From assembly GCA_947474395.1 (NCBI GenBank), contig CANJID010000004.1, positions 1 to 64,000 of the forward strand: a stretch of DNA of 64,000 bases. Direction: 5' to 3'. The notes under the pieces are model-generated. The model was not told the origin of the DNA. It worked only from the letters and a program-made list of their open reading frames with translations, and searched no databases. The DNA comes from Caulobacterales bacterium (GTDB lineage Bacteria > Pseudomonadota > Alphaproteobacteria > Caulobacterales > Caulobacteraceae). How positions within the stretch are numbered: the first letter of the stretch is position 1; each line of letters starts with the position of its first letter. Both the position numbers and the translations under genes were made by a program. This document shows, one piece after another, positions 1-64,000 of this stretch.

Positions 1-4
1 AAGG

Positions 5-80
5 GCTCTAGCGCTCGACCTGGCTCAAGGCATGGGGCCGTAGCGTTCACCCGCTGCGGCCCCTTCGCTTGTCTGCGGCC
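5..80 (-). pseudogene. 3' fragment of an aldo/keto reductase gene
   Basis: Read leftward, this stretch encodes SEGAAAGERYGP followed by a shifted end. It closely matches the C-terminus GEGAAGERYGP of the intact aldo/keto reductase that ends at 1169. One G is missing from a G run relative to the intact copy, so the frame changes just before the stop. The rest of the reductase is absent because the WEGD-family gene occupies the space to the right. It is read here as a duplicated and decayed gene end, and it forms a direct repeat with 1168-1235. Confidence 0.6.
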
Positions 81-166
81 CGATGCTGGTGAAGTGTTCC
101 GGTTGTAGCGTCGCGACAAGCACGGGATGGCCGCCAGAGGCGCCATCGCAGCACACGGGGGCAGGG

Positions 167-1168
167 ATGGAAGGATCGGCGGTTCGCAAGACCATCAGCA
201 ACGGTGCGTTCGCACTGGCGGGCCTTTGCCTGGCCGCGCTGGCGGGCCCCAGCGCCCAGGCCGGGGCGCCGGCCCAGCGGGCCGCCCCTTCGCCGGCGGT
301 CCCGGCGGCTCCCCTGAAGGCGTTCGCCAAGGTGAAGAACCCCAAGGCCATCGGCGGGGTGTGGCTGATCTACTCGACCGGGGGCATCGGCCCCTACGCC
401 GATCCGCCCATGCACGAGGCGGGCAAGGCCAAGGTCGCCGCCTTCCGGGCCAAGTACAACGAGGCGGACCTGCGGGCCAATCCGCCCAACCAGGCCTGTG
501 TGCAGGCGGGCATGCCAAGCTCCATGGGCGGCATCGGCATGCAGCCCATGGAGATCCACGTGGCGCCCGACCGGATCACGGTGATGACCGAGAGCGGCCC
601 GACCACCCGCCGCATCTATCTGACGAAGGACAAGGAGACTCCGGAAGGGCTCCCCACCCGCAGCGGCTGGTCGAACGCCAAATGGGAAGGCGACACCCTG
701 GTGGTCACCACCAGCCTGATCTCCGAATGGCTGATGGGGCGCTGGTCCCACACCGAGGACGCCGTGGTGACCGAACGCTGGACCCTGCGCAACACGGCCG
801 ACCTGGGGACCACCGTGCCGCGTAACCAGCCCATCGACCCAGGGGACCCGGTGGGGCCGCTGACCCTGGTCAGCGAGGTGACCATGCACGAACCGGCGCT
901 CTATCCCGCCGACCTCAAGGGCACACTCTATTTCCGGAAGATCGCGGACGACGAGTTCCAGGAAGTCTCCTGCGTGGAGGGCCTGTTCTGGGAAGCCATG
1001 AACACCCGCTGGCGCAAGCGCGAGGCCGGCGAGGCCGACGCCATCGTGAGGTCCGGCGCGCCCACGTCCAACCTGGGGCCGGGCTTCGCTCCGGCGGCCG
1101 GCGCCCCTGGGCTACTGCAAGGCCCGCCCCTCGGTGGCCGGCCGGCGGCCCCTCCGCCGGCGAAGTAG
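167..1168 (+). CDS. Secreted WEGD-family protein, copy 1
   Basis: A 333-residue protein of unknown function. The start at 167 is preferred over 83 because it puts a basic n-region (VRK) directly before a hydrophobic signal peptide ending near AQAG. It shares a motif order with four other proteins in this window: GGVW near the N-terminus, a Cys-x2-Gly-Met-Pro segment (CVQAGMP), a strand ending RRIYL, and KWEGDTLVV. The C-terminal 40 residues are rich in Ala, Gly and Pro. It meets the aldo/keto reductase tail to tail with no spacer and lies between two copies of that gene's end. Probably periplasmic; no catalytic role can be assigned. Confidence 0.8.
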   Translation: MEGSAVRKTISNGAFALAGLCLAALAGPSAQAGAPAQRAAPSPAVPAAPLKAFAKVKNPKAIGGVWLIYSTGGIGPYADPPMHEAGKAKVAAFRAKYNEADLRANPPNQACVQAGMPSSMGGIGMQPMEIHVAPDRITVMTESGPTTRRIYLTKDKETPEGLPTRSGWSNAKWEGDTLVVTTSLISEWLMGRWSHTEDAVVTERWTLRNTADLGTTVPRNQPIDPGDPVGPLTLVSEVTMHEPALYPADLKGTLYFRKIADDEFQEVSCVEGLFWEAMNTRWRKREAGEADAIVRSGAPTSNLGPGFAPAAGAPGLLQGPPLGGRPAAPPPAK

Positions 1169-2143
1169 CTAGCGCCCGACCTGGCTCATGGCGTGGGGGC
1201 CGTAGCGTTCGCCTGCGGCCCCTTCGCCTGTCACGGCGTCGATCCGGGCGAGGTCCTCGGGCGTCAGGACGATGTCGAGGGCGCCGAGGGCGTCCTTGAG
1301 CTGTGCTAGCGTCCGCGCCCCGATCAGGGGGATCACGTCCTCGCCCCGCGACAGGGCCCAGGCGATGGCGAGCTGGGCGGTCGAGCAGCCCTTGCCTTTG
1401 GCGATGGCGGCCAGGCCCTCCACAAGGCTGCGGTTCTTCTCGAAATTCTCCCCCTGGAAACGGGGCATGTGGGCTCGGCCGTCCGCGCCCTTCGGCTGCT
1501 CGAAACGATCCTGGATCAGGCCGCGCGACAGCACCCCGTAGGCGGTCATGGCCAGGCCGAGCTCGCGCAGGGTCGGCAGAGCGGCCTCGGCGGCCTTGCG
1601 CTCCCACACCGAATATTCGATCTGCAGGGCGGCGATGGGATGGACGCCGGCGGCCCTGCGCACGGTCTCCGGCGCGGCTTCGGACAGGCCGATGCGGCGG
1701 ATCCAGCCCGCCTGGACGCACTCGGCCAAGGCCCCCACCGTCTCCTCGATCGGCACGGCGGGATCGACCCGCGCGGGCATGTAGAGGTCGAGGTAGTCGG
1801 TCCGCAGGCGTCGCAGGGTGTAGGCGAGGCTGACCTTCACGTTTTTTGGGCTGGCGTCGTAGCCGATGAAGGCGCCGGACGGGTCGCGCTGGGCCCCGAA
1901 CTTGACGGCCACCACCACCTTGTCTCGCCGGTCCGCGATGGCCTTGCCGACCAGCATTTCGTTGTGGCCGGAGCCGTAGAAGTCGCCGGTATCGACCATG
2001 TTGATCCCGGCGTCGAAGGCGGCGTGCAGGGTGCGTAAGGACTCCGCCTCGTCGGCGACCCCGTAGGTGTAGGACATGCCCATGGCGCCCAGGCTCAAGG
2101 CGCTGACCTCGGGCCCGTCCTTGCCCAGTCGCCGCATCCGCAT
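1169..2143 (-). CDS. Aldo/keto reductase
   Basis: A 324-residue NADPH-dependent oxidoreductase of the aldo/keto reductase superfamily. The N-terminus has the LGKDGPEVSALSLGAMGMS signature. DTGDFYGSGHNE supplies the catalytic Asp and Tyr, VAVKFG the Lys, and the C-terminal IPLIGARTLAQLKDAL segment is the cofactor-binding part. The ATG at 2143 shares one base with the folA stop (TGATG), so it is probably the last gene of the thyA operon and translationally coupled. The closest family members act on small carbonyl compounds; the substrate is unknown. Confidence 0.92.
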   Translation of the reverse strand: MRMRRLGKDGPEVSALSLGAMGMSYTYGVADEAESLRTLHAAFDAGINMVDTGDFYGSGHNEMLVGKAIADRRDKVVVAVKFGAQRDPSGAFIGYDASPKNVKVSLAYTLRRLRTDYLDLYMPARVDPAVPIEETVGALAECVQAGWIRRIGLSEAAPETVRRAAGVHPIAALQIEYSVWERKAAEAALPTLRELGLAMTAYGVLSRGLIQDRFEQPKGADGRAHMPRFQGENFEKNRSLVEGLAAIAKGKGCSTAQLAIAWALSRGEDVIPLIGARTLAQLKDALGALDIVLTPEDLARIDAVTGEGAAGERYGPHAMSQVGR

Positions 2144-2661
2144 CAGATCCGCTCCAGCACTCTGAAGACGAAGGGGAAGTCGTCGACGTCGCTGGCGGGG
2201 TGGGCTTCGCGGGAGACCTCGCGCCACTCGGCCTCGTCGAAGGCGGGGAAGCTGACGTCGCCCTGAACTTCCGCGTCCACCTCGGTGAGGTACAGGCGCC
2301 TGGCCTTGGGCAGGGCGCTCTCGAACAGGCTCACGCCGCCGATCACGCAGACCTCGTCCACCTCGTCCTCCTCGGCCTGCTCGCGGGCGATGGAGAGGGC
2401 CTCGCCGAAGGACTCGCACGGGATGGCGCCCACGGGCTCGAAGGAGCCGTCATGGGTCAGCACGAGATTGGTGCGCCCGGGCAGGGGCTTCACATGGAGG
2501 CTGTCCCAGGTCTTGCGGCCCATGATCACCGGCTTGCCGATGGTCAGGCGCTTGAACAGGGCCAGGTCCGACTTGAGGCGCCAGGGCAGCTGGCCGTCGC
2601 GGCCGATCACGCCGTTGCGCGAGCGCGCCACGGGGCCGACGGTGAGGATGGGCTTGGACAT
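2143..2661 (-). CDS. folA: Dihydrofolate reductase
   Basis: A 172-residue enzyme reducing dihydrofolate to tetrahydrofolate with NADPH. Visible hallmarks are the N-terminal strand followed by NGVIGRDGQLPWRLKSDL (the catalytic acid is Asp-like here), the VIMGRKTWDSL nucleotide-binding segment, and VIGGVSLFESAL. The start at 2661 (MSKPILTVG) fits the family; the in-frame ATG at 2697 would add twelve residues with no family counterpart. It follows the MazG-like gene and thyA, and thymidylate synthase makes the dihydrofolate that this enzyme recycles. Confidence 0.95.
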   Translation of the reverse strand: MSKPILTVGPVARSRNGVIGRDGQLPWRLKSDLALFKRLTIGKPVIMGRKTWDSLHVKPLPGRTNLVLTHDGSFEPVGAIPCESFGEALSIAREQAEEDEVDEVCVIGGVSLFESALPKARRLYLTEVDAEVQGDVSFPAFDEAEWREVSREAHPASDVDDFPFVFRVLERI

Positions 2662-2706
2662 GGGAGAGGTCTTAGCCCTCGCCGCTACTCCCAACAACGG
2701 GAGAGC

Positions 2707-3015
2707 TTATGCGGCCTCGTCGGCGAGGTAGGACAGCCACTTCCGCGCCACCGCCTTGTCGAGGTCGACCCCGTGGCGGCGGCAGTAGAGCAGCAGCATG
2801 CAGAGCACGTCCGCAGCCTCGTCGGCGCGGGCGGTCTCGTCGGATGCGCCGCGGCCGCGCCCGGAGAGGCGCAGGTGCGCCTGGGCGAGCTCTCCCAACT
2901 CCTCCTGCAGCTTGATCAGGAACCAGTCGTCGTCGCGCCGGATTCCGTAGCGCTGGGCATAGATGTCGGAGACGCGGGCGACCTTGTCCGACAGCTCGTC
3001 CAGGCGCTCGCTCAT
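2707..3015 (-). CDS. MazG-like nucleotide pyrophosphohydrolase
   Basis: A 102-residue all-alpha NTP pyrophosphohydrolase. The metal-binding acidic motifs EELGEL (residues 38-43) and DEAADVL (65-71) match the EExxE and ExxD pattern of the MazG/dUTPase-like superfamily. Its ATG overlaps the thyA stop by four bases (ATGA). Placement between thyA and folA suggests housecleaning of nucleotides in thymidylate metabolism, possibly of a deoxynucleotide. That substrate is an inference from context. Confidence 0.85.
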
Positions 3016-3854
3016 ACCGCGATCGGCGCCTTGATCGCCGGGTGCGACTGGTAGTCCTCGATGGCGATGTCCTCGAGGCCGAAGGCAAAGAGGTCGGCCC
3101 GGGGGGTCAGCTTCAGGCGGGGCAGGGGCAGAGGCTCGCGGGACAGCTGCTCGCGGGCCTGGTCCTGGTGGTTCAGGTAGAGGTGGGCGTCGCCGAACGT
3201 ATGGACGAACTCGCCGGGGACCAGCCCTACCACCTGCGCCACCAGATGGGTCAGGAGGGCGTAGGAGGCGATGTTGAACGGCACGCCGAGGAAGACGTCG
3301 GCGGAGCGCTGGTAGAGCTGGCAGGAGAGCTTTCCCCCCGCGACGAAGAACTGGAACAGGCAGTGGCAGGGCGGCAGGGCCATGTCGTCCACCTCCGCCG
3401 GGTTCCAGGCGGAAACGATGTGGCGGCGGCCGGAGGGATTGGCTTTGAGCCCCTCGATCAGTTTGGCGATCTGGTCGATGGACCCGCCGTTTGGCGCGGC
3501 CCAGGAGCGCCACTGCTTGCCGTAGACGGGGCCGAGTTCGCCATCGGCGTCGGCCCATTCGTCCCAGATGCTCACGCCCTGGTCCTGCAGCCAGCGGACG
3601 TTGGTGTCCCCGCGCAGGAACCACAGCAGCTCCAGGAAGATGGACTTGGTGTGCAGCTTCTTGGTGGTCAGGAGCGGAAAGCCCACTGAGAGGTCAAAGC
3701 GCATCTGCCGCCCGAACACCCCGAGCGTGCCGACGCCGGTGCGGTCCTCGCGCAGGGCGCCGCTCTCCAGGATGTCGGCGAGCAGGGCGAGGTACTGCCG
3801 TTCCGGATGGTCGGCAGGCGCGACGTGGAACTGGGCTTTGGCGAGCGGAGTCAT
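3012..3854 (-). CDS. thyA: Thymidylate synthase
   Basis: A 280-residue ThyA-type enzyme converting dUMP and methylenetetrahydrofolate to dTMP and dihydrofolate. The sequence shows REDRTGVGT near the N-terminus, [10 protein letters not shown], the active-site region [12 protein letters not shown] with the catalytic Cys, [20 protein letters not shown], and HLYLNH. It is the first gene of a leftward operon with a MazG-like hydrolase, folA and an aldo/keto reductase. Lengths and motifs are normal for the family. Confidence 0.97.
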
Positions 3855-3904
3855 GCTCGCCTAGGGCTCTAGCCGAATCACCCCGGTCCGCTAGTCGAAA
3901 CCAC

Positions 3905-3944
3905 AACGAGTTGGGGGATAACATGCACCACGCCCCAATTCGTT
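3905..3944. terminator. Stem-loop between the HAD gene and thyA
   Basis: A 12-bp arm at 3905-3916 pairs with 3933-3944 across a 16-base loop, with one G-U type mismatch. It lies 16 bases downstream of the HAD hydrolase stop and upstream of thyA on the same strand. No clear T run follows on the leftward strand, so it could be a weak terminator or a structured leader of the thyA operon. Confidence 0.45.
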
Positions 3945-3960
3945 GGGGATAAGCGCTTCC

Positions 3961-4620
3961 TCAGTACCAGCCGCCGAACTCGGCCGCCGCGTCGTCCCAG
4001 TGCGACACGACCCGGTGCGCTCCGGCCTCGCTGAGGCGCCGGGCGTCGCCCTCGGCGATGTGGCCCCCGCCGGTGAAGCCCCAGACCGTCATGCCGGCGG
4101 CGACCCCGCTCTGCACGCCCAGGACGCTGTCTTCGATCGCCAGGCAGCGTTCCGGGCGCACGCCCAGGGCCGAGGCGGCGTGGAGAAAGACGTCCGGATG
4201 CGGCTTGCCCCGGGCCAGGCCCTGGGAGGAGTAGACGTGCGGATGGAAGGTGTCCCAGAGACCGCAGCGCTTGAGCTTGACCTCCAGGAAGCTCGGTGAG
4301 GACCCGCTGGCGATGGCCTTGGGACGGCTGAGCGCCGCGACCGCCGCGGCGGCGCCCTGGACCTCCTGCACCCGCTCCTTGAGGGCGGCCAGCAGCCGGG
4401 CCTCGGTCTGGGCGCGGAAGTCGGGGGGCAGGGGCTTGCCCAGGAGGCGCCGGCGGTCCTCGTCCAGGGTGGCGAAGAACACCGGGTTCGACATGCCCAT
4501 GAAGCGTGCGCCGTCGTATTCGAGGCCGAGCTCGGTCACCACCTCGACCAGGATCTCGCGCACGAGGGCCTCGCTGTCGAGGAGGCACCCGTCGCAGTCG
4601 AAGATCACGGCGTCGTACAT
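3961..4620 (-). CDS. HAD family hydrolase (beta-phosphoglucomutase-like)
   Basis: A 219-residue haloacid-dehalogenase-superfamily phosphatase, subfamily I with an alpha-helical cap. Motif I is FDCDGCLLDSE (residues 6-16, nucleophile Asp then acid/base Asp), motif II is IASGSSPS, the Lys of motif III is in RGKPHPDVF, and motif IV is AIEDSVLGVQSG. The likely reaction is dephosphorylation of a small sugar phosphate or similar metabolite; the substrate is unknown. ATG 4620 is used because upstream in-frame starts would run into the GST promoter region. Confidence 0.9.
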   Translation of the reverse strand: MYDAVIFDCDGCLLDSEALVREILVEVVTELGLEYDGARFMGMSNPVFFATLDEDRRRLLGKPLPPDFRAQTEARLLAALKERVQEVQGAAAAVAALSRPKAIASGSSPSFLEVKLKRCGLWDTFHPHVYSSQGLARGKPHPDVFLHAASALGVRPERCLAIEDSVLGVQSGVAAGMTVWGFTGGGHIAEGDARRLSEAGAHRVVSHWDDAAAEFGGWY

Positions 4621-4694
4621 GCTGTTCCCATGGGGCCCGTCTTGACCGGGACCTTGCCGAGGGGCGATCTGACCCTTCGCAGCGGAGCCCGACC

Positions 4695-5495
4695 ATGACC
4701 GAGGCCGAGAAGCCGACACTCTACCACATCCCCGGCTGCCCGTTCTCGGAGCGGGTGGAGATACTGATGGAGCTGAAGGGGCTCGCCGGCTTCATCGAGG
4801 ACGTGGAGATCGACATCTCCAAGCCGCGCCCCGACTGGCTCTTGAAGAAGACGCGGGGGACCACCGCCCTGCCGGCCCTGACCCTGGAGAACGGTGAGAC
4901 CCTGAAGGAGAGCATGGTGATCATGCGCTACTTCGAGGACCGCTTCCCCGAGCGCGCCGTCGCCCAGAGGGATCCGTTCCGCCACGCCGTCGAGGGGATG
5001 CTGTGCGCGACCGACGGCGCCTACACCGGCTCGGGCTACCGGATGATCCTCAACCGGGACCCGGACAAGCGCGAGGCGATGAAGGGGGCGGTGGACGCCG
5101 AGTACGCGCGCATTGACGACTTCCTCGCCTACTACGCGCCGGACCAGGATTTCCTGTTCGAGGCGTTCGGCTGGGCCGAGGTCGCCTTCACCCCGATGTT
5201 CAAGCGGCTGTGGTTCATCGAGTACTATGAGGGCTACGCGGTCCCGTCGCACCTGAAGCGGGTGCTGCGTTGGCGGGAGGCCTGCCTCGCCCACCCCGCC
5301 GCCCAGGCGCGGACCTTCGAGGAGATCATCAAGCTCTACTACGACTACTCGCGGGGCGGCGGGAACGGCGCCATCCCCGAGGGCCGCGCCGTGTCGAGCT
5401 TCACCCTGGCGCCGCACTGGTCGAAGCGCCCCATGCCGCCGAAGGACAGCAAGTGGGGTCTCGGCGCGACGGACGCGGAGCTGGGGCTGATCTAG
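4695..5495 (+). CDS. Glutathione S-transferase family protein
   Basis: A 266-residue protein with an N-terminal thioredoxin fold. CPFSERVEILMELKG carries a CPxS-type active-site motif, and LPALTLENGETLKESMVIMRYFEDRFP is the glutathione-gamma-glutamyl binding segment with the cis-Pro and Glu-Ser. An all-alpha C-terminal domain follows. The CPFS motif suggests Omega/Beta-like thiol chemistry rather than Tyr/Ser catalysis. It diverges from the HAD hydrolase. Substrate unknown; probably conjugation, reduction or isomerisation of an electrophile. Confidence 0.85.
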   Translation: MTEAEKPTLYHIPGCPFSERVEILMELKGLAGFIEDVEIDISKPRPDWLLKKTRGTTALPALTLENGETLKESMVIMRYFEDRFPERAVAQRDPFRHAVEGMLCATDGAYTGSGYRMILNRDPDKREAMKGAVDAEYARIDDFLAYYAPDQDFLFEAFGWAEVAFTPMFKRLWFIEYYEGYAVPSHLKRVLRWREACLAHPAAQARTFEEIIKLYYDYSRGGGNGAIPEGRAVSSFTLAPHWSKRPMPPKDSKWGLGATDAELGLI

Positions 5496-5555
5496 CGCCT
5501 CGCGGCAGAGCTAGGAATGAAACCTGCAGTCGCCGACCGGTGAGCCAAAACGGCT

Positions 5556-6593
5556 CTATTCGGCGGCCGTCCGGTGCGAGGTTTCCTCCGCCGTCTCGTC
5601 CGCCACGGGGATGGGGCGGGGCTGTTGCAGGGCGGCGAACAGCGACGGATGGACGAATTCCGCGCGGAACCAGGGCTTGGTCCGCGCGTCGAACACCTCT
5701 GTGAGCCAGGTGATCACGCGCTGGATGCGCGCCGCATTGATGACGTCGCGGTGCACGCACATGCGCAGCTCGAGCCGCGCCATCGGCGGCAGGTCGAGCA
5801 TGACCAGCTCCGGCGCGAAGGTGGAGACCACGCTCGGCAGGCTCGCCACTCCGGCGCCCGCGCGCACCGCCTCGATCAGGGCCGAGGAGGAATTGGTGGC
5901 GAGGCCGACGTTGGCAAGGCCGTGGAAGGCCGCCGTCTTCAGCGACCAGTTCTCCGGCTGGCGGGTATGGGCCACGTGGTGCAACAGCCGCAGATCGGCC
6001 ACCGCCGCCAGGGACGAGGGGGACCCGTAGGTGTCGAGGTAGCTCTTCGAGGAATAGAGGCAGTAGTGGTAGTAGCCCAGCGGCGTCGAGATGACGTCGT
6101 TGTTGTTCACCTCGTCGAACTGCAAGGCGATGTCGACGTGGCCGCCCACCTCGGTGTCGGTCCACAGGCCGCAGTCGAAGGCCAGGGCGATCTCGGGCGC
6201 TTCCCGGAAGAACTTCGCCACCGCCGGCATCAAGAGATAGGTCGCCAGCCCGTCGGGGGCGGCGATCACCACGCGCCCCTCGCTGCGCTTGTCGCGATCC
6301 AGGACCAGCCGTTCGACCTGTGCGGCGGAGCGTTCCATGGTCAGGACGTGGTCGCGGATGGATTCCCCGGCCTCGGTCAGGGACAGCTTCTGACCCGCGC
6401 GATTGAACAGCCGAACCGCCAGCCGGGCTTCCAGATCGCGGATGCGCGAGGAAACCGTGGGCTGGGTCAGGCCGAGGGCGGCGGCGGCTTCGGAAAAGCT
6501 CCCGGTCTCGGCCACGGCGTAGAAAAGCCGCAGGTCCGACCAGTCGGCCCGTTGCCTAGCAATCCCAGCAGCGGTTTTTCCAATAGCCCCCAT
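5556..6593 (-). CDS. LysR family transcriptional regulator
   Basis: A 345-residue regulator. The winged helix-turn-helix is near the N-terminus (DLRLFYAVAETGSFSEAA, then LTQPTVSSRIRDLE), followed by a periplasmic-binding-protein-like effector domain. ATG 6593 is chosen because a GAAGG site lies eight bases upstream; a GTG at 6641 is possible. The C-terminal 40 residues extend beyond the usual LysR fold and are charged. It diverges from the gene at 6666 across 72 bases, so it probably controls that operon and itself. Confidence 0.88.
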   Translation of the reverse strand: MGAIGKTAAGIARQRADWSDLRLFYAVAETGSFSEAAAALGLTQPTVSSRIRDLEARLAVRLFNRAGQKLSLTEAGESIRDHVLTMERSAAQVERLVLDRDKRSEGRVVIAAPDGLATYLLMPAVAKFFREAPEIALAFDCGLWTDTEVGGHVDIALQFDEVNNNDVISTPLGYYHYCLYSSKSYLDTYGSPSSLAAVADLRLLHHVAHTRQPENWSLKTAAFHGLANVGLATNSSSALIEAVRAGAGVASLPSVVSTFAPELVMLDLPPMARLELRMCVHRDVINAARIQRVITWLTEVFDARTKPWFRAEFVHPSLFAALQQPRPIPVADETAEETSHRTAAE

Positions 6594-6665
6594 TGGACCT
6601 TCAGCGATTTCAGCCCGCAACCAATCGTTTACCACAATCACAAGCGGAGCAAGTCGGTGCCTTTC

Positions 6666-7247
6666 ATGTCAAGCGTACAACTGTCGGCGCCAAATTACCG
6701 AGCGTTTTCTGCGGACGCTCTGGCCGATGGCTTGTCCTCTCTGGGCGTGAAGCTGTCGAATGAAGCCGAATGCGAGGCGGCCCAAGCCATCGCGGCCGAA
6801 CTGATCAGTCCAAATGTCGCAGCCGCCTCAACCCTGAAAAGGGTGCAGGCGCGCACCCGCGGCGCGGTTTTCTCGTTCAGCGAGGACGAAACAGTGACCG
6901 GCGTGCTGGCCATCGTGCCCCTGTCCCCGGCGGGGCTGGCCGCCGTCGAGGACCGGTCCTTCGACCCGCTCGATCCCGCCGACGATCATCTGGCCCTGCC
7001 CGGACAACCGCTGGCGGGCGCCTATGGCTGGGGCATGGCCGCCCGGACCCGCCCTGCGGCCCGCGCCGTGGTGATCGCCACCGAGGCCATGCACAAACTT
7101 TGGCCCGAGCTCCCCTTCTTCACCCGCGCCGCCACGCCCGACGGCGAGCGGCTGATCACCGGCAAATGGGGCTTCGTGCACCACCCCCGCGCCGACGACG
7201 ACCTGCTCGTGCTCCTTCCCCGTACCCTGCAGGAGGCCGCTGCGTGA
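6666..7247 (+). CDS. Conserved hypothetical protein upstream of a GNAT gene
   Basis: A 193-residue protein I do not recognise. There is no signal peptide or membrane segment. The C-terminal half (YGWGMAARTRPAARAVVIATEAMHKL, then GKWGFVHHPRADDDLLVLLP) suggests a GNAT-like or related alpha/beta fold, but no catalytic motif is clear. Its stop overlaps the next start by four bases (GTGA). With the GNAT gene and the isochorismatase-fold gene it forms a tightly coupled trio behind a divergent LysR gene. Confidence 0.75.
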   Translation: MSSVQLSAPNYRAFSADALADGLSSLGVKLSNEAECEAAQAIAAELISPNVAAASTLKRVQARTRGAVFSFSEDETVTGVLAIVPLSPAGLAAVEDRSFDPLDPADDHLALPGQPLAGAYGWGMAARTRPAARAVVIATEAMHKLWPELPFFTRAATPDGERLITGKWGFVHHPRADDDLLVLLPRTLQEAAA

Positions 7248-7870
7248 ACGCGATCGTTCGACATCATGCCCTGGCCAACGCGACGCCGAGCCGCGCGCCC
7301 GAGCCCCATTTCACGGTGACGGTCGCCTCCACCCTCGACGACCTTATGCAGGTCATGGCGGTGCGGAACCTGGTCTATGTGGGCGAACAGGAGTGCCCCT
7401 ACGGCGAGGAGTTCGACGGCAACGACTTCGCCGGCGCCACGCACCTGATCCTGCGCAAGGGCAAGGAGCCGGTCGGCACCCTGCGGCTTCGCTGGTTCGC
7501 CGACTTCTGCAAGCTGGAGCGGGTGGCGATCCGCAACGAACACCGCGGCGCCAAGGCCACCTTCGCCCTGGTGCGCGAGGCCTTCCGCATCGCCGAGTGC
7601 AAGGGCTACCGCAAGATGCTGGGCCACGCCCAGGTCCGGTTGCTGCCGTTCTGGGGCCGCTACTTCCGCGGCCTGCCCCGCACGGACCGTCCGGGCTTCG
7701 TGTTCTCCGACCATGACTATGTGGAGATCGTGGCCGAGATGACTCCTCCCGAGGACGCCATCACCCTGGACTCCGATCCGATCATGCTGCTGCGCCCCGA
7801 AGGGGCCTGGCACAAGCCGGGGGTGCTGGACGCCTCCACCCATCGTCCCGCAACCAACCCGGTCGGCTGA
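7244..7870 (+). CDS. GNAT family N-acetyltransferase
   Basis: A 208-residue protein starting with GTG inside the preceding stop, with AGGAGG eight bases upstream. It has a GNAT acyl-CoA fold: THLILRKGKEPVGTLRLRWF is the beta2-beta4 core, and CKLERVAIRNEHRGAKATFALVREAF contains the R/Q-x-x-G-x-G/A pyrophosphate loop in variant form (RGAKAT). The C-terminal half is longer than a minimal GNAT. Acceptor substrate unknown. It is coupled to the 6666 and 7870 genes. Confidence 0.82.
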   Translation: MNAIVRHHALANATPSRAPEPHFTVTVASTLDDLMQVMAVRNLVYVGEQECPYGEEFDGNDFAGATHLILRKGKEPVGTLRLRWFADFCKLERVAIRNEHRGAKATFALVREAFRIAECKGYRKMLGHAQVRLLPFWGRYFRGLPRTDRPGFVFSDHDYVEIVAEMTPPEDAITLDSDPIMLLRPEGAWHKPGVLDASTHRPATNPVG

Positions 7871-8448
7871 TGCGCACGCTTCACCTCGATCGTATCGACG
7901 GCTCCAGCCTGCCTTGGCTGGTGTGCCTGGACGTCCAGCGCAATCTCGCCTCGGAGGTCGATCCGACCGCCCTGGCGACCGGCCAGTGGCTCTTGAGCCA
8001 GGCCCGGCGCTACCGCTGGCCGGTGGCCCACCTGCATCGCCGCAGCCCTGCCTTCTCCGACCATGAAGGCCTCGGCGAGGCCGGCCCCGTCGCCGGCTTC
8101 GAGCCCCTGCCGAGCGAGCCCCTGTTCGTTCGCACCGGCCTGTCGGCCTTCTCCAGCCCACGCTTTCGTGACTGGGCCGGCGCCGCGGACGAGGAGCAGA
8201 TCGTGTTCCTTGGCCTCGGCTCCTGCGCCACCTGGCTGGCCACGGCCCTCGCCGGTCCCGACCTCGGCATCCGCCCCGCCCTGGTGGAGGACGCCGTCGG
8301 CGTCGCCGCCCTGGGCGCCATGCCCGCCGAGGCCGCCCGCCGCACCGTCTTCTCCGTCACCGCGCCCTACGCCGACTGGACCAGCGCCGCGGCGCTGGTC
8401 GATCGCACCCTCGACGCCCACCGGCCCCGCGCCGCCAACCAGCCGTAA
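7870..8448 (+). CDS. Isochorismatase-fold cysteine hydrolase
   Basis: A 192-residue member of the isochorismatase/nicotinamidase superfamily. Asp21 (LVCLDVQ) and Cys119 (GLGSCATWLA) fit two of the three catalytic positions. The expected Lys before SAF is Arg88 (FVRTGLSAF), which is unusual. The ATG shares a base with the GNAT stop (TGATG). Family members hydrolyse amides, N-carbamoyl compounds or isochorismate. With the Lys replaced, the reaction may differ or be lost. Confidence 0.8.
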   Translation: MRTLHLDRIDGSSLPWLVCLDVQRNLASEVDPTALATGQWLLSQARRYRWPVAHLHRRSPAFSDHEGLGEAGPVAGFEPLPSEPLFVRTGLSAFSSPRFRDWAGAADEEQIVFLGLGSCATWLATALAGPDLGIRPALVEDAVGVAALGAMPAEAARRTVFSVTAPYADWTSAAALVDRTLDAHRPRAANQP

Positions 8449-8458
8449 GGAAACCGCC

Positions 8459-8695
8459 ATGGCTTTAGACGCACGGGCTATCGAGAACGAGCTGGTCAAG
8501 TCGCTGCCGCTGATCCTGGAAGAAATCCGCCAGGAGATCTCCACTCTGTACTGCCCCGACCAGGAGACCCTGAGGGAGCTGCTCAGCGCCCTCGACACAG
8601 CCTGGGTCGCCGCCCGCCGGCTGAACCTTGAGCGCGACACCTACGTCATGCACGAGCTGCACGACCGCATGCGGGTCAGCTACAAGCGGATGTAG
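8459..8695 (+). CDS. Small conserved hypothetical protein
   Basis: A 78-residue soluble, mostly helical, charged protein with no recognisable domain. TAAGGAAA lies just before ATG 8459. It follows the isochorismatase-fold gene by ten bases and so is probably cotranscribed with it. No function can be given. Confidence 0.7.
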   Translation: MALDARAIENELVKSLPLILEEIRQEISTLYCPDQETLRELLSALDTAWVAARRLNLERDTYVMHELHDRMRVSYKRM

Positions 8696-8788
8696 GACGG
8701 CCCGCCAGAGGCTCTGGATTTTGGGGGCGGTGGACCTGATCCGGCGCGGGCGATAAGGCTCAGGCCCGATGAGCCCGCGCCTCCCCGC

Positions 8789-10186
8789 ATGAACGTCTAT
8801 TTCCTCGGCATCGCCGGCGCCGGCGTCAGTGCGCTCGCGTCGCTCATGGCCTCGCAGGGCCATACGGTCTCGGGCTCCGACGACGGGGTCTTCCCCCCCA
8901 TCAGCACCTATCTCGACCGCCTGGAGATCGCCTGGCGCGAAGGCTTCGATGCGGCCCTGCTGCCCGACCATATCGACCTCGCCATCGTCGGATCGAGCGC
9001 CAAGCTCGCCCTCGAGACCAACCCGGAGATGGCCGAGCTGACCCGCCGGGGGGTCCCGCGCTACAGCTTCGCCGAATATCTTGGCGAACTGACCAAGGCT
9101 CGGGAGACGGTCGTCATCGCCGGCAGCTTCGGCAAGTCGAGCCTGACGGCCATGTGCGCCACGATCCTGAAGGAAGCCGGGCGCGATCCGGGCTGGTTCA
9201 TCGGCGCCATCCCGTTGGACCTCGACGCCACGGGGCACGCCGGGACCGAGCCGACCTTCCTGATCGAGGGGGACGAGTACATCGTCTCGCCTGAGGACCG
9301 GCGCTCCAAGTTCCTGCTCTATCACCCCAGCCACGTGCTGATCTCGTCGCTGGTGCACGACCACATCAACGTCTTCCCGACCTTCGAAAGCTACGTCGCG
9401 CCGTTCCGCGAACTGGTGGCCCTGACCCCTAGGGACGGCCTGCTGGTCTGCGCCCGCGCCCACGCGGAGCTGCACGCGATCACCGAGGGCCGGGCGGTGG
9501 TCTGGTACGGGCTGGAGCCCGGGCCGGGCTATTACGCGGAAGACATCGTGATCGGGGAGATCACCCGCTTCGTGCTCGTCACCCCGAGCGGCGCGCGCAT
9601 CCCGCTCGCGACCGAACTCCTCGGCCTGCACAACATCGAGAACATCGTCGGCGCCGCGGCCCTCTTGCTGGAGCGGGGGCTGGTGGACGCGGACGGCCTG
9701 ACCCGCGGGGTGGCAAGGTTCAGGGGCGTCGCCCGGCGCCTCGACAAGAAGACCAGCGTCTCCCGCGTGCCCGCCTACGAGGGCTTCGGCTCTTCCTATG
9801 AGAAGGCCCGTTCGGCCATCGAGGCGATCAGCCTCCACTTCCCCGACCGGCCGATGGTGACCGTGTTCGAGCCCCACACCTTTTCCTGGCGCAACCGCGA
9901 GGCCCTGGCCTGGTACGACACGGTGTTCGAAGGGGTCAGCCGGGTCCTGCTCCTGCCGCCCCCCGGCCACGGAGCGGCCAGCCACCACCAGCTCAGTCAG
10001 TCCGAGATCGGCGAGCGCGTCCGCGCGGCGGGGGTTCGTTGCGAGGCCATGGCCGACGGCGCCCAGGTCCTGGCCGAACTGAAGGCCACCCTGAAGGGCG
10101 ACGAGGTGGTGCTGCTGCTGTCGTCGGGACCTTTGGATGGGCTCGCGGAAACGGCGCCCAAGCTTTTGGATGAACTCTTCGCCTAG
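8789..10186 (+). CDS. mpl: Mur ligase family protein, Mpl-like
   Basis: A 465-residue Mur ligase. In Escherichia coli, Mpl joins UDP-MurNAc to the recycled tripeptide L-Ala-gamma-D-Glu-meso-DAP. The N-terminal Rossmann domain starts FLGIAGAGVSALA. The ATP P-loop is AGSFGKSSLTAM (residues 111-122), where the classic form is GTHGKTT. LIEGDEYIVS, the HNIENIVGAAALLLERG region and the C-terminal FEPHTFSWRN domain follow the Mpl order. Its stop overlaps the DUF1365 stop on the other strand. The altered P-loop makes the exact substrate less certain. Confidence 0.85.
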   Translation: MNVYFLGIAGAGVSALASLMASQGHTVSGSDDGVFPPISTYLDRLEIAWREGFDAALLPDHIDLAIVGSSAKLALETNPEMAELTRRGVPRYSFAEYLGELTKARETVVIAGSFGKSSLTAMCATILKEAGRDPGWFIGAIPLDLDATGHAGTEPTFLIEGDEYIVSPEDRRSKFLLYHPSHVLISSLVHDHINVFPTFESYVAPFRELVALTPRDGLLVCARAHAELHAITEGRAVVWYGLEPGPGYYAEDIVIGEITRFVLVTPSGARIPLATELLGLHNIENIVGAAALLLERGLVDADGLTRGVARFRGVARRLDKKTSVSRVPAYEGFGSSYEKARSAIEAISLHFPDRPMVTVFEPHTFSWRNREALAWYDTVFEGVSRVLLLPPPGHGAASHHQLSQSEIGERVRAAGVRCEAMADGAQVLAELKATLKGDEVVLLLSSGPLDGLAETAPKLLDELFA

Positions 10187-10971
10187 CCCCAATCACCCGG
10201 GATGAGCGGGACATTTTTAAAGCTCACCGGATGCGCCGGCGCCGCCGGCCGGCGGTGGAACGTGGCGCCCTTGAGCCAGAGCTTGAGGGCTTCCCAGTGG
10301 ATGCCCACGATTACCTTCAGGGTCAGCAGCGGATGGGCGAGCCAGGCGCGCAGGATGGCGGTGTCGGTGAGGTCGCGGCGCTTCCCGGCGAAGGCGGCGT
10401 TCAGCACGCGCTGGCGTTTGCGGCTGACATCGATGTTGACGCCGATGTCCTCGCCGGGCGGGACCACCTTGAAGTCGTAAGCCAGGTCCATGGCCAGGAA
10501 GGGTGAGACGTAGAGGGCCTTGTCGCAGGCCTGGCGCACCGGCCCGTCGCCTTCCACCGGGATCAGGTAGCCGTGGCGGTCGCCGAAGGTATTGGAGACC
10601 TCGTAAAGGATGGCGGCCAGGGCCCCGTCCCGCCGATGGCAGAAGTAGATGCTCAGCGGGTTGAAGACGTAGCCCAGCACGCGGGGCAGGCAGAGGAGCC
10701 GGATCGGCCCGTCCGACGGCAGGCCCGCCGCCTTCAGTTGCGCCTCGACCTGAGGGCGCAGGGGGCCGCTCCCGTCGCCGTGGTCGGCGTCGTGCAGGCT
10801 GAGCAGGGAAATGCGGTTGTGGGCGAAGAGGCGCAAATCATTCGACAGCGCGTCCAACTCATCGAGGTCGAGCAGCAGCATGAAGAGGCGGTAGCGCAGG
10901 AAGTGGGCGCGGGGCGTGAAGCGTCGGTGGGTGACGACGCCGCCATAGAGACCTGACGCCCAGGCGGTCAT
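10183..10971 (-). CDS. DUF1365 family protein
   Basis: A 262-residue protein of the DUF1365 family, found next to FAD oxidoreductases and cyclopropane-fatty-acid synthases in sigmaE-ChrR regulons. Visible family motifs are GxVxHRRFTPRAHFLRYRLFMLLLDLDEL at the N-terminus (with YGGVVTHRRF), LGYVFNPLSIYFCH and EVSNTFGDRHGYL. Its ATG overlaps the stop of the FAD oxidoreductase by four bases. The last codons (PLIPGDWG) coincide with a piece of a dispersed repeat. Biochemical role unknown; a lipid-modifying step is inferred from context. Confidence 0.9.
   Translation of the reverse strand: MTAWASGLYGGVVTHRRFTPRAHFLRYRLFMLLLDLDELDALSNDLRLFAHNRISLLSLHDADHGDGSGPLRPQVEAQLKAAGLPSDGPIRLLCLPRVLGYVFNPLSIYFCHRRDGALAAILYEVSNTFGDRHGYLIPVEGDGPVRQACDKALYVSPFLAMDLAYDFKVVPPGEDIGVNIDVSRKRQRVLNAAFAGKRRDLTDTAILRAWLAHPLLTLKVIVGIHWEALKLWLKGATFHRRPAAPAHPVSFKNVPLIPGDWG
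10196..10219. repeat. Partial copy of the 31-bp inverted-repeat arm
   Basis: The sequence CGGGATGAGCGGGAC followed by a T-rich stretch matches the outer end of the right arm of the repeat at 56555-56585. It is embedded in the last codons of the DUF1365 gene and supplies residues PLIPG. Confidence 0.55.
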
Positions 10972-12317
10972 GAGCGGACTTCGACCTCCGCCGGGGCGGG
11001 GCCGAGGAAGATGCGGCCGGACTCGTTCTCCACCCGCCACGGCCGGCGCACCCCGCCGAGGGCCTCGGCGACGGCGAGGCCCGCCTGCAAGCCGTCCTCG
11101 TGGAAGCCCGAACCGAAATAGGCGCCGCAGAACCAGGTCCCGCCTTTTCCTTGCAGGCTCCAAAGTTCGCGCTGGGCGATCATGGCGCCGAGGTCGAACA
11201 GGGGATGCTCGTACTCGTGGCTCCACAGCACGGTCTCGGCTGCGGGCTCGATCAGGGGATTGAGGCTGACCAGCAGGGGGTCTCCGGGCAGGCTCTGCAG
11301 GGCGTTCATCCAGTAGGTGACGCTGCCGCCCCCGTCGCGGGTCCCGAGGTAGTTCCAGGCCGACCAGGTGGCCCGCCGCCTCGGCATCAGGGCGACGTCG
11401 GTGTGCAGCACGGCGCGGTTGGGGGTGTAGCGGAACGCCCCGAGGATGCGCGTCTCCTCGGCGCTGGGGTCTTCCAGCAGGCGCAGGGCCTGGTCGGCGT
11501 GGCAGGCGATCACGACCTGGTCGTAGCGCTCGATGCGCCCCGTGGCGTCGCGGACCAGCACATCGCCCTCGACGCGGCCGATCCCCGTCACGGCGCACCC
11601 GGTTCGCACCCGGTCGGCGTAGGCGGCGGTGAGGCGCTGCACATAGGCGCGGCTGCCGCCGTCCACCGTGCGCCACTGGGGCCGGGCGGTCAGGCTGAGC
11701 AGGCCGTGGTTGTCGAAGAAGCGGATGAAGGCCTCGGCCGGATGTTCGGCGATGTCGCTCAGGGTGGCCGACCAGATCGCGCCCGCCTGGGGCAGGATAT
11801 GGTCGTTGCGGAAGGCCGCGCCGTAGCCCCGCGAGGAGAGGTAGTCGCCCAGGCTCAGGCCCTGGCGGCAGACGGCGTCGAGGTCGTGCACGGCGTCGCG
11901 CTGGAACCTGACGAGGTCGCCCAGCATCGACCAGAAGCGGGGGCGGATGAGGTTCTCCGGCTGGCCGAACAGGGCCCCGAGCCCCGTGGTGCCGTACTCC
12001 AGCGCGCCCTCGTCCAGGGAGACGGCGAAGGACATGGGAGCGGGCTTGGTGGGCACGCCCAGGTGGTCGAACAGGGCCGTCAGGTTCGGATAGTTGGGCG
12101 GGTTGTAGACGATGAAGCCGGTGTCGACGGGGGTGGTCCGCCCGTCGGCGGTCGTCGCGTCCACGGTGTTGGAATGGCCGCCGGCCTTCCCTTGCGCCTC
12201 GTAGACCGTCACGTCGTGGCGGCGGGACAGGAGCCAGGCCGCGGACATTCCCGATATGCCGGCGCCGATCACCGCGACGCGGAGGGGCCGTTCGAGCCGG
12301 CGTTGGTGGAAGGTCAT
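10968..12317 (-). CDS. FAD-dependent NAD(P)-binding oxidoreductase
   Basis: A 449-residue flavoprotein of the amine-oxidase/phytoene-desaturase type. The N-terminal dinucleotide motif is VAVIGAGISGMSAAWLLSRRHDVTVYEAQGKAGGH with the GG doublet, and the domain typical of this family beside DUF1365 follows. ATG 12317 is chosen because it starts directly before the Rossmann motif. It is the first gene of the leftward arm of the sigmaE cluster, 64 bases downstream of a TGATCC -35 element. The substrate is probably a membrane lipid or fatty-acyl chain (inference). Confidence 0.9.
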   Translation of the reverse strand: MTFHQRRLERPLRVAVIGAGISGMSAAWLLSRRHDVTVYEAQGKAGGHSNTVDATTADGRTTPVDTGFIVYNPPNYPNLTALFDHLGVPTKPAPMSFAVSLDEGALEYGTTGLGALFGQPENLIRPRFWSMLGDLVRFQRDAVHDLDAVCRQGLSLGDYLSSRGYGAAFRNDHILPQAGAIWSATLSDIAEHPAEAFIRFFDNHGLLSLTARPQWRTVDGGSRAYVQRLTAAYADRVRTGCAVTGIGRVEGDVLVRDATGRIERYDQVVIACHADQALRLLEDPSAEETRILGAFRYTPNRAVLHTDVALMPRRRATWSAWNYLGTRDGGGSVTYWMNALQSLPGDPLLVSLNPLIEPAAETVLWSHEYEHPLFDLGAMIAQRELWSLQGKGGTWFCGAYFGSGFHEDGLQAGLAVAEALGGVRRPWRVENESGRIFLGPAPAEVEVRS

Positions 12318-12356
12318 CGGGCTCCCCGGTCCTGCGGGCGCCTCGCCCACAGTTCG

Positions 12357-12386
12357 GCTTTACGCAAATGATGGGGCGGTGGATCA
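12357..12386 (-). promoter_or_regulatory. ECF sigmaE-type promoter of the FAD oxidoreductase operon
   Basis: On the leftward strand TGATCC (12386-12381) is followed by exactly 18 bases and then TAAAGC (12362-12357). The -35 matches the TGATCC element reported for the Rhodobacter sphaeroides RpoE/ChrR regulon, and the -10 keeps the TAA start. It faces the FAD oxidoreductase gene. Confidence 0.7.
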
Positions 12387-12411
12387 CTGGAGGCCGAGAT
12401 CGCCGGGCCGG

Positions 12412-12441
12412 TGATCCAAGCGCGGCGCGTCTGCGTAGGGA
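12412..12441 (+). promoter_or_regulatory. ECF sigmaE-type promoter of the sigma/anti-sigma operon
   Basis: TGATCC (12412-12417), then 18 bases, then TAGGGA (12436-12441). Spacing is identical to that of the divergent partner. Transcription would begin near 12448, so the in-frame ATG at 12447 would be at or before the transcript start. This supports the GTG at 12522 as the sigma factor start and implies autoregulation. Confidence 0.72.
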
Positions 12442-12521
12442 GCGGCATGGATGGACGGGCGCTGTTTCATGAACCCATCGGCGGACGCCCGGCCTTGGCG
12501 GCTGTGGGGCGGCGAGGCGTG

Positions 12522-13094
12522 GTGAGCGCGGCCGAGGACCGGAACGACGGGCTCGAGGACGGGGCGACCCTGATCCTGGCCGTGGCCGCGGGCGACCGGG
12601 CCGCCTTCGCCCTGCTGTTCACCCACTATGCCCCGCGGGTGAAGACCTACCTGCTGCGCCGGGGCGCGGGAGTCCAGCGCGCCGAGGAACTGGCCCAGGA
12701 GGCCCTACTCAGCGTCTGGCGCAAGGCCGGCCAGTTCGATCCCCTCCGCGCCAGCCCGGGGGCCTGGATATTCACCATCGCCCGCAACCTCGGCGTGGAC
12801 GATCACCGCCGGGCCCGCCCCGTGGCGGACGCCCTGGCCGACGATCCCAGCGCCGCCCCCGAGCCTCCCGCCGCCGCCGACGCCCGGCTGGATGCGGCGG
12901 AGCGCGACCAGCGCCTGCGCGAAGCGGTGCGGGCCCTGCCCGCGGACCAGCTCGCCGTGGTCCGCCTCTCCTTCTTTTCCGACAAGCCGCATGCCGAGAT
13001 CGCCGCCGAACTCGGCGTTCCCCTCGGCACGGTGAAGTCGCGCCTGCGCCTCGCGTTCGTCCGGCTCCGCGCCGGCCTGGAGGATTTCCGATGA
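12522..13094 (+). CDS. rpoE: ECF RNA polymerase sigma factor, RpoE/ChrR-controlled type
   Basis: A 190-residue sigma-70 factor of the ECF class. Region 2 spans FALLFTHYAPRVKTYLLRR to EELAQEALLSVWRKAGQFDP with the FTIARNLGVDDHRR stretch. Region 4 has LPADQLAVVRLSFFSDKPHAEIAAELGVPLGTVKSRLRLAFVRLR. GTG 12522 is preferred because a TGATCC-N18-TAGGGA promoter lies at 12412-12441, leaving ATG 12447 as a leaderless alternative. The next gene encodes its anti-sigma factor and overlaps by four bases. In Rhodobacter the equivalent factor responds to singlet oxygen. Confidence 0.9.
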   Translation: MSAAEDRNDGLEDGATLILAVAAGDRAAFALLFTHYAPRVKTYLLRRGAGVQRAEELAQEALLSVWRKAGQFDPLRASPGAWIFTIARNLGVDDHRRARPVADALADDPSAAPEPPAAADARLDAAERDQRLREAVRALPADQLAVVRLSFFSDKPHAEIAAELGVPLGTVKSRLRLAFVRLRAGLEDFR

Positions 13095-13684
13095 CGACTC
13101 ATCATCCCTCCGAATTGACCCTGACGGCTTTCGCCGCCGGAACCCTGTCCGAGGGCGCGAGCCACGTGGTCGCCGCCCACGTCGTGGGCTGTCCGCATTG
13201 CCGTGAGGTCACGGCTATGGCGGAGGCGACGGGCGGCGCCCTGCTCGACGACATGCCGCCCACCGAGATGGCGGCCGACGCCCTTGAGCTGGCCCTGGCC
13301 CGCATCGACCGCCCGGCGCCGCATGGGACTTCCGCGGGCCTCGTCTTCGGCCGTCGCCGCTGGCTTGCCCCCGGTGTCTGGATCACTCCGGGGAAGATCG
13401 CCGCGCGGGGCCGCGAGCAGCTCTACCGCCTGGACGTGCCTCAGGGCCGCCGCCTGCCGCGCCACAGCCATGAGGGCAGGGAGTTCGTGGCGGTGCTGCA
13501 GGGCTGCTTCGTCGACGAGTCCGGCCTTTACGCCGTGGGCGACTTCGGCGAGGCCGACGCCAGCGACGACCACCAGCCCACCGTCCAGGGCGACACGCCC
13601 TGCGTCTGCCTGATCTGGACCGAAGGGCCGCTGCACATGCGCGATCCCATCGGCCGGTTGCTGCAGCCCTGGCTGGGCATCTGA
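13091..13684 (+). CDS. chrR: ChrR-type zinc/cupin anti-sigma factor
   Basis: A 197-residue protein. The N-terminal half has the zinc anti-sigma motif H-x3-C-x2-C (HVVGCPHC, near residues 30-37). The C-terminal half is a cupin with HSHEGREFVAVLQGCF and a later His in DDHQPTVQ. In Rhodobacter sphaeroides ChrR the N-domain holds sigmaE and the cupin is needed for release under singlet oxygen. The gene overlaps the sigma factor by ATGA, as expected for a stoichiometric pair. It is almost certainly the cognate anti-sigma factor. Confidence 0.92.
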   Translation: MTTHHPSELTLTAFAAGTLSEGASHVVAAHVVGCPHCREVTAMAEATGGALLDDMPPTEMAADALELALARIDRPAPHGTSAGLVFGRRRWLAPGVWITPGKIAARGREQLYRLDVPQGRRLPRHSHEGREFVAVLQGCFVDESGLYAVGDFGEADASDDHQPTVQGDTPCVCLIWTEGPLHMRDPIGRLLQPWLGI

Positions 13685-13686
13685 CC

Positions 13687-14556
13687 GTGGGCGTGAAGGC
13701 GGCCGCGCCGGCGCTGCTCGTGCTTGTGGCCGGGCTGACGGCCGCCTGTTCGCCGATCAAGACCCTGAACGCCCTGTCGCCCAAGGGCGGGATCAGCGTC
13801 ATCCACGACATCGCCTATGGGGAGGGCGCGAGCCGGGTCCTGGACGTCTACGCGCCCGCCGACCGCAAGCCGGGCCGCCCGGTGGTGGTGTTCTTCTACG
13901 GGGGCAACTGGGACAGTGGGAAACGGGCCGACTACGCCTTCGTCGGCGCGGCTCTGGCCCGGCGCGGCTATGTGACGGCGATCCCCGACTACCGGCTCTA
14001 CCCGGAAGTCCGCTACCCGGCCTTCCTGGAGGACTCCGCCGCCGCTGTCCGCTGGGCCAGGGACCATGCCGCCCAGTATGGCGGCGACCCGAACCGGATC
14101 GTGCTGATGGGCCATTCGGCGGGGGCCTATAACGCCGCCATGCTGGCCGTCGACCGGCGCTGGCTGGCGACCGTGGACATGGACCCGCGCCAGGACGTCA
14201 AGGCGGTGGTGGGCCTGGCTGGTCCCTACGACTTCCTTCCGCTCAAGGCGCAGCGGTTCAAGGACATCTTCGGCCCCGAGGACCAGCGGCCCATCACCCA
14301 GCCGATCAACCACGTGGACGGCCAGGCGCCGCCGATGTGGCTGGCCACCGACCTCGGCGACAAGGCGGTCGATCCCGGCAACACCAGCCGCCTCGCCGCC
14401 CGCATCCGCAAAGCGGGCGGGACGGTTGAAGAGCATTATTACGCCCGGCTGAGCCACGCCCTGATGGTGGGGGTGATCGGCTCGCCCCTGCACTTCCTGT
14501 CGTCGGTGTTCCGCGACGCCACCGCCTTCATTGACGCCCGCGCCGCCCGGCCCTGA
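13687..14556 (+). CDS. Alpha/beta hydrolase lipoprotein
   Basis: A 289-residue esterase of the carboxylesterase/BD-FAE type. The N-terminus (GTG start, two bases after the chrR stop) is a lipoprotein signal with lipobox LTAAC. FFYGGNWDSG is the oxyanion-hole region (HGG-like, here YGGN), GHSAGAYNA carries the nucleophile Ser, and SHALMVG has the probable catalytic His. Membrane-anchored in the periplasm; the substrate may be a lipid ester. It lies in the sigmaE cluster and may be part of the response. Confidence 0.85.
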   Translation: MGVKAAAPALLVLVAGLTAACSPIKTLNALSPKGGISVIHDIAYGEGASRVLDVYAPADRKPGRPVVVFFYGGNWDSGKRADYAFVGAALARRGYVTAIPDYRLYPEVRYPAFLEDSAAAVRWARDHAAQYGGDPNRIVLMGHSAGAYNAAMLAVDRRWLATVDMDPRQDVKAVVGLAGPYDFLPLKAQRFKDIFGPEDQRPITQPINHVDGQAPPMWLATDLGDKAVDPGNTSRLAARIRKAGGTVEEHYYARLSHALMVGVIGSPLHFLSSVFRDATAFIDARAARP

Positions 14557-14570
14557 CGAGGATCAGTCCC

Positions 14571-14981
14571 ATGCCCCAGACTGCCGTCGCCTATATCGCC
14601 ACAGCCCTGGCCCTGGTCCTGCTGGACGCGGTCTATCTCACCCAGGTGGGCGGTCCCCTGTTCCGGACCACGGTCGGCGACATGGCCGCCGACAAGGTCG
14701 CCCTGGCCCCGGCGGTGGGTTTCTACCTGATCTATTCCTTCGCGGTGATGGCGCTCTGCGTCTCGCCCGCCCTGGGCGCCGGGTCCTGGACCAGGGCGGC
14801 GGCGGCCGGGGCGGTGCTGGGGCTGGCGGCCTACGGCGCCTACGACCTCACCAACATGGCGACCCTGAAGAGCTGGTCCCTGACGCTCACTCTGGTCGAC
14901 ATGGCCTGGGGCGCCGGCGCCACCGCCGTCTCCTCGGCCGCGGGGGTGTTCGCCGCCCGCGCCCTCGTCCGCGCCGTCTAG
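14571..14981 (+). CDS. DUF2177 family membrane protein
   Basis: A 136-residue integral membrane protein with four predicted transmembrane segments (near residues 5-25, 45-65, 75-95, 110-130). It matches DUF2177 by AYDLTNMATLKSWSLTLTLVDMAWG. It sits between the esterase and the CFA-type methyltransferase. DUF2177 genes recur beside CFA synthases in ECF sigma regulons. Function unknown. Confidence 0.88.
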   Translation: MPQTAVAYIATALALVLLDAVYLTQVGGPLFRTTVGDMAADKVALAPAVGFYLIYSFAVMALCVSPALGAGSWTRAAAAGAVLGLAAYGAYDLTNMATLKSWSLTLTLVDMAWGAGATAVSSAAGVFAARALVRAV

Positions 14982-14993
14982 CAGGGGCCGCCA

Positions 14994-16229
14994 ATGACCG
15001 ACGCCACCGAGATCGTCCTCACCCCCTTCGCCGGACCCCGGGCCCTGCCGAAGGTCCCTTCGGGCCTGCGCTCGATCCTGCGTCTGCTGGCGCAGAACTG
15101 GGAGGCGGGACGGCTGTCCATCGGCCTGCCCTCGGGCGAGGCGGTACGGATCGAGGGCCGCAGCCCCGGTCCTTCCGCCCGGATGGTGGTGCGCGACTTC
15201 CGCTTCGTGCGGCGGGTCCTGACCGGCGGCCACCTCGGCTTCGCGGAGGGGTATCTGGCGGGGGAATGGGAGAGCCCCGACCTGCCGGCCCTGCTGGAGG
15301 TGTTCTCCGCCAATTTCGACCGGCTGAGCGCGGTGGTGAGGGGCCATCCCCTCGCCCGGCTCGGCGACGCCCTAGCCCATGCCTTCAACGCCAACAGCCG
15401 GCGGGGATCCCGGCGCAACATCCGCGCCCACTACGACCTCGGCAACGCCTTCTACGCCCCGTGGCTGGACGCGGGCATGACCTATTCCTCGGCCTTGTAC
15501 GCCTATCCGGGCGAGCCGCTGGAGGCGGCGCAGGCCCACAAGTACGCCGCCCTTTCCCGGGCCGCCGGGCTGGAACGCGGCTGCCGCGTGCTTGAAATAG
15601 GCTGCGGCTGGGGCGGCTTCGCCCAACATGCGGCGGCGGACATCGGCTGCGATGTCACCGGCCTGACCCTGTCGACCGAACAGCACGCCTACGCCGCGCA
15701 CCGGCTGGCCCAGGCGGGGCTGGCGGACCGGGCGCGGATCGCGCTGACGGACTATCGCGACGTCGAGGGGACCTTTGACCGGATCATCTCCATCGAGATG
15801 TTCGAGGCGGTGGGCCAGGCCTACTGGCCGGTCTATTTCCGGCGGCTGCACGAGCTGCTCAGGCCCGGCGGCCGGGCGGGGCTGCAGGTGATCGTCATCC
15901 GCGACGACCTCGTTGATGGCTATGGCGGCAAGCCAGACTTCATCCAGAAGCACGTCTTCCCCGGCGGCATGCTGCCGAGCGAGGCTCAGCTCAGGCAGGA
16001 GACGGCGCGGGCGGGTCTGGTCTGGGGCGAGGTGCGCCGCTTCGGTCAGGACTACGCCGAGACCCTGGCGGAATGGGCGAAAGCCTTCGAGGCGAATTGG
16101 CCGACCATCCGGGCCTTAGGCTTCGATGAGCGCTTCCACCGGCTGTGGCGCTACTACCTCGGTTATTGCGAAGCGGGCTTCCGCACCGGCCGCACCGACG
16201 TGATCCAGCTGACGCTGGACAGGCCCTAG
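14994..16229 (+). CDS. Cyclopropane-fatty-acyl-phospholipid synthase family methyltransferase
   Basis: A 411-residue SAM-dependent enzyme acting on unsaturated acyl chains of phospholipids. YDLGNAFYAPWLDAGMTYSSALY and LEIGCGWGGFAQHAA (SAM motif I) are typical, with ISIEMFEAVGQAYWPVYF and the C-terminal FRTGRTDVIQLTL. The CFA-synthase N-domain is present (residues 1-120). As the third lipid-related gene of the sigmaE cluster it probably alters membrane lipids under oxidative stress, either by cyclopropanation or by methylation as in furan fatty acid synthesis. Its end overlaps the following convergent gene by four bases. Confidence 0.9.
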   Translation: MTDATEIVLTPFAGPRALPKVPSGLRSILRLLAQNWEAGRLSIGLPSGEAVRIEGRSPGPSARMVVRDFRFVRRVLTGGHLGFAEGYLAGEWESPDLPALLEVFSANFDRLSAVVRGHPLARLGDALAHAFNANSRRGSRRNIRAHYDLGNAFYAPWLDAGMTYSSALYAYPGEPLEAAQAHKYAALSRAAGLERGCRVLEIGCGWGGFAQHAAADIGCDVTGLTLSTEQHAYAAHRLAQAGLADRARIALTDYRDVEGTFDRIISIEMFEAVGQAYWPVYFRRLHELLRPGGRAGLQVIVIRDDLVDGYGGKPDFIQKHVFPGGMLPSEAQLRQETARAGLVWGEVRRFGQDYAETLAEWAKAFEANWPTIRALGFDERFHRLWRYYLGYCEAGFRTGRTDVIQLTLDRP

Positions 16230-16651
16230 CCCGTCTTCGCCGACGATCCGAAGGCGCCGGCGATCACCCGGGGCCGGGCCATCACCTCGCGGATCAGCTC
16301 CAGGAAGAACCTGGCGTTCAGCGGCTTGGCCATGACCGCGTCGGCGCCCATCAGGGAGGCCATGCGCAGCAGGGGATCGGGGCCGATGCGGGCGGCGCCG
16401 CCGGAGATGGCGATGATGCGGATTTCCGGCCAGCGGGCGCGCAGCTCCTGGATGGTCTCCACGCCTTCCTTGTTGGGCATGAGCATGTCGAGCACCACCA
16501 GGTCGGCGCGGGCCGTCTCCAGGTGGGTGATGGCGGCCTCGCCGTCCTCGGCCTCGGCGCAGTCGTAGCCCTGCGGGACGACGATCTGCATCACGATCGC
16601 CCTCAGAAGGGGATCGTCGTCCACCACAAGGATCGAGACGCGGTCGGACAT
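16226..16651 (-). CDS. Single-domain response regulator (CheY-like)
   Basis: A 141-residue receiver domain. The acidic triplet VVDDDP, phosphoacceptor Asp in VLDMLMP, the conserved Ser of AISGG, and Lys in VMAKPLN are all present. No output domain. ATG 16651 follows a GAGGAG site; the upstream ATG at 16684 is less likely. Converges on the CFA synthase gene with a four-base overlap. Partner kinase unknown. Confidence 0.9.
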   Translation of the reverse strand: MSDRVSILVVDDDPLLRAIVMQIVVPQGYDCAEAEDGEAAITHLETARADLVVLDMLMPNKEGVETIQELRARWPEIRIIAISGGAARIGPDPLLRMASLMGADAVMAKPLNARFFLELIREVMARPRVIAGAFGSSAKTG

Positions 16652-16725
16652 GGGCGGCTCCTCACCCATGTCCTTACGCCTCACGGTCCCAACGTCCTGT
16701 TAACGCGTGGCGACGGGCGACGGCC

Positions 16726-17379
16726 TCAGACGAGGCCGCGGCGCTGGGCTTCCAGGGCCGCTTCGGCCCGGGATGCGATGGAGAGCTTCAGGTAGATGGC
16801 CTTCACGTACCCGGCGACGGTGTGGTCGGCGAGCCCCAGCACCCGCGCCGTCTCCGCTACCCTGAGGCCCCGGCCGAGCAGGCCCAGCACCTCGGTCTCA
16901 CGGGGGGTGAGGGCCACGGGCGGTTCGAGGGCGCCGGGACGGGGCGGCAGGGCGCGGAAGTGCTCCATGATGCGCCGGGCGATGGAGGGCGACAGGGGCG
17001 GCTCCCCCGCCTCCATCCGCCGGAGACGGGCGACCGTGGCGTCCGCGTCATGGTCTTTCAGCAGGTAGCCCTGGGCGCCGGCGGCGATGGCGTCGAACAG
17101 GTGCTCGTCGTCGTCGAAGATGGTGGTCACCACGATGACCGCGGCCGGCTGGGCGGCGACCAGGGCGCGGATGAACTCGACCCCGGAGCCGTCGGGCAGG
17201 CCGAGGTCGACCAGGGCCACGACCGCGGCTCCCCCGTCCCGCCGGAGCAGCCACTCCTGCGCCTCGGCCAGGCTTGCGGCCTCAGCCACCGGTACGGCCG
17301 GGAAGGCCGCAGCCATCACCTCGCACATCCAGGCGCGGGTGTCGGGCTGGTCTTCAAGCACCAGGCCGATGCGGTTCAT
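16726..17379 (-). CDS. NarL/LuxR family response regulator
   Basis: A 217-residue response regulator. The N-terminal receiver domain has LEDQP and phosphoacceptor Asp in ALVDLGLPDGSG, with TTIFDDDE and LLKDHD. A C-terminal LuxR helix-turn-helix reads LTPRETEVLGLLGRGLRVAETARVLGLADHTVAGYVKAIYLKL. Its ATG overlaps the kinase stop by four bases, so the upstream histidine kinase is its partner. Target genes are not evident. Confidence 0.92.
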   Translation of the reverse strand: MNRIGLVLEDQPDTRAWMCEVMAAAFPAVPVAEAASLAEAQEWLLRRDGGAAVVALVDLGLPDGSGVEFIRALVAAQPAAVIVVTTIFDDDEHLFDAIAAGAQGYLLKDHDADATVARLRRMEAGEPPLSPSIARRIMEHFRALPPRPGALEPPVALTPRETEVLGLLGRGLRVAETARVLGLADHTVAGYVKAIYLKLSIASRAEAALEAQRRGLV

Positions 17380-19517
17380 ACGGGGACCTCGAGGGGGGCG
17401 AAGGGGATGCGAAGACTGACGGTCAGGCCGGGCCGCCGCTCATGGAAGGCGACCTCGCCGCCGATCTCGCCGAGGCGGCGGCGGACGTTTCGCAGGCCAG
17501 AACCGGTGGGGTCGCCCGGCAGGGCGCCAATGCCATTGTCGGAGACGTCGGATTCCAGGGCCTCCGCCGTGCAGCGGATCCTGACCTCGACCCGGCTGGC
17601 GCCCGCGTGGCGGATCACGTTCGAGACCAGCTCGCGGTGGGCCGAGGCGTAGTGCTTGTAGATGCGGTAGGGCAGGCGGCGCCCCTGCGCGTCATCGGGG
17701 GCGTCCCAATCGAAGGCCAGGCCCGCCCCCTCCAGGCGCTGGGCGGTCTCGTGGCGCAGGTCAGCCAGGACGCGCTCCAGCGGCAGGGCCTCTCCGGTCA
17801 GGCCGCTGACGATGCCGCGGATGTCGGCGATGGCCTCGCGCAGGACCAGCCGCGCCTGGCCCACGTCCGGCTTGTGCAGGCCCGACAGGAGGCGCGCGCC
17901 CACGTCGTCGTGCAGATCCTGGGCGATGCGCTTTCGCTCGGCGCTGGCGCCCTGCTCGTAGGCGGTGCGGCTGGCCTCGGCGTGGCCCATCAGGGCCGAC
18001 AGCTGGCGGGCGAACTGCAGGTGCGAGGGGCCGAACAGGCTCTTGCCGCTCCAGGGATAGCGGACCGTCAGGCTGGGGGCGCCGGCGGTGGGGGGAAAGG
18101 TCATCTCCAGCCCGTCTGGCCCGGCCACCGGGGCGGCGACGGGCCGCTCGGCGGTGATGATCTCCAGGGGATCGAACAGGCGCCGCAGCAGGTCCCGCCA
18201 CCTTTCCGTCCGCTCGGCCGGGGCGCCGCCGAAGGCCACGTCCACCACGGCGCGGAAGAGCTCATGCTCGGGCATCCGCCGCCGCATCACGAGGCGCCGC
18301 CAGAGCAGGTCGCGGAACGGCAGGTAGAGGAAGGCCACGCCCAGCAGCGCGACCCCGAGGGAGAGGCCCCGCCCGAGCCGCAGGGCCAGGATCAGGGCGG
18401 CGTCGAGAGCGATCAACGCCACCGCCGCCCCGGTGAAGAAGAGGATGCGGAAGGCCCACTCGTCGAGCTGGAACAGGCGGTAGCGCCTCAGTCCAAGGGC
18501 GAGGCCGACGTAGATCAGGAGGAAGAAGCCGAAGGTATAGGCCTGGGGCAGGACCGGGACGGCGTCGGCCAGGTGCGGCGCCGCGGTCAGGACGACGTAG
18601 GCGCCGGCCCCGACGATCACCGAGACCCCGAACCAGCGCAGGGCGGCGCGGGCGGCGGGGTCGGTTCTTGTGGCCCGCCACTGGGCGAAGATGGCCGCGA
18701 CGATGAAGGCCATCTCCAGCAGGATCGCCGCGTACATGCCGACCGCCGGGTTCACCGCGGCGTGGATGGAATCCAGCACCAGCCACGCCCCGAACAGCGC
18801 GGCCTGGGCCCACAGCAGCCAGGCCGGGCCGATGCGGCGCGGATAGACCAGGAAGAGACCGATCATGGCCGCGCCGAAGCCCAGGGCGCCCAGGTGGTTG
18901 AGGAGGGAGAGGACCCGCAGCAGCGGTCCCTCCAGGAAGAGCTCACGGGTGGAATAGACCGCCGCCGGGAAGAAGGAGACCACCAGGGCCGCGCCGGAGA
19001 CGGCGAAGAGGCGCGCGCCGGCGTCGGACGGCCGCAGCGACCAGACCCAGCACCCGATCAGGCCCGCGCCGGCGCCGAAGGCCAGCTGCAGCCAGAACAC
19101 CGGGGGCAGGTCCGCGACCGGCCGTTGCGGGGCGGGCGCGACCGTCACGCTCCGTCCCGCCGGGCCGTCGAGGCGCAGGGTCACGGAGCCGGCCCTGGCC
19201 ATCGTCTGCATGGCGTCCTGGCGGGCCATGAAGGCTTCGACGGCCGGGTAGCTGGCCAGGGTGTCGGGCTCCTCGGTCAGGTCTTCGCCCCTAAGGTCGA
19301 CGGGACCGACGGCGAACAGGCGGGCGGGGGCGGGGACCGAGGCGGCGGGGCCGCGCGGGGCGACCCTGTCGACGGTGATCGTGTCCGCCGCGGCGTCGGC
19401 GTGGAGGCGCACCCCCAGCCAGGGCCGGTCCACGGCCGCCCATATGGCCAGCGCGGCGGCCAAGGCGCAGGCCGCCATCCCCGACAACATCAGAACGGCA
19501 GGCGACGCGGTGCGCAA
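17376..19517 (-). CDS. Membrane sensor histidine kinase (HisKA_3 type)
   Basis: A 713-residue kinase. An N-terminal membrane anchor is followed by a PDZ-like periplasmic part (near residues 35-130) and about eight transmembrane segments (roughly 135-400). The dimerisation/phosphoacceptor motif is RIAQDLHDDVGARLLSGLH and an HATPase_c domain ends with HRELVSNVIRHAGASRVEV and SDNGIGALP. Start is TTG 19517 or ATG 19490. The NarL-type regulator overlaps it. The architecture resembles the NarX/DesK group; the signal is unknown. Confidence 0.88.
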   Translation of the reverse strand: MRTASPAVLMLSGMAACALAAALAIWAAVDRPWLGVRLHADAAADTITVDRVAPRGPAASVPAPARLFAVGPVDLRGEDLTEEPDTLASYPAVEAFMARQDAMQTMARAGSVTLRLDGPAGRSVTVAPAPQRPVADLPPVFWLQLAFGAGAGLIGCWVWSLRPSDAGARLFAVSGAALVVSFFPAAVYSTRELFLEGPLLRVLSLLNHLGALGFGAAMIGLFLVYPRRIGPAWLLWAQAALFGAWLVLDSIHAAVNPAVGMYAAILLEMAFIVAAIFAQWRATRTDPAARAALRWFGVSVIVGAGAYVVLTAAPHLADAVPVLPQAYTFGFFLLIYVGLALGLRRYRLFQLDEWAFRILFFTGAAVALIALDAALILALRLGRGLSLGVALLGVAFLYLPFRDLLWRRLVMRRRMPEHELFRAVVDVAFGGAPAERTERWRDLLRRLFDPLEIITAERPVAAPVAGPDGLEMTFPPTAGAPSLTVRYPWSGKSLFGPSHLQFARQLSALMGHAEASRTAYEQGASAERKRIAQDLHDDVGARLLSGLHKPDVGQARLVLREAIADIRGIVSGLTGEALPLERVLADLRHETAQRLEGAGLAFDWDAPDDAQGRRLPYRIYKHYASAHRELVSNVIRHAGASRVEVRIRCTAEALESDVSDNGIGALPGDPTGSGLRNVRRRLGEIGGEVAFHERRPGLTVSLRIPFAPLEVPV

Positions 19518-19671
19518 AAGGCCAAGCTTTGGAAACGGTCAGGGTCCGGGGCATCGTGCAGATAAATCGCGACGCTGGAAAGTGACGGCGATCACCTGAG
19601 GCTCCCGCGCCTTTCCCCCAGGGCTTATCGGCGCTAACAGGACCCGGAGCCCCACTCCCCCGGAGCCTCCC

Positions 19672-20583
19672 ATGCCCGATCTCCATCCCCATGACCTGCG
19701 CGGCCGCGAACTGGCCGAGGGCATCGTCGCCGAGGTGCGCCGGGCGACCGACGAACTGGCGGGCTCGGGCTGGAAGGCCAAGCTGGTCTCGGTGACGGTG
19801 GGCGACACCTCGGCGGTGGAGGTCTACGTCCGCAACCAGAAGCGCTGGGCCGAGCGCGCCGGCATCGGCTTCGAGGAGCGCAACTTCCCGGAGACCATCA
19901 CCCACGAGGAGCTGGAGGCGTCCCTGCACGCCATGAACGCGGACCCCCGCGTCACCGGGGTGATCATCCAGCGGCCGGTGCCCAAGCACATCCCGCTGCG
20001 CGTGCTGCAGACCGCCGTCGGGCCGATGAAGGACGTCGAGGGCATGCACCCCGCCTCGATCGGCAACATCGTCTACAACCAACTCGACCTCGCCCCCTGC
20101 ACCGCCGCCGCCTCGGTGGAGCTGCTCAAGGCCACCGGCCTGAAACTGGAGGGGCTGGAGGTGGTGGTGGTCGGCCACTCCGAGATCGTCGGCAAGCCGA
20201 TCGCCTTCATGCTCATGGGCGCGGGGGCCACGGTCACGGTCTGCCACCACATGACCCGCTCGGTCGCCATCCACACCCGCCGCGCCGACGCCCTGTTCGT
20301 GGCGGTGGGCCGGCCCAAGCTGATCACCGGCGACATGGTCAAGCCGGGGGCCGCGGTGATCGACATCGGCATCAACACCATCGCCGAGGCCGACGGGACG
20401 ACCCGCATCGTCGGTGACGTGGATTACGACTCGGTCAAGGACGTGGCCTCCTGGATCACGCCGGTGCCGGGGGGCGTCGGGCCGGTGACGGTGGCGATCC
20501 TGATGCGCAACACCCTGGCGGCGCTGCGCCGTCACAAGGCCCGCTACGAGGCGGCCTTCCGCGCCGTCAACGAGCAGGGGTGA
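19672..20583 (+). CDS. folD: Methylenetetrahydrofolate dehydrogenase/cyclohydrolase
   Basis: A 303-residue bifunctional enzyme that oxidises methylene-THF to methenyl-THF and hydrolyses it to formyl-THF. It shows the VEVYVRNQKRWAERAGIG region with the catalytic Lys, a conserved QRPVPKHI loop, VVVGHSEIVGKPIAFML and the C-terminal signature PVPGGVGPVTVAILMRNTL. Family length is normal. It complements the thyA/folA folate genes elsewhere in the window. Its 3' end overlaps the opposing transporter gene by 17 bases. Confidence 0.96.
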   Translation: MPDLHPHDLRGRELAEGIVAEVRRATDELAGSGWKAKLVSVTVGDTSAVEVYVRNQKRWAERAGIGFEERNFPETITHEELEASLHAMNADPRVTGVIIQRPVPKHIPLRVLQTAVGPMKDVEGMHPASIGNIVYNQLDLAPCTAAASVELLKATGLKLEGLEVVVVGHSEIVGKPIAFMLMGAGATVTVCHHMTRSVAIHTRRADALFVAVGRPKLITGDMVKPGAAVIDIGINTIAEADGTTRIVGDVDYDSVKDVASWITPVPGGVGPVTVAILMRNTLAALRRHKARYEAAFRAVNEQG

Positions 20584-21493
20584 GGCTGATCCCCCGCCGG
20601 GTTTCGCGGTGGAGGATGTAGAGGCTGGAGCCTACGATCACGAGTGCGCCGGCGACGGTGGTCCAGCGGGGCAGCTCGCCCCAGGCGAAGAAGCCGATGG
20701 CCCCCGCCCAGATCAGCTGGGTGTAGTCGAAAGGGGCGATGATCGAGACCGGCGCCGAGCGGATCGCCTCGGTCATCAGGAGTTGCCCCACGCCGCCCAC
20801 GAGGCCCGTGCAGGCCAGGACCAGCAGGGTGGTCAGGTCGGGCTGGACCCAGGTGAAGGGCAGGAACACCGCCGAGGCCAGGGTGCAGGCGAGGGTGAAA
20901 TAGAAGGCGATGGTCGGCCCGGGCTCGGTCGCCGCGATCTGGCGCACGGTGACGGTGGCCAGCGCCGAACAGCAGGCGGCGCCGAGGCCGAACAGCGCCC
21001 CGACGGCCACCAGTTGCTGCGGGCTGGGGCGCAGCATGACGACCACCCCGACGAAGCCTATGGCCACCGCCAGCCAGCGCTGGTTCCCCACCTTCTCCTT
21101 CAGCACGGCGGCCGACAGGAAGGTCGCGAAGAGGGGGGCGGAGAAGTTGATCGCCGTCGCCTCGCTCAGCGGCAGGAGCGAGAGCGAGGTGAAGAGACAG
21201 ACCATGGAGGTCAGGCCGATGACCGCCCGGATCAGGTGAGCCACCGGCCGTGCCGTCGCCAGGATGCAGAAGCCGGTCCTGGCGGCCATGTAGGCGCCGA
21301 TGGGAACGAAGGCGAACAGGCTGCGGAAGAAGATCACCTGCACCACCGGGATGTGCTGGTCGGCGGCCATCCGCACCAGGGCGTTCATGATGGTGAAGGC
21401 CAGGACCGAGCCCAGGCGGAAGGTCACGCCCCGGGCGATCCTGTGATGCGGGCGGCCGGGCGTCGGGGCGGGGGTGGGCGAGTCGGCGGCCAT
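20567..21493 (-). CDS. DMT/EamA family transporter
   Basis: A 308-residue inner-membrane protein with ten predicted transmembrane helices and two EamA repeats. The first repeat includes VIFFRSLFAFVPIGAY and LSEATAINFSAPLFATFLSAAVLKEKV; the second includes SIIAPFDYTQLIWAGAIGFFAWGE. It probably exports a metabolite such as an amino acid or drug; the substrate is unknown. ATG 21493 leaves seven bases to the upstream YjbR stop, so the two are probably cotranscribed. Confidence 0.88.
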   Translation of the reverse strand: MAADSPTPAPTPGRPHHRIARGVTFRLGSVLAFTIMNALVRMAADQHIPVVQVIFFRSLFAFVPIGAYMAARTGFCILATARPVAHLIRAVIGLTSMVCLFTSLSLLPLSEATAINFSAPLFATFLSAAVLKEKVGNQRWLAVAIGFVGVVVMLRPSPQQLVAVGALFGLGAACCSALATVTVRQIAATEPGPTIAFYFTLACTLASAVFLPFTWVQPDLTTLLVLACTGLVGGVGQLLMTEAIRSAPVSIIAPFDYTQLIWAGAIGFFAWGELPRWTTVAGALVIVGSSLYILHRETRRGISLTPAR

Positions 21494-21500
21494 GGACGAG

Positions 21501-21848
21501 CTATAGCCCGGCGCCTTCCCCTGCCTCCAGCGCCCGTATCGCCCGCTTCGGCGCGACCGTCTCCCAGGCTTCCCGGACGAGGGCGGCGAGTTCGGCCTCG
21601 TCCACGGTCTCGATCGCAAGATCGCTCCAGTACCCCATGGCCACCTTGCAGCGCCGGAAGGTCTCGGGCCGAAGATCGAACAGGATCTCCTGGTGATGCC
21701 GGTCGAGCTTCAGGATCACCCGTTCGCCCCAGTGGACGGCGAAGGTCCTGCCGTTTGCCTGCAGCGCCAGCGCCCCGTCCGGCTGCACGATCTCGGCCAC
21801 CTCCGGCAAGCGCAGGGCCAGGCGGCGCAGGTCGTCGAAGCTGGGCAT
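21501..21848 (-). CDS. MmcQ/YjbR family protein
   Basis: A 115-residue protein of the MmcQ/YjbR (DUF419) family with the double-wing fold. Visible are the LRRLALRLPEVAEI start, a central FAVHW and VILKLDRHHQEILF, and ending DEAELAALVREAW. DNA binding has been suggested for the fold. It precedes the DMT transporter by seven bases. Physiological role unknown. Confidence 0.85.
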   Translation of the reverse strand: MPSFDDLRRLALRLPEVAEIVQPDGALALQANGRTFAVHWGERVILKLDRHHQEILFDLRPETFRRCKVAMGYWSDLAIETVDEAELAALVREAWETVAPKRAIRALEAGEGAGL

Positions 21849-21965
21849 GTCGACGCTCCCCCGCGGCGGGCCCTCGACCGATCCTAACCCGAATCCGCTC
21901 GCGTTGACCCTCCCGGCCCCGGAGCCTAGCGTCGCTCGATAGAGCCGGACCCGGGAGTAGCGAGA

Positions 21966-22784
21966 ATGTCGGCAGTGCTGGAAGCGGGCGCCGAGGCGGG
22001 CGTGAAGGTGATGCTGAACTACGTCCACCCGAGTTCGGCGGGGAAGATCCACTACCAGTTCAACATGGGCGACTCGACGCTGGTGTTCGACCCGCACGAG
22101 GTTCGGGTCCACGATGGCCGCGCCCGCGACTGGGATCTGGAAACCGACGCCCTGGCCCTGGTCCGCAGCCCCGCGCCCGACATCGACTACTACGACGAGG
22201 ACGAGGCCAAGCGGGTCTACTGGCCGCAGACCGTCGCGATGCTGAAAGAACTCACCGGCGCCGACCATGTGGTGATGTTCAACGGCGTCGCCCGCACCGA
22301 GGGGGAGAACCCCCGGTCCGCCCGCGCTCCGGCCCGCAATCCGCACGTCGATTTCAACGAGGCCTCCTACCACATCTTCGCCTGCGAGGCCTTGGGCGAG
22401 GAGGAGGCGGAGCGGCGGCTGAAGGGCCGCTTCATGGGCGTCAACATCTGGCGCCCGATCAAGACGGTGGAGGCGACTCCGCTGGCCCTGTGCCAATCGT
22501 CGACGGTCGCGCCCGAGGACCTGATCCAGGGCATGCTCGCCAAGGCCAAGGGCGAGCCCCTGTCGCCCGTGCAGGGCTACAACCTCGCCCACAACCCGGC
22601 GCACCGCTGGTGGTATTTCCCGCGCCTGAAGCCCGACGAGGCCCTGGTGTTCAAGATCTGCGACAGCGACCACAGCCGCTCGCAGTGGACCCCGCACACG
22701 GCCATCGACGACCCCACCGTGCGCGCGGGCGCCCCGCCCCGCGAAAGCTACGAGTGCCGGGCGATCTGCTTCTGGAATCCGTAG
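21966..22784 (+). CDS. CmcJ/NvfI family oxidoreductase, copy 1
   Basis: A 272-residue member of the CmcJ/NvfI (AsaB-like) family. It shows HVDFNEASYHIF (possible HxD metal site), NIWRPIKTVEATPLALC, and the hallmark YNLAHNPAHRWWYFPRLKPDEALVFKICDS near residues 205-240. Related fungal and bacterial proteins act as 2-oxoglutarate/iron oxygenase-like hydroxylases or desaturases in cephamycin and meroterpenoid pathways. It stands alone between the YjbR gene and the SRPBCC gene. The second copy lies at 40184. Confidence 0.85.
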   Translation: MSAVLEAGAEAGVKVMLNYVHPSSAGKIHYQFNMGDSTLVFDPHEVRVHDGRARDWDLETDALALVRSPAPDIDYYDEDEAKRVYWPQTVAMLKELTGADHVVMFNGVARTEGENPRSARAPARNPHVDFNEASYHIFACEALGEEEAERRLKGRFMGVNIWRPIKTVEATPLALCQSSTVAPEDLIQGMLAKAKGEPLSPVQGYNLAHNPAHRWWYFPRLKPDEALVFKICDSDHSRSQWTPHTAIDDPTVRAGAPPRESYECRAICFWNP

Positions 22785-22792
22785 GGCTCGCG

Positions 22793-23203
22793 TCAGTCCG
22801 GCCGCGCCAGGACCTGCTCCAGGCTCGAGAAGAACCGCGGCCAGCCGGTCTGTGCGCCGCGGTAGGCCTGCTCCTGATCGGTGCGGAAGCCCGCCTGCTC
22901 CATCCGCAGACGCGTTCCGGCGCTCGTCGGGGTCAGGGTCCAGGTGACGACGCTTTCGAGGCCATAGGCAGCCCAGGTGTAGGACAGCGTGCGGTTCGGC
23001 TCGACCGCCGTCACCCGGCAATCGACCGAGCCCCAGTCGGCAGTGAACTTGAAGCCGTGGCCCACCACGGCTGCGAAGTCGCTCTTCATCAGCCACGCTT
23101 CGATCAGGTGCGGCTGGGTGAGCGCGCGCCAGACCTTTTCAGGCGGAAAGGCCAGGTCCCGCTCGACCACCACGGAACGGGTTTCGGTCGCCGTATCGGT
23201 CAT
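22793..23203 (-). CDS. SRPBCC/AHSA1 domain protein
   Basis: A 136-residue START-like protein of the activator of Hsp90 homologue-1 type. The pattern FPPEKVWRALTQPHLIEAWL and VTWTLTPTSAGTRLRMEQAGF with the terminal WPRFFSSLEQVL is diagnostic. It overlaps the ArsR-type regulator gene by four bases. Such pairs are common in Alphaproteobacteria, with the SRPBCC protein proposed to bind a small hydrophobic ligand. Confidence 0.9.
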   Translation of the reverse strand: MTDTATETRSVVVERDLAFPPEKVWRALTQPHLIEAWLMKSDFAAVVGHGFKFTADWGSVDCRVTAVEPNRTLSYTWAAYGLESVVTWTLTPTSAGTRLRMEQAGFRTDQEQAYRGAQTGWPRFFSSLEQVLARPD

Positions 23204-23523
23204 TGGTCCATCCTCTTGAGCACGTCTTCCAGGTCGTCGAACCGGCTTTCCCAGAACCCGGCCATCTGGCTGGTCCAGTCGAACAGCAGGGCCAGTCCCT
23301 CGATCTGGGCGCTGTAGTGGGTCTGGCGGCCCTCGTGCCGGTCGCTCACCAGCCCGGCCTGCCGCAGAACCGCCAGATGTTTGGAGACCGCGGGCTGCGA
23401 GACTCCGGCCTCGGCCGTCAGGGCGCCGACCGTCTGCTCACCGTCGCGGCACAGCCGTTCAAACAGCGCCCGACGGGTCGGATCGGCTAGGCTTCTGAAA
23501 AGTTCATCCTGAGCGCTGGCCAT
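23200..23523 (-). CDS. ArsR family winged-helix regulator
   Basis: A 107-residue ArsR/SmtB-fold repressor. LADPTRRALFERLCRDGEQTVGALTAEAGVSQPAVSKHLAVLRQAGLVSDRHEGRQTHY covers the HTH and wing. No Cys-rich metal site (one Cys at residue 25), so it is probably not a metal sensor. It overlaps the SRPBCC gene (ATGA). Two inverted repeats lie just upstream at 23533-23574 and are likely operators for autoregulation. Confidence 0.9.
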   Translation of the reverse strand: MASAQDELFRSLADPTRRALFERLCRDGEQTVGALTAEAGVSQPAVSKHLAVLRQAGLVSDRHEGRQTHYSAQIEGLALLFDWTSQMAGFWESRFDDLEDVLKRMDQ

Positions 23524-23532
23524 GTGTAATCG

Positions 23533-23548
23533 ATAACCATTTGGCTAT
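23533..23548. promoter_or_regulatory. Inverted repeat upstream of the arsR-type gene
   Basis: ATAACCA (23533-23539) and TGGCTAT (23542-23548) are inverted copies with one mismatch and two spacer bases. It lies ten bases from the regulator start, so binding would block its transcription or initiation. Confidence 0.55.
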
Positions 23549-23556
23549 TAATTACG

Positions 23557-23574
23557 CATAACTCATCAGTTATG
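23557..23574. promoter_or_regulatory. Perfect inverted repeat, candidate ArsR operator
   Basis: CATAACT at 23557-23563 and AGTTATG at 23568-23574 form a perfect 7-bp inverted repeat with a four-base spacer, AT-rich amid GC-rich surroundings. Together with the neighbouring repeat it makes a double-operator pattern between the arsR gene and the downstream end of the cupin gene. Confidence 0.6.
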
Positions 23575-23588
23575 GAAATGTCAAGCCG

Positions 23589-24032
23589 TTAGCCGCCTTT
23601 CGCCCACGTCGTCAGGCTGAAGTCCTTGGGGACGCGGATGAAGAGGTTGGTCACCGGGGTCAGGACGCGGGTGATGTGGCCCTTGCCGACGGCGTCCTCC
23701 AGGAACACCAGGTCGCCCGGCCCGATGGTCCGCTTGGCGCCGGTGGAGACCTCGACCTCGAGCGTGCCGGTCATGTTGATGGTGAACTGCGGCTGCGGGA
23801 CATTGTGCCAGGAGGGCGTGCTCGGCTTGTAGGGGTTGGCGGTCATGGTCTGCACCGGCAGGGCCTTGGCCGTATCGGAGATGGTCAGGACCTCGACGTG
23901 GGATTCCCCGTCGGGCGTGTTGTAGACGTGGATCACCCGCGCATGGCCGTCCGAGGCGGTGTCCGCCGCCAGGGCCGCGCCGCCCGTCGCCAGGGCCATG
24001 GCGCCCGCCAGGCCGATCAGAACACGCTTCAT
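23589..24032 (-). CDS. Secreted cupin-domain protein
   Basis: A 147-residue protein with a signal peptide ending at LAADTA. ATG 24032 is preceded by AGGAGG. The rest is a cupin-like beta-barrel: a HARVIHVYNTPDGESHVEVL strand, then PQFTINMTGTLEVEVSTGAKRTIGPGDLVFLEDAVGKGHIT with the final HxT. Only some metal ligands are evident (His in SHVE and GKGH). About half of its sequence matches the protein encoded at 24224. Function unknown. Confidence 0.82.
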   Translation of the reverse strand: MKRVLIGLAGAMALATGGAALAADTASDGHARVIHVYNTPDGESHVEVLTISDTAKALPVQTMTANPYKPSTPSWHNVPQPQFTINMTGTLEVEVSTGAKRTIGPGDLVFLEDAVGKGHITRVLTPVTNLFIRVPKDFSLTTWAKGG

Positions 24033-24085
24033 CGGTTTCCTCCTTATGGTTGGCCTCACTGTGGCGCCGACGGGGCGGACAGCCA

Positions 24086-24214
24086 ACTCTGCCCCCTACG
24101 GGGGAAGTACGCCCGAAGGGCGGGAAGGGGGACCCGCTATCCGGGGGAGTCGCGCCCTTCAGCCCCCTTCGTCACGCCGTTCGGCGTGACACTTCCCCCA
24201 GAGGGGGCAGAGTG
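24086..24214. repeat. Intergenic inverted-repeat element
   Basis: The outer arms (ACTCTGCCCCC... at 24086 and ...GGGGGCAGAGT ending at 24214) are inverted copies, and a second pair GTCACGCCG/CGGCGTGAC (24173-24192) nests inside. The whole 129-base stretch lies between two cupin genes and encodes no protein. It has the appearance of a short dispersed element of the kind common in Caulobacterales genomes. Confidence 0.7.
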
Positions 24215-24223
24215 GCGGGGCGC

Positions 24224-24613
24224 TCAGCCGCCCTTCGCCCACGCCAGGACGTCGAAGTCGTCCGGCACGCGGATGAAGAGGTTGGTCACCGGCTCGATCA
24301 TCTTGGTCAGGTGGCCCTTGCCGACCGTGTCCTCCACATAGACGAGGTCGCCGGGGCCGAACCGGCGCTGGGTCCCGTCTGAGACCGAGGTCTCCACCAC
24401 GCCGGCGAGGTGGGCGATGAACTGCTTGCGCGGCGCGGTGTGCCAGTCGACCGTCGAGGGCTTGTAGCTCGAGGCGATCACGGCGGCCGAGGGGATGGCC
24501 GCGCCGGCGACGATGGTGACCTGCTGCATGTGGGTCTCGCCGTCCGGCGTCGCATAGATCCGGGTCAGGCTGAGATCGCCGCCATCCAGCGGCATGTGGT
24601 TCACCATCGACAC
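24224..24613 (-). CDS. Cupin-domain protein, paralogue
   Basis: A 129-residue protein closely related to the cupin at 23589 (shared IYATPDGETHMQQVTI, PGDLVYVEDTVGKGHLTKM and NLFIRVPDDFDVLAWAKGG ends) but without a signal peptide, so cytoplasmic. The two arose by duplication and then a repeat element was placed between them. Function unknown. Confidence 0.82.
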   Translation of the reverse strand: MSMVNHMPLDGGDLSLTRIYATPDGETHMQQVTIVAGAAIPSAAVIASSYKPSTVDWHTAPRKQFIAHLAGVVETSVSDGTQRRFGPGDLVYVEDTVGKGHLTKMIEPVTNLFIRVPDDFDVLAWAKGG

Positions 24614-24623
24614 GTCTCCCCCA

Positions 24624-24672
24624 GAGCCCTTTAGGGTCAGATGGAATCATCTGACCCGTTCAAAAGGGCTCT
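24624..24672. terminator. Nested stem-loops downstream of the DUF983 gene
   Basis: An outer arm AGAGCCCTTT pairs with AAAGGGCTCT, and inside it GGGTCAGATG and CATCTGACCC form a perfect 10-bp stem with a four-base loop (24635-24658). It lies between the DUF983 gene and the cupin gene, both leftward. Terminator or processing signal is plausible. Confidence 0.5.
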
Positions 24673-24684
24673 AATTCAAACATT

Positions 24685-24734
24685 AGAGCGCGTTCGAGTG
24701 GCGAAACCGCTCACACTTTCGCCTAACGCGCTCT
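24685..24734. repeat. Dispersed palindromic element, copy 1
   Basis: AGAGCGCGTT and AACGCGCTCT are inverted ends; within them GGCGAAA and TTTCGCC pair around an asymmetric CCGCTCACAC centre. The same sequence recurs at 34076 and 62001. A further 7-bp stem CTCTAAT/ATTAGAG abuts it. Confidence 0.8.
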
Positions 24735-24776
24735 TGTCTCGTCGGGGGCGACAGTGGCGCCTCGGCGATCCGGCGG

Positions 24777-25148
24777 CTAGGTGTGCTCGGAGATGCGACG
24801 GCTCCACATGAAGCCGATCAAGGCGCCCTTGATGAAGGGCAGCACGGTCAGGGTGATCAGGGCCAGCAGCGGCAGGGTGAGGACGGCCGTCAGGAACGGA
24901 GGCCACGTCCAGATGAAGGACATGAAGAGCAGCGGCGCGACCACAAGGTGCCCGACCAGCAGGATAGTGAAGTAGGCGGGCCCATCGTCGGCGCGATAGA
25001 CGCTGTTGCGGTGGCCGCACACCGCGCAGGTGGGCTCGACCTTGAGGTAGCCGGCGAACAGCTTGCCGTCCCCGCAGTTGGGGCACTGCCGCCTGAACCC
25101 GCGCTTGAAGCCGGTCGCGACCGACCGCTCGCCCTCACCCGACGCCAT
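24777..25148 (-). CDS. DUF983 family membrane protein
   Basis: A 123-residue protein. CPNCG and CAVCG (residues 22-26 and 41-45) form a zinc ribbon typical of DUF983, followed by DDGPAYFTIL and two transmembrane helices. It follows the EF-hand lipoprotein gene by six bases. Function of DUF983 unknown; often found near cytochrome oxidase assembly genes. Confidence 0.9.
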   Translation of the reverse strand: MASGEGERSVATGFKRGFRRQCPNCGDGKLFAGYLKVEPTCAVCGHRNSVYRADDGPAYFTILLVGHLVVAPLLFMSFIWTWPPFLTAVLTLPLLALITLTVLPFIKGALIGFMWSRRISEHT

Positions 25149-25154
25149 ATCCGC

Positions 25155-25988
25155 CTATCCTTCGTGATGCGCCTCCGATGTAGCGATCGCGGGCGGGGAA
25201 ACAAGCCGTTGCGGCGCTCGCGCGGCCCCGGCTTGGGGCCGGCCATTGCGCCCCGGCGGCGGGCCTTCGGCGCGACGCTGCACGGGGGTCTTGGGTAGGT
25301 CGGCCAGGGTCAGGGCGCCGGCGGACGTCTTGTCGAGGACGGCGAAGCGCTGCTCGGCCTGGCGGCGGAACTCGGCCAGGGTGACGCGTCCGGACAGGTC
25401 GAAGTCGGCCGCCGAGACCGGCTCGGGATCGTCGAACAGAGCGAACTGGCCGACGCCTCCACGGCCTCCTCCTCCGGGGGGCGGACCGCCGCCGCCGCGA
25501 CCGCCGCCGCCGCCGAAGCGACGCCCGCGCTCGCCACGTTCCTCGCCGAGGTTCGGGTCCATGCCCTCCCCGGCGCGCAGGCCCGCGACCTGCGGGTCCA
25601 TCTCGGGCATCGACTTCTCGTAGTCGGCAAGCTCGAAGCCGTCGATCTGCCCGTCGTGGTTCTCGTCCAGGACGCGGAAGTAGGTCTCCGCATCGGCGAC
25701 GAATTCGGCCCTCGTCAGGCGGCCGTCATGGTCGGCGTCGGCGGCGGCGAACCAGGCGGCCGCCGGATAGGGCTCGCCCGGCCGGCCGCGGAACACCTTG
25801 CCCGCCGGGCTGACAAAGAGGTTGGCCACCGGACCGCCCGGGCCTCCAGGCCCGTCCGGACCGCCGCCTCGAAAGCCGCCGGGCGGCGGGCCGCGCCGAG
25901 GACCGTCGTCGGCGCAGCCGGCCAAAGTCGCGGCAAGAGCCGCCGCCATGCCGAGGATCGCCAGCCGCGCCGTCGAAATCCGCGCCAT
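25155..25988 (-). CDS. EF-hand lipoprotein with glycine-rich linkers
   Basis: A 277-residue secreted lipoprotein (lipobox TLAGC). Two canonical EF-hand loops are DADHDGRLTRAE and DENHDGQIDGFE; a third is degenerate (DFDLSGRVTLAE). A Gly/Pro/Arg-rich stretch (GGGGRGGGG type, near residues 165-190) separates them, and the N- and C-termini are similarly low-complexity. A periplasmic calcium-binding role is likely; partner unknown. Confidence 0.85.
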   Translation of the reverse strand: MARISTARLAILGMAAALAATLAGCADDGPRRGPPPGGFRGGGPDGPGGPGGPVANLFVSPAGKVFRGRPGEPYPAAAWFAAADADHDGRLTRAEFVADAETYFRVLDENHDGQIDGFELADYEKSMPEMDPQVAGLRAGEGMDPNLGEERGERGRRFGGGGGRGGGGPPPGGGGRGGVGQFALFDDPEPVSAADFDLSGRVTLAEFRRQAEQRFAVLDKTSAGALTLADLPKTPVQRRAEGPPPGRNGRPQAGAARAPQRLVSPPAIATSEAHHEG

Positions 25989-26209
25989 TCAAAACCCTCG
26001 CCGCCGCGCTCCGGTGGAGACCCAGAGGTCGGTGGTTGTAGGCCTTTTTGATGGCGTGGCGGGACGCGGTTTGTAATCCGCCCGCAACAATCGGAGGCAG
26101 GTGGCGGCGCCAGGTCTCCGTTGTCTGATGGGGCGGGCGCGTTCCCGCCGCCGATGTGCTAGGAGGAAGGCGCGCCGCGTCCTCCCCTTTGCGCGGCCGA
26201 GGAGGCGTC
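25989..26209. other. Divergent intergenic region
   Basis: A 221-base gap between the EF-hand gene (leftward) and the secreted protein gene at 26210. A GAGGAGG ribosome site lies at 26199-26206. Promoters must be here, but no clear sigma-factor element, palindrome or small gene was seen. Confidence 0.5.
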
Positions 26210-26599
26210 ATGAGCTCCGGATTTTCCGCCCTGCTCGCCGCGGCGGTCGTGCTGACCGTCGCGTCCCCGCTCGCCGCGGCCGAGACCGCCGGCCCTGCGA
26301 AGACCTGCTTTCGCCTGAGCCAGGTGCAGAGCATGCGCCCGGACGGCGACAAGACCGTCTACGCCCGCGTCAACAACCGGGACGTCTACAAGCTGCAGAT
26401 GAAGCACCAGTGCTCCACCCTGAAGGACAAGGAGGGGCTGGTGCTGTCCCCCGCCGCCGGCGGGGACGTGGTGTGCGGCGCCCTGGACCTCGACATTGGG
26501 GCGCGGTCGCTCGGCGGATATGTGGAGCCGTGCTTTCTCGACACGATCAGCAAGCTGACGCCCGAAGAGATCGCCGCCCTGCCGCCCAAGGTCCGCTAG
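26210..26599 (+). CDS. Small secreted protein (DUF6491-like)
   Basis: A 129-residue protein with a signal peptide cleaved near LAAAETA. Four Cys are present (CFRLSQVQSM, HQCSTL, VVCGALD and PCFLD), giving two likely disulfides. The CF-x-N/S-x-V pattern and KTVYARVNNRDVYKLQM resemble DUF6491. ATG 26210 follows GAGGAGG. Function unknown. Confidence 0.75.
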   Translation: MSSGFSALLAAAVVLTVASPLAAAETAGPAKTCFRLSQVQSMRPDGDKTVYARVNNRDVYKLQMKHQCSTLKDKEGLVLSPAAGGDVVCGALDLDIGARSLGGYVEPCFLDTISKLTPEEIAALPPKVR

Positions 26600-26633
26600 A
26601 GGCTTTTTGCGCCGGAGTTCAAGGTAGTCCCGT

Positions 26634-27293
26634 GTGATCTACGCCATCGGCGACATCCATGGCCGCAGCGACCTGTTGCGCCGCGCCTTCGACCGCATCG
26701 AAGCCCATGCGGGGGCTGCGCCCGCGCATGTGATCTGCCTCGGCGACTACGTTGACCGCGGCCCAGACAGCCGGGGAGTCGTTGACATGCTGATGGCCGG
26801 TCCCCGCCGCGAGGGCGACCGCCTGACTTGCCTGAAGGGGAACCACGAGGCCCTGCTGATCGAATATGTCGCCGGCCGTCCGCGCGGCCAACTCAGCATC
26901 ATCGAATGCGGCGAGACCGTGCGCACCTACGGCGGGGAGGTGCCCGCCGCCCACCTCGACTGGATGGGCGCCCTGCCGCACCTGTTCGAGACCGAGCACC
27001 ACCTGTTCGTCCACGCGGGTTTCCGGCCCGGCGTTCCGCTGGCGGACCAGGACGCGGATGAGATGATCTGGATCCGGGCCCTGTTCCTCGATGGGGACCA
27101 CGACTTCGGCAAGCACGTGGTGCACGGTCACACCCCGCACTGGCTGCTGAAGCCGGAGGCGGCGATCGTCGAGCGGCGGCCTTTCCGCACCAACCTCGAC
27201 ACCGGGGCCTGCTGGACGGGGGAGTTGTCCGTCGGGGTGTTCGACGACGCTCGGCCGGGCGGGCCGCTGGAAATCCTGTCGATTACCGCCTGA
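26634..27293 (+). CDS. PPP-type serine/threonine phosphatase
   Basis: A 219-residue calcineurin-like metallophosphatase. All PPP motifs are visible: GDIHG (residues 6-10), GDYVDRGPDS, KGNHEALL and HGHTPHW. Starts with GTG at 26634. Bacterial relatives dephosphorylate proteins or diadenosine tetraphosphate; no preference can be read here. No signal peptide, so cytoplasmic. Confidence 0.93.
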   Translation: MIYAIGDIHGRSDLLRRAFDRIEAHAGAAPAHVICLGDYVDRGPDSRGVVDMLMAGPRREGDRLTCLKGNHEALLIEYVAGRPRGQLSIIECGETVRTYGGEVPAAHLDWMGALPHLFETEHHLFVHAGFRPGVPLADQDADEMIWIRALFLDGDHDFGKHVVHGHTPHWLLKPEAAIVERRPFRTNLDTGACWTGELSVGVFDDARPGGPLEILSITA

Positions 27294-27333
27294 CCCCCGC
27301 GACCGCGGAACAAGGCTTCGCTATGATCGGCCC

Positions 27334-28458
27334 ATGCCCAAGACGGATTCTCCCAAGTCCCCCAAGCCCTCCAGGCCCCCTAGTCGGCCGGCCCAGACGG
27401 CGACCATCGCCTCGCAGCCGACCCGCACGCCCGGGGTGCTGCGCAACTCGGTGGTGTTCGTGGCCCTGGCCGTGGGCGGGGTGGTCATCAAATATCTGAA
27501 CGGCATCATCACCCCTCTGGTGGTGGCTGTGTTCATGCTGATGCTGATCGACGGCTTCTCGCGCACCGTGGCGCTGCGCTTCCCGCGCTGGCCGGAATGG
27601 CTGCGGCTGGGCGGGGCGGCGATCCTGGCCGTCGGGGCCCTGACCCTGATCTCCGGCGTCTTCATCCACTACGGCAAGGCCTTCGGCGGGCAGACCGCGG
27701 TGATCGAGCCCAAGATCAACCTGATGCTGGAGCGGGTCTCGGGCCTGTTGCAGATGCAGCCCATCGGCCTGCCAGACCTGTTCCAGGGCGAGGGGCCCTC
27801 AGCCTCCCTCACCAAGCTGTTCGGCGCCGCGCGCGGGGTGGCGACGGCCTTCGGCCTGGTGGTGATCTACCTCGGCTTCCTCCTGGCCTCGCGCCAGCCG
27901 TTCAAGCGCAAGATGAACCGCCTGTTCGGCTCCCACCAGGGCGACGCCGAGCGGGTGTTCGACCGGGTGCGGGTGGCCAGCGAGCAGTACATGGGGCTGC
28001 AGACCTTCAAGGCGGCCCTCGTCGCCACGGCCGCCTGGGTCATCATCTTCGCCGTCGGCCTGCCCAACGCCCCCTTCTGGGCCCTGCTGATTTTTCTGAG
28101 CGCCTACATCCCGATCCTCGGGGGCATAGCCGCGGTGGTGGGGCCCACCCTGATCGCCCTGGCGCAGTTCGACGATCCGACCCGGCCGCTGATCCTGTTC
28201 CTGTGCCTGGGGGCCGCGGCCTTCATGATCGAGAACGTGCTCCTGCCCAAGCTGCAGGGGGATCGGCTGAACGTCGATCCGGTGGTGGTGCTGCTTTCCC
28301 TGGGCTTCTGGGGAGTGATCCTGGGCCTGCCGGGCGTATTCCTGTCGACGCCCCTGACGGTGGTGGTCATGGCCATCGCCGGGGAGTTCGAGTCGACCCA
28401 GTGGCTGGCCGTGCTGCTGTCGCGCGAGGGCGATCCGGCGCCGGCCGACCCGGACTGA
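27334..28458 (+). CDS. AI-2E family transporter
   Basis: A 374-residue membrane protein of the PerM/AI-2 exporter (DUF20) family with about eight transmembrane helices. LYLPILGG-type motif appears as SAYIPILGGIAAVVGPTLIAL, and the C-terminal NVLLPKLQGDRLNVDPVVVLLSLGFWGVILGLPGVFLSTPL is diagnostic. A charged, Pro-rich N-terminal tail of about 35 residues is cytoplasmic. Substrate uncertain; not necessarily AI-2. Confidence 0.92.
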   Translation: MPKTDSPKSPKPSRPPSRPAQTATIASQPTRTPGVLRNSVVFVALAVGGVVIKYLNGIITPLVVAVFMLMLIDGFSRTVALRFPRWPEWLRLGGAAILAVGALTLISGVFIHYGKAFGGQTAVIEPKINLMLERVSGLLQMQPIGLPDLFQGEGPSASLTKLFGAARGVATAFGLVVIYLGFLLASRQPFKRKMNRLFGSHQGDAERVFDRVRVASEQYMGLQTFKAALVATAAWVIIFAVGLPNAPFWALLIFLSAYIPILGGIAAVVGPTLIALAQFDDPTRPLILFLCLGAAAFMIENVLLPKLQGDRLNVDPVVVLLSLGFWGVILGLPGVFLSTPLTVVVMAIAGEFESTQWLAVLLSREGDPAPADPD

Positions 28459-28520
28459 CCAGATTCGCCTGCGCCGGGGTTAGAGGCTAGAAGGCGAGGC
28501 GTGATTTACGGAGAGTTCGG

Positions 28521-28709
28521 ATGACTTTGGAAAGAGGGTGGGGCCTGGCGGCCATGCTGGTCGGCGCCCTGTTGCTCGTGGCGGTCTTCGGTCCCCTGAA
28601 GGACACCAACACAGTGCTGGGCCTGTGGATATTCTCCATCATCGGCGGCCTCGGCGCGATTGCCGCGGGCCTGCTGCTGGTCGTCACCGGCGGCCCCGAG
28701 AAGAGCTAG
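28521..28709 (+). CDS. Small membrane protein
   Basis: A 62-residue protein with two transmembrane helices joined by a short loop (GPLKDTNTVL). No family recognised. It stands 62 bases after the transporter gene and ends four bases before the converging dehydrogenase gene. Confidence 0.65.
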   Translation: MTLERGWGLAAMLVGALLLVAVFGPLKDTNTVLGLWIFSIIGGLGAIAAGLLLVVTGGPEKS

Positions 28710-28713
28710 TCGC

Positions 28714-30027
28714 TCAGCGGGCGGGCGTAACCCGCCACACCGTATTGCCCACATCGTCGGCGACCAAGAGGGCGCCGGAGCGGTCGAGCGCCACGCCCAC
28801 CGGGCGGCCCCGCGCGTGGCCGCGCGCGTCGATGAAGCCCGTCAGCACCGGCTCCGGCCCGCCGGTCGGCGCCCAGTTGGCGAAGGGCACGAAGATCACC
28901 TGGTAGCCGTTCTTCGGCGAGCGGTTCCACGAGCCGTGCTGGCCCACGAAGGCGCCGCCGGCGTATCGGGCAGGGAACGCGCCCTTGTCATTGAAGGCCA
29001 GGCCCAGGGAGCCCGTATGGGCGCCCAGGGCATAGTCGGGAACGATGGCCCGGGCCACGAGGTCCGGCCGCTGCGGCTTCACCCGGTCGTCCACGTGGGC
29101 GCCGTAGTAGCTGTAGGGCCAGCCGTAGAAGCCCCCCTCCTTCACCGAGGTCATGTAGTCAGGGACGAGGTCGTTCCCCAGCTCGTCCCGCTCGTTGACC
29201 GCCGCCCACAGGGCGCCGCTCTGCGGCTGCCAGCCCATGCCGTTGGGATTGCGCAGGCCGGAGGCGAAGATGCGCGTCGCGCCCGTGGCCGGGTCGAGCT
29301 CCAGGATCGCGGCCCGCCGCTCCTCGGCCGCCATGCCGTTCTCGGCCACGTTCGAGTTGGAGCCGACGGTGACGTAGAGCTTTGAGCCATCGCGGCTCGC
29401 CAGGATGTTCTTGGTCCAGTGATGGTTGATCGGCCCGCCGGGCAGGTCCGCCACCTTCACGGGCGGGGCGGAAATCTGGGTCTCGCCCTCGCGGTAGGGG
29501 AAGCGCACCACCGCGTCGGTATTGGCGACGTAGAGGGTGGAGCCGACCAGGGCCATGCCGAAGGGCGACTTCAGCCCCTGCAGCAGGACGGTCCGCGTCT
29601 CGGCCACCCCGTCGCCGTCGCCGTCGCGCAGCAGGGAGATGCGCTCCGGGCTGGGGACCGCCGCGCCGGCCCGCTTCATCACCAGCTTCATGATCCAGTC
29701 CTTCAGGCCCTTGGTCGGCTCTCCCGGACCGTTGGTCTCTGCGACCAGCACATCTCCGTTGGGCAGGACGTAGAGCCAGCGCGGATGGGTGAGGCCGGTG
29801 GCGAACGCCTTCACCGAGAAGCCGGGGCCGGGGGTCGGGGCGGCGCCCGCGGGCCAGCCGTCGGCCGGGGCGATCTCCAGGGTCGGGATCAGGGCCTTAT
29901 GCGGCGCGGGAAGCTGGGGCTGGGGACCGAATCCTGCGATCCGCGGAAGGGCAGGCCCCCCGCCGCATCCCGTCAGGGCCAGCATGGCGATACCGAGCCC
30001 AAGCCCCCGTGCGATCGCTCCTACCAT
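28714..30027 (-). CDS. Sorbosone/glucose dehydrogenase-like beta-propeller protein
   Basis: A 437-residue secreted lipoprotein (lipobox LTGC near residue 20). The six-bladed propeller resembles soluble quinoprotein sugar and L-sorbosone dehydrogenases: [52 protein letters not shown] (His of the PQQ pocket), [39 protein letters not shown] and [12 protein letters not shown]. It likely oxidises an aldehyde or sugar in the periplasm with PQQ. It diverges from the cytochrome gene at 30329, a possible electron acceptor. Confidence 0.88.
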
Positions 30028-30328
30028 GCCGCGCTCCCGATCCGCCGCGCCTTTACGGCTGAGCGCGCAACGCCAGGGCGGGGATGGATGTTCCGTCGGC
30101 GGCTGCACGCAGGGCGGGCGTATCTGCAGCGCTCGCGGCAGGCGTTTACCTGCTGTTAACCATAAAATAAACCTGTGAGTTCTGGACTTGTTCACGCCTG
30201 CGGCCAACGCGCGCAGGGCCCCCCGCCACCGACGGCGGGCGGAAGCGGACCTTGCTCATCGTCTGGAACACAAATAGTCTGGTACCAGACAGTCTGCCTG
30301 TCGAGCCGGCGGCGGCGGAGGTAAGCTT
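30028..30328. other. Divergent regulatory region
   Basis: A 301-base intergenic region between the dehydrogenase and the cytochrome. An AT-rich patch near 30155-30178 (GTTAACCATAAAATAAAC) and a 14-bp palindrome at 30277-30290 stand out; a GGAGG ribosome site precedes 30329. No small gene was seen. Confidence 0.55.
30277..30290. promoter_or_regulatory. Perfect 14-bp palindrome, candidate operator
   Basis: GTCTGGTACCAGAC is a perfect palindrome 39 bases upstream of the cytochrome start. GTCTGG also occurs at 30261 and GTCTG at 30292, giving a cluster of half-sites. Such a site suits a dimeric repressor of the FadR, IclR or TetR type. Confidence 0.6.
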
Positions 30329-31894
30329 ATGACGATCGACCGGGCCTCCAACTCAAATGCGAGCCGCCGCCGGCGGACCGCCGCCAGGGCCGGCGTCGGG
30401 CTCGCCTGCCTCAGCGGCGTCCTGGCCTTGGGGCTGGCCGCCGCCGCGCCGGCGCAGGGGACCTACGGGAAATCCTTGTGGTGGGAGGCGGGGCAGGGGG
30501 ACGTCCTGCCGGCCGCCGTCGACTTCGACACCCCCGAGGGCGCCGTCGGGATCATCAACGCCTCCGGCCCGATCGAGACCAAGGACCATCCCTTCTTCAC
30601 GGCGCTGGGAACCAACGGCCGGGCCTGCGTGACCTGCCACCAGCCGGCCAACGGCATGAGCCTGTCGGCTCAGACGGTGCAGCGCCGGTGGGAAGAGACC
30701 AACGGCCGCGATCCGCTCTTCGCCGCGATCGACGGTTCCAACTGCCCCAGCCTGCCGCAGGAGCTCAAGTCCTCCCATTCGCTGCTTCTGGAACGGGGGG
30801 CGTTCCGGGTGGCGGCGCAATGGCCGCCGCGGGACCGGAACGGCCAGGCGATCAAGCCGGAGTTCAAGATCGAGGTCGTGCGCGACCCGACCGGCTGCAA
30901 CACCAGCCCGGTCTATGGGCTGGGCAGCCCCACCCCGATGGTTTCGGTGTACCGCCGGCCCCGCATGGCCGCGAACCTGAAGTACGTCACCAACTCGGGC
31001 GGCGCGTTCAACGCCAAGAACCTGGCCATGACCATGCCGCTGGACCCGGACACGGGCCGGCCGGTCGGCCTCAACTTCATGGCGGACGCCCGCGAGCTGA
31101 CCCTGAAGACCCAGGCCGTCAACGCCGTCCTCGGGCACGAGGAGGGCAAGGCGGCGCCGAACCCCGAACAGCTCAAGAAGATCGTCGACTTCGAAATGCA
31201 GGTCTACGCGGCGCAGAAGATGACTTCGGCGGGCGGCGCCCTGCAGTACAACGGCGGGCCCCCGGCGCTCGGCCCGGCCGCCATGCGCGACGGCCAGCAA
31301 GGCGTCCTGGCCGACTACCTCGATAATCCGGTGTTCAAGTCCTTCGAGGTCTGGAAGACCGCCGCCCCCGGCGAGACGGCGCAGCAGCGGGTGTTCCGGG
31401 CCTCGGTGGCGCGGGGCTTCGACGTCTTCTTCGTGCGGCCGTTCTGGATCCGCGACACCCAGCACATCAACACGGTCGGGCTCGGCAATCCGGCCAAGCG
31501 CACCTGCGCCACCTGCCACAACGCTTCGCTGACGGGACAGGACCTTTCGGCCGGGTGGGTCGACCTCGGCACCGCCAACACGCCGTGGGCGGGGGACCAG
31601 CCGGACCTGCCGATGTTCAAGATCACCTGCGACGCCGACGTGGCGCCCCACACCTTCCTCGGCCGGGTGATCTACACCCACGATCCCGGCCGGGCCCTGG
31701 TCAGCGGCCGCTGCATCGACGTGGGCTCCATCGTGATGGCGCAGTTCCGCGCGCTCTCGGCCCGCGCTCCGTATTTCTCCAACGGCTCGGCCAAGACCCT
31801 GCGTGAGCTCGTGGATTTCTACGATCGGCGATTCAACGTCGGGTACTCCGAGCAGGAACGGCAGGACCTGGTCAATTTCCTGAGCGTTCTCTAA
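30329..31894 (+). CDS. Periplasmic di-haem-type cytochrome c protein
   Basis: A 521-residue exported protein (signal peptide ending APAQGT near residue 43) with two CxxCH haem sites, CVTCH (100-104) and CATCH (near 393-397). The layout recalls the MauG/cytochrome c peroxidase group, though the spacing and the large intervening region are atypical. C-terminal SARAPYFSNGSAKTLRELVDFYDRRF is a cytochrome c peroxidase-like segment. It could accept electrons from the adjacent dehydrogenase. ATG 30329 has GGAGG upstream. Confidence 0.85.
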   Translation: MTIDRASNSNASRRRRTAARAGVGLACLSGVLALGLAAAAPAQGTYGKSLWWEAGQGDVLPAAVDFDTPEGAVGIINASGPIETKDHPFFTALGTNGRACVTCHQPANGMSLSAQTVQRRWEETNGRDPLFAAIDGSNCPSLPQELKSSHSLLLERGAFRVAAQWPPRDRNGQAIKPEFKIEVVRDPTGCNTSPVYGLGSPTPMVSVYRRPRMAANLKYVTNSGGAFNAKNLAMTMPLDPDTGRPVGLNFMADARELTLKTQAVNAVLGHEEGKAAPNPEQLKKIVDFEMQVYAAQKMTSAGGALQYNGGPPALGPAAMRDGQQGVLADYLDNPVFKSFEVWKTAAPGETAQQRVFRASVARGFDVFFVRPFWIRDTQHINTVGLGNPAKRTCATCHNASLTGQDLSAGWVDLGTANTPWAGDQPDLPMFKITCDADVAPHTFLGRVIYTHDPGRALVSGRCIDVGSIVMAQFRALSARAPYFSNGSAKTLRELVDFYDRRFNVGYSEQERQDLVNFLSVL

Positions 31895-31905
31895 GGGGCG
31901 ATGGC

Positions 31906-32724
31906 ATGAACCGGAAAATGGCTGCGGTTTCGCTTCTGGCGCTGTTCAGCGCCGGCGCCGCCCAGGCGGCCGAGCAGCACCTGAACTTCGTCAGCTGCCC
32001 GATCCTGCGGGACACCGCGACGGTGCCGTGCTGGCTCTCGGAGTACAAGGGCGAGCTCTACTACCTGGGCATCCAGCAGGACGCCTCGGCGGAGTTCTAT
32101 CCGCCCTTCCTCGGCCACAAGGTGCTGGCCGAAGGCGTCGTCTCGAGCGAGCCGCGCATCTGCGGCGGGATCGTGCTGAAGCCGGTGAAGATCTCCAACC
32201 TTCCGGACCTCGATCCCTCCTGCAACACCATGTTGCCGGCGGAGGACCGCTATACCGTGCCGTTCGCGCCTCGCGGCCCCGGTCCCAATCCGAGGCCGAG
32301 CCTCAATCGCCGGCCGGGGGGCGCTCCCGCCGCGGCGCCGGCAGCGGCGAAGGCGCCGCCCACGAAGACCGTCTTCACCGTCTACTACGACTTCGACACC
32401 GACTGGGCGAACCGCTGGGCCCGGGTGCTCGGCGAGGCCGCGACCTTCGCCAAGACGTCGAATGCGGCGGAGGTCCAGGTGGTCGCCTACCGCGCGTCCG
32501 TGAAGATGTCCGACGGCCCGGATTTCGTCGAACGCAAGGAGATGGGCGAGCGCCGCGCGAAACGGCTGGAGCAGACCTTCGCGGAACTCGGGCTTCCTCG
32601 TGACACGATCAAGGTCGTGTGGAAGGACGCCAAGAAGGCGGACGGCCTGGAAGACTACAAGCTCCGGCGAGCGGAGATCACCGTCGTTCCCGGCGCCCAG
32701 CCGGCCACCACGGCCAGCCGGTAG
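31906..32724 (+). CDS. Secreted protein with OmpA-like C-terminal domain
   Basis: A 272-residue exported protein (signal peptide ending QAAEQ). The N-terminal 130 residues have four Cys (SCPIL, PCWL, ICGG and SCNT), and a Pro/Ala linker follows. The C-terminus FTVYYDFDTDWANRWARVLGEAATFAKTS, then ERRAKRLEQTFAELGLPRDTIKV and LRRAEITVVP, resembles OmpA/MotB peptidoglycan-binding folds. It begins 11 bases after the cytochrome stop and is probably cotranscribed. Function unknown. Confidence 0.75.
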   Translation: MNRKMAAVSLLALFSAGAAQAAEQHLNFVSCPILRDTATVPCWLSEYKGELYYLGIQQDASAEFYPPFLGHKVLAEGVVSSEPRICGGIVLKPVKISNLPDLDPSCNTMLPAEDRYTVPFAPRGPGPNPRPSLNRRPGGAPAAAPAAAKAPPTKTVFTVYYDFDTDWANRWARVLGEAATFAKTSNAAEVQVVAYRASVKMSDGPDFVERKEMGERRAKRLEQTFAELGLPRDTIKVVWKDAKKADGLEDYKLRRAEITVVPGAQPATTASR

Positions 32725-32739
32725 CCGGAGCCGGGCCGC

Positions 32740-33474
32740 TCAACGCGCCGGCGGCCCGGCCTTCGCCGTGAGCTCTTCAAGGCGCTTGTGCCAGTTCTCC
32801 TCGGCGCACTCGTAGTTCATCAGCCGCCCGTTCGGCACCTCGGTCCATCGCCGTTCGAAAGTCAGGGGCCGGGTGTAGTAGGCCGGATCGGTGAGGGTGG
32901 CCTCGACCTGGAGGATGCGGCGTCCGCGCTCGTCCGTTCCGCCCAGACGGTATCGCTCGACGATCCGCGCGTCGGCGCTGTGGGGATAGCGCTGGTCGAC
33001 CTGATCGACGAGGTTGTCCGTCTCGACGACAAGGGCGTCCCCCTCCCACCGCCCGGAGGAATAGCCGTTGCGGCCGGGTATGCGGTCCTCCTGCGGCGCG
33101 TTGCGGGCGCCGAAATAGACGCGCCGGGTCTCCCCGTGCAGCTCATAGACGATGGTGATCTGCTCGGGCCGCTGGATGATCTCCATCGGATAGCCGCCGG
33201 AGCCCATCATCGCGCCGGGCATGCCCGCGCCGAGGCAGTAGAAGCCGGGAGTCTCGCCCACCGGGTCGACCAGCTTGAGATAGGCGTCCACCTTGGCCTT
33301 CGCCTCGGGCCGATAGGGAAGGGTGAGATCCGGCGCGCTGGGGGTCGAGGCGCCGGACCATACGCCCGTGAGGTCGGGCTGAACCGCGGGGGCGGCCGCG
33401 ACCGCACCCGTCCCGAACACCAGACATGCGGCCGCGGACAAGGCCGAGGCTCCCAGTCGCCAAACAGAAATCAT
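32740..33474 (-). CDS. Secreted WEGD-family protein, copy 2
   Basis: A 244-residue exported protein with signal peptide ending AVAAAPA. Family features: DLTGVWSG at the start of the mature part, CLGAGMPGAMMG, PEQITIVYELHGETRRVYFG, RWEGDALVVETDN, and YPHSADARIVERYRL. Only copy with the shortest C-terminus, ending near AKAGPPAR. It converges on the OmpA-like gene. Function unknown. Confidence 0.8.
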   Translation of the reverse strand: MISVWRLGASALSAAACLVFGTGAVAAAPAVQPDLTGVWSGASTPSAPDLTLPYRPEAKAKVDAYLKLVDPVGETPGFYCLGAGMPGAMMGSGGYPMEIIQRPEQITIVYELHGETRRVYFGARNAPQEDRIPGRNGYSSGRWEGDALVVETDNLVDQVDQRYPHSADARIVERYRLGGTDERGRRILQVEATLTDPAYYTRPLTFERRWTEVPNGRLMNYECAEENWHKRLEELTAKAGPPAR

Positions 33475-33579
33475 CCGAATCCGTCCCCCTGACGCACGCC
33501 TCGGCCGCGCCGAACATGGCGGCGATTCTGGCAGTCTCCTCCACACTTTCAATGGTGGTGGGCCGCCGGGTGGTCAGGG

Positions 33580-33996
33580 TCAGATGTAGGCGGTGTCGTC
33601 GTCGCCGGAGACGCTGGACCAGTAGAAGACCTTGCGGATCAGCTCGGCGGGATCGACCGGCTTGGCGATCACGTCGTTCATCCCGACCTCTTCGTAGCGG
33701 GACATCTGCTCGGGGCGCACGTCGACGGTGAAGCCGACGATGGCGGTCTGGGCGCGGGAGCCTTCAAGGGCGCGGATGGCCCGGGTGGCGTCCACGCCGT
33801 TCATCACCGGCATGTAGACGTCCATCAGGATCAGGTCGAAGTCGCCCGCGCGGGCGGCGGCGACGCCCTCCTCGCCGTTGGTGGCCTCCACCAGCTCGAC
33901 ATCCAGGCAGGCCAGGGCCGCCGCCAGCATCTCGCGGTTGGCGCTGGAATCGTCGACCAGAAGGATCCTGGCCCTGTTGAGCGATGTCTGACTCAT
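33580..33996 (-). CDS. Single-domain response regulator
   Basis: A 138-residue receiver domain: acidic pair in LVDDSSANREML, phosphoacceptor Asp in ILMDVYMPVMNGVDATRAI, Thr in VGFTVD, Lys in VIAKPVD. Hybrid-kinase-type receiver sequence. No output domain or linked kinase in the window. Confidence 0.9.
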   Translation of the reverse strand: MSQTSLNRARILLVDDSSANREMLAAALACLDVELVEATNGEEGVAAARAGDFDLILMDVYMPVMNGVDATRAIRALEGSRAQTAIVGFTVDVRPEQMSRYEEVGMNDVIAKPVDPAELIRKVFYWSSVSGDDDTAYI

Positions 33997-34075
33997 GGTG
34001 TCCCGTCGTACCCCGAACAGCCATTATGCCCGGGAGGGGATAAGCCTGAGTTAAGGGCTGAGCTCGCCGACATTT

Positions 34076-34125
34076 GGAGCGCGTTCGGGCGGCGAAACCG
34101 CTCACACTTTCGCCTAACGCGCTCC
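34076..34125. repeat. Dispersed palindromic element, copy 2
   Basis: GGAGCGCGTT and AACGCGCTCC are inverted ends with GGCGAAA/TTTCGCC inside and the same CCGCTCACAC centre as the copies at 24685 and 62001. It lies five bases downstream of the pseudoprotease stop on that gene's strand. Confidence 0.8.
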
Positions 34126-34129
34126 GGCC

Positions 34130-35107
34130 TCAGTTGTAGCGGGCGGTCTTCAGGTAGCGGCGGCGGTCGCTGGTGGTGACCTCCACGTCGAAGACATCGC
34201 CCTCGCGGTCAAGGGTCAGGGGGGCGGCGACCCCCGCCGAGCCGAGGCCCCACAAGGCGCGGTAGAAATCGGCGAGGGTGGCCACCGGCTCTCCGCCGAC
34301 GGCGAGGACCACGTCGCCTTCCTTCAGTCCGGCGCGGCGGGCAGGCCCCTCGCCGGCGAAGCCGATCAGCACGATCCGCTCGTCCTGTTCCTGGGCGTAG
34401 ACCCCCAGCCAGGGCCGGGCGGGGACGGAGGGCTTGCCCGCCAGGAGGTCGTCGAACACCGGCGGGAGCAGGTCGATCGGCACCACCATGTTGAGCGCCA
34501 GGGGCCGTCCGCCGGGCCCGCGCTGCTGCACCTGCAGGGAGCCGACGCCGAGGAGATCGCCCGCGGGGCCGATCATGGCCGCGCCGCCCCAGAAGGGGTG
34601 GGGGGGGCCGGTGAAGATGGCCTCGTCCAACAGGTATTCCCAGTAGCCGCTGAACTCCTGCTTGGCGAGAATGCGGGCGGCCACCGAGCGGGCGCGGCCG
34701 CCGGCGCCGCCGATCACCACCGGCTGGCCCACGGGCGCCCTGGTCGCGGCGCCGAGGGCGAGGGCGGGCAGTCCGAGGGGGTCGAGGGCCTGCACCAGGC
34801 CGAAGCCGGAGGCCTGGTCGTAGCCCAGGACGTGGCCCTGGACGGTCAGGCCGTCGGCGGTGGCCAGGGTGATCTCCTCGGCCTCGGTGACGAGATAGCC
34901 GATGGTCAGGACCAGGCCGTCCGAGCGGATCACTACGCCATTGCCGGCGCGGTCGACCCCGAGGGTTGCGGCGGTGAAGGCGTCGGGCGGGACCTTGGCG
35001 CTGAGGCCGACCACCGAGGCCAGGGCCCGGTCCAGGTCATAGGCGTAGTCTTCCGGGCGCGGCTGCGCCTCGGGGGAGACTTCCCAGTCGTCGAACTGTC
35101 CGGCCAC
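34130..35107 (-). CDS. HtrA-like PDZ protein lacking the catalytic triad
   Basis: A 325-residue protein with a trypsin-like fold (about residues 30-210) and a PDZ domain (about 220-305, RAGLKEGDVVLAVGGEPV). Aligned by motif to DegP/HtrA proteases, the catalytic His is Tyr71 (LVLTIGYLV), the Asp position is Phe102 (SGFGLVQA), and the Ser position is Trp173 (PFWGGAAM). It should therefore be inactive as a protease. No signal peptide or lipobox is visible. It probably acts as a binding or scaffold protein. Confidence 0.85.
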   Translation of the reverse strand: MAGQFDDWEVSPEAQPRPEDYAYDLDRALASVVGLSAKVPPDAFTAATLGVDRAGNGVVIRSDGLVLTIGYLVTEAEEITLATADGLTVQGHVLGYDQASGFGLVQALDPLGLPALALGAATRAPVGQPVVIGGAGGRARSVAARILAKQEFSGYWEYLLDEAIFTGPPHPFWGGAAMIGPAGDLLGVGSLQVQQRGPGGRPLALNMVVPIDLLPPVFDDLLAGKPSVPARPWLGVYAQEQDERIVLIGFAGEGPARRAGLKEGDVVLAVGGEPVATLADFYRALWGLGSAGVAAPLTLDREGDVFDVEVTTSDRRRYLKTARYN

Positions 35108-35193
35108 GCGGGGCGCCTCGCCAGTGGAAGGGCCACTGATCTAGCGCCCGCGCCGGGCGGCGCAAGAGATGATGCTTCCAAAGACGGGGAGTT

Positions 35194-35412
35194 TCAGAAG
35201 ACGCGCAGGAACTCGGCGAAATCGCGGGCGGCGGCCTCGCTCCACAGGGTGATGCGCTTCCTCTCCCACTGGCCCGAGGGCTCGGAGACGATTTCGGCGT
35301 GGCCGGCGAGCTCGCCCGCGTTCGACAGGCGCAGCTCCAGGAAGCGGTAGAGGGCGGTGGAGACCCGCTCGGCCTCGCGGCCGCAGCGAACGGTCATCTC
35401 AAGCCTGTGCAT
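35194..35412 (-). CDS. Small conserved hypothetical protein
   Basis: A 72-residue soluble protein of unknown function. It starts MHRLEMTVRCG and ends FAEFLRVF. The length and alternating charged/hydrophobic pattern suggest a small alpha/beta fold. No domain is recognised. It diverges from the MFS transporter gene. Confidence 0.65.
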   Translation of the reverse strand: MHRLEMTVRCGREAERVSTALYRFLELRLSNAGELAGHAEIVSEPSGQWERKRITLWSEAAARDFAEFLRVF

Positions 35413-35572
35413 CGATCCCGTCCCGTTTCGGTTCGCCTGGGAGGGGTTTGTGCAAATCCCGTTCCCCTGTGAGGCGAGAAAAACCCGGGCAGGGGAGCGA
35501 AAGCTGGACGATTGCGGGCAGGCCCCGTCCCGGCCATTGTCTATCGCCGCTAAAGGCCCGCGAAGGAAAACC

Positions 35573-36952
35573 ATGAGCGACACCGCCGCCGCCCCGCCGC
35601 CCCTGCGCACCTTCGACCGCTACTGGATGCTGATCGTCATCCTCCTGGTGGCCGTGTCGGGCTCTATCGACCGGACGATCCTGTCGACCCTGGGCCAGGC
35701 CATCAAGCAGGAGATGCGGCTCACCGACGCCCAGCTCGGATGGATGATCGGGCCGCCGTTCGCGATCTTTTACGCGGCCCTTGGCCTGCCCATCGCCCGC
35801 ATCGCCGAGCGCAAGAGCCGGACCTGGGTGATCGCGGCCTCCGTCCTGGTCTGGTCCGTCATGACCACCTTCTGCGGCTTCGCGCAGGGCTTCGCGCAGA
35901 TGTTTCTGTTCCGCATCGGCGTCGGGGTGGGGGAGGCCGGCGGCCAGCCCGCCTCCGCCTCGCTGATCTCGGACTATTTTCCGCCCATCCGCCGCCCCTT
36001 CGCCTTCGCCATCTACGGCCTCGGCATCCCCCTGGGCTCGATGATCGGCGGGATCGGCGGCGGCTGGGTGGCGCAGCATTACGGCTGGCGCGCGGCCTTC
36101 TTCTGGGTTGGCGTGCCGGGGCTGATCCTGGCGGCGCTGGCCGCCTTCACCGTGAAGGAGGCGCCGCGCGGCCACTCGGAGGGTGTTCAGGTGGCGGCGG
36201 CGCCGCCGTCCCTGGCCGCTGCGATCAAGCTGCTGTGGGCCAAACGATCTTTCAGGAATTTGCTGATCGGGGCGGCGCTCGCCAACCTCGCCACCAACGG
36301 CATCCTGCCCTTCACCGTGCCCTTCCTGGTGCGCACCTTCCATCTGCCCACGGCCAAGGCGGGCCTGCTGTTCGGCATCGTCAGCGGCGTGGCGGGCGGG
36401 CTGGGCGCCCTGGCCGGCGGCTACGCGGCCACCGTCATGGCGAAGCGTGACCGGCGTTGGTACATGTTCACCCCCGCCATCGGTCTCCTCCTGGCCGCGC
36501 CCGTCTACTGGGTCGCCTTCAGCCAGGGGACCTACCAGGCCGCCGCCGCGGTGCTCTTCGTCGCCGTGATGTTCCACTTCGCCTACACCAGCCCGACCTA
36601 CGCCACCGCGCAGAACTTCGTGGAGCCGAGGATGCGGGCCTCGGTCCAGGCGATCCTGGGGATATCCATGACCCTGGTGGGCTCGGGCCTTGGGCCGGTG
36701 CTCAGCGGCATGGTCAGCGACCGTTTCGCCACCCGCGCCTTCACCCTCGGCGAATACGCCCGGCTCTGCCCCGGCGGGCGGCCGTCGGAGGGGGCCCTGC
36801 CGATGCTTGTCCAGGCCTGCGGAAAGGCCTCGGCCACGGGCGTGCAGCAGGCGATGATGTGCTCGGCGGTCCTTTGCCTGTGGGCCATGGTGCACTACCT
36901 CCTGGCCTCGCGGAACCTGCGCGAAGACCTGACCCCGGCCGCCGCCGCATGA
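35573..36952 (+). CDS. MFS transporter (Spinster-like)
   Basis: A 459-residue transporter with twelve predicted helices. The N-terminus LVAVSGSIDRTILSTLGQAIKQEM, loop motif LPIARIAERKSRTWVIA and GVGVGEAGGQPASASLISDYFPP are typical of spinster/hexuronate-type MFS proteins found with aromatic catabolic genes. Its stop overlaps the SnoaL-like gene start (ATGA). Substrate unknown. Confidence 0.88.
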   Translation: MSDTAAAPPPLRTFDRYWMLIVILLVAVSGSIDRTILSTLGQAIKQEMRLTDAQLGWMIGPPFAIFYAALGLPIARIAERKSRTWVIAASVLVWSVMTTFCGFAQGFAQMFLFRIGVGVGEAGGQPASASLISDYFPPIRRPFAFAIYGLGIPLGSMIGGIGGGWVAQHYGWRAAFFWVGVPGLILAALAAFTVKEAPRGHSEGVQVAAAPPSLAAAIKLLWAKRSFRNLLIGAALANLATNGILPFTVPFLVRTFHLPTAKAGLLFGIVSGVAGGLGALAGGYAATVMAKRDRRWYMFTPAIGLLLAAPVYWVAFSQGTYQAAAAVLFVAVMFHFAYTSPTYATAQNFVEPRMRASVQAILGISMTLVGSGLGPVLSGMVSDRFATRAFTLGEYARLCPGGRPSEGALPMLVQACGKASATGVQQAMMCSAVLCLWAMVHYLLASRNLREDLTPAAAA

Positions 36953-37347
36953 CGCCGGCGATCACGGAAGAGGCGTTCCGGGCCTATATCGCGGCCTTCA
37001 ACCGGGACGACTACGAAGCCTTTTCCGGCCGCTACGCCGAGGACGTGCTGCTGGTCCTCGGCGGCAAGCGGGAGCTGCGCGGCCGCCAGGCGGTGATCGA
37101 CTTCTACAAGGGGGTGAAGGACGCCACCCACCGGCAGATCAAGATCAACCGCCTGATCATCGGCGAGGACGGGGTGGGGGCGGAGCTGGAATCCACCTTC
37201 ACCGCCCTGGAGGACCTGCCCGAGGGCGTGCTGGCCAAGCGCCTGAAGAAGGGGGAGACCTACCACCACATCACCTTCGCCCTGTTCGACATCGGCCCCG
37301 ACGGGCGCTTCACCCGCATCCGTTCGGCGCGCTACCAGAGCGACTGA
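36949..37347 (+). CDS. SnoaL-like/NTF2-fold protein
   Basis: A 132-residue cystatin-like alpha+beta cone protein. RAYIAAFNRDDYEAFSGRYAEDVLLVLGGKRELRGRQAVIDFYKGV and the later ESTFTALEDLP are typical. Related to the protein at 45229 along most of its length. Family members are isomerases, cyclases or dehydratases for hydrophobic intermediates. Translationally coupled to the MFS gene. Confidence 0.85.
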   Translation: MTPAITEEAFRAYIAAFNRDDYEAFSGRYAEDVLLVLGGKRELRGRQAVIDFYKGVKDATHRQIKINRLIIGEDGVGAELESTFTALEDLPEGVLAKRLKKGETYHHITFALFDIGPDGRFTRIRSARYQSD

Positions 37348-37378
37348 CGAGAGGCTGCGAAGCGGTCATTGTGGGCGG

Positions 37379-39232
37379 ATGTCCCGGCTCGTCGCCCTGG
37401 TCGCCGCGCTTCTCGGCGCTGTCCTGATCGCCGCCCTCGCCGCCCGCCCGCCGGGGCCCCTGGCGGTGAACGCGGACGCGGTCCTGTTCTCCGCGGACCG
37501 CGCCTTCGTCGACATCCGCGAGATGGCCCGCGCGCCCCATCCCACCGGCTCGCCCGAGCAGGCGCGGGTGCGCGCCTACCTTGTCGGGCGGCTGCGAGCC
37601 GTCGGCCTGGAAGCGCGCACCGAGACCGTCCCCTTCAGCCGGAAGGGTCGCGAGCGGCTGGAGCGGTGGGGCGGGCCCGCGGCCCTCGGCAGGGACCCGG
37701 AGAACGTGGTGGCGGTGCTGCCAGGGCGCGATCACACCGGACCGGCTGTCCTGCTGATGGCCCACTACGACACGGTCTGGGGCTCCCCCGGCGCGGCCGA
37801 CGACGGCGCAGGCGTCGCGGCGATGCTGGAGATCGCCCGGGCGCTCAAGGCGGGGCCGCCCCCGGTTCGCGACGTAGTCCTGCTCTTCACCGACGCGGAG
37901 GAGCTGAACGGCGACGGCGCCCTCGGCTTCTTCGAGCGCGATCCCCTGGCGGCGCGCATCGGCGTGGCGGTCAACCTGGAGGCCCGGGGCGCGGGCGGCC
38001 GGGCGGTGATGTTCGAGACGGGTCCGGAGAACGGCGCCATGGCGAGGCTCTACGCCCGCGCGGTGCGCCAGCCCACGGCCCAGTCCCTGGCCGCCTTCAT
38101 CTACAAGGTGATGCCCAACTTCACCGACTTCACTCTGGCGAGGCAGCGGGGGATCGGCGGCGTCAACTTCGCCTTCATGGGCCGGGCCGGGCTCTACCAT
38201 TCGCCCCTGGCCACCGCCGACGCCGTCGAGCCCGGCTCGGTGCAGCATCTGGGCGGCCAAGCCCTCGACATCGTGCGGGCCCTGGCCATGGCGCCGGCCC
38301 TGCCCGCCAAGGCGCCGGACGCGGCCTTCGGCGACGTCCTCGGCCTGTTCCTCCTCGCCTATCCGGCCTGGGCGGGGTGGATCGTACTGGCGACGGCGGG
38401 CGCGCTGCTGGCGTTGGCGCTCGTCCGGCTGCGGGCGGCGGACGGTCCGACCTGGCGCGAGGTCGGGAGGGGCGGACTGCTGGCCCTGGCGCTGGTCCTG
38501 CACGCGGGCCTGGCGCTCTACGCTTTCGATGCTCTCTCCATCGCCCCGACCCGCAACTATTACGACCGGCTGGCGGCGCTCCCTCGACTGGAGCTGCAGG
38601 CCGCGCTGATCGGCCTCGCCGCCCTGGTCCTGGCCTTCAGCCGCTGGACCATCCGGGCACGCTGGGCGCCCCTCCCGGCCGCCGTCCTCCTCGTCGCCAT
38701 CGCCGTGCACGGGAAAGCCTTCGGGTTCGCCATCCCCGTCGCTGTCGCCGCGGGGGGCCTCGCCTTCCTGGCGGTGAAGAAGCCGGTGGGGACCTGGGCG
38801 ATCTGGATGGGAACGGCCCTGCTGGTGCTGCTGCTGGCGCTCGCCGCCCAGGTCGCCGCGCCCACCACAACGCCTCTGCTCGCCTGGCCCCTGCTGCTCA
38901 CGGCCGCCGTCGCCGCCCTCGCCGCGACCCTCGACCCAATGCTCCGCAAGCCGCCCGTCCTGGCCGTGCTGGCGGTGGCGGGCGCGGTTTCCGCGGCCTT
39001 CGTGCTTGGCCTCGCCCACCTCGCCTTCCTGGGGGTGGGAAGCGAGCTGCCCATGACCATGGCGGCCTTTCTGTTGCTGGTCTCCCTGGCCATGGCGCCC
39101 CTGCTGCGCGACGCCGTCCCGCCCCGCCCGGCCGCCGTGATCGCCCTGGTCCTGCTGCTGGGGGCGGGCGGCATCGCCCTCTCGGTCCGGCTTGCGCCCC
39201 TTTCGCCCACGGTCGCCGTCTATAGCCGCTGA
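37379..39232 (+). CDS. M28 family zinc peptidase with membrane domain
   Basis: A 617-residue protein. An N-terminal signal anchor is followed by the M28 peptidase domain (about 30-310): MAHYDTVWGSPGAADDGAGVAAMLE supplies the first His and bridging Asp, and FTDAEELNGDGALGF has the Glu-Glu. PNFTDFTLARQRG and the AGLYHSPLATADAV segment carry the last His. The C-terminal half holds about eight transmembrane helices. Probably an aminopeptidase in the periplasmic face of the inner membrane. Confidence 0.9.
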   Translation: MSRLVALVAALLGAVLIAALAARPPGPLAVNADAVLFSADRAFVDIREMARAPHPTGSPEQARVRAYLVGRLRAVGLEARTETVPFSRKGRERLERWGGPAALGRDPENVVAVLPGRDHTGPAVLLMAHYDTVWGSPGAADDGAGVAAMLEIARALKAGPPPVRDVVLLFTDAEELNGDGALGFFERDPLAARIGVAVNLEARGAGGRAVMFETGPENGAMARLYARAVRQPTAQSLAAFIYKVMPNFTDFTLARQRGIGGVNFAFMGRAGLYHSPLATADAVEPGSVQHLGGQALDIVRALAMAPALPAKAPDAAFGDVLGLFLLAYPAWAGWIVLATAGALLALALVRLRAADGPTWREVGRGGLLALALVLHAGLALYAFDALSIAPTRNYYDRLAALPRLELQAALIGLAALVLAFSRWTIRARWAPLPAAVLLVAIAVHGKAFGFAIPVAVAAGGLAFLAVKKPVGTWAIWMGTALLVLLLALAAQVAAPTTTPLLAWPLLLTAAVAALAATLDPMLRKPPVLAVLAVAGAVSAAFVLGLAHLAFLGVGSELPMTMAAFLLLVSLAMAPLLRDAVPPRPAAVIALVLLLGAGGIALSVRLAPLSPTVAVYSR

Positions 39233-39312
39233 GCTGCGCGTGCTTTCCAGGCGCGCGCAACGGTATAGATTGTTCGGATGGCGAACCGTTCGGGTGTCGG
39301 GGGGAAGATCTG

Positions 39313-40119
39313 ATGAAGACGTCCAAGCTGAGCTGGGTGTGCCTCGCGGCCACGGTGGCGCTGACGCCGGTCGGCGCGCTTGCCGGTCAGCCGGCCGGCC
39401 CCCCGCCGGCGCCGATCGATCCGCAGTACCTGTCGCCGCCGACCTCCAAGCGGGTGACCGACACCTCCGGTATCAACGGCGTGTGGGAGACCTGGCTCGG
39501 CCGCAACGACCCCGCCCATCCGCCCTCGCCGAACATTCCCCCCGCGCCGCTGAAGCCTGAGTACCAGGCCAAGGTGGACGCGACGGCGCGCGCCAACCGC
39601 GAGGCCACCGCCAAGGGGCTGCCGCCGACAACGGCCTGGAGCCAGTGCCTGCCCGAGGGCTTCCCCTCGATGATGCGGTCAGGATCCTTCGCCGTGGAGA
39701 TGCTGGTCACGCCGGGACAGGTGACCATGATCAACGAGCTCTTGAACCAGGTGCACCGAATCTATCTGGACGAGCCCCAGGGCAGGATCGGCGAGGTGGA
39801 GCCTGTGTTCTTCGGCCACTCCGTCGGCCATTGGGAAGGCGACACCCTGGTGGTGGACACCATCGGCGTGAAGGAGGACGCGCTCTTCCGCGACACGCCC
39901 CACTCGGACCAGCAGCGGATCGTAGAGCGCATCCGGCTGATCTCGCCCGACTGGCTGGAGGATCAGACCACGATCGAGGACCCGGTCGTCCTCACCGGCC
40001 CGTGGAAGTTCACCTGGATCATGAAGCGCAACAACCCCGCCAAGCTCCAGGAATACGTCTGCGAAGCCAACCGCGAGTACGACGACAACGGCGCCCAGCG
40101 GCTGAGGGTCAGCCGGTAG
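39313..40119 (+). CDS. Secreted WEGD-family protein, copy 3
   Basis: A 268-residue exported protein, signal peptide ending ALAGQ. Features: SGINGVWETWLGRND, CLPEGFPSMMRSG, TPGQVTMINELLNQVHRIYL, HSVGHWEGDTLVVDTIGV, and HSDQQRIVERIRLISPDWLEDQTTIEDPVVLTGPWKF. This is the most complete example of the family motif set. It ends shortly before a CmcJ-like gene on the same strand. Function unknown. Confidence 0.82.
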   Translation: MKTSKLSWVCLAATVALTPVGALAGQPAGPPPAPIDPQYLSPPTSKRVTDTSGINGVWETWLGRNDPAHPPSPNIPPAPLKPEYQAKVDATARANREATAKGLPPTTAWSQCLPEGFPSMMRSGSFAVEMLVTPGQVTMINELLNQVHRIYLDEPQGRIGEVEPVFFGHSVGHWEGDTLVVDTIGVKEDALFRDTPHSDQQRIVERIRLISPDWLEDQTTIEDPVVLTGPWKFTWIMKRNNPAKLQEYVCEANREYDDNGAQRLRVSR

Positions 40120-40183
40120 GCTCGCTCGACTCGGGGGCGCTTTTCGGCGAGCCTTGAGCCCGCAGAAGCACGAGGAAAGCGCC

Positions 40184-41017
40184 ATGCTCACGGCGGAGAG
40201 GACGCGGCCCGGCGCCGCCGTCGAGACCGTCATCCACTATGTCGATCCGGCGGCCCCCATCGGCGCGCACCATGACACCGACCCCAGCCGCTCGACCCTC
40301 GCCCTGAACGCCCATGTGGTGCAAGTCCAGGACGCCCGGCCGCTCGCGGACAGCCTCGACCTGGAGACCAACGGCTTCATCTTCGTCCGTAGCCCCACGG
40401 CGGTGACCAACTTCGAGAACCGTGAGCAGCGGGAAGGCGCCTATTACGCCGAGGCCCGCGAGCTGGTGCGCGCGCTGACCGGGGCGGAAGAGGTGCTGGT
40501 GTTCGGCGACGGGGTGCGCAACGGCGCTCCGGACGCGCCCGCCGGGACGCGCGCGCCGGTGTTCAACGCGCACATCGACTATAACGAGGACACCATCCGG
40601 GCGATCGCGCGCGACAACCTGCCGGCCGAGGACGCGCAACGCCTGCTGGCCGGCCGCATCGTGCTGATCAATCTGTGGCGGCCGATCACCCCCATCGAGA
40701 GCAATCCCCTGGCCGTCTGCGACGCCGCCTCGGTGGAGCGGGGCGACCTGGTGCACGGGCCCATCGGCGGGCGCTCGCTTTCGGGGGTGGACCAGGCGGC
40801 GGGCTATAACCTGGCGCACAATCCGGGCCATCGCTGGTGGTACGTTTCGGACATGCAGCCGGACGAGGTGCTGGTGTTCAAGCTCTGCGACACCGACCGG
40901 GATCGCGTGCAGTGGACCGCCCACGCCTCGTTCCACGACCCCAACAGCCGTCCCGGCGCGGCGCCCCGGCGCTCCATCGAGCTGCGCACCCTGGCCTTCT
41001 TCCCCGACCAGGCATGA
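40184..41017 (+). CDS. CmcJ/NvfI family oxidoreductase, copy 2
   Basis: A 277-residue relative of the protein at 21966. It keeps FNAHIDYNED (possible HxD site), INLWRPITPIESNPLAVC, and YNLAHNPGHRWWYVSDMQPDEVLVFKLCD. ATG 40184 follows GAGGAAAG; the upstream TTG at 40154 is less likely. Its stop overlaps the CoA transferase start (ATGA), so the two act together. It probably oxidises a pathway intermediate activated or deactivated by CoA. Confidence 0.85.
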   Translation: MLTAERTRPGAAVETVIHYVDPAAPIGAHHDTDPSRSTLALNAHVVQVQDARPLADSLDLETNGFIFVRSPTAVTNFENREQREGAYYAEARELVRALTGAEEVLVFGDGVRNGAPDAPAGTRAPVFNAHIDYNEDTIRAIARDNLPAEDAQRLLAGRIVLINLWRPITPIESNPLAVCDAASVERGDLVHGPIGGRSLSGVDQAAGYNLAHNPGHRWWYVSDMQPDEVLVFKLCDTDRDRVQWTAHASFHDPNSRPGAAPRRSIELRTLAFFPDQA

Positions 41018-42150
41018 AGCCTCTGGAAGGTGTGCGGATCGTCTCGATCGAGCAGTACGCGGCCGGCCCCTACGGCACCATGCTGCTGGCGGGCCTCGGC
41101 GCCGAAGTCATCAAGATCGAGAACCCGTCCGTCGGGGGCGACCCGGCCCGCTACACCGGCCCGCACCTGCTGGGCGACGCGGACAGCCAGTATTTCCAGA
41201 CCTGGAATGCGGGGAAGCGCAGCGTCGCCCTCGACCTGAAGTCGCCCGAGGGTCGGCGCGATTTCGAGGGTCTGGTCGCGACCGCGGACGCGGTGGTCAA
41301 CAACCTGCGCGGCGACCAGCCCGCCAGGCTCGGGCTCGACTATGCGGCCCTGAAAGCCATCAAGGCGGACATTGTCTGCGCCCACATCTCGGCCTATGGG
41401 CGGGACAACAGCCGCGCGGCCTGGCCGGGTTACGACTACCTGATGCAGGCCGAGGCCGGGATCATGAGCCTGACCGGCGAGCCGGAGGGTCCCCCCTCCC
41501 GCTGCGGCGGCCCCTCGATGATCGACTACACCACCGGAGCGACGGCCATGGTGGGGCTCCTCTCAGCCCTGCTGGCGTCCCGGCGCACGGGCATGGGCTG
41601 CGACGTGGACGTATCGCTGTTCGACGTGGCCCTGCACCAGCTCGGCTATGTCGGGACCTGGTTCCTCAACACCGGGGAGGCGGCGACCCGCCAACCCCGC
41701 AGCGGCCACTTCTCCGTGGCCCCGGTGCAGACCTTCCCCACCGCGGACGGTTGGGTCTCGATCATGTGCATGACCGAGGCTTTCTGGCGGGCGCTGCTGA
41801 AGGTGTTGGGGCGCGAGGACCTCGCACTGGACCCGCGCTTTACCGACATCCCCGCCCGCTTCGCCCATCGGGGCGAGCTGACGGCAGCCCTGGACGCCGA
41901 GTTCAAACGCCACAGGACGGATCACTGGCTGACGGCGCTAGGCGGCGTCCTGCCCATCGCACCCGTCCGTGACGTTGGCGAGGCCCTGACCAATCCGTTC
42001 GTGCAGGCGGTGGGCATGGTGCAGACGGTCCCGCATCCTGCGGACCCCGCGCTGAAGTTGATGGCGAGCCCGATCCTGATCGACGGGGAGCGCTCGGCCG
42101 TGGGCGTCTGCCCGCCGCTCGGGGCGGACAACAAGTCTCTGCTGGGCTAG
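41014..42150 (+). CDS. CaiB/BaiF family CoA transferase
   Basis: A 378-residue class III CoA transferase. MKPLEGVRIVSIEQYAAGPYGTMLLAGLGAEVIKIENP is the signature N-terminus, with RSVALDLKSPEG, the active-site Asp in the NNLRGDQPARLGLDYAAL region, and a typical DVSLFDVALHQL. It transfers CoA between carboxylic acids, typically to start catabolism of an aromatic, steroid or terpenoid acid. Coupled to the CmcJ-like gene. Converges on the DUF6644 gene with overlapping stop codons. Confidence 0.92.
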   Translation: MKPLEGVRIVSIEQYAAGPYGTMLLAGLGAEVIKIENPSVGGDPARYTGPHLLGDADSQYFQTWNAGKRSVALDLKSPEGRRDFEGLVATADAVVNNLRGDQPARLGLDYAALKAIKADIVCAHISAYGRDNSRAAWPGYDYLMQAEAGIMSLTGEPEGPPSRCGGPSMIDYTTGATAMVGLLSALLASRRTGMGCDVDVSLFDVALHQLGYVGTWFLNTGEAATRQPRSGHFSVAPVQTFPTADGWVSIMCMTEAFWRALLKVLGREDLALDPRFTDIPARFAHRGELTAALDAEFKRHRTDHWLTALGGVLPIAPVRDVGEALTNPFVQAVGMVQTVPHPADPALKLMASPILIDGERSAVGVCPPLGADNKSLLG

Positions 42151-42695
42151 GGCGCCGAGGCGGGCGCGGCGACGGGAGTCGGTTCGAAGCCGACGTCGCC
42201 GTAGGCCTCGAAGGTGGGCAGGAGACGCCCGCCCAGGATCACCAGCAGCCAGAAGGTCAGGGACAGGATCGCCGTGGTCCGGATCATGGTCGGGACCTTG
42301 GCGCCCTCGGGCAGGGCCAGGAGCTTCTTCTCCTCGGCGAAGGTGAACCAGAGGGCGTTCAGCCCCGCCAGGACCACCACCGCCATCTTCAGTTTGAAGA
42401 GGGGGTTGGGCCAGTACATGAACGGGTCCGAGGTGAAGAGGACGAAGCCGGAGATCAGGTTGATGGCGAAGCCCAGGATCGCCACCGGGACCAGCTTCAG
42501 CACCGTCGCGTAGGAGACGTTTTTCGCCACCCCGAGGATGCGCAGGTCCACCAGGAGGAGCGCGCCCACCAGCATCGACAGACCTATGAAGTGCAGGGTC
42601 TCCGAGACGCTGAAGGCCCACGGGATGTCGCGCACCGCGTCGCCGACGGGGTTGTCGCGGAACAGGTGCAGAATGTCGGTCTGGAGGTCAGCCAT
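42147..42695 (-). CDS. DUF6644 membrane protein, copy 1
   Basis: A 182-residue protein with four transmembrane helices: SETLHFIGLSMLVGALLLVDLRILG and GFAINLISGFVLFT are typical of DUF6644. A conserved His in the first helix (LHFIGL) is a candidate haem or metal ligand. It overlaps the neighbour at 42688 by eight bases. Function unknown; perhaps redox-linked. Confidence 0.8.
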   Translation of the reverse strand: MADLQTDILHLFRDNPVGDAVRDIPWAFSVSETLHFIGLSMLVGALLLVDLRILGVAKNVSYATVLKLVPVAILGFAINLISGFVLFTSDPFMYWPNPLFKLKMAVVVLAGLNALWFTFAEEKKLLALPEGAKVPTMIRTTAILSLTFWLLVILGGRLLPTFEAYGDVGFEPTPVAAPASAP

Positions 42696-43185
42696 CGAGC
42701 GAGATGTTCGGCTTGAGGGTGTAGGCGATGTAGCGCCCCGCGACGATCGCACCGATCCACAGCAGGGCCGAGATCACGGCCCAGACCTTGGCCGCGGGCG
42801 GGAAGCGCACCTCGCCGTCGAGGGGGTCGAGCGAGGCTGTGATCTTGCCCATGATCCAGAGGGACAGGCCCCCGAGCGCGATCAGGGCGAGCTTCAGCTG
42901 GAACGTCCAGTTGAAGAGGATGGTCGAGGCCTCGGAGACGAACATCAGCACGCCCGAGGCCGCGTTCATGGCGAAGCCGATCCAGCCAAGGCCGACCAGG
43001 CTCTGGAAGGTGCGGAGCGGCAGGCCCTTGGGATAGCCCAGGGTGCGCAGGTCGAAGATCAGCACCAGCCCGACCACGATCCCCATCCCCACGGCGTGGA
43101 AACAGAGCAGGATCGGGTGGGCGAAGGCGTCAGACTGAATGAACTGGCCGAGCCACGTGTTCTCGAGCCAGGTGAGCACCTCCAT
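42688..43185 (-). CDS. DUF6644 membrane protein, copy 2
   Basis: A 165-residue paralogue of the protein downstream: ENTWLGQFIQSDAFAHPILLCFHAVGMGIVVGLVLIFDLRTLGYPKG and GFAMNAASGVLMFVSEA. Four predicted helices and conserved His residues in the first helix region. Adjacent, overlapping genes suggest a heteromer. Function unknown. Confidence 0.8.
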   Translation of the reverse strand: MEVLTWLENTWLGQFIQSDAFAHPILLCFHAVGMGIVVGLVLIFDLRTLGYPKGLPLRTFQSLVGLGWIGFAMNAASGVLMFVSEASTILFNWTFQLKLALIALGGLSLWIMGKITASLDPLDGEVRFPPAAKVWAVISALLWIGAIVAGRYIAYTLKPNISLDG

Positions 43186-43232
43186 ACGGGCGCCTCTCCT
43201 TTGATGAAGGCGCTACGCCCGCGGGATTGGCG

Positions 43233-44099
43233 TTACCGGGGATTGTCGTGGTGCGAGTCCGGCGCGTCCGACAGGGGGTCGACCATGTGGGCGATGTCCT
43301 GGTCGGCGCAGGGCTGGGCGTCGAACAGCTCCACATTCGTCAGGTTGAGCGTCCGCGACGGCAGAATCCACGGCTGGGTCAGGACCTCGGGGTCATCCAC
43401 GCGGGCCTGGTAGTCGATTCGGTCGCCCACGCGGGTCAGGCGCTCGGTCACCTTCATGTTGACGGTGTGGAAGGCGCCGTTGTCGGTGATCCAGGTGCTA
43501 TCGGCGATCTTGGTCGCCTCGATGACCAGGCTGTCGCCTTCCCAGTGGGCGATGGAGTCGCCCATCGGGCTTTCCTCGGCGTCGGCGCGGTGCTTGTCGC
43601 CGAAGTTGACGATGCGCCAGAAGCCGCCGGAGACGTCGTCGTAGAGCATGATCAGCTGCTTGTCGGTCTGCACGATCTTCTCGGGGGCGCCGATGCGCGG
43701 CAGGCCGGGATTGTGGCAGCGCAGGACCGGGTCCTCGAGCACCTGACGCTTGGTCAGGTCGGCGACCTTGGCCTGGTAGGCGGCCTTGTAGACCGGGCGG
43801 GCCGAGGCGGGCTGGGTGTTGCGCGGCGGGGCCGGAGTGGCCGGCCGGGTGGTCGCCGCGATCTGCTGGGGTCGTCCGCCCGGAGGGGCGGGGCAGCCCG
43901 CGACGCAGATCGAGCCGTCGGCGCTGCGCTGCGGGCGAAGGAAGCCGACGCCGCCGCCGTTGTCCCAGGTGCCGTTCAGGTCGGGGTGGCCCGCGGCGTT
44001 GCGCGGGGTGGGCTTGTTGTCCTGGGCGCTGGCGCCGGTGGCCACGACCAACGCCAGGATGGCGCCGGCGAAGAGACCGATTTTGGCATGGTTGGCCAT
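43233..44099 (-). CDS. Secreted WEGD-family protein, copy 4
   Basis: A 288-residue exported protein, signal peptide ending ASAQD. Features: DLNGTWDNGGG, CHNPGLPRIGAP, IVQTDKQLIMLYDDVSGGFWRIVNFG, HWEGDSLVIEATKI and VTERLTRVGDRIDYQARVDDPEVLTQPW. A Cys-rich SICVAGCPAPPGG stretch sits near residue 50. It lies 37 bases downstream of the DUF6152 gene, a pairing repeated at 58961-60294. Confidence 0.82.
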   Translation of the reverse strand: MANHAKIGLFAGAILALVVATGASAQDNKPTPRNAAGHPDLNGTWDNGGGVGFLRPQRSADGSICVAGCPAPPGGRPQQIAATTRPATPAPPRNTQPASARPVYKAAYQAKVADLTKRQVLEDPVLRCHNPGLPRIGAPEKIVQTDKQLIMLYDDVSGGFWRIVNFGDKHRADAEESPMGDSIAHWEGDSLVIEATKIADSTWITDNGAFHTVNMKVTERLTRVGDRIDYQARVDDPEVLTQPWILPSRTLNLTNVELFDAQPCADQDIAHMVDPLSDAPDSHHDNPR

Positions 44100-44136
44100 G
44101 TCCGAATTCCTCCCTTTGGGTGGTTTCGAGATCAGC

Positions 44137-44526
44137 TTAGCGGTCGCCCGACAGCTGCAGGGTGCGGCCGTCGGAGAAGGTGATGATCTTGGCGAAGACG
44201 CGGCTCTGGTCGGTGCGACCCGGGAAGGCGGCGAGCTCGATCGGCTTGCCGCCGCCCATCATGATCTCCTTGGTGACCCCGGCCTTGCGGGCGAAGGCCA
44301 CGGGGACCGTCTCGACCAGGTACTTCTGGGTCTTGCCGCCGCCCTGATCCACGTCCAGGACGAAGTAGATGTGCGGGTTCACCCAATCGACCTTGGAGAC
44401 CACGCCCTTGAGCGTCACCAGCTTCTTGACGTCGAACTCCTGCGTCAGCCCGTGGTGGGCGAGGGCCGCCGAGGCCCCCAGCGTAAGGAGGGTGAAGGCC
44501 GCCAGGGCCGGAGCCAGTCGCTTCAT
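44137..44526 (-). CDS. DUF6152 family exported protein, copy 1
   Basis: A 129-residue protein whose signal peptide ends ALAHHG; the first mature residues HH are the family hallmark. VTLKGVVSKVDWVNPHIYFVLDVD follows, giving a small beta-barrel (OB-like). The HH pair with NPH may bind a metal. Upstream partner of the WEGD protein at 43233. Function unknown. Confidence 0.85.
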   Translation of the reverse strand: MKRLAPALAAFTLLTLGASAALAHHGLTQEFDVKKLVTLKGVVSKVDWVNPHIYFVLDVDQGGGKTQKYLVETVPVAFARKAGVTKEIMMGGGKPIELAAFPGRTDQSRVFAKIITFSDGRTLQLSGDR

Positions 44527-44564
44527 GTGCGTTCCGCCTGTTGAGCTGGGTCTAGTATACGCCG

Positions 44565-45236
44565 ATGCGCCGACCGCCCCAAAAAGGGGGCGCCGAAGTC
44601 GGCCGGAGGGTAGGGAAGGCGGCTATTTTGCGCAAGCTTGATCCCTCGGAAGCCCGACCTCCGTCGCGGCTCCAGGACACCGCCGACGGCTATGGCTGGA
44701 TATCCATAGGCCTGCATTGGGGCGCGGCGGTGGCGGTGGTGGTCCTGCTGGTGGCCGGCAGCCAGATTCATGCCGGCCAGGGGGACTATGGGGTCCGCCG
44801 CGACCTGCACACGGCCATCGCCGTCTGCGCCTACCTCTTGCTGTGGGCCAGGGTCCTGTGGCGGTTCGCCAAGGGCCACCCCGGCCCCCTGCCCAAACAG
44901 GGCCGGCTGTCTTTCGCGGCGGCCAAGCCGGTGCACTGGCTGATGGTGATCGCCCTCGCCGCCATGCTCGTTTCCGGCCCGCTGATGGCCTGGTCGGCGG
45001 GCCTGCCGATCCACGTCTTCGCCCTGGCCATACCGGGGCCCTATCCGGCCAGCGAGGCCCTGTGGCGCCTGACCCATGCCGTCCACGTGATAGGCGCATC
45101 GATCATCGCCGCCAGCCTGGCGCTGCACGTGGCGGCGGTGGCTGCCAACGCCGCCATCAAGCGCGACGGCGGCTTCGACAAGATCATGATCGCGGCCAAG
45201 CCCGCGCCGACCGTGGAGACCGGAAAAGATGGCTGA
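44565..45236 (+). CDS. Cytochrome b561-type membrane protein
   Basis: A 223-residue four-helix membrane cytochrome. His residues in ISIGLHWGAA, RRDLHTAIAV, AKPVHWLMVI and RLTHAVHVIG fit the bis-His haem ligands of b561. N-terminal 35 residues are charged and cytoplasmic. Overlaps the SnoaL-like gene by eight bases. Likely moves electrons between the quinone pool and a periplasmic partner. Confidence 0.88.
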   Translation: MRRPPQKGGAEVGRRVGKAAILRKLDPSEARPPSRLQDTADGYGWISIGLHWGAAVAVVVLLVAGSQIHAGQGDYGVRRDLHTAIAVCAYLLLWARVLWRFAKGHPGPLPKQGRLSFAAAKPVHWLMVIALAAMLVSGPLMAWSAGLPIHVFALAIPGPYPASEALWRLTHAVHVIGASIIAASLALHVAAVAANAAIKRDGGFDKIMIAAKPAPTVETGKDG

Positions 45237-45657
45237 CCAGGCCGGCAAGCTCGGCGCCGGCGCGGAAGCGCGCCGGGCCTTCGACGCCTATACGCGGGCC
45301 TTCTCGGCCGCGGACTTCGAGACCTTCCAGCGCTACTACACCCCAGACTGCGTCTGCGAGCTCAGCGGCGCAGGCATCCGCATGGACGGCCGCGACGCCA
45401 TCGTCGGCTTCTACCGGACCATGTTCGCCAGGGTGCGCGAGGGCCTGACCCTGCATCAGCTTATCGCCGACGACGGAGGCATCGCGGCCGACATCACCTC
45501 GACCTTCACGGCCATCGAGGACGCCTCGGACTTCGCCGCCATGCCCTTGAAGCTGGGCGAGACCCTGAGCGTGCGGGTGTTCGTCTACTACACCCTGCGC
45601 GACGGGCGGATCAGCGCCATCCGGGTGGCGCGGTTCGGCCAGCCGCAGCGAGGGTAG
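45229..45657 (+). CDS. SnoaL-like/NTF2-fold protein
   Basis: A 142-residue single-domain protein: RAFDAYTRAFSAADFETFQRYYTPDCVCELSGAGIRMDGRDAIVGFYRTMF and STFTAIEDASDF match the family and the paralogue at 36949. No signal peptide. Overlaps the cytochrome b561 gene by eight bases. Possibly an isomerase or hydratase for a hydrophobic intermediate. Confidence 0.85.
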   Translation: MADQAGKLGAGAEARRAFDAYTRAFSAADFETFQRYYTPDCVCELSGAGIRMDGRDAIVGFYRTMFARVREGLTLHQLIADDGGIAADITSTFTAIEDASDFAAMPLKLGETLSVRVFVYYTLRDGRISAIRVARFGQPQRG

Positions 45658-45678
45658 GGGGAGCGGGGCCGGGCCGCG

Positions 45679-46329
45679 CTAAGCGACGGTGGGCAGGGGC
45701 CTGCCGGCCTTGCTGGCCTCCAGCTGCGCCTTCAGGCCGTACACGATGGTGGAGAGGCCGAACTCGAAGCGATCACCGCTGTCCGGCAGCGGGTAATACT
45801 GGCTCGGCTGGGCCATGCCCGCCTGCTCGTCCATGGCCCAGCCGAAGGAAAAGCGATTGATGGTCAGGAAGGCCGAGAAGGCCTGGGCGTCGCTGAACCC
45901 CGCATCGAGCAGCAGGCGCAGGACGTCGGAGAGGTGGGCGTTGGCCCGGATTTCGGCGGCGTCGGCCGTCTCTTGGCCCGGCTCGTCAGGGGGGCCGGCG
46001 ATGAAGCGACCCTCCGGCGCGTTCGGCCGGTAGCCCGCGAACAACCGCGCTCCGTCGCGGTGGGACAGCAGGGCCTGGCGCAGGCGCCGTCCTTCCGCCG
46101 CGAGCTGCATGGCCCAGTCGGTCTCCAGCGGGGCGGAGGCCAGGGCGTCGTCCAGCAGGGCGTAGACCATGGCGTCGGTCAGGGCCCGCTTGTTCTCGAA
46201 GTGCCAGTAGAGGGCGGGGCCCTGGACTCCCAGGTCCTTGGCCAAGCGACGCGTGGTCAGTCCGTCCAACCCTTCGTCGTCCAGCAGCCGCAGAGCTGCG
46301 GCCACCACCTTGCTACGCTCAAGACCCAT
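45679..46329 (-). CDS. TetR/AcrR family regulator (class TetR C-terminal domain)
   Basis: A 216-residue repressor. The HTH LVQ-type segment is LLDDEGLDGLTTRRLAKDLGVQGPALYWHFENKRALTDAM, followed by a TetR_C_1-like ligand domain. It shares the MGLER start and HTH with the regulator at 61280. Effector unknown. Confidence 0.9.
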   Translation of the reverse strand: MGLERSKVVAAALRLLDDEGLDGLTTRRLAKDLGVQGPALYWHFENKRALTDAMVYALLDDALASAPLETDWAMQLAAEGRRLRQALLSHRDGARLFAGYRPNAPEGRFIAGPPDEPGQETADAAEIRANAHLSDVLRLLLDAGFSDAQAFSAFLTINRFSFGWAMDEQAGMAQPSQYYPLPDSGDRFEFGLSTIVYGLKAQLEASKAGRPLPTVA

Positions 46330-46562
46330 AGTGGCGTTGCTCCCCCGACGGCGACATTGACACTCCAGAATCGCGGCCGGAACAATTTTTAATCGGAACC
46401 CGACGTTTCGGTGCCTCTCTACGCTGTATCAAGTCTCTTGCGATAGCCCCCGGCGCGGCTCCGTTTTCGACGGTTCCGCACGCATTTTCGATGTTCCCGT
46501 TATGTTCCGATCATGCCATGGTCGCGGTGAAAGACGGGAGCGGCGCGGGGCGGGAGGGGACA
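46330..46562. other. Intergenic region before the SnoaL cluster
   Basis: A 233-base gap between the divergent TetR gene and the low-complexity protein gene. It is relatively AT-rich around 46380-46400 and near 46490. A GGGAGGGGAC site precedes 46563. I saw no convincing palindrome or promoter motif. Confidence 0.5.
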
Positions 46563-47051
46563 ATGTCGAAGACGGGACGGTTGGCGGCGGCGCTGGCGGC
46601 CGCGGGCCTGGCGGGCCTATCGCTCTTGGGCCCGACCGGGGCCGGGGCGCAGACCTACGGGTCGAATCCTGTGTTCGGAAGTCCGCCGGGCGACCAGCGG
46701 ACCTACGGCTCCCGCTCCAATCCCTCGTATGGGGGGGCGTCCTCCGGCTACATCAACCGCCAGCGGAGTTCTGGGTCCGGGTCCAGTTCGGCCTACGACA
46801 ACTCCAGCGGGTCCGGCTATCAGGCCCCGCGGGCGCCTGCGCCCACCTACCAGCAGCCCAGATCAAGCTCCGGCTCCAATTCACGCCCCAGCTACGGCTA
46901 CGAGGGCGGCTCCACCTACCAGCAGCCCAAAACGACCTACGGCTCTCCCTCCTGCGGCTACGGCTCGTCCCGATCTCGGCCGACGAGCGGGGAGGCGGCG
47001 GCCGATTCCAGCATCTGGCGGACGCGGCGCGGGACCGAGCGCGGCTGCTGA
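46563..47051 (+). CDS. Secreted low-complexity Gly/Ser/Tyr/Gln protein
   Basis: A 162-residue protein with a signal peptide ending GAGAQT. The mature part is made of short repeats: TYGS, YGSR, STYQQP and TYQQP units with Ser-Gly runs. No folded domain is expected. Tyr/Gly/Gln-rich composition is reminiscent of prion-like or surface-matrix proteins. One Cys is in the central part (SCGYG) and one at the C-terminus. Function unknown. Confidence 0.75.
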   Translation: MSKTGRLAAALAAAGLAGLSLLGPTGAGAQTYGSNPVFGSPPGDQRTYGSRSNPSYGGASSGYINRQRSSGSGSSSAYDNSSGSGYQAPRAPAPTYQQPRSSSGSNSRPSYGYEGGSTYQQPKTTYGSPSCGYGSSRSRPTSGEAAADSSIWRTRRGTERGC

Positions 47052-47120
47052 AACGGCAGTGAGGGGGCGAGTTTAGTCGGAACGCGGTTCAGTTGACGGA
47101 ACCGGCAAAATTGGACGTTG

Positions 47121-49190
47121 ATGGCGTTTATGGAACACCGTCGACGCCTGACCGCAGCGGCTCTTGCGGCCGCCCTCCTGCTTGGCGGCCTCGCCGCCGC
47201 TCCGAGCGCGCCAGCCGCGACGCCCGTCCCGACGGAGGCCCAGCTCGCGAAGCTGGAAGCCGAGGTGATCGCGGGCGAGGACCTCAGCGCTCTAAAGCGC
47301 CTGCAGCGCGCCTACGGCTACTATGTCAGCAAGGGGCTGTGGGAGGACGTGGCCGACCTCTTCACCGACGATGGGGTGGGCCACTACCCGGACGGGACCT
47401 ACGTTGGGAAGACGTCTCTGCGGCTGATGTTCCTTCAGAACGAGGGACAGGGGAAACTCGGCCTGGGCGAAGGGCGCCTGAAGGATCACATGATCCTGCA
47501 GCCGGTGGTCCACCTCGACACCGACGGCAGGACGGCCCGGGGACGCTGGCGCCTGATCAGCATGAACGGCCGCCTCGGCGGCGAGACCAACTGGCAGGGC
47601 GGCGTCTACGAGAACGTCTATGTGAAGGAGGGCGGGGTCTGGAAAATATCCGTCCTGCGCTTCCTGCCGTCCTTCTCCGGCGCCTATGAGAACGGCTGGT
47701 CAGGGCAGGCCCCGCCAGCCGGCACGCCCTTCGCCGTTCCGCCCGGGAAGCTGACGCCGCTCGCCCATCCGCACGCCCCCGACCGGCCGATCGACGGCTG
47801 CCGCGGCTATCCGGCCGCCTGCTCCTCCGAGTTCCACTACGCCAACGCCGGCTCGGCCGCCTTCCAGGTCTGGCACTCCGATCTTCTGCCGGCCCCGCCC
47901 GCCGCCAAGGTCCACGGCCCCGCCCGGCTGGCCAACCTCGCGACGCGCACCGCGCGGCTGAAGGACGAGCAGGAGCTCGAGAACCTGCTGAAGATCTACG
48001 CCTACTACCTCGACCGCGGCCGCTGGGATCAGGCCGGCGACCTGTTCGCCGCCGACGGAACCCTCGAGATCGGCCAGGCGGGGGTCTATGTCGGGCCCGC
48101 CCGCATCAAGGCCTACCTGGGCCTCGACGGCCCGCTCGGCCTGCGCGAAGGCCAGCTCAACGACCGCATGATGCTGCAGCCGATCGTGATGGTGGCCAAG
48201 GACGGCCTGACCGCCCGGGGCTACAGCCGCGAATGGTCCTGGCTCGGGGAGACCACCACCAAGACCGGGAGCTGGGAGGAGGGGACCTACGAGACCGTCT
48301 TCGCCAAGCAGGGTGGGATCTGGCGCATCCAGTCGATGCACCTCTATTCCAACTCGGCCTACGACTATGACAAGGGCTGGGGCAAGGACGCCAAGCCGGC
48401 GCGGGGGCCGAGCGCGACCCTGCCGGCCGATCGCCCGCCGACGGTGGTCTACGCCTCCTACCCCAAGCAGATCATCGCCCCGTTCCCCTTCAACAATCCG
48501 GTGACCGGCAAGGCGCCGCGCTATCCGTCCGGCGTGGTGATGGGCAAGCTGGAGGCCGCGCCGAAGCTGTCCGAGGCGCAGGCCCAACCGGCGACCTATG
48601 AGGAGGTCGCCACCGCCGCCGAGCGGGTGAAGGACCGCCACGCGATCGAGAACCTGCAGGACGCCTACGGCCACTATGCCGACAAGGGCCATTGGGTGGA
48701 GATGACCCGGACGCTCGGCAAGCCCATGACCATCGAGCTCGCCCTGCGCGGGGTCTATGTGGGCCGCGAGAGCGTCGCCAACTTCCTGCTCAATGTGTTC
48801 GGCCGCAATCCGGGGCCCCAGCCCAACAGCCTCGGCGATCACATGTCGCTGCAGCCGGTGGTCAACATCGCCCCCGACGGCAAGAGCGCCACCATGCGGG
48901 CCCGCGCCATCCAGGTGCTGGGCGCCTGGGGCCGCAGCGCCACCTGGGGCGGCGCCATCTACGACAATGCGGCGGTCAAGGAGGACGGGGTCTGGCGGAT
49001 GTCCAAGATCCACGCCTACAACACCTTCACCGCGACCTATCACGAGGGCTGGTTCCGGGGTCAGCCGCGCGGCCTGCCGGGCCCGAGCGCGCAGATCCCC
49101 CCCGATCGGCCGCCGAGCGAGCCGCTCAAGCCCCTGCCGACGGTCTATCCGATCCCCTTCCAGTACAAGAACCCGGTGACGGGGCGGTAG
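47121..49190 (+). CDS. Exported protein with three SnoaL-like domains, copy 1
   Basis: A 689-residue protein with a signal peptide ending APAAT. Three SnoaL-like domains lie at about 55-195, 284-421 and 507-644. Each has an [AG]YYxxxGxW helix, a YVG loop, an LQP[VI][VI] strand and a GxYEN-like or GxYDN-like strand. Domain 2 ends in NPVTGK and domain 3 in NPVTGR, the same tail as the neighbours. A linker with two Cys (CRGYPAAC) follows domain 1. ATG 47121 or 47130. Function unknown; probable periplasmic chaperone, binder or isomerase. Confidence 0.85.
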   Translation: MAFMEHRRRLTAAALAAALLLGGLAAAPSAPAATPVPTEAQLAKLEAEVIAGEDLSALKRLQRAYGYYVSKGLWEDVADLFTDDGVGHYPDGTYVGKTSLRLMFLQNEGQGKLGLGEGRLKDHMILQPVVHLDTDGRTARGRWRLISMNGRLGGETNWQGGVYENVYVKEGGVWKISVLRFLPSFSGAYENGWSGQAPPAGTPFAVPPGKLTPLAHPHAPDRPIDGCRGYPAACSSEFHYANAGSAAFQVWHSDLLPAPPAAKVHGPARLANLATRTARLKDEQELENLLKIYAYYLDRGRWDQAGDLFAADGTLEIGQAGVYVGPARIKAYLGLDGPLGLREGQLNDRMMLQPIVMVAKDGLTARGYSREWSWLGETTTKTGSWEEGTYETVFAKQGGIWRIQSMHLYSNSAYDYDKGWGKDAKPARGPSATLPADRPPTVVYASYPKQIIAPFPFNNPVTGKAPRYPSGVVMGKLEAAPKLSEAQAQPATYEEVATAAERVKDRHAIENLQDAYGHYADKGHWVEMTRTLGKPMTIELALRGVYVGRESVANFLLNVFGRNPGPQPNSLGDHMSLQPVVNIAPDGKSATMRARAIQVLGAWGRSATWGGAIYDNAAVKEDGVWRMSKIHAYNTFTATYHEGWFRGQPRGLPGPSAQIPPDRPPSEPLKPLPTVYPIPFQYKNPVTGR

Positions 49191-49191
49191 G

Positions 49192-51273
49192 ATGGTGGTC
49201 GGGGAGCGTCATCGACGCCTGACCGTCGCGGCGCTCTCCGCCGCCCTCCTGTTCGGCGGCATGGCCGTGGCCTCCAGCGCGCCCGCCGCGGCGCCGGTCC
49301 CCTCCGAAGCCCAGCTCGAAAAGCTCGAAGCCGAGGTCGTGGCGGGCGAGGACGTCGCCGCCATCAAGAAGCTGAACCGAACCTACGGCTACTACACCGA
49401 CAAGGGCCTGTGGGAGGACCTCGCCGACCTCTTCGCCGACGACGCGGTGGGCTACTACCCGGACGGGACCTATGTCGGCAAAGCCTCCCTGCGGCTGCTG
49501 TTCCTGCAGAACATCGGGCAGGGCAAGCTCGGGCTCGGCGACGGGCGGATGTACAACCACATGGTCCTGCAGCCGGTGGTCCACCTCGATCCGGGCGGGA
49601 TGACCGCCAAGGGCCGCTGGCGGGTGCTCGCCCATCTGGGGCGTCTCGGCGGCGCGGCCACCTGGGCCGGCGGCGTCTATGAGAACACCTACGTGAAGCA
49701 GGGCGGGGTCTGGAAGATCGCCACCCTGCGCTACCTGCCCGTCTTCTCCGGCCCCTACGACTCGAGCTGGTCGCGGATTCCCCCACCGGCCGGGACCCCC
49801 GTCCCGCCGCCGCCCGCGGTGGCTTCGGCCGGCGCCGCCGCCCCGGCCCACGCCCCCGACCGTCCGGCCGACCCCAACGCCTGCCGAGGCTATCCCGCCG
49901 CCTGCCCGGCCGGGTTCCACTATCCCAACGCCGGCTCGCCCGAGTTCGCGGTCTGGAATTCGGCCACGCTGCCGACCCCGCCCGCCACCAAGCTGGCCGG
50001 CAATTTCCTGCTGAGGTCCCTGGCGGCGCGGACCGAGCGGCTGGCCGACGAACAGTCCCTCGAGAACATGCTGCGGATGTACGGCTACTACCTCGACCGC
50101 GGCCGCTGGGACCAGGCGGCCGACCTGTTCGCCGCGGACGGGACCTTCGAGATCGGCCAGGCAGGGGTCTATGTCGGCCCGGCCCGCATCCGGGCCTATC
50201 TCGGGCTGGAGGGGCCCATCGGTCTGCGCGACGGCCAGCTCAACGACCGCATGGAGCTGCAGACGATTGTGACGGTCGCGCCGGACGGGCTGACGGCCCG
50301 GGGCTACAGCCGCGAATGGGCCTGGCTCGGCGACATCGCCACCAAGACCGGCAGCTGGGCGGAGGGGACCCGCGAGACCCTGTTCGTGAAGCAGGGCGGG
50401 GTCTGGCGCATCAAGGCGATGCACCTCTATTCCAACGCCGCCTACGACTACGACAAGGGCTGGGGCAAGGACGCCAAGCCCGCGCCGGGGCCGAGCGCGA
50501 CCCTGCCGGCCGATCGCCCGCCGACGGTGGTTTACGCCTCCTACCCGAAGGAGATCATCGCCCCGTTCCCCTATCCCAATCCCGTGACGGGCAAGGCGCC
50601 GCGCTATCCGGCGAGCGCCGTGATCGGCAAGCTGGAGGCCGCGCCGAAGTTGCCCGAGGCGCGCCGGGCGCCGGCCAGCTTCGCGGAGGTCAGCCTGGCG
50701 GCGGAGCGGGTGAAGGACCACCACGCGGTGGAAAACCTGCAGTCGGCCTACGGCTACTATGTGGACAAGGGCTACTGGGACGACCTGACCCGCATCATGT
50801 CGAAGAACTCGACCTATGAGCTCGCCCAGCGCGGGGTCTATGTCGGCTACGACAGTGTGCGGAACTTCCTGCTCAAGGTGTTCGGGACCAACCCGGGGCC
50901 GCAGCCCAACAGCCTCGGCGAGCACATGTCGCTCCAGCCGGTGGTGCTCATCGCGCCCGACGGCAAGTCCGCCGACATGCGGGTCCGCGCCATCCAGGTG
51001 CTGGGCGCCTGGAACCGCACCGCCACCTGGGGCGGGGCGATCTATGTGAACAAGGCGGTCAAGGAGGACGGGGTCTGGAAGCTGTCACAGGTGCACGCCT
51101 ACAACACCTTCACCGCCGCCTATCTGGACGGCTGGTTCCGCGGGCCGAGCCGTCCCCTGCCTGGGCCCAGCGCCACCACCCCGCCGGACCGGCCGCCCAG
51201 CGAGGTTCTGAAGGTCCTGCCGACTGTCTATCCGATCCCCTTCGCCTATAAGAACCCGGTGACAGGACGGTGA
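49192..51273 (+). CDS. Exported protein with three SnoaL-like domains, copy 2
   Basis: A 693-residue tandem duplicate of the preceding protein, starting one base after its stop. Domain order, Cys linker (CRGYPAAC), the central PPTVVYASYPKEIIAPFP and the NPVTGR end are all shared. Domain 1 differs most, while domains 2 and 3 are closely conserved. Probably the two products form a complex or act on related ligands. Confidence 0.85.
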   Translation: MVVGERHRRLTVAALSAALLFGGMAVASSAPAAAPVPSEAQLEKLEAEVVAGEDVAAIKKLNRTYGYYTDKGLWEDLADLFADDAVGYYPDGTYVGKASLRLLFLQNIGQGKLGLGDGRMYNHMVLQPVVHLDPGGMTAKGRWRVLAHLGRLGGAATWAGGVYENTYVKQGGVWKIATLRYLPVFSGPYDSSWSRIPPPAGTPVPPPPAVASAGAAAPAHAPDRPADPNACRGYPAACPAGFHYPNAGSPEFAVWNSATLPTPPATKLAGNFLLRSLAARTERLADEQSLENMLRMYGYYLDRGRWDQAADLFAADGTFEIGQAGVYVGPARIRAYLGLEGPIGLRDGQLNDRMELQTIVTVAPDGLTARGYSREWAWLGDIATKTGSWAEGTRETLFVKQGGVWRIKAMHLYSNAAYDYDKGWGKDAKPAPGPSATLPADRPPTVVYASYPKEIIAPFPYPNPVTGKAPRYPASAVIGKLEAAPKLPEARRAPASFAEVSLAAERVKDHHAVENLQSAYGYYVDKGYWDDLTRIMSKNSTYELAQRGVYVGYDSVRNFLLKVFGTNPGPQPNSLGEHMSLQPVVLIAPDGKSADMRVRAIQVLGAWNRTATWGGAIYVNKAVKEDGVWKLSQVHAYNTFTAAYLDGWFRGPSRPLPGPSATTPPDRPPSEVLKVLPTVYPIPFAYKNPVTGR

Positions 51274-51280
51274 GGCGGTC

Positions 51281-51982
51281 ATGAAGCTTCGACACGCGCT
51301 GCTCAGCCTGGCCCTCGCGGCCCTCGCCCTGCCGGCGCAGGCTGCTGACGCATCCACTGCCCAGAACTCGGCCAAGACCATAGCCGCCCTGAAGACGCGG
51401 ATCGCCGCCCTTCGCCTGGAGGTGGCCCGCGCCAAGGCTTACGATCAGGTCGAGAACCTGTTCGATATCTTTGGCTACTACGTCGACAAGAACCAGTTCG
51501 CCCAGGAAGCCGACCTCTGGGCCCGCAAGGGCACGATGGAGATGGCGCAGCGGGGGGTCTACGTCGGCCAGGACAGCGTGCGCCGCTTCCACGCCGCCGA
51601 CCGGGAAGGCCCGAACGTCAACCGGCTACTCGACCACCCGATGCTGGGGCAGGTGATCCACGTTTCGCCGGACGGCAAGTCGGCCAAGGTCCGCGCCCGC
51701 ATGTGGCAGATGATGGGCGGCCCCGGCGCCCGCGCCACCCTGGGCGGGGGCGTCTACGAGAACGAGGCGATCCTGGAAGACGGGGTCTGGAAGATCCAGT
51801 CCGAGCACACCTACAACACCTACGTCGCCGGCTACGATGGCGGCCCGGCCACCTCTTCACCGACCATGCCGGGCCCGAACCCGAACGTGCCGCCCGACCT
51901 GCCAACGACCGTCAAGTTCGAGGGCTTCCCCAAGGTCTACGACATCCCCATCCACTATAAGAACCCGGTCAGCGGGCGCTGA
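51281..51982 (+). CDS. Exported single SnoaL-like domain protein
   Basis: A 233-residue protein with signal peptide ending AQAAD and one domain matching the third domain of the two large neighbours: VENLFDIFGYYVDKNQF, GVYVGQDSVRRF, GGGVYENEAILEDGVWKIQ. It ends YDIPIHYKNPVSGR, the same tail. It begins seven bases after the second large gene, so the three form one operon. A 4-residue variant of the LQPV motif (LGQVIHV) is present. Confidence 0.85.
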   Translation: MKLRHALLSLALAALALPAQAADASTAQNSAKTIAALKTRIAALRLEVARAKAYDQVENLFDIFGYYVDKNQFAQEADLWARKGTMEMAQRGVYVGQDSVRRFHAADREGPNVNRLLDHPMLGQVIHVSPDGKSAKVRARMWQMMGGPGARATLGGGVYENEAILEDGVWKIQSEHTYNTYVAGYDGGPATSSPTMPGPNPNVPPDLPTTVKFEGFPKVYDIPIHYKNPVSGR

Positions 51983-52025
51983 CCGGCGTCCCATCCACTA
52001 CAGCAATGCCCTGACCGGGCGTTGA
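51983..52025 (+). pseudogene. Remnant of a SnoaL-protein 3' end
   Basis: Immediately after the stop of the one-domain gene, a frame reads IHYSNALTGR then stop, mirroring IHYKNPVSGR of the preceding gene. It has no upstream gene body. It is most simply the surviving tail of another, deleted tandem copy. Confidence 0.6.
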
Positions 52026-52061
52026 GCGTGTCACGGTGTGAAACCCTAGGTCCCCCAGTGA

Positions 52062-52109
52062 TAGCAACAAACTTAACGCCTTCCCTCTAGGGAGAGCGTC
52101 AAGTTGCTA
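52062..52109. promoter_or_regulatory. Long stem-loop in the TonB receptor leader
   Basis: TAGCAAC (52062-52068) pairs with GTTGCTA (52103-52109); inside, TTAACGC and GCGTCAA continue the stem after a four-base bulge, and CCCT/AGGG closes it. It ends 18 bases before ATG 52128. It may terminate the SnoaL operon or regulate receptor expression. The in-frame TTG at 52104 falls inside the hairpin, so ATG 52128 is the better start. Confidence 0.6.
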
Positions 52110-52127
52110 TTCGCAGGGGATACAAGG

Positions 52128-54587
52128 ATGCCGAGTAACTATGGGAAGCGTCGGACGATGGTGGTCCGGCTGGCCGGAACGTCGTTGACCGCCCTGGCCT
52201 TGTGCCTCGCCACCGGCGTCGCCGCGCGGGCGCAAGTCGCCGAGGAAGCGACGGTCCCGGAAGTCACCGTCACCGCCCAGTTCCGCGACCAGGCGCTCCA
52301 GTCGACGCCGCTCGCCATCACCGCCGTCAGCGGCGCGATGATCCAGGCTCGGGGCCAGATCAACGTCATCGATCTCGCCGAACAGGCGCCCAACGTCACC
52401 CTGAAGCCGGGCGCCTCGCCTTACGGTCCGTCGCTGCAGGCCTTCATCCGAGGCATCGGCCAGACCGACTTCAACTACGCCTTCGAGCCGGGCGTCGGCC
52501 TCTATGTGGACGATGTCTACTATTCGACCCTGCCGGGCTCGATGCTCGACCTGCTCGATCTCGACCGGGTGGAGATCCTGCGCGGGCCGCAAGGCACGCT
52601 CGCGGGCCAGAACGCCATCGGCGGGGCCATCAAGCTCTATTCGAAGAAGCCGAACGGGCAGGGCGGCGGGTTCCTGGAAGCGGGCGGCGGAAGCCTCAGC
52701 CGCGTGGGCGTTCGCGGCGCGGCCGACTTCACCGTGGTCCCCGACAAGCTGTTCGCCCGGGTGTCGGGCGCCTTCCACCGGCAGGACGGCTACGTCACGC
52801 GCTACGACTACGGCTGCACCCATCCGGGCTCCGGCGCGCCGGCCACGACCACCGGCGGCTGCAAGCTGGGGACCGAGGGCGGCAAGTCCTATGAGGCGGT
52901 CCGTCTGGCCCTGCGCTGGACCCCGACGCCGACGTTCGAGGCCAACCTCGCCTTCGACTACACCCACGACGATTCCGAGGTCTCGCCGATGACCCTGGTC
53001 TATGTCGGCCATACCCCCAGCGCGGCCCTGGCCTGCCCCGGCGGCGCGGGCATCTGCCCGTTCCCGGCGTCGGGCCGCACGGCGCGGCTGCAGTACGGCG
53101 GGATCGCCTTCGGCGGCCCGGCCGGCTCGCCCTTCGTCAGCTATTCGCCGTTCGGCCCGGGCAATGCGGCGGACAGCTTCAGCCGCAGCCCCTACGCCAG
53201 CTATTCCACCTACGCCGACCCGAACCCGCTCTCCGGCGCGCCCGCCTACGCCCTCTCCGACAAGAGCGGCGTCAGCGGCGGGGGCCTGTCCCTCTCGGGC
53301 CGCTACAAGATCACTGACGATGTCTCGCTGACCTCGATCACGGCCTACCGCTACTACGACGGCGGCTGGTCGATCGACCAGGACGGGACCCCGGCGGGCG
53401 CGGCGACCGTGCGCAACACCGTCTGGCACCGCCAGCTCAGCCAGGAACTGCGCCTGAACGGCCGGCTGGCCGGGGCGGTGGATTACACTCTCGGCGGTTT
53501 CTACCTCGACCAGACCAGCCACTATGGCGGGCGGATCGACTTCCCCACCGTCGGCCTCGACTTCATCGAGAACGACCGCATCCCGGAGACCACCTGGGCC
53601 CTGTTCGGCACGGCGGACTGGTCGGTGACCGAGCGGCTGCACCTGATCGGCGGGCTGCGCTACACCGACGTGGACAAGAGCTTCACCTACGGCCGCCTCG
53701 GCGTGCCGGGCAACCTCGCCTTCGCGGGCGGCCCGCCCCCGAGCGTGGCGCCGCTGAACAACCTGACCAGCACCTTCAAGGGCGAGCGGCCCGACTGGCG
53801 CGCGGCCGTGCAGTACCAGTGGACGCCGGCCGTCATGACCTACGGCCAGGTCTCCACCGGCTTCAAGGGCGGCGGCATCAACCCGCGCCCGTTCTTCCCG
53901 GCCCAGGCCCTGCCGCATAATCCCGAGACCCTGACCGCCTACGAGGTCGGGCTGAAGAGCCGTTGGCTGGAGAACCGGCTGCAGCTGAACCTGGCCGCCT
54001 TCTGGAACCGCTACGACGACATCCTGGTCAGCGTGAACGCCTGCCCGCTGCCGGGCGCACCCGCAGCGCCCTGCTCCCTGCCGGTCAATGCGGGCAAGGC
54101 CAATATCAAGGGCTTCGAGGCCGAAGCCGTGTTCCGCCCGACGTCGCGCCTGTCCTTCGACGCCTCGCTCAGCACCCTGGACTTCGAGTACCGCACCCTC
54201 TCGGCCGCGGCCCTGGCGTCGGGCCTGAATCTGGGCATGACCGCGCCCTTCGCCCCGGACTGGAAAGCGAGCCTCGGCGCGCAATACGCCTTCGACATCG
54301 GCCGCTGGGGATCGCTGACCCCGCGCCTCGACGTCAGCCACCAGTCGAGCTTCAACGCCGCGGCGCTGAACACGCCCTTCAGCCAGGTGCCGTCCTACAC
54401 CCTGGCCAACGCGCGCCTGACCTGGAGCGACAGGAACGGCCTCTGGCAGGCCACGGCGGAGGTCACCAACCTGGGCGACGAGCTCTACTATTCGAGCCTG
54501 TTCGACAACCGGGGTCTGACCCAGACGGTGTTCGGCGTCCCAGCCGCGCCGCGCGAATGGTTCGTCAAGCTGCGCCGTAACTTCTAG
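52128..54587 (+). CDS. TonB-dependent outer-membrane receptor
   Basis: An 819-residue receptor. Signal peptide ends ARAQV; the following EVTVTAQ resembles a TonB box. The plug domain has INVIDLAEQAPNVTL, RGIGQTDFN, YVDDVYYS and DRVEILRGPQGTLAGQNAIGG. The barrel ends WFVKLRRNF with a terminal Phe as in outer-membrane barrels. It imports a large or hydrophobic substrate using energy from TonB/ExbBD. It lies between the SnoaL operon and the PQQ dehydrogenase. Confidence 0.93.
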   Translation: MPSNYGKRRTMVVRLAGTSLTALALCLATGVAARAQVAEEATVPEVTVTAQFRDQALQSTPLAITAVSGAMIQARGQINVIDLAEQAPNVTLKPGASPYGPSLQAFIRGIGQTDFNYAFEPGVGLYVDDVYYSTLPGSMLDLLDLDRVEILRGPQGTLAGQNAIGGAIKLYSKKPNGQGGGFLEAGGGSLSRVGVRGAADFTVVPDKLFARVSGAFHRQDGYVTRYDYGCTHPGSGAPATTTGGCKLGTEGGKSYEAVRLALRWTPTPTFEANLAFDYTHDDSEVSPMTLVYVGHTPSAALACPGGAGICPFPASGRTARLQYGGIAFGGPAGSPFVSYSPFGPGNAADSFSRSPYASYSTYADPNPLSGAPAYALSDKSGVSGGGLSLSGRYKITDDVSLTSITAYRYYDGGWSIDQDGTPAGAATVRNTVWHRQLSQELRLNGRLAGAVDYTLGGFYLDQTSHYGGRIDFPTVGLDFIENDRIPETTWALFGTADWSVTERLHLIGGLRYTDVDKSFTYGRLGVPGNLAFAGGPPPSVAPLNNLTSTFKGERPDWRAAVQYQWTPAVMTYGQVSTGFKGGGINPRPFFPAQALPHNPETLTAYEVGLKSRWLENRLQLNLAAFWNRYDDILVSVNACPLPGAPAAPCSLPVNAGKANIKGFEAEAVFRPTSRLSFDASLSTLDFEYRTLSAAALASGLNLGMTAPFAPDWKASLGAQYAFDIGRWGSLTPRLDVSHQSSFNAAALNTPFSQVPSYTLANARLTWSDRNGLWQATAEVTNLGDELYYSSLFDNRGLTQTVFGVPAAPREWFVKLRRNF

Positions 54588-54682
54588 CCCCTCTTGCGCG
54601 CCGGGCCGCCGCCTAGGAAGGTGGCGGCCGAGATCGGCCATCCTCTCCGGAGCGAGCCGGCGTCACATAGGGGAGGGCGGCC

Positions 54683-56470
54683 ATGCGCGCGCCGTTGCGT
54701 CGATCGACCACTGTCGCCCTCGTGGGCGCCGCCGCCGTGGCGGCCCTGCTGGGGGCCGCTTCGAGCGGTCAGGCGCAGGGCATGTTCCCGGCCGTGCCCG
54801 ACCCCTTCGCGCCCAAGGCGGTGGAGCGGGTGGACGCGCCGCTCGCCAAGCTCTCCGCCGTCACTCCGGCCATGCTGGAAAGCCCGCCGGCGAGCGACTG
54901 GCTGATGTGGCGGCGGACCTATGACGGCTACGGCTTCAGCCCGCTGGAGCAGATCAACAAGGCCAATGTCGCAAACCTGAAAGTCGCCTGGACCTGGTCC
55001 ATGGCCAACGGCCCGCAGCAGGGTACGCCTCTGGTCCACGACGGCGTGCTGTTCGTGCAGAGCAACGGCGACGGCGTCGAGGCCCTGAACGCGTCCAACG
55101 GCGACCTGCTCTGGCGCTACACGGCCCGCCTGCCGCGAGAGGTCGCGCCCAGCCAAAAGCGGATGATGGCGCTCGCCGGCGACAAGCTGCTGCTCGCCAC
55201 CTCCAACAAGCACATCGTCGCTCTCAACATGAAGACGGGAGCGGTGGAATGGGACCAGGCTGTGGCTGGGGAGGGCACCTTCACCTCCGGCCCCATGGTT
55301 GTGGACGACCGGGTGATCATCGGGGCGACCGGGTGCAACATGGGCCGGTGCTCCATCACCGGCCACGAGCTGGCGACCGGCAAGGAGGTCTGGCGCTTTT
55401 ACACCGTGGCGGGGCCTGGCGAGCCGGGGGGCGAGACCTGGAACGGCATCCCGCTCGACGAGCGCTATGGCGGCTCCTCCTGGACCTCGGGGAGCTACGA
55501 TCCCTCGACCAAGCTGCTCTACTGGGGCGTCGGCCAGCCCTATCCCTGGAACCCCTTCGCGCGGGGCACCAGTCCCCTGAAGCCGGGAAACAGCGACGAG
55601 GCCCTCTACACCGACAACACCCTGGCTCTCGATCCTCAGACCGGGAAACTGGTCTGGCACTACTCCCACCTGCCCAACGACAGCTGGGACATGGACTATG
55701 TGTTCGAGCGCACCCTGGTCGACGTGCCCGTGGACGGGAAGATGCGGCGCCTGACGGTCACCTCCGGCAAGCTCGGCATCATCGAGGGGGTCGACGCCAA
55801 GACCGGCCAGTTCGTCTTCGCCAAGGACATGGGCATCCAGAACATCGTCCAGTCCATCGACCCGGTGACGGGTAAGAAGACCATCAACCCGGCGGTGATC
55901 CCCGAGCTCAACAAGACCGTCACCATCTGCCCGCACCCGGGCGGCGGGCGCAGCGTCGGGGCCACGGCCTACGACCCGCGGACCAAGATCCTCTATCTGC
56001 CGCTGCAGGAGCACTGCACCGACATGACGCCGGGGCCGAAGGAGCCGGGGGAGAAGACGGCTCCCTCCAAGTTCGTGCTGAAGCTTTTCCCCGGCAGCGA
56101 CGGCAACCTCGGCCGGCTGGATGCGGTGAACCTCGCCACCCGCAAGAACGTCTGGACCCACCGCGAGCGCGCGCCCCAGTCCACCGGCTCCCTGCCGACC
56201 GCCGGCGGCGTGGTGTTCCAGGGCCAGCTCGACCGCTACTTCAAGGCCTATGACTCGGCCACCGGCAAGGAGCTGTGGAAGACGCGCCTGAACGACGTGC
56301 CGAACTCCGCGCCGATCAGCTTCAGCGTGGCGGGCAAGCAGTACATCGCCGTGACCACCGGCTCGGGCGGCCCCATGACCCGCACCTGGCTCTCCATGCT
56401 GCCGGAAATCCGCAACCCGCCCGCCTCCGGCGCTACGGTCTGGGTGTTCGAGCTGCCGGATCGTCGATGA
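54683..56470 (+). CDS. PQQ-dependent alcohol dehydrogenase
   Basis: A 595-residue periplasmic quinoprotein, signal peptide ending AQGMF. The eight-bladed propeller has W-motif strands such as ALNASNGDLLWRY, ALNMKTGAVEWDQ and ALDPQTGKLVWHY. Catalytic Asp336 is in NDSWDMD; Asp338 two residues on is where lanthanide-using enzymes have an extra Asp. The usual vicinal Cys pair is replaced by GCNMGRC, two Cys separated by four residues. Its stop overlaps the cytochrome c gene. It probably oxidises an alcohol imported by the receptor. Confidence 0.88.
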   Translation: MRAPLRRSTTVALVGAAAVAALLGAASSGQAQGMFPAVPDPFAPKAVERVDAPLAKLSAVTPAMLESPPASDWLMWRRTYDGYGFSPLEQINKANVANLKVAWTWSMANGPQQGTPLVHDGVLFVQSNGDGVEALNASNGDLLWRYTARLPREVAPSQKRMMALAGDKLLLATSNKHIVALNMKTGAVEWDQAVAGEGTFTSGPMVVDDRVIIGATGCNMGRCSITGHELATGKEVWRFYTVAGPGEPGGETWNGIPLDERYGGSSWTSGSYDPSTKLLYWGVGQPYPWNPFARGTSPLKPGNSDEALYTDNTLALDPQTGKLVWHYSHLPNDSWDMDYVFERTLVDVPVDGKMRRLTVTSGKLGIIEGVDAKTGQFVFAKDMGIQNIVQSIDPVTGKKTINPAVIPELNKTVTICPHPGGGRSVGATAYDPRTKILYLPLQEHCTDMTPGPKEPGEKTAPSKFVLKLFPGSDGNLGRLDAVNLATRKNVWTHRERAPQSTGSLPTAGGVVFQGQLDRYFKAYDSATGKELWKTRLNDVPNSAPISFSVAGKQYIAVTTGSGGPMTRTWLSMLPEIRNPPASGATVWVFELPDRR

Positions 56471-56967
56471 CGTCACCCAGTTCCGCTCATCCCGGCGAAA
56501 GCCGGGACCCCGGCGTTTTTGTTGTCTTAGGGCGCGGCGCTGTCGGGAAAAAAACCTGGGTCCCGGCTTTCGCCGGGATGAGCGGGATTATTTTAGCCCT
56601 GGTGGGGGGGCCATCTGCCCTGGCCCAGGACGAGGCGCCGGCGCATTTCACCGCGGCGCAGGCGTCGCGGGGGGCGGATGCGTATCGCGACCGCTGCGTG
56701 CTCTGCCATGGGGCGAACCTGGACGACGGGGAGTTCGGGCCGACGCTGAAGGGCGCGCGGTTCAAGCGCAAATGGGGCGGCCAAAGTCTGGCCGCGCTGT
56801 TCGCCTATGTCTCCACCACCATGCCCCCGGGCCAGACCTCGCTGATGGGTCCGGAGGACTATGCGGACGTGCTGGCGCATATACTGGCGGGCAACGGCGT
56901 CGCCGCCGGCGATACCCCCCTTCCGTCAAAGACGGAGGCCCTGGGGCCCCTGACGATGCCAAAGTGA
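56467..56967 (+). CDS. Cytochrome c with repeat-derived N-terminus
   Basis: A 166-residue protein with one CxxCH site (CVLCH), a conserved MPPGQTSLMG Met ligand region and a typical class I fold. Its first 37 residues come from a 31-bp inverted repeat inserted in frame: HPGESRDPG and WVPAFAGM are characteristic translations. Either ATG 56467 (overlapping the dehydrogenase stop) or ATG 56578 (giving signal peptide SGIILALVGGPSALAQ) may be used. It is the likely electron acceptor of the PQQ enzyme. Confidence 0.82.
   Translation: MTSPSSAHPGESRDPGVFVVLGRGAVGKKTWVPAFAGMSGIILALVGGPSALAQDEAPAHFTAAQASRGADAYRDRCVLCHGANLDDGEFGPTLKGARFKRKWGGQSLAALFAYVSTTMPPGQTSLMGPEDYADVLAHILAGNGVAAGDTPLPSKTEALGPLTMPK
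56483..56585. repeat. Inverted-repeat element inside the cytochrome c gene
   Basis: Left arm 56483-56513 and right arm 56555-56585 are 31-base inverted copies with one mismatch, separated by 41 bases. The arms carry CATCCCGGCGAAAGCCGGGA, a sequence common as a dispersed repeat in Caulobacterales and Sphingomonadales. The right end is also seen at 10196. Confidence 0.85.
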
Positions 56968-57006
56968 AGCGGCTCGCGTGATCGGGCCGAGCTAAAGGAG
57001 ACGCTC

Positions 57007-58497
57007 ATGGTCGATTTCTCAGGCCAGCGGCCGACGACCGGTTTCCACGCCCCGACGCGGTTCGAGGCGGACATCTACGACTGCGAGGTGGTGGGCCAGA
57101 TCCCCACCGACCTGAACGGCGGCTTCTTCCGCCTGCACCTCGACGCCTTCTACCCGTCGAAATACGCGGACGACGCGATCCTGGCCTACGACGGCTACGT
57201 CACCTCGTTCCGCTTCAGCAAGGGGGTCGTCGACTACAAGGGCCGCTACGTCCGCACCCAGCGCTTCATGAAGCAGCTCGAGGCGCGCAAGCAGCTCTAC
57301 GGCTACTACCGCAATCCGTACACGGATGATCCGTCCGTTTCCGACCCCGCCAATCCCCATCTGCGGACCACGGCCAACACCACGCCGGTGGTCCACCACG
57401 GCAAGCTGTTCGCCACCAAGGAGGATGGGCTACCGCACGTGATGGACCACAACACCCTGAAGACCGTGGGGCCGACCGACTTCGGCGGGACGTGGAACAG
57501 CCAGACCTTCACCGCCCACCCCAAGATCGATCCGGTCAGTGGCGAGATGGTCGCCATCGGCTACGAGGCCAGCGGCCTGGCGTCCAAGGACGTGCTGATG
57601 GGCACCTTCGACAAGACCGGCAAGCTCACCCAAGAGGTGCGCTTCGACGTGCCTTACGTCTCCATGCTGCACGACATGTGCGTGACCCAGAAGCACGTGG
57701 TCATCCCCGGCGGCGGGGCGATCGCGGACATCGAGACGCTGAAGGCGGGCAAGAGCCACTGGGGCTGGGACGCCAGCCTGCCGTCCTACTACGGGATCAT
57801 CCCCCGCGACGGGGAAGCCAAGGACATGCGCTGGTTCAAGGGCCCCGAGCGGGCGCTGGTGCACACGGTCAATGCGGTCACCGAGGGCGACAAGGTGATC
57901 ATGGAGGCCCCGGTGGTGGAGGGTAATCCCTGGCCCTGGTTCCACGACATCCACGGCGCCCCGTTCAAGCCGCTGGACTACACCATCCGCCGCTTCACCT
58001 TCGACCTGAACTCCAAGGACGACGGCTACACCGAGGAGATCCTGTTCAAGACGCCGGTGACCAGCTTCACCCGCATCGACGACCGGTTCATGACCCTGCC
58101 GTACCGCTACACCTATGTGCAGTATTCGGACCCCGAACGGCCCTTCGACGCGGCCCTGGCGGGCCCGTTCGGCGGGCGCACCGCCAACTCTTACGGCCGG
58201 TTCGACATCCGCACGGGGGAGACCCTGTCCTACTGCGCCGGACAGAGCCACGCGGTGCAGGAGCCGACCTTCGTGCCGCGGCCCGGATCGAGCGAGGAAG
58301 GCGATGGCTGGATTCTGGGAATCGCCCACAACCACGTGGAACGGCGCTCGGAGTTGATCATCCTCGACGCCCAGCGCATGGAGGAGGTGGCCCGGGTGGT
58401 CCTGCCCTTCCGCTGCAGCGGCCAGGTGCACGGGGTCTGGGCGGGGGAGGGCGACCTCGCCTTCGACGATCCCACCCAACTGGCCTTGGCGAACTAG
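57007..58497 (+). CDS. Carotenoid/lignostilbene-type dioxygenase
   Basis: A 496-residue carotenoid cleavage oxygenase-family enzyme. Four His that bind the non-haem iron are in FTAHPK (His171), MLHDMC (His222), VHTVNA (His286) and QVHGVW (His475), in the family order. It cleaves a C=C bond of a carotenoid or a stilbene-like aromatic. A role in lignin-derived or terpenoid catabolism is inferred from the neighbours. The AGxT/plug-like N-terminus has no signal peptide, so cytoplasmic. Confidence 0.92.
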   Translation: MVDFSGQRPTTGFHAPTRFEADIYDCEVVGQIPTDLNGGFFRLHLDAFYPSKYADDAILAYDGYVTSFRFSKGVVDYKGRYVRTQRFMKQLEARKQLYGYYRNPYTDDPSVSDPANPHLRTTANTTPVVHHGKLFATKEDGLPHVMDHNTLKTVGPTDFGGTWNSQTFTAHPKIDPVSGEMVAIGYEASGLASKDVLMGTFDKTGKLTQEVRFDVPYVSMLHDMCVTQKHVVIPGGGAIADIETLKAGKSHWGWDASLPSYYGIIPRDGEAKDMRWFKGPERALVHTVNAVTEGDKVIMEAPVVEGNPWPWFHDIHGAPFKPLDYTIRRFTFDLNSKDDGYTEEILFKTPVTSFTRIDDRFMTLPYRYTYVQYSDPERPFDAALAGPFGGRTANSYGRFDIRTGETLSYCAGQSHAVQEPTFVPRPGSSEEGDGWILGIAHNHVERRSELIILDAQRMEEVARVVLPFRCSGQVHGVWAGEGDLAFDDPTQLALAN

Positions 58498-58547
58498 GCT
58501 TTCAGGCGCACTAGAGGCGCCCTAAGGGCATCCGGCAGGAGAGCGAC

Positions 58548-58658
58548 ATGGCCAAGGGTCAGAAGAAGAGCAACAAGGAAGTCCGCAAGCCGAAGGCCGA
58601 CAAGAAGTCCGCCCCCGTGCAGGCCACCACCTTCGCGACCCTGCCCAAGCGCGGCTAG
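58548..58658 (+). CDS. 36-residue basic peptide
   Basis: ATG 58548 follows AGGAGAGCGAC and the frame reads MAKGQKKSNKEVRKPKADKK, continuing to TLPKRG and stop. Highly Lys-rich with a hydrophobic end. Conserved small proteins with this pattern occur in Alphaproteobacteria. Its stop overlaps the stop of the opposite gene at 58655 by four bases (CTAG). Function unknown. Confidence 0.75.
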   Translation: MAKGQKKSNKEVRKPKADKKSAPVQATTFATLPKRG

Positions 58659-58894
58659 ACGCTGAGGTCGAGAGCCGGCTGGCGGTCTACGGCGCGCTGC
58701 TGCGGCGCGTCGTTCAGGCGCGAGAGCAGGCCGCCGAAACGGACGGCTTGCCCGGCGCGCTTGGCTGCGGCCGAGTCGGGCCGGTTCGGGTCCGCGTTGA
58801 CGCCGTAGGGGCCGTCCTTCGGATGCGCGGGGTCGACGTGGCGCTTGGCGTAATCCACGTCCGTGCAGTCCTTGCACTGGAAGCCGTTGATCAT
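58655..58894 (-). CDS. Small conserved hypothetical protein
   Basis: A 79-residue protein starting MINGFQCKDCTDVDYAKRHVDPAHPKDGPYG. CKDC is a possible metal or redox pair. ATG 58894 is chosen over the GTG at 58900. It converges with the basic peptide gene. Families with this pattern appear in Caulobacterales. Function unknown. Confidence 0.75.
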   Translation of the reverse strand: MINGFQCKDCTDVDYAKRHVDPAHPKDGPYGVNADPNRPDSAAAKRAGQAVRFGGLLSRLNDAPQQRAVDRQPALDLSV

Positions 58895-58960
58895 TTCCAC
58901 GCGCAGGTTCTCCGCCGCCCCGGGCGATCATGCGCCTGCATGGTTAGCGCAGGGTTAGGG

Positions 58961-59371
58961 CTACTGCCCGACCTGCAGCTTGGTCGGGTTGTTCGAGATC
59001 AGGACCCCGTCCGCCAGGGTGATGTCGATCAGGCCGCCGCCGTGTCGTCCGTCCCGCAAGGGATGGGCTCGGATGGTGATCTTGTCCCCGGGCCTTAAGC
59101 GCTCCGGGGTCACCCCTTGCGCCTTCATGCGCGATGCCGTGCCGCCCTCGATGTCCCAGCGCACCATCTTGGTGGCGTCCTCGGCGGAGGGGACCAGCAG
59201 GGAGATCCAGGCGTGGGGCGCCACGAACTGGTACTCCAGCAGGGTTCCCTTCAGGGTAAGGGTCTTGGCGCGGTCGAACATGGCGCCGGAGTGGTGCGCC
59301 AGCGCCGGTCCCGCGACCAGGGCGACGGCGATAGCGATCGGGGTCGTCAGGCCCGCGAGCGTGCGCTTCAT
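58961..59371 (-). CDS. DUF6152 family exported protein, copy 2
   Basis: A 136-residue protein whose signal peptide ends ALAHHSG, with TLTLKGTLLEYQFVAPHAWISLLV following, matching the relative at 44137. Its ATG overlaps the WEGD-family stop at 59368 by four bases. A periplasmic beta-barrel with the HH pair; function unknown. Confidence 0.85.
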   Translation of the reverse strand: MKRTLAGLTTPIAIAVALVAGPALAHHSGAMFDRAKTLTLKGTLLEYQFVAPHAWISLLVPSAEDATKMVRWDIEGGTASRMKAQGVTPERLRPGDKITIRAHPLRDGRHGGGLIDITLADGVLISNNPTKLQVGQ

Positions 59372-60294
59372 TTTCCGGCCTCCTTCTTTTCCTGAGCTTC
59401 GCGTTCGCCGGGCAGCACCAGGGTCTGGTAGCCGTCCTTCATCTCGCTGTTGTTGTCCGGCGAGCAGGTGTCGTCCTTGACGACGGGGTACTTGGTCGGC
59501 GCGCGCCGGAACCAGCGGGTCACCTGCCAGGGTTTGGTGAAGGCCACCGGGTCCACCATCGTCATCGCGTCTTCCAGCCAATCCTTGTCGACGAGGCGGA
59601 TGCGTTCGGTCACGCGCAGCTGGTCCGAATGGGGCGCGCCGGTCTGGTCGTAGTTGGAGGGGTAGGTGCCGATGGTGTCGGCGACCAGGGTATCGCCCTC
59701 CCAGTGGCCGATGGAGTGGCCGTTCCAGCGGGGTTCCACGTCGCGCTCGAAGCCCTCGCCCTTCGGATGGCCCCGCCCGTCGGTGTAGATGTGGCGGATG
59801 GCGCTGCCGGCGTCGAAGTACATCAGGACGAATTCGGGGGTGACGACGATCTCGGGGCCGCTGGGATTGCCTCCCATCACCCGCGGGAACCCGTAGGGCC
59901 AGCAGACGGAAACCCGGTCGGTGTTCTTGCCCTCGAGGTTGTCGGCGATGATCTTGTCGTACTTGGCCTTCCATTCGGCGTTGTAGGGGATCGAGGTCAT
60001 GTAGGTTCCCTCGATCAGGCCGACGAGGCCGGCGCCTTCCTCCTCGGCAGGGTCGGGGGGCGAGACGAAATTGATCTGGTCGAAGCTGATCTCGGCGGGG
60101 CGCGGCTTTGCCCCGCTGGTGGGAATCCAGCGCCCGTTCCAGTCCGGCAGCTTTTGCAGGGCCGCGGTGTAGCCGGCGCTGATCTTTGGCGACTTGAAGC
60201 CGGGGGCGGGGAGCTTTCGCCCGTCGGCCGGCTGGGCGGCGGCGACGGTCGCGGCGGCCGCAACGGCCAGCGCCAGCGTTAGCGTTCGGATCAT
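59368..60294 (-). CDS. Secreted WEGD-family protein, copy 5
   Basis: A 308-residue exported protein with signal peptide ending VAAAQ. Features: DWNGRWIPTSG, CWPYGFPRVMGG, VVTPEFVLMYFDAGSAIRHIYTDG, HSIGHWEGDTLVADTIGT and HSDQLRVTERIRLVDKDWLEDAMTMVDPVAFTKPW. GGAGG lies upstream of ATG 60294. It overlaps the DUF6152 gene, and its own start is 30 bases past the 60324 gene's stop. Confidence 0.83.
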   Translation of the reverse strand: MIRTLTLALAVAAAATVAAAQPADGRKLPAPGFKSPKISAGYTAALQKLPDWNGRWIPTSGAKPRPAEISFDQINFVSPPDPAEEEGAGLVGLIEGTYMTSIPYNAEWKAKYDKIIADNLEGKNTDRVSVCWPYGFPRVMGGNPSGPEIVVTPEFVLMYFDAGSAIRHIYTDGRGHPKGEGFERDVEPRWNGHSIGHWEGDTLVADTIGTYPSNYDQTGAPHSDQLRVTERIRLVDKDWLEDAMTMVDPVAFTKPWQVTRWFRRAPTKYPVVKDDTCSPDNNSEMKDGYQTLVLPGEREAQEKKEAGK

Positions 60295-60323
60295 GGCGGT
60301 TCCTCCGTCGCCGGCTTCGCCGG

Positions 60324-61193
60324 TCATTGCTTGAAGCCCGAGTCCGGGGGCCAGGCGGACGAGTTGCCGAACTCCTCGAAGGAGCGGATGCGGCCGTCGA
60401 CGACCTTAAGGATTTCGCACTCGTAAGTCGCGTCAGGCCGGTCCTTGTAGGCGTTGGGCATCAGGAAGCTGACGACCACGATCCCTCGCTCCACATCGAC
60501 GATCGGAAAGCGCCGGCCGACGGGGGACCCCGCGCGGACGCCGTCGAAGCTGGTCAGGCAGGAGCCGACGCCGTCGGGCCCGTTGTTGGTGACCTTGCCG
60601 CCCAGGTAATATTTGTCGCAGCGGTAGCCGAGCGGGACGCCGGCGCTCGAATGGGCGCCGATGCCGTCGAGATAGAGGCCGGCGATGCGGATCAGCTCGG
60701 CGCGGGTGGAGCGGCGCGCGGCCGGAACGACCGCCTCGTAGAGGATGTCCGGATAGAGCAGCTCCTCAGGATGGAAATAGCGCCCCGGGGTGGTGTTCCA
60801 GGCGATCTCGCTCTCAACCACGACCCGGTTCTTCAGGCGGATGCGCAGGAGCAGCGGGGTCAGCCCGCCGTCTCGGCGCTCGAACACCCCGGCGAAGACG
60901 GCGTTGCCGGTCACCGGATCGGCGAATCGATAGCCGGCGCGAACCCGCTTCAGCGTCTTCCACACCCCCGCGTCCGGCCGGGTCGCCAGGGTGTTCTCGC
61001 GGGTCTCGGCGCCTTTCGAGAGGGCAAGGGCGGTGAAATCCTGGGCGGCGGCGCGATCGATGTAGCGGTCGAGGGCGGTCATCAGACAGCCGCGATCACA
61101 GCCGGCGACAGCGGCCGGCGCGGAGGCGGCGGCGACGACCATAGCCGTCGCCAGGACGCCCCCCAGCGCCCACACCGCCCGCAACCTACGCAT
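60324..61193 (-). CDS. Exported protein (DUF8021-like)
   Basis: A 289-residue exported protein, signal peptide ending AAVAG, beginning with CDRGCLMTALDRYIDRAAAQDFTALALSKGAETREN, which resembles the SnoaL-related DUF8021 fold. Cys pairs (CDRGC, RCDKYY, SCLTSF and YECEIL) suggest disulfides. It leads the leftward operon with copy 5 WEGD and DUF6152, and diverges from the TetR gene. Function unknown. Confidence 0.78.
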   Translation of the reverse strand: MRRLRAVWALGGVLATAMVVAAASAPAAVAGCDRGCLMTALDRYIDRAAAQDFTALALSKGAETRENTLATRPDAGVWKTLKRVRAGYRFADPVTGNAVFAGVFERRDGGLTPLLLRIRLKNRVVVESEIAWNTTPGRYFHPEELLYPDILYEAVVPAARRSTRAELIRIAGLYLDGIGAHSSAGVPLGYRCDKYYLGGKVTNNGPDGVGSCLTSFDGVRAGSPVGRRFPIVDVERGIVVVSFLMPNAYKDRPDATYECEILKVVDGRIRSFEEFGNSSAWPPDSGFKQ

Positions 61194-61229
61194 CGAACCC
61201 CGCCCTCCCGGCTCCGAAGGGCAGCGAAG

Positions 61230-61244
61230 CCTAGCGTTGCTAGG
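61230..61244. promoter_or_regulatory. Perfect inverted repeat, candidate TetR operator
   Basis: CCTAGC (61230-61235) and GCTAGG (61239-61244) form a perfect 6-bp inverted repeat with a three-base spacer, midway between the divergent tetR gene (61280) and the operon at 61193. A site here could control both directions. Confidence 0.65.
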
Positions 61245-61279
61245 TTGTCAACGCGCCTTGTTGCGGGCAGGAAGGAGTC

Positions 61280-61828
61280 ATGGGGCTGGAACGCGATGCG
61301 ATCATCGGGGTGGCGCTGGAACTGCTGGACGAGGTCGGGCTCGAAGGCCTGACCACGCGGCGGCTGGCGCAGGCGCTCGGCATCAAGGGCCCGTCGCTCT
61401 ATTGGCACTTCAAGAGCAAGCGCGAGATGCTCGATCACATGGCGGAGGCCATGATCGCCCAGAGCTGGCCGACGGCGAGCCCGCTGGAGCCCGGCCAGCC
61501 CTGGGCCGAGTGGCTGGCCGACCGCGCCTATTCCCTGCGCCGGGCGGCCCTGTCCCGGCGGGACGGGGCTTTGCTGATGATGGGCCAGAAGCCGACGGGG
61601 GAGAGCCCGACGTTCCCCGCCATGGTCCGCCGGCTGGAGGGGGCCGGGTTCACCGCGGCCGAGGCGCAGCACGCCCTGATGAGCGCCGGCCGCTACAGCC
61701 TCGGTTGGGCCGCGGCCGAACAGGCGGCGATGGAGCGGCCGACCGGCATCGACTACGAGGCGGCCTTCGCCTTCGGCCTGCGGGCGCTGGTGGACGGCCT
61801 GGCCCTGCATCTCGCCCGAAACGGATAG
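61280..61828 (+). CDS. TetR/AcrR family regulator
   Basis: A 182-residue repressor with HTH LLDEVGLEGLTTRRLAQALGIKGPSLYWHFKSKREMLDHM. It shares the start MGLER and HTH pattern with the regulator at 45679. AGGAG lies upstream of ATG 61280. It diverges from the operon at 61193, with a palindrome between. It is likely the local repressor of that operon. Confidence 0.92.
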   Translation: MGLERDAIIGVALELLDEVGLEGLTTRRLAQALGIKGPSLYWHFKSKREMLDHMAEAMIAQSWPTASPLEPGQPWAEWLADRAYSLRRAALSRRDGALLMMGQKPTGESPTFPAMVRRLEGAGFTAAEAQHALMSAGRYSLGWAAAEQAAMERPTGIDYEAAFAFGLRALVDGLALHLARNG

Positions 61829-61880
61829 GCCATCTGCATCGAGCGCCAAGCCGCACTTCGCCTGACGCCCGGCCAAGAAA

Positions 61881-61909
61881 AAACGGGCCGGCGCTGGGCC
61901 GACCCGTTT
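61881..61909 (-). terminator. Intrinsic terminator on the leftward strand
   Basis: AAACGGG and CCCGTTT arms (61881-61887, 61903-61909) with further GC pairs inside; on the leftward strand the stem is followed by TTTTTTCTT. It lies downstream of cspA and converges on the end of the tetR gene. Confidence 0.75.
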
Positions 61910-61959
61910 CAAGTCTTGCGATGCGGAGCCCCTGAGGGATCCGCCTCCGCTCGTGGCCC

Positions 61960-61986
61960 CGAGCCTTTTCTATGAAAAGGCTCGGA
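61960..61986. terminator. Strong stem-loop near the csp 3' region
   Basis: CCGAGCCTTTTC pairs with GAAAAGGCTCGG around a TAT loop, 12 perfect pairs. It is followed by ATTTCTAG on the + strand and sits between tetR and the palindromic repeat at 62001. Probably a terminator for tetR on the + strand or a bidirectional one. Confidence 0.6.
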
Positions 61987-62000
61987 TTTCTAGATGCGTA

Positions 62001-62046
62001 GGGCGCGTCCGAGCGGCGAACCGCTCACACTTCGCCCGACGCGCTC
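62001..62046. repeat. Dispersed palindromic element, copy 3
   Basis: A shorter copy of the 24685/34076 element: GGGCGCGTC at the left, GACGCGCTC at the right, GGCGAA/TTCGCC inside and the CCGCTCACAC centre. It ends on the first base of the cspA stop codon. Confidence 0.7.
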
Positions 62047-62255
62047 TAGACGGCCTGGAGCTGACCCGCCGACATCTTGCCGCTGCGGTTATCCCGCTCC
62101 AGCTCGTAGGAGAGCTTTTGGCCTTCATGGATCGAGCCGAGGCCCGAACGCTCCACCGCCGAGATGTGCACGAAAACGTCGTTGCCGCCGTCTTCGGGCT
62201 GGATGAAGCCGAAGCCCTTAGTGCCGTTGAACCACTTCACAGTTCCGGTAGCCAT
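62046..62255 (-). CDS. cspA: Cold shock protein
   Basis: A 69-residue single-stranded nucleic-acid-binding cold-shock domain protein. RNP1 KGFGFIQ and RNP2 DVFVHIS are intact (residues 13-19 and 26-32), with [15 protein letters not shown] at the N-terminus. Length is normal. The leader (62256-62340) has weak ribosome-site similarity. It acts as an RNA chaperone. Confidence 0.95.
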
Positions 62256-62584
62256 AGTGTGTTTTCTTTCGGATATAAGTATTCACCACATGCCGACCGG
62301 CATGGGAGATCAAATGTCGGAGAGGGTCGAGGGCAGGCTCGGGGCTCGATCCAAAATCGAGCGAGGAGAGCAACCGAACCAAAGCGATATTCGATTTGCC
62401 CCTGTCGCACGAATTCCCTGCGGGGTCAAGGGATAAGGGGGATTTTGCCTGAGAATCCCCCCCTATTACAGCCACGCCCTATTCCAAAAACTGAAGCAAC
62501 GTCCTAGATTTAAACGGAATGCCCCTGGACGCGGCGGCGCGCCTGCAATGGCGCCGCCCGGCGGCGGTACAAGGAATAGCGAGC
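62256..62584. other. Divergent region between cspA and a DUF2188 gene
   Basis: A 329-base non-coding stretch. It contains a GCTCGAT/ATCGAGC hairpin at 62344-62362 and a short TGCCG/CGGCA repeat near 62291. The leader of cspA is expected here but no cold-box sequence was recognised. I saw no convincing small gene. Confidence 0.5.
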
Positions 62585-62803
62585 ATGAGCGCAAAGAACG
62601 GGCCCGATCGCGCCACCTTCACTGTGGCTCCTCACCAGGGCGGCTGGGCGGTCGAGCACGACGGCGAATATTCCGATCCCTGCTCGTCCAAGGAAGAAGC
62701 CAAGGCGATGGCCAACAAGCGGGCGCGGGCTTCCCAGGACGCCGGCAAGCCCTGCCGCGTGCGGGTGAGCGGGGAACTGGGCTTCTTCGCCACCGTCGAC
62801 TAG
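62585..62803 (+). CDS. DUF2188 family small protein
   Basis: A 72-residue protein: TFTVAPHQGGWAVEHDGEYSDPCSSKEEAKAMANKRARASQDAGKPCRVRVSGELGFFATVD. The GGWAV strand, KEEA helix and CRV strand match DUF2188. Function unknown. ATG 62585 is preferred over the upstream 62519. Confidence 0.82.
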   Translation: MSAKNGPDRATFTVAPHQGGWAVEHDGEYSDPCSSKEEAKAMANKRARASQDAGKPCRVRVSGELGFFATVD

Positions 62804-62816
62804 AGCCCCTCTGCGG

Positions 62817-64000
62817 CTACTCCAGCACGATCGGCTTGCGGTGCGTTTCGATGCCGAAGCGGCTGTAGGCCAAGCCGGCCACCAGGCAGGCGAAGGCCAG
62901 GAACAGGAACGCCGGCTGGACCGCGTCCATGGTCGCCTTGGGGTTCACCAGATTTCCGGTTCCCGCGATCAGCCCCATCACCAGCGGCCCCACGATCTTG
63001 CCGAGCCCGCCTGAGGCGGCCGCCAGCCCCGTGCCCATGGCGGCGCTGCGCACCGGATAGACCTCTGCGGCGTAGGGGTTGAGGTTGGAAAACCCCCCGT
63101 CGAAGAAGACCTGCCCGCAGACCAGGAACAGCAGGAAGAGCGGGATCATGCCGAGGTAGTCGGCGTGGAAGACCGCCGCCAGGCCTAGGAACAGGGCGCC
63201 CCCGTAGCCGTGGAGCCAGCCGCTCTTCACCCGCCCGAACTTCATCGGCAGGACCACGAACAGGCACCGGCCCAGGGTCCCGGCAAGGCTGACCCAGATG
63301 AAGGTGGCGGCCGCCTTTTGGGGAGCGACGTGCAGGACCTGGGCGACGATGGTGGGCCCCCACAGCAGGACCCCGGCGTAGGCGGTGCCGATGCCGACCT
63401 GGACCAGGAAGATGAGCCAGAAGCGCCGGGGCACGCGCCAGAGTTCGCTCACCGGCACGCGGGGCGGCGGGGCGCTTTCGGGGGGCAGCGCGACCTCGCG
63501 GCCGATCATCTTCGAGAGGGCGGCGCGAGCCTTCTCGCCGCGACCGTTGGCGGCGAGCCAGCGGGGCGATTCCGGAACCACGAAGGCGATGGCGATCCCC
63601 ACCACGATGGGCAGGGCGCCCAGGGCCGCGACCCCCCGCCATCCGAGCATGGGATAGAGGGCGGCCACCACCACGGAGGCCAGGACCACCCCGAGGGAGG
63701 CGGGGACCCCGAGGCTCGAGCCGATGGGCGTGCGCCAGCGCGTCGGGGTGTATTCGACGATCAGGGCGAACTGGCTCGCCCCCGCGCCGCCGTAGCCGAC
63801 CCCCACCATGAAGCGCAGGAAGGCGAACAGCATCCAGGCGCCCTCCGGGATCAGGGATACGGCCCCGGCGCTGAGGCAGTAGATGAAGGCGCAGCCCACC
63901 ACCACGACCTTGCGGCCATAGCGGTCGGACAGGCGGCCGAAGATCAGGGCGCCGACCATGGCCCCCAGGCCCGCCGACAGCAGGATGATGGTGGTCTGGC
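62817..64000 (-). CDS. MFS transporter, partial
   Basis: The 5' end lies beyond the window; the frame stays open to the last base (QTTIILLSAGLGAMVGAL). GALIFGRLSDRYGRK is the MFS motif A, and VVPESPRWLAANGRGEKARAAL resembles sugar or aromatic-acid (AAHS) porters. At least nine more helices follow. It ends QCRPIVLE-like with the sequence HRKPIVLE. Substrate unknown, perhaps an organic acid. Confidence 0.88.
   Translation of the reverse strand, partial: QTTIILLSAGLGAMVGALIFGRLSDRYGRKVVVVGCAFIYCLSAGAVSLIPEGAWMLFAFLRFMVGVGYGGAGASQFALIVEYTPTRWRTPIGSSLGVPASLGVVLASVVVAALYPMLGWRGVAALGALPIVVGIAIAFVVPESPRWLAANGRGEKARAALSKMIGREVALPPESAPPPRVPVSELWRVPRRFWLIFLVQVGIGTAYAGVLLWGPTIVAQVLHVAPQKAAATFIWVSLAGTLGRCLFVVLPMKFGRVKSGWLHGYGGALFLGLAAVFHADYLGMIPLFLLFLVCGQVFFDGGFSNLNPYAAEVYPVRSAAMGTGLAAASGGLGKIVGPLVMGLIAGTGNLVNPKATMDAVQPAFLFLAFACLVAGLAYSRFGIETHRKPIVLE

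Follow-up and report, generated by a model that had tools for sequence, protein, structure and literature searches.

The window, the whole stretch of DNA that was analysed, comprises 64,000 nucleotides (positions 1 to 64,000, forward strand) of contig CANJID010000004.1 of a Caulobacterales bacterium (assembly GCA_947474395.1). It contains an ECF sigma factor gene and a ChrR family anti-sigma factor gene on the plus strand and, divergent from these, genes for an FAD-dependent protein and a DUF1365 protein on the minus strand. The features of the locus are the following.

10183..10974, minus strand: DUF1365 protein (PF07103), in the place that ufaO has in R. sphaeroides
10968..12317, minus strand: FAD-dependent amine-oxidase-like protein (PF01593, PF13450), in the place that ufaD has in R. 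sphaeroides
12361..12364, minus strand: putative -10 element CGTA of the FAD/DUF1365 promoter, 16 bases 3' of the -35 element, read from the sequence and kept in relatives
12381..12386, minus strand: putative -35 element TGATCC of the FAD/DUF1365 promoter, read from the sequence and kept in relatives
12412..12417, plus strand: putative -35 element TGATCC of the sigma/ChrR promoter, read from the sequence and kept in relatives
12434..12437, plus strand: putative -10 element CGTA of the sigma/ChrR promoter, 16 bases 3' of the -35 element, read from the sequence and kept in relatives
12447..12449, plus strand: ATG, proposed leaderless start of the long sigma form, in frame and 10 nt after CGTA
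12447..13094, plus strand: ECF sigma factor (PF04542, PF08281), 215 aa in the long reading; the short reading starts from 12522
12519..12524, plus strand: GTG GTG, candidate internal start of the short sigma form, including the GTG 12522 of the sequence-only reading; recurs in relatives
13091..13684, plus strand: ChrR family anti-sigma factor (TIGR02451; PF12973 and zf-HC2 above cut-off)
13687..14556, plus strand: alpha/beta hydrolase (BD-FAE; Pfam)
14571..14981, plus strand: DUF2177 membrane protein (Pfam)
14994..16229, plus strand: cyclopropane-fatty-acid-synthase-like methyltransferase, UfaM-like or a CFA synthase (PF02353)

The sigma factor has its best sequence match in the Protein Data Bank with RpoE of R. 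sphaeroides (2q1z, E 4.5e-38). The neighbouring ChrR protein scores above the cut-off of TIGR02451 (155.6 bits versus 124.5) and below that of the narrower model NF051881 (147.9 versus 300), and the start of its gene overlaps the sigma stop codon (ATGA). Characters of an ECF11 system present at this locus are sigma regions 2 and 4, RpoE as the nearest relative, an adjoining gene for a ChrR with zinc-binding and cupin-like domains, and a TGATCC-N16-CGTA motif before the sigma operon. The promoters and the cluster belong to a well-known system, RpoE/ChrR of the ECF11 type, and resemble R. sphaeroides in both the sigma/ChrR pair and the TGATCC-N16-CGTA promoter. Caulobacter crescentus, from the same family as the host of the window, has the same sigma/anti-sigma pair, sigmaE-ChrR, with singlet oxygen and organic hydroperoxides as its activators (PMC6852236).

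The FAD and DUF1365 genes form a single operon beside rpoE, as judged from Pfam matches and from synteny in relatives. Furan fatty acids in R. sphaeroides are the products of RSP1091 (ufaD) and RSP1090 (ufaO), both in the operon RSP1091-1087 (PMC7380195); the core sigmaE-ChrR regulon includes furan fatty acid genes (PMC6852236). The two products in the window are likened to those of this operon, with its furan fatty acid genes, through Pfam and synteny. Unlike in R. sphaeroides, the methyltransferase, hydrolase and DUF2177 genes of the window come after chrR. The FAD gene starts at ATG 12317 (minus strand) with a GGGGAG stretch ahead of it. A response regulator gene (Pfam) adjoins the cluster on the minus strand (window 16229-19517), where further open reading frames resemble, by eye, a response regulator and a histidine kinase.

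The sequence-only reading had placed two outward-facing TGATCC elements between the two operons, each 18 bases from a -10 element beginning with TA. Both are present. On the sigma side, TAGGGA lies at 12436-12441 (plus strand), 18 bases beyond TGATCC at 12412-12417; on the FAD side, TAAAGC lies at 12362-12357 (minus strand), 18 bases beyond TGATCC at 12386-12381. The two promoters also have TGCGTA in common, which gives the fuller motif TGATCC-N16-CGTA, or TGATCC-N15-GCGTA. The former is the printed consensus for the Pseudomonas syringae ECF sigma factor PSPTO_1043 (PMC5507510), and TGATCC(N15)GCGTA is printed for an RpoE-dependent promoter of R. sphaeroides (PMC5036791). The strict form TGATCC-N16-CGTA occurs twice in the window versus 0.05 expected, and at least two occurrences are found in 1 of 100 shuffles. 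The proposed match to an RpoE-type consensus is borne out by the printed consensus. The loose form TGATCC-N(16-20)-TA occurs seven times versus 2.13 expected (at least seven in 1 of 100 shuffles), so the short TGATCC/TA form is poor at picking out real sites.

The motif was also counted across the genome (3.58 Mb in 103 contigs), with expectations taken from the shuffle rates of the window and scaled to the genome. A scan for TGATCC-N18-TA, which had been expected to list the rest of the regulon, returns 18 sites versus about 24 expected by chance. TGATCC-N(15-17)-CGTA also has 18 sites, four of them with a spacer of 16; for this strict form about 2.8 sites are expected, and two of the four are the divergent pair at 12357-12441. 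Because these counts are at chance level, the listing of a regulon by motif scan was rejected and no regulon is claimed. One of the remaining exact sites is on contig 16 of the same genome (L129, 5721-5746, minus strand), between a RecN/SMC-like gene and a gene for a 108-aa protein without a Pfam match, and upstream of a DNA ligase gene; it may be a chance match. The other overlaps the 3' end of an S4-domain gene.

The strongest evidence for the putative promoter pair is comparative. Among 80 named loci, 48 have a divergent FAD gene no more than 1,500 bases from the sigma gene. Spacers of 15-17 were allowed, and random windows of the same length from the same loci served as the control. An exact site is present on the sigma side in 35 of the 48 (control 0.7), on the FAD side in 29 (control 0.78) and on both sides in 26 (control 0.36). 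The exact sites listed have a spacer of 16 throughout, save one of 17 on the FAD side (L124). It is therefore extremely improbable that this GC-rich intergenic region holds the two motifs by chance: the roughly threefold excess of the loose form over shuffles and the chance-level counts across the whole genome would fit such a reading, but the strict form exceeds its expectation of 0.05 with two occurrences and the pair recurs in divergent relatives. Gene identities, motif and conserved pair together agree with the earlier proposal of divergent ECF promoters for the sigma/ChrR and FAD/DUF1365 operons.

The same proposal had taken the promoter to decide the sigma start in favour of GTG 12522. 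The comparison does not bear this out and points to a different codon. Sigma loci were surveyed for TGATC[CT]-N16-CGT[AT] within 450 nt of the sigma gene, and the arrangement scored was an in-frame, stop-free ATG 8-12 nt beyond CGTA. The first set contains the motif at 66 of 103 sigma loci, and 59 of the 66 have the arrangement, with no ATG off frame. On the FAD side, an ATG at this distance is in frame in 0 of 49 cases and off frame in three. Fresh sets give the arrangement in 28 of 30 Rhodobacteraceae, 20 of 29 Devosia and 30 of 30 Variovorax loci, with one ATG off frame (L133) and one closed (L137). Nine of 12 annotated plasmid records contain the motif, and all nine have the arrangement.

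Pooled and with duplicates removed, the sets comprise 205 sigma loci, of which 41 lack a motif match and 164 have one; 153 of these promoter-bearing loci are distinct. Of the 153, 135 have the open, in-frame ATG and 16 have no ATG there; in one locus it is closed and in one it is off frame. Open ATGs thus make up 135 of 136 distinct in-frame cases in a set that was not selected for openness. The relatives were gathered with few queries and the sampling is biased; after single-linkage clustering, the arrangement is found in the majority of members in 58 of 64 clusters at 75% identity and in 18 of 23 at 60%. The start that is conserved relative to the promoter is therefore the in-frame ATG 12447 rather than GTG 12522, which is probably not the sole start.

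Eighteen exceptions were inspected. Fifteen of them have instead an in-frame ATG 20-33 nt beyond CGTA, and 14 of these 15 carry a GGAG, GAGG or similar stretch ahead of it. A Devosia subgroup (L184-L192) keeps the promoter, and an ATG 27-28 nt beyond CGTA, mostly behind GGAG, replaces the leaderless one; the gene apparently alternates between having a leader and having none. Two Rhodobacteraceae loci retain only an internal GTG as a start: the upstream ATG is off frame in L133, which of the loci compared is closest to R. sphaeroides RpoE, and is followed by a stop in L137. The simplest reading of the arrangement and its exceptions is that translation normally starts beside the promoter, usually without a leader. 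The FAD arm also has a GTG at 12350 (minus strand), in frame and 11 nt after CGTA. As a candidate leaderless start it was set aside, since relatives do not keep it.

Whether the N-terminal extension is translated was analysed in 135 loci, after two of 137 long open reading frames without a recognisable AFxxLF motif had been dropped. These loci were chosen as open, so that the lack of stops in frame proves nothing; stops number 153 and 70 in the other two frames, which stay open in just 34 and 84 of the 135 loci. Cysteine makes up 0.8% of the extension in frame versus 4.9% and 6.3% in the other frames. Over 57 pairs, changes at the three codon positions number 475/461/619 in the tail and 1297/862/3554 in the body. 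The tail sequence is thus hardly constrained, since its changes are spread across codon positions, unlike those of the body. As a test for protein-level selection on the extension these counts give weak support, and they count against a conserved tail sequence. The net positive charge of the tail was also tried as a sign of translation; it does not exceed that of the control frames and is not used. The AlphaFold2 model has block mean pLDDT values of 47-55 (low confidence) for residues 1-30 and a first helix from residue 32. The prediction is that about 25-31 disordered residues precede region 2.

The internal start has a comparative record of its own. GTG GTG at 12519-12524 is directly preceded by a GAGG stretch. 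A start codon (ATG, GTG or TTG) lies in frame 11-34 codons upstream of AFxxLF in 134 of the 135 loci versus 72 and 48 in the other frames, and a Shine-Dalgarno-like stretch accompanies it in 53 versus 16 and 14. The 28 Rhodobacteraceae have 29 start codons at positions -26 to -23 relative to AFxxLF, with one other Val codon and one other Leu codon; outside this family the position is more diffuse. GTG 12522 is at position -27, and given the recurrence of the internal start it may also be real, as a second, internal one.

The explanation regarded as likely combines a divergent ECF11 control region, with both arms read by the sigma factor, and a leaderless sigma start at ATG 12447. RNA polymerase with the sigma factor would read both arms from the TGATCC-N16-CGTA promoters, and the release of sigma from ChrR would therefore switch on the sigma operon itself together with the FAD/DUF1365 operon. 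Sigma dependence, autoregulation and a response to singlet oxygen or peroxides are suggested by relatives and published work. The sigma transcript would be leaderless, beginning no more than a few bases from ATG 12447, and would yield a 215-residue protein with a disordered tail before region 2; the distance to the -10 element and the conservation of the ATG both argue for a transcript start at, and translation from, this codon. Translation of the FAD arm probably starts in the conventional way, at ATG 12317 preceded by the GGGGAG stretch.

Two other readings of the sigma start have to be weighed. According to one, only the short form is made, from GTG 12519 or 12522; 12447-12518 would then be a leader that is not translated, and the upstream ATG would do no more than supply a favoured first base to the transcript. 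The Protein Data Bank entry for R. sphaeroides RpoE starts near this point, the internal position recurs in relatives, L133 and L137 are limited to an internal GTG and the tail is weakly constrained. The B. japonicum sigma gene ecfF (ECF16) offers a precedent: it is autoregulated, its mapped transcript start overlaps the annotated ATG, as is predicted for the window, and the authors favoured a distal start (PMC3420878). EcfF differs in its promoter motif and in its anti-sigma factor, OsrA (PMC3420878). A favoured first base, however, would account neither for a full ATG that keeps the frame and stays open at 135 of 153 distinct loci, off frame at one, nor for the lack of such an ATG on the FAD arm (0 of 49), and production of the short form alone is accordingly judged unlikely.

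The other alternative, that the sigma factor is made both as a long form from the leaderless start and as a short one from the internal start, the two differing in stability or in affinity for ChrR, is somewhat more plausible but still doubtful. Both starts recur in relatives, and the Streptomyces coelicolor SigR/SigR'-RsrA system provides a parallel, in which an upstream ATG on an autoregulated transcript gives rise to SigR', a longer and unstable isoform, and the anti-sigma factor binds zinc (PMC5472188, PMC4921905). The window has an upstream in-frame ATG that is conserved and that may be the start used from the putatively autoregulated promoter, as it would be in a SigR'-type gene. SigR, unlike the sigma factor of the window, belongs to another ECF group and another phylum, and has a separate promoter for its short form. 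A second promoter was not found in the window by a scan of 12200-12620 for sigma-70-type sites, which returned none. Further points against two forms are that just 53 of 135 loci have the internal Shine-Dalgarno-like stretch and that the internal start is diffuse outside Rhodobacteraceae. A more specific version, held a little more tentatively still, extends the two forms to the ECF11 sigma factors of Alphaproteobacteria and Comamonadaceae. The long leaderless form would come solely from the stress-induced, autoregulated promoter and the short form from the internal start, with the tail tuning lifetime or ChrR binding in a loop parallel to that of actinobacterial SigR'; this loop would perhaps have been lost near R. 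sphaeroides and so overlooked.

What looks new relative to the known system is the position of the sigma start codon at the predicted transcript start in most of the relatives examined. The crystallised RpoE of R. sphaeroides has a short N-terminus, and the closest locus compared, L133, is without the conserved ATG. No leaderless ChrR-linked sigma gene was found in the literature searched, mostly without subscription papers or supplements, and the part of a review that lists ECF11 under soluble anti-sigma control names no N-terminal extension (PMC8999054). The putative conserved leaderless start, which is argued from comparison, is the part worth follow-up. If it is true, the ECF11 sigma mRNA is leaderless and the protein is longer than the crystallised R. 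sphaeroides form, and translational control could be put to a direct test as a further layer of a well-studied stress response. Start annotations would then be inconsistent or wrong in many genomes. For the nine plasmid records with the motif, RefSeq places the sigma start at the conserved ATG in two, at an internal codon in five and upstream of the promoter in two. L226 (NZ_CP070354.1) and L227 (NZ_CP083351.1) have a RefSeq sigma start at a TTG upstream of the -35 element that touches the divergent FAD gene, despite an in-frame ATG 10 nt after CGTA.

Follow-up and report, generated by a model that had tools for sequence, protein, structure and literature searches.

The closest described systems to the proteins reported here are the gamma-formaldehyde lyases LdpA (NaLdpA and SpLdpA; PDB 8abt, 8abu, 8abv and 8abw) and PcfL, which take formaldehyde off lignin dimers to give stilbenes that lignostilbene dioxygenases then cleave, LdpA acting by way of a quinone methide formed by dehydration (PMC12997858, PMC11323797). 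LdpA has the SnoaL/NTF2 fold in one domain of about 250 amino acids and carries a C-terminal tail. It is a cofactor-free, cytoplasmic enzyme. The dehydratase BaiE, which acts on steroids and also has a SnoaL-type fold, crystallises as a trimer (PMC13101464). A precedent for related domains occurring either separate or joined comes from the polyether epoxide hydrolases, in which MonBI and MonBII are separate in one pathway, while Lsd19A and Lsd19B are joined in another as the two-domain Lsd19; MonBI alone is inactive, yet it boosts MonBII (PMC8827043).

Here, we describe a locus in a window of 64,000 nucleotides from a Caulobacterales bacterium whose genome (3.58 Mb, 103 contigs) contains 42 SnoaL_4, 21 PQQ-propeller and 6 RPE65 matches. 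The array proteins share with LdpA and PcfL the SnoaL/NTF2 fold, and with LdpA 35-36% identity in structural alignment, a related C-terminal tail and, in at least some pockets, the His97, Asp40, Arg116, Tyr147 and Trp158 positions, while a relative of their pathway partner, a lignostilbene-dioxygenase type enzyme, is encoded in the same operon. Unlike LdpA, the two large proteins are predicted exported chains with three divergent domains each, some of whose pockets are degenerate, and the array is tied to a PQQ dehydrogenase. Since these chains are not single-domain proteins and the activity is putative, we do not name the array a formaldehyde lyase and describe it only as working like one. 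BaiE differs from the array in its distant sequence (E = 0.004), single domain, homomeric assembly and steroid substrate, and Lsd19 and MonBI/MonBII in having two domains of another NTF2-fold subfamily, serving polyether biosynthesis outside any PQQ operon. The iota-carbonic anhydrase 7c5y, a weak Foldseek match, is a long chain that matches over several NTF2-fold domains but belongs to another family with other chemistry. Thus, the initial annotation, which knew of no characterised protein of this architecture, holds for three-domain SnoaL_4 proteins, of which we found none in the literature searched, but tandem NTF2-fold enzymes do exist (Lsd19, 7c5y). The same search returned no description of tandem or exported SnoaL proteins or of SnoaL proteins with PQQ or TonB partners, and no link of type II quinohemoprotein alcohol dehydrogenases to SnoaL subunits.

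The SnoaL array and its operon

The array consists of three genes followed by a short relic:

47121-49190, + strand: protein A, predicted exported, 689 amino acids, three SnoaL_4 domains (types 1-2-3)
47229-47711, + strand: A domain 1 (type 1), His at the LdpA His97 position, Ser at the Asp40 position
47913-48392, + strand: A domain 2 (type 2), His97 position lost to Arg, Asp40 kept, NPVTGK after the domain
48582-49064, + strand: A domain 3 (type 3), His97 and Asp40 kept, NPVTGR after the domain
49192-51273, + strand: protein B, predicted exported, 693 amino acids, three SnoaL_4 domains
49300-49782, + strand: B domain 1 (type 1), His97 and Asp40 kept
49999-50475, + strand: B domain 2 (type 2), His97 position lost to Arg
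50665-51147, + strand: B domain 3 (type 3), His97 and Asp40 kept
51281-51982, + strand: protein C, predicted exported, 233 amino acids, one SnoaL_4 domain (type 3), NPVSGR end
51984-52025, + strand: relic of a C-terminal tail, an out-of-frame second copy, RRPIHYSNALTGR*, directly after C

Protein A starts at 47118 (TTG) or 47121 (ATG) and ends at 49190, giving 690 or 689 amino acids. SnoaL_4 (PF13577, cut-off 24 bits) matches three stretches of A (E = 9.7e-73, 242.6 bits), three of B (E = 2e-68, 228.6 bits) and one of C (E = 7e-23, 81.4 bits), and each domain taken singly also passes the Pfam cut-off; AlphaFold and Foldseek agree on the fold, which bears out the three, three and one SnoaL domains originally proposed for 47121-51982. 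NCBIfam gave no family name for A, B or C. A and B are tandem copies that are 73% identical, and the spacing is 1 bp between A and B and 7 bp between B and C. The N-termini of all three proteins, judged by eye and hydropathy only, are hydrophobic and fit for export, from which we infer that the array proteins are exported and share a compartment with the PQQ enzyme described below.

The tail motifs were present as first reported, with NPVTGK closing domain 2, NPVTGR closing domain 3 and NPVSGR closing C, and the tail of domain 1 has decayed to HYANAG or HYPNAG. The genes lie where the initial annotation placed them, but the array extends past the end given there, into the relic at 51984-52025. 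The relic pattern occurs only there and in the tail of C itself, and in none of 100 shuffles, which suggests a remnant of a further SnoaL unit lost by recombination. In the domain tree, C groups with gene 3 of an unfused cassette from the same genome, which makes C a type 3 unit and the order of the array 123-123-3, with the relic tail of one more unit behind it.

All genes from A through the dioxygenase lie on one strand, with the following genes downstream of the array:

52104-54587, + strand: TonB-dependent outer-membrane receptor (PF00593, E = 1.3e-46; PF07715, E = 2.7e-16)
54683-56470, + strand: predicted PQQ-dependent and exported alcohol dehydrogenase, without a fused haem domain (PF01011, E = 3.7e-59)
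56467-56967, + strand: c-type cytochrome (PF13442, E = 7.3e-09)
57007-58497, + strand: lignostilbene-alpha,beta-dioxygenase relative of the RPE65 family, no evident signal peptide (PF03055, E = 2.3e-109)

The best solved relatives of the PQQ dehydrogenase are the sorbose dehydrogenase 4mh1 and ADH-IIG (22vi), and it scores 396.6 bits against TIGR03075, under the cut-off of 480. Its gene overlaps the cytochrome c gene by 4 bp. The 57007-58497 product, by sequence similarity, is a relative of lignostilbene dioxygenase (closest among solved structures: LSD isozyme I, 6ojr, E = 9.8e-113); we do not call it the same enzyme because its 485 bits against the NCBIfam equivalog LigStilDioxAlpha fall well under the cut-off of 800. 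The alignment with 6ojr shows conservation of a Tyr (in YRNP) and a Lys (in KED) that we take to be Tyr101 and Lys134 of the LsdA work, and Phe59 is replaced by Leu.

Elsewhere in the window, a DUF6152 gene (44137-44526) lies beside an exported protein without a Pfam family (43233-44099), and a reading frame on the - strand (58961-59974), DUF6152 by weak similarity, lies beside another exported protein without a Pfam family (59368-60327). Similar pairs occur again in loci L013 and L017.

Domain types and unfused counterparts

Contig C4 of the host genome holds, at about 89-91.5 kb, three separate SnoaL genes that correspond in turn to domains 1, 2 and 3, each with its own exported-type N-terminus and NPVTG[RK] tail, and a second set, in the order 1-3-2, lies on contig C19. 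Such unfused relatives within one genome, ending in the same tails, support the idea that each domain is a former gene whose stop was lost. Frameshift artefacts were ruled out as the source of the separate genes, which each have their own signal-like N-terminus and stop and recur in many genomes. Separate SnoaL genes often overlap by 4 bp.

On a tree built from 124 domains, each of the three types needs 3 label changes, compared to 25-27 in shuffles, and by this grouping the array domains are three ancient paralogue types set by position. Internal triplication, as first suggested, was ruled out because domains group by position across proteins; each chain instead links three old paralogues in a row. 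The array domains and LdpA form one clade apart from 22 other SnoaL_4 domains of the genome (100% SH-aLRT), and the placement of LdpA next to type 1 has weaker support (92%, quick tree). A tree of end-to-end joined trios, a quick tree like the domain tree, places the window pair with unfused sets, a 2+1 set (L031, the single such intermediate found) and an Acidobacteria fused protein, while 22 other fused proteins stand apart. Branches with strong support in this tree require two or more switches between the fused and unfused states, so that, as read from the tree, joining or splitting of the three paralogues occurred at least twice.

Of 299 genomes in the host's own family, 8 had matches over the 1e-60 threshold, as did 2 of 385 across the class (own genome counted in both) and 19 of 250 in a Sphingomonadales family, where three-gene unfused sets are widespread. 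Records from Acidobacteria, Gammaproteobacteria and Rhizobiales contain fused forms too, and a plasmid search returned single-domain relatives only. Two of these (L085, 9004-9762, and L086, 8527-9768), LdpA-like genes carried by large plasmids in Sphingobium sp. V4 and Novosphingobium sp. RL4, keep the LdpA His97, Asp40, Arg116, Trp142 and Tyr147 positions and adjoin ALDH and lignostilbene-dioxygenase-relative genes. Separately, the Acidobacteria three-domain protein (L049, 4151-6130) has a lipobox-like N-terminus (LASSC) and domains that group in an unusual order. The host genome encodes two more three-domain SnoaL proteins (L012, 6785-8812; L013, 6967-9171) whose RRRFLL-type N-termini hint at Tat export and which lack a complete NPVTGR ending; the gene for one of them adjoins LigB, ALDH and MetE-like genes.

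Gene neighbourhoods and the PQQ dehydrogenase

We surveyed the neighbours of 22 array loci from 14 genomes, with about 323 kb of flank. By simple Poisson estimates on uneven flanks, TonB receptors were enriched (11 of 22 loci compared to 3.3 expected, P = 0.0006; P = 0.0014 without the window), in support of the link to such a receptor proposed at first, and PQQ dehydrogenases were found at 5 of 22 loci compared to 1.07 expected (P = 0.005; P = 0.019 without the window). Lignostilbene-dioxygenase relatives occurred at 2 of 22 loci compared to 0.25 expected (P = 0.026), which was not significant without the window (P = 0.21).

Unfused cassettes were then fetched by SnoaL profile alone, and 15 of the 16 were new. 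In all 16, a PQQ dehydrogenase gene lies directly downstream of the three SnoaL genes on the same strand, with overlapping junctions or gaps of at most 6 bp save for two (39 and 125 bp); operon linkage to the PQQ dehydrogenase is invariant in the unfused cassettes examined, which supports the link proposed in the first reading. An exported SMP-30/NHL-like propeller gene lies just upstream in 10 of 16. The dehydrogenase of the cassettes belongs to the type II quinohemoproteins and carries a fused cytochrome domain (closest solved relative 1kv9, E = 4e-203), whereas the window enzyme differs from 1kv9 and 1yiq in having a separate cytochrome instead of a fused haem domain. At L098, L099, L100, L107 and L110, a second PQQ dehydrogenase gene, transcribed divergently, lies just upstream of the NHL-SnoaL-PQQ cassette.

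Could this neighbourhood be chance, with a lineage-specific SnoaL expansion having no functional tie to the TonB, PQQ and dioxygenase genes? The family is greatly expanded in this genome, and arrays L013, L030 and L063 lack such neighbours within the stretch examined, but the tight PQQ junctions throughout the unfused cassettes, together with three SnoaL genes that stay together on one strand, make coincidence highly improbable.

Other neighbours point to aromatic catabolism. A fused LigB-LigA ring-cleavage dioxygenase gene (L061, 6566-7852) sits 71 bp away from a pair of SnoaL genes with three domains each, LigB occurs in L012, and fused arrays of the large clade neighbour Amidohydro_2, TonB, ALDH, BKACE and Fe-ADH genes. 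An RPE65-family gene is also present at the 2+1 locus, and lignostilbene dioxygenase is absent from the cassettes examined except near L105; given this and its presence at only 2 of 22 array loci, a stilbene step may be special to the window operon.

Predicted pockets and proposed function

AlphaFold models of A (pLDDT 83.1, pTM 0.88) and of a Rhizobiales relative that is about 30% identical (pLDDT 84.7, pTM 0.87) gave similarly high pTM in two distant lineages, so that the three barrels are predicted to pack against one another in a definite arrangement and A, judged from pTM only, to have trimer-like geometry. With Foldseek, the seven best PDB matches of A were LdpA structures with a product analogue or substrate dimer (resveratrol or DGPD) bound, followed by the BaiE bile-acid dehydratases and LinA, and MonBI-MonBII (9kw6) was also among the matches.

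This ranking bears on the substrate. The same assembly in the same compartment could instead act on steroids, terpenoids, plant polyphenols or other alcohols, as a BaiE-like dehydratase or isomerase with a PQQ alcohol dehydrogenase, and the BaiE and LinA matches, the several kinds of alcohol oxidised by relatives of the PQQ enzyme and the lack of a neighbouring lignostilbene dioxygenase in most cassettes fit such a role. We consider this unlikely, though well worth keeping in view, since LdpA is clearly closer than BaiE by structure (E = 1e-13 compared to 2.5e-7) and by sequence (4e-28 compared to 0.004), and the lignostilbene-dioxygenase relative and the LigAB, LigB and Amidohydro_2 neighbours point to aromatics.

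We used as reference His97 of LdpA, the residue changed to Gln in 8abu, which was solved with erythro-DGPD, and Asp40, which we take to be equivalent to the catalytic Asp of BaiE. The His97 position is His in domains 1 and 3 of A and B and in C, and Arg in both second domains. In the cassettes, it is Trp in subunit 1 (15/15) and His in subunits 2 and 3 (15/15), which keep both the Asp40 and His97 equivalents in 15/15. In the large fused clade, His97 is gone from domain 1 but retained in 29/31 of domain 3, and Asp40 is kept in most type 2 and type 3 domains. This pattern of His97 loss indicates that one pocket in three is usually degenerate and that which one differs by lineage. Since they lack the His97 equivalent, pocket 2 of A and B and pocket 1 of most relatives would be non-catalytic, and probably only some pockets are catalytic while these bind substrate or support assembly.

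A loss of this kind in nearly all lineages, together with the TonB enrichment, would also suit a periplasmic carrier or chaperone whose barrels pass hydrophobic aromatics from the receptor to the dehydrogenase without catalysis. However, at least one pocket, and usually two, retains both the Asp40 and His97 equivalents, which is unexpected for a pure carrier, and we regard this role as quite improbable.

On balance, we lean toward a reading of the array as LdpA-like lyase/dehydratase domains joined into a covalent heterotrimer that works in the periplasm, together with the PQQ dehydrogenase, on lignin-type aromatic dimers. Points against it are the cytoplasmic location of LdpA, the pockets without LdpA residues, and the rarity and low NCBIfam score of the dioxygenase relative. 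The early suggestion that it may bind or isomerise a hydrophobic substrate proved too vague, as lyase/dehydratase chemistry on aromatic dimers is made more likely by LdpA being the nearest solved relative and by the lignostilbene-dioxygenase relative in the operon. In the mechanism we propose, the TonB receptor would admit a lignin-type aromatic dimer, and the PQQ dehydrogenase with its cytochrome c would oxidise the dimer's alcohol, or the aldehyde released. Three LdpA-like paralogues, separate subunits in relatives, are fused head to tail in A and B, so that a single chain supplies all three distinct barrels of a trimer-like set; from this fusion, the separate subunits presumably form a complex as well. 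The assembly would carry out a cofactor-free elimination, with water and formaldehyde lost as in LdpA and PcfL, to give a stilbene-like product that would pass to the cytoplasm and be cut there by the lignostilbene-dioxygenase relative, the product of the operon's final gene.

More tentatively, and as a possibility to which we give less than even credence, the family may comprise a previously undescribed system in which an obligate heterotrimer of two catalytic and one degenerate SnoaL subunits, together with a quinohemoprotein alcohol dehydrogenase, couples PQQ oxidation to extracytoplasmic, cofactor-free C-C or C-O cleavage of aromatic oligomers and has repeatedly been fused into single-chain pseudo-trimers.

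A review of lignin-dimer pathways does not mention the periplasm, and strain SYK-6 has 62 NTF2-superfamily homologues, most of unknown role (PMC12997858). A conserved operon joining an exported SnoaL trio with a PQQ dehydrogenase would offer a testable role for one group of such homologues and would locate part of the breakdown of aromatic dimers beyond the cytoplasm. The 1+1+1, 2+1 and 3 arrangements would form a natural series from a presumed heteromeric enzyme to a single chain in which one active site is decaying.
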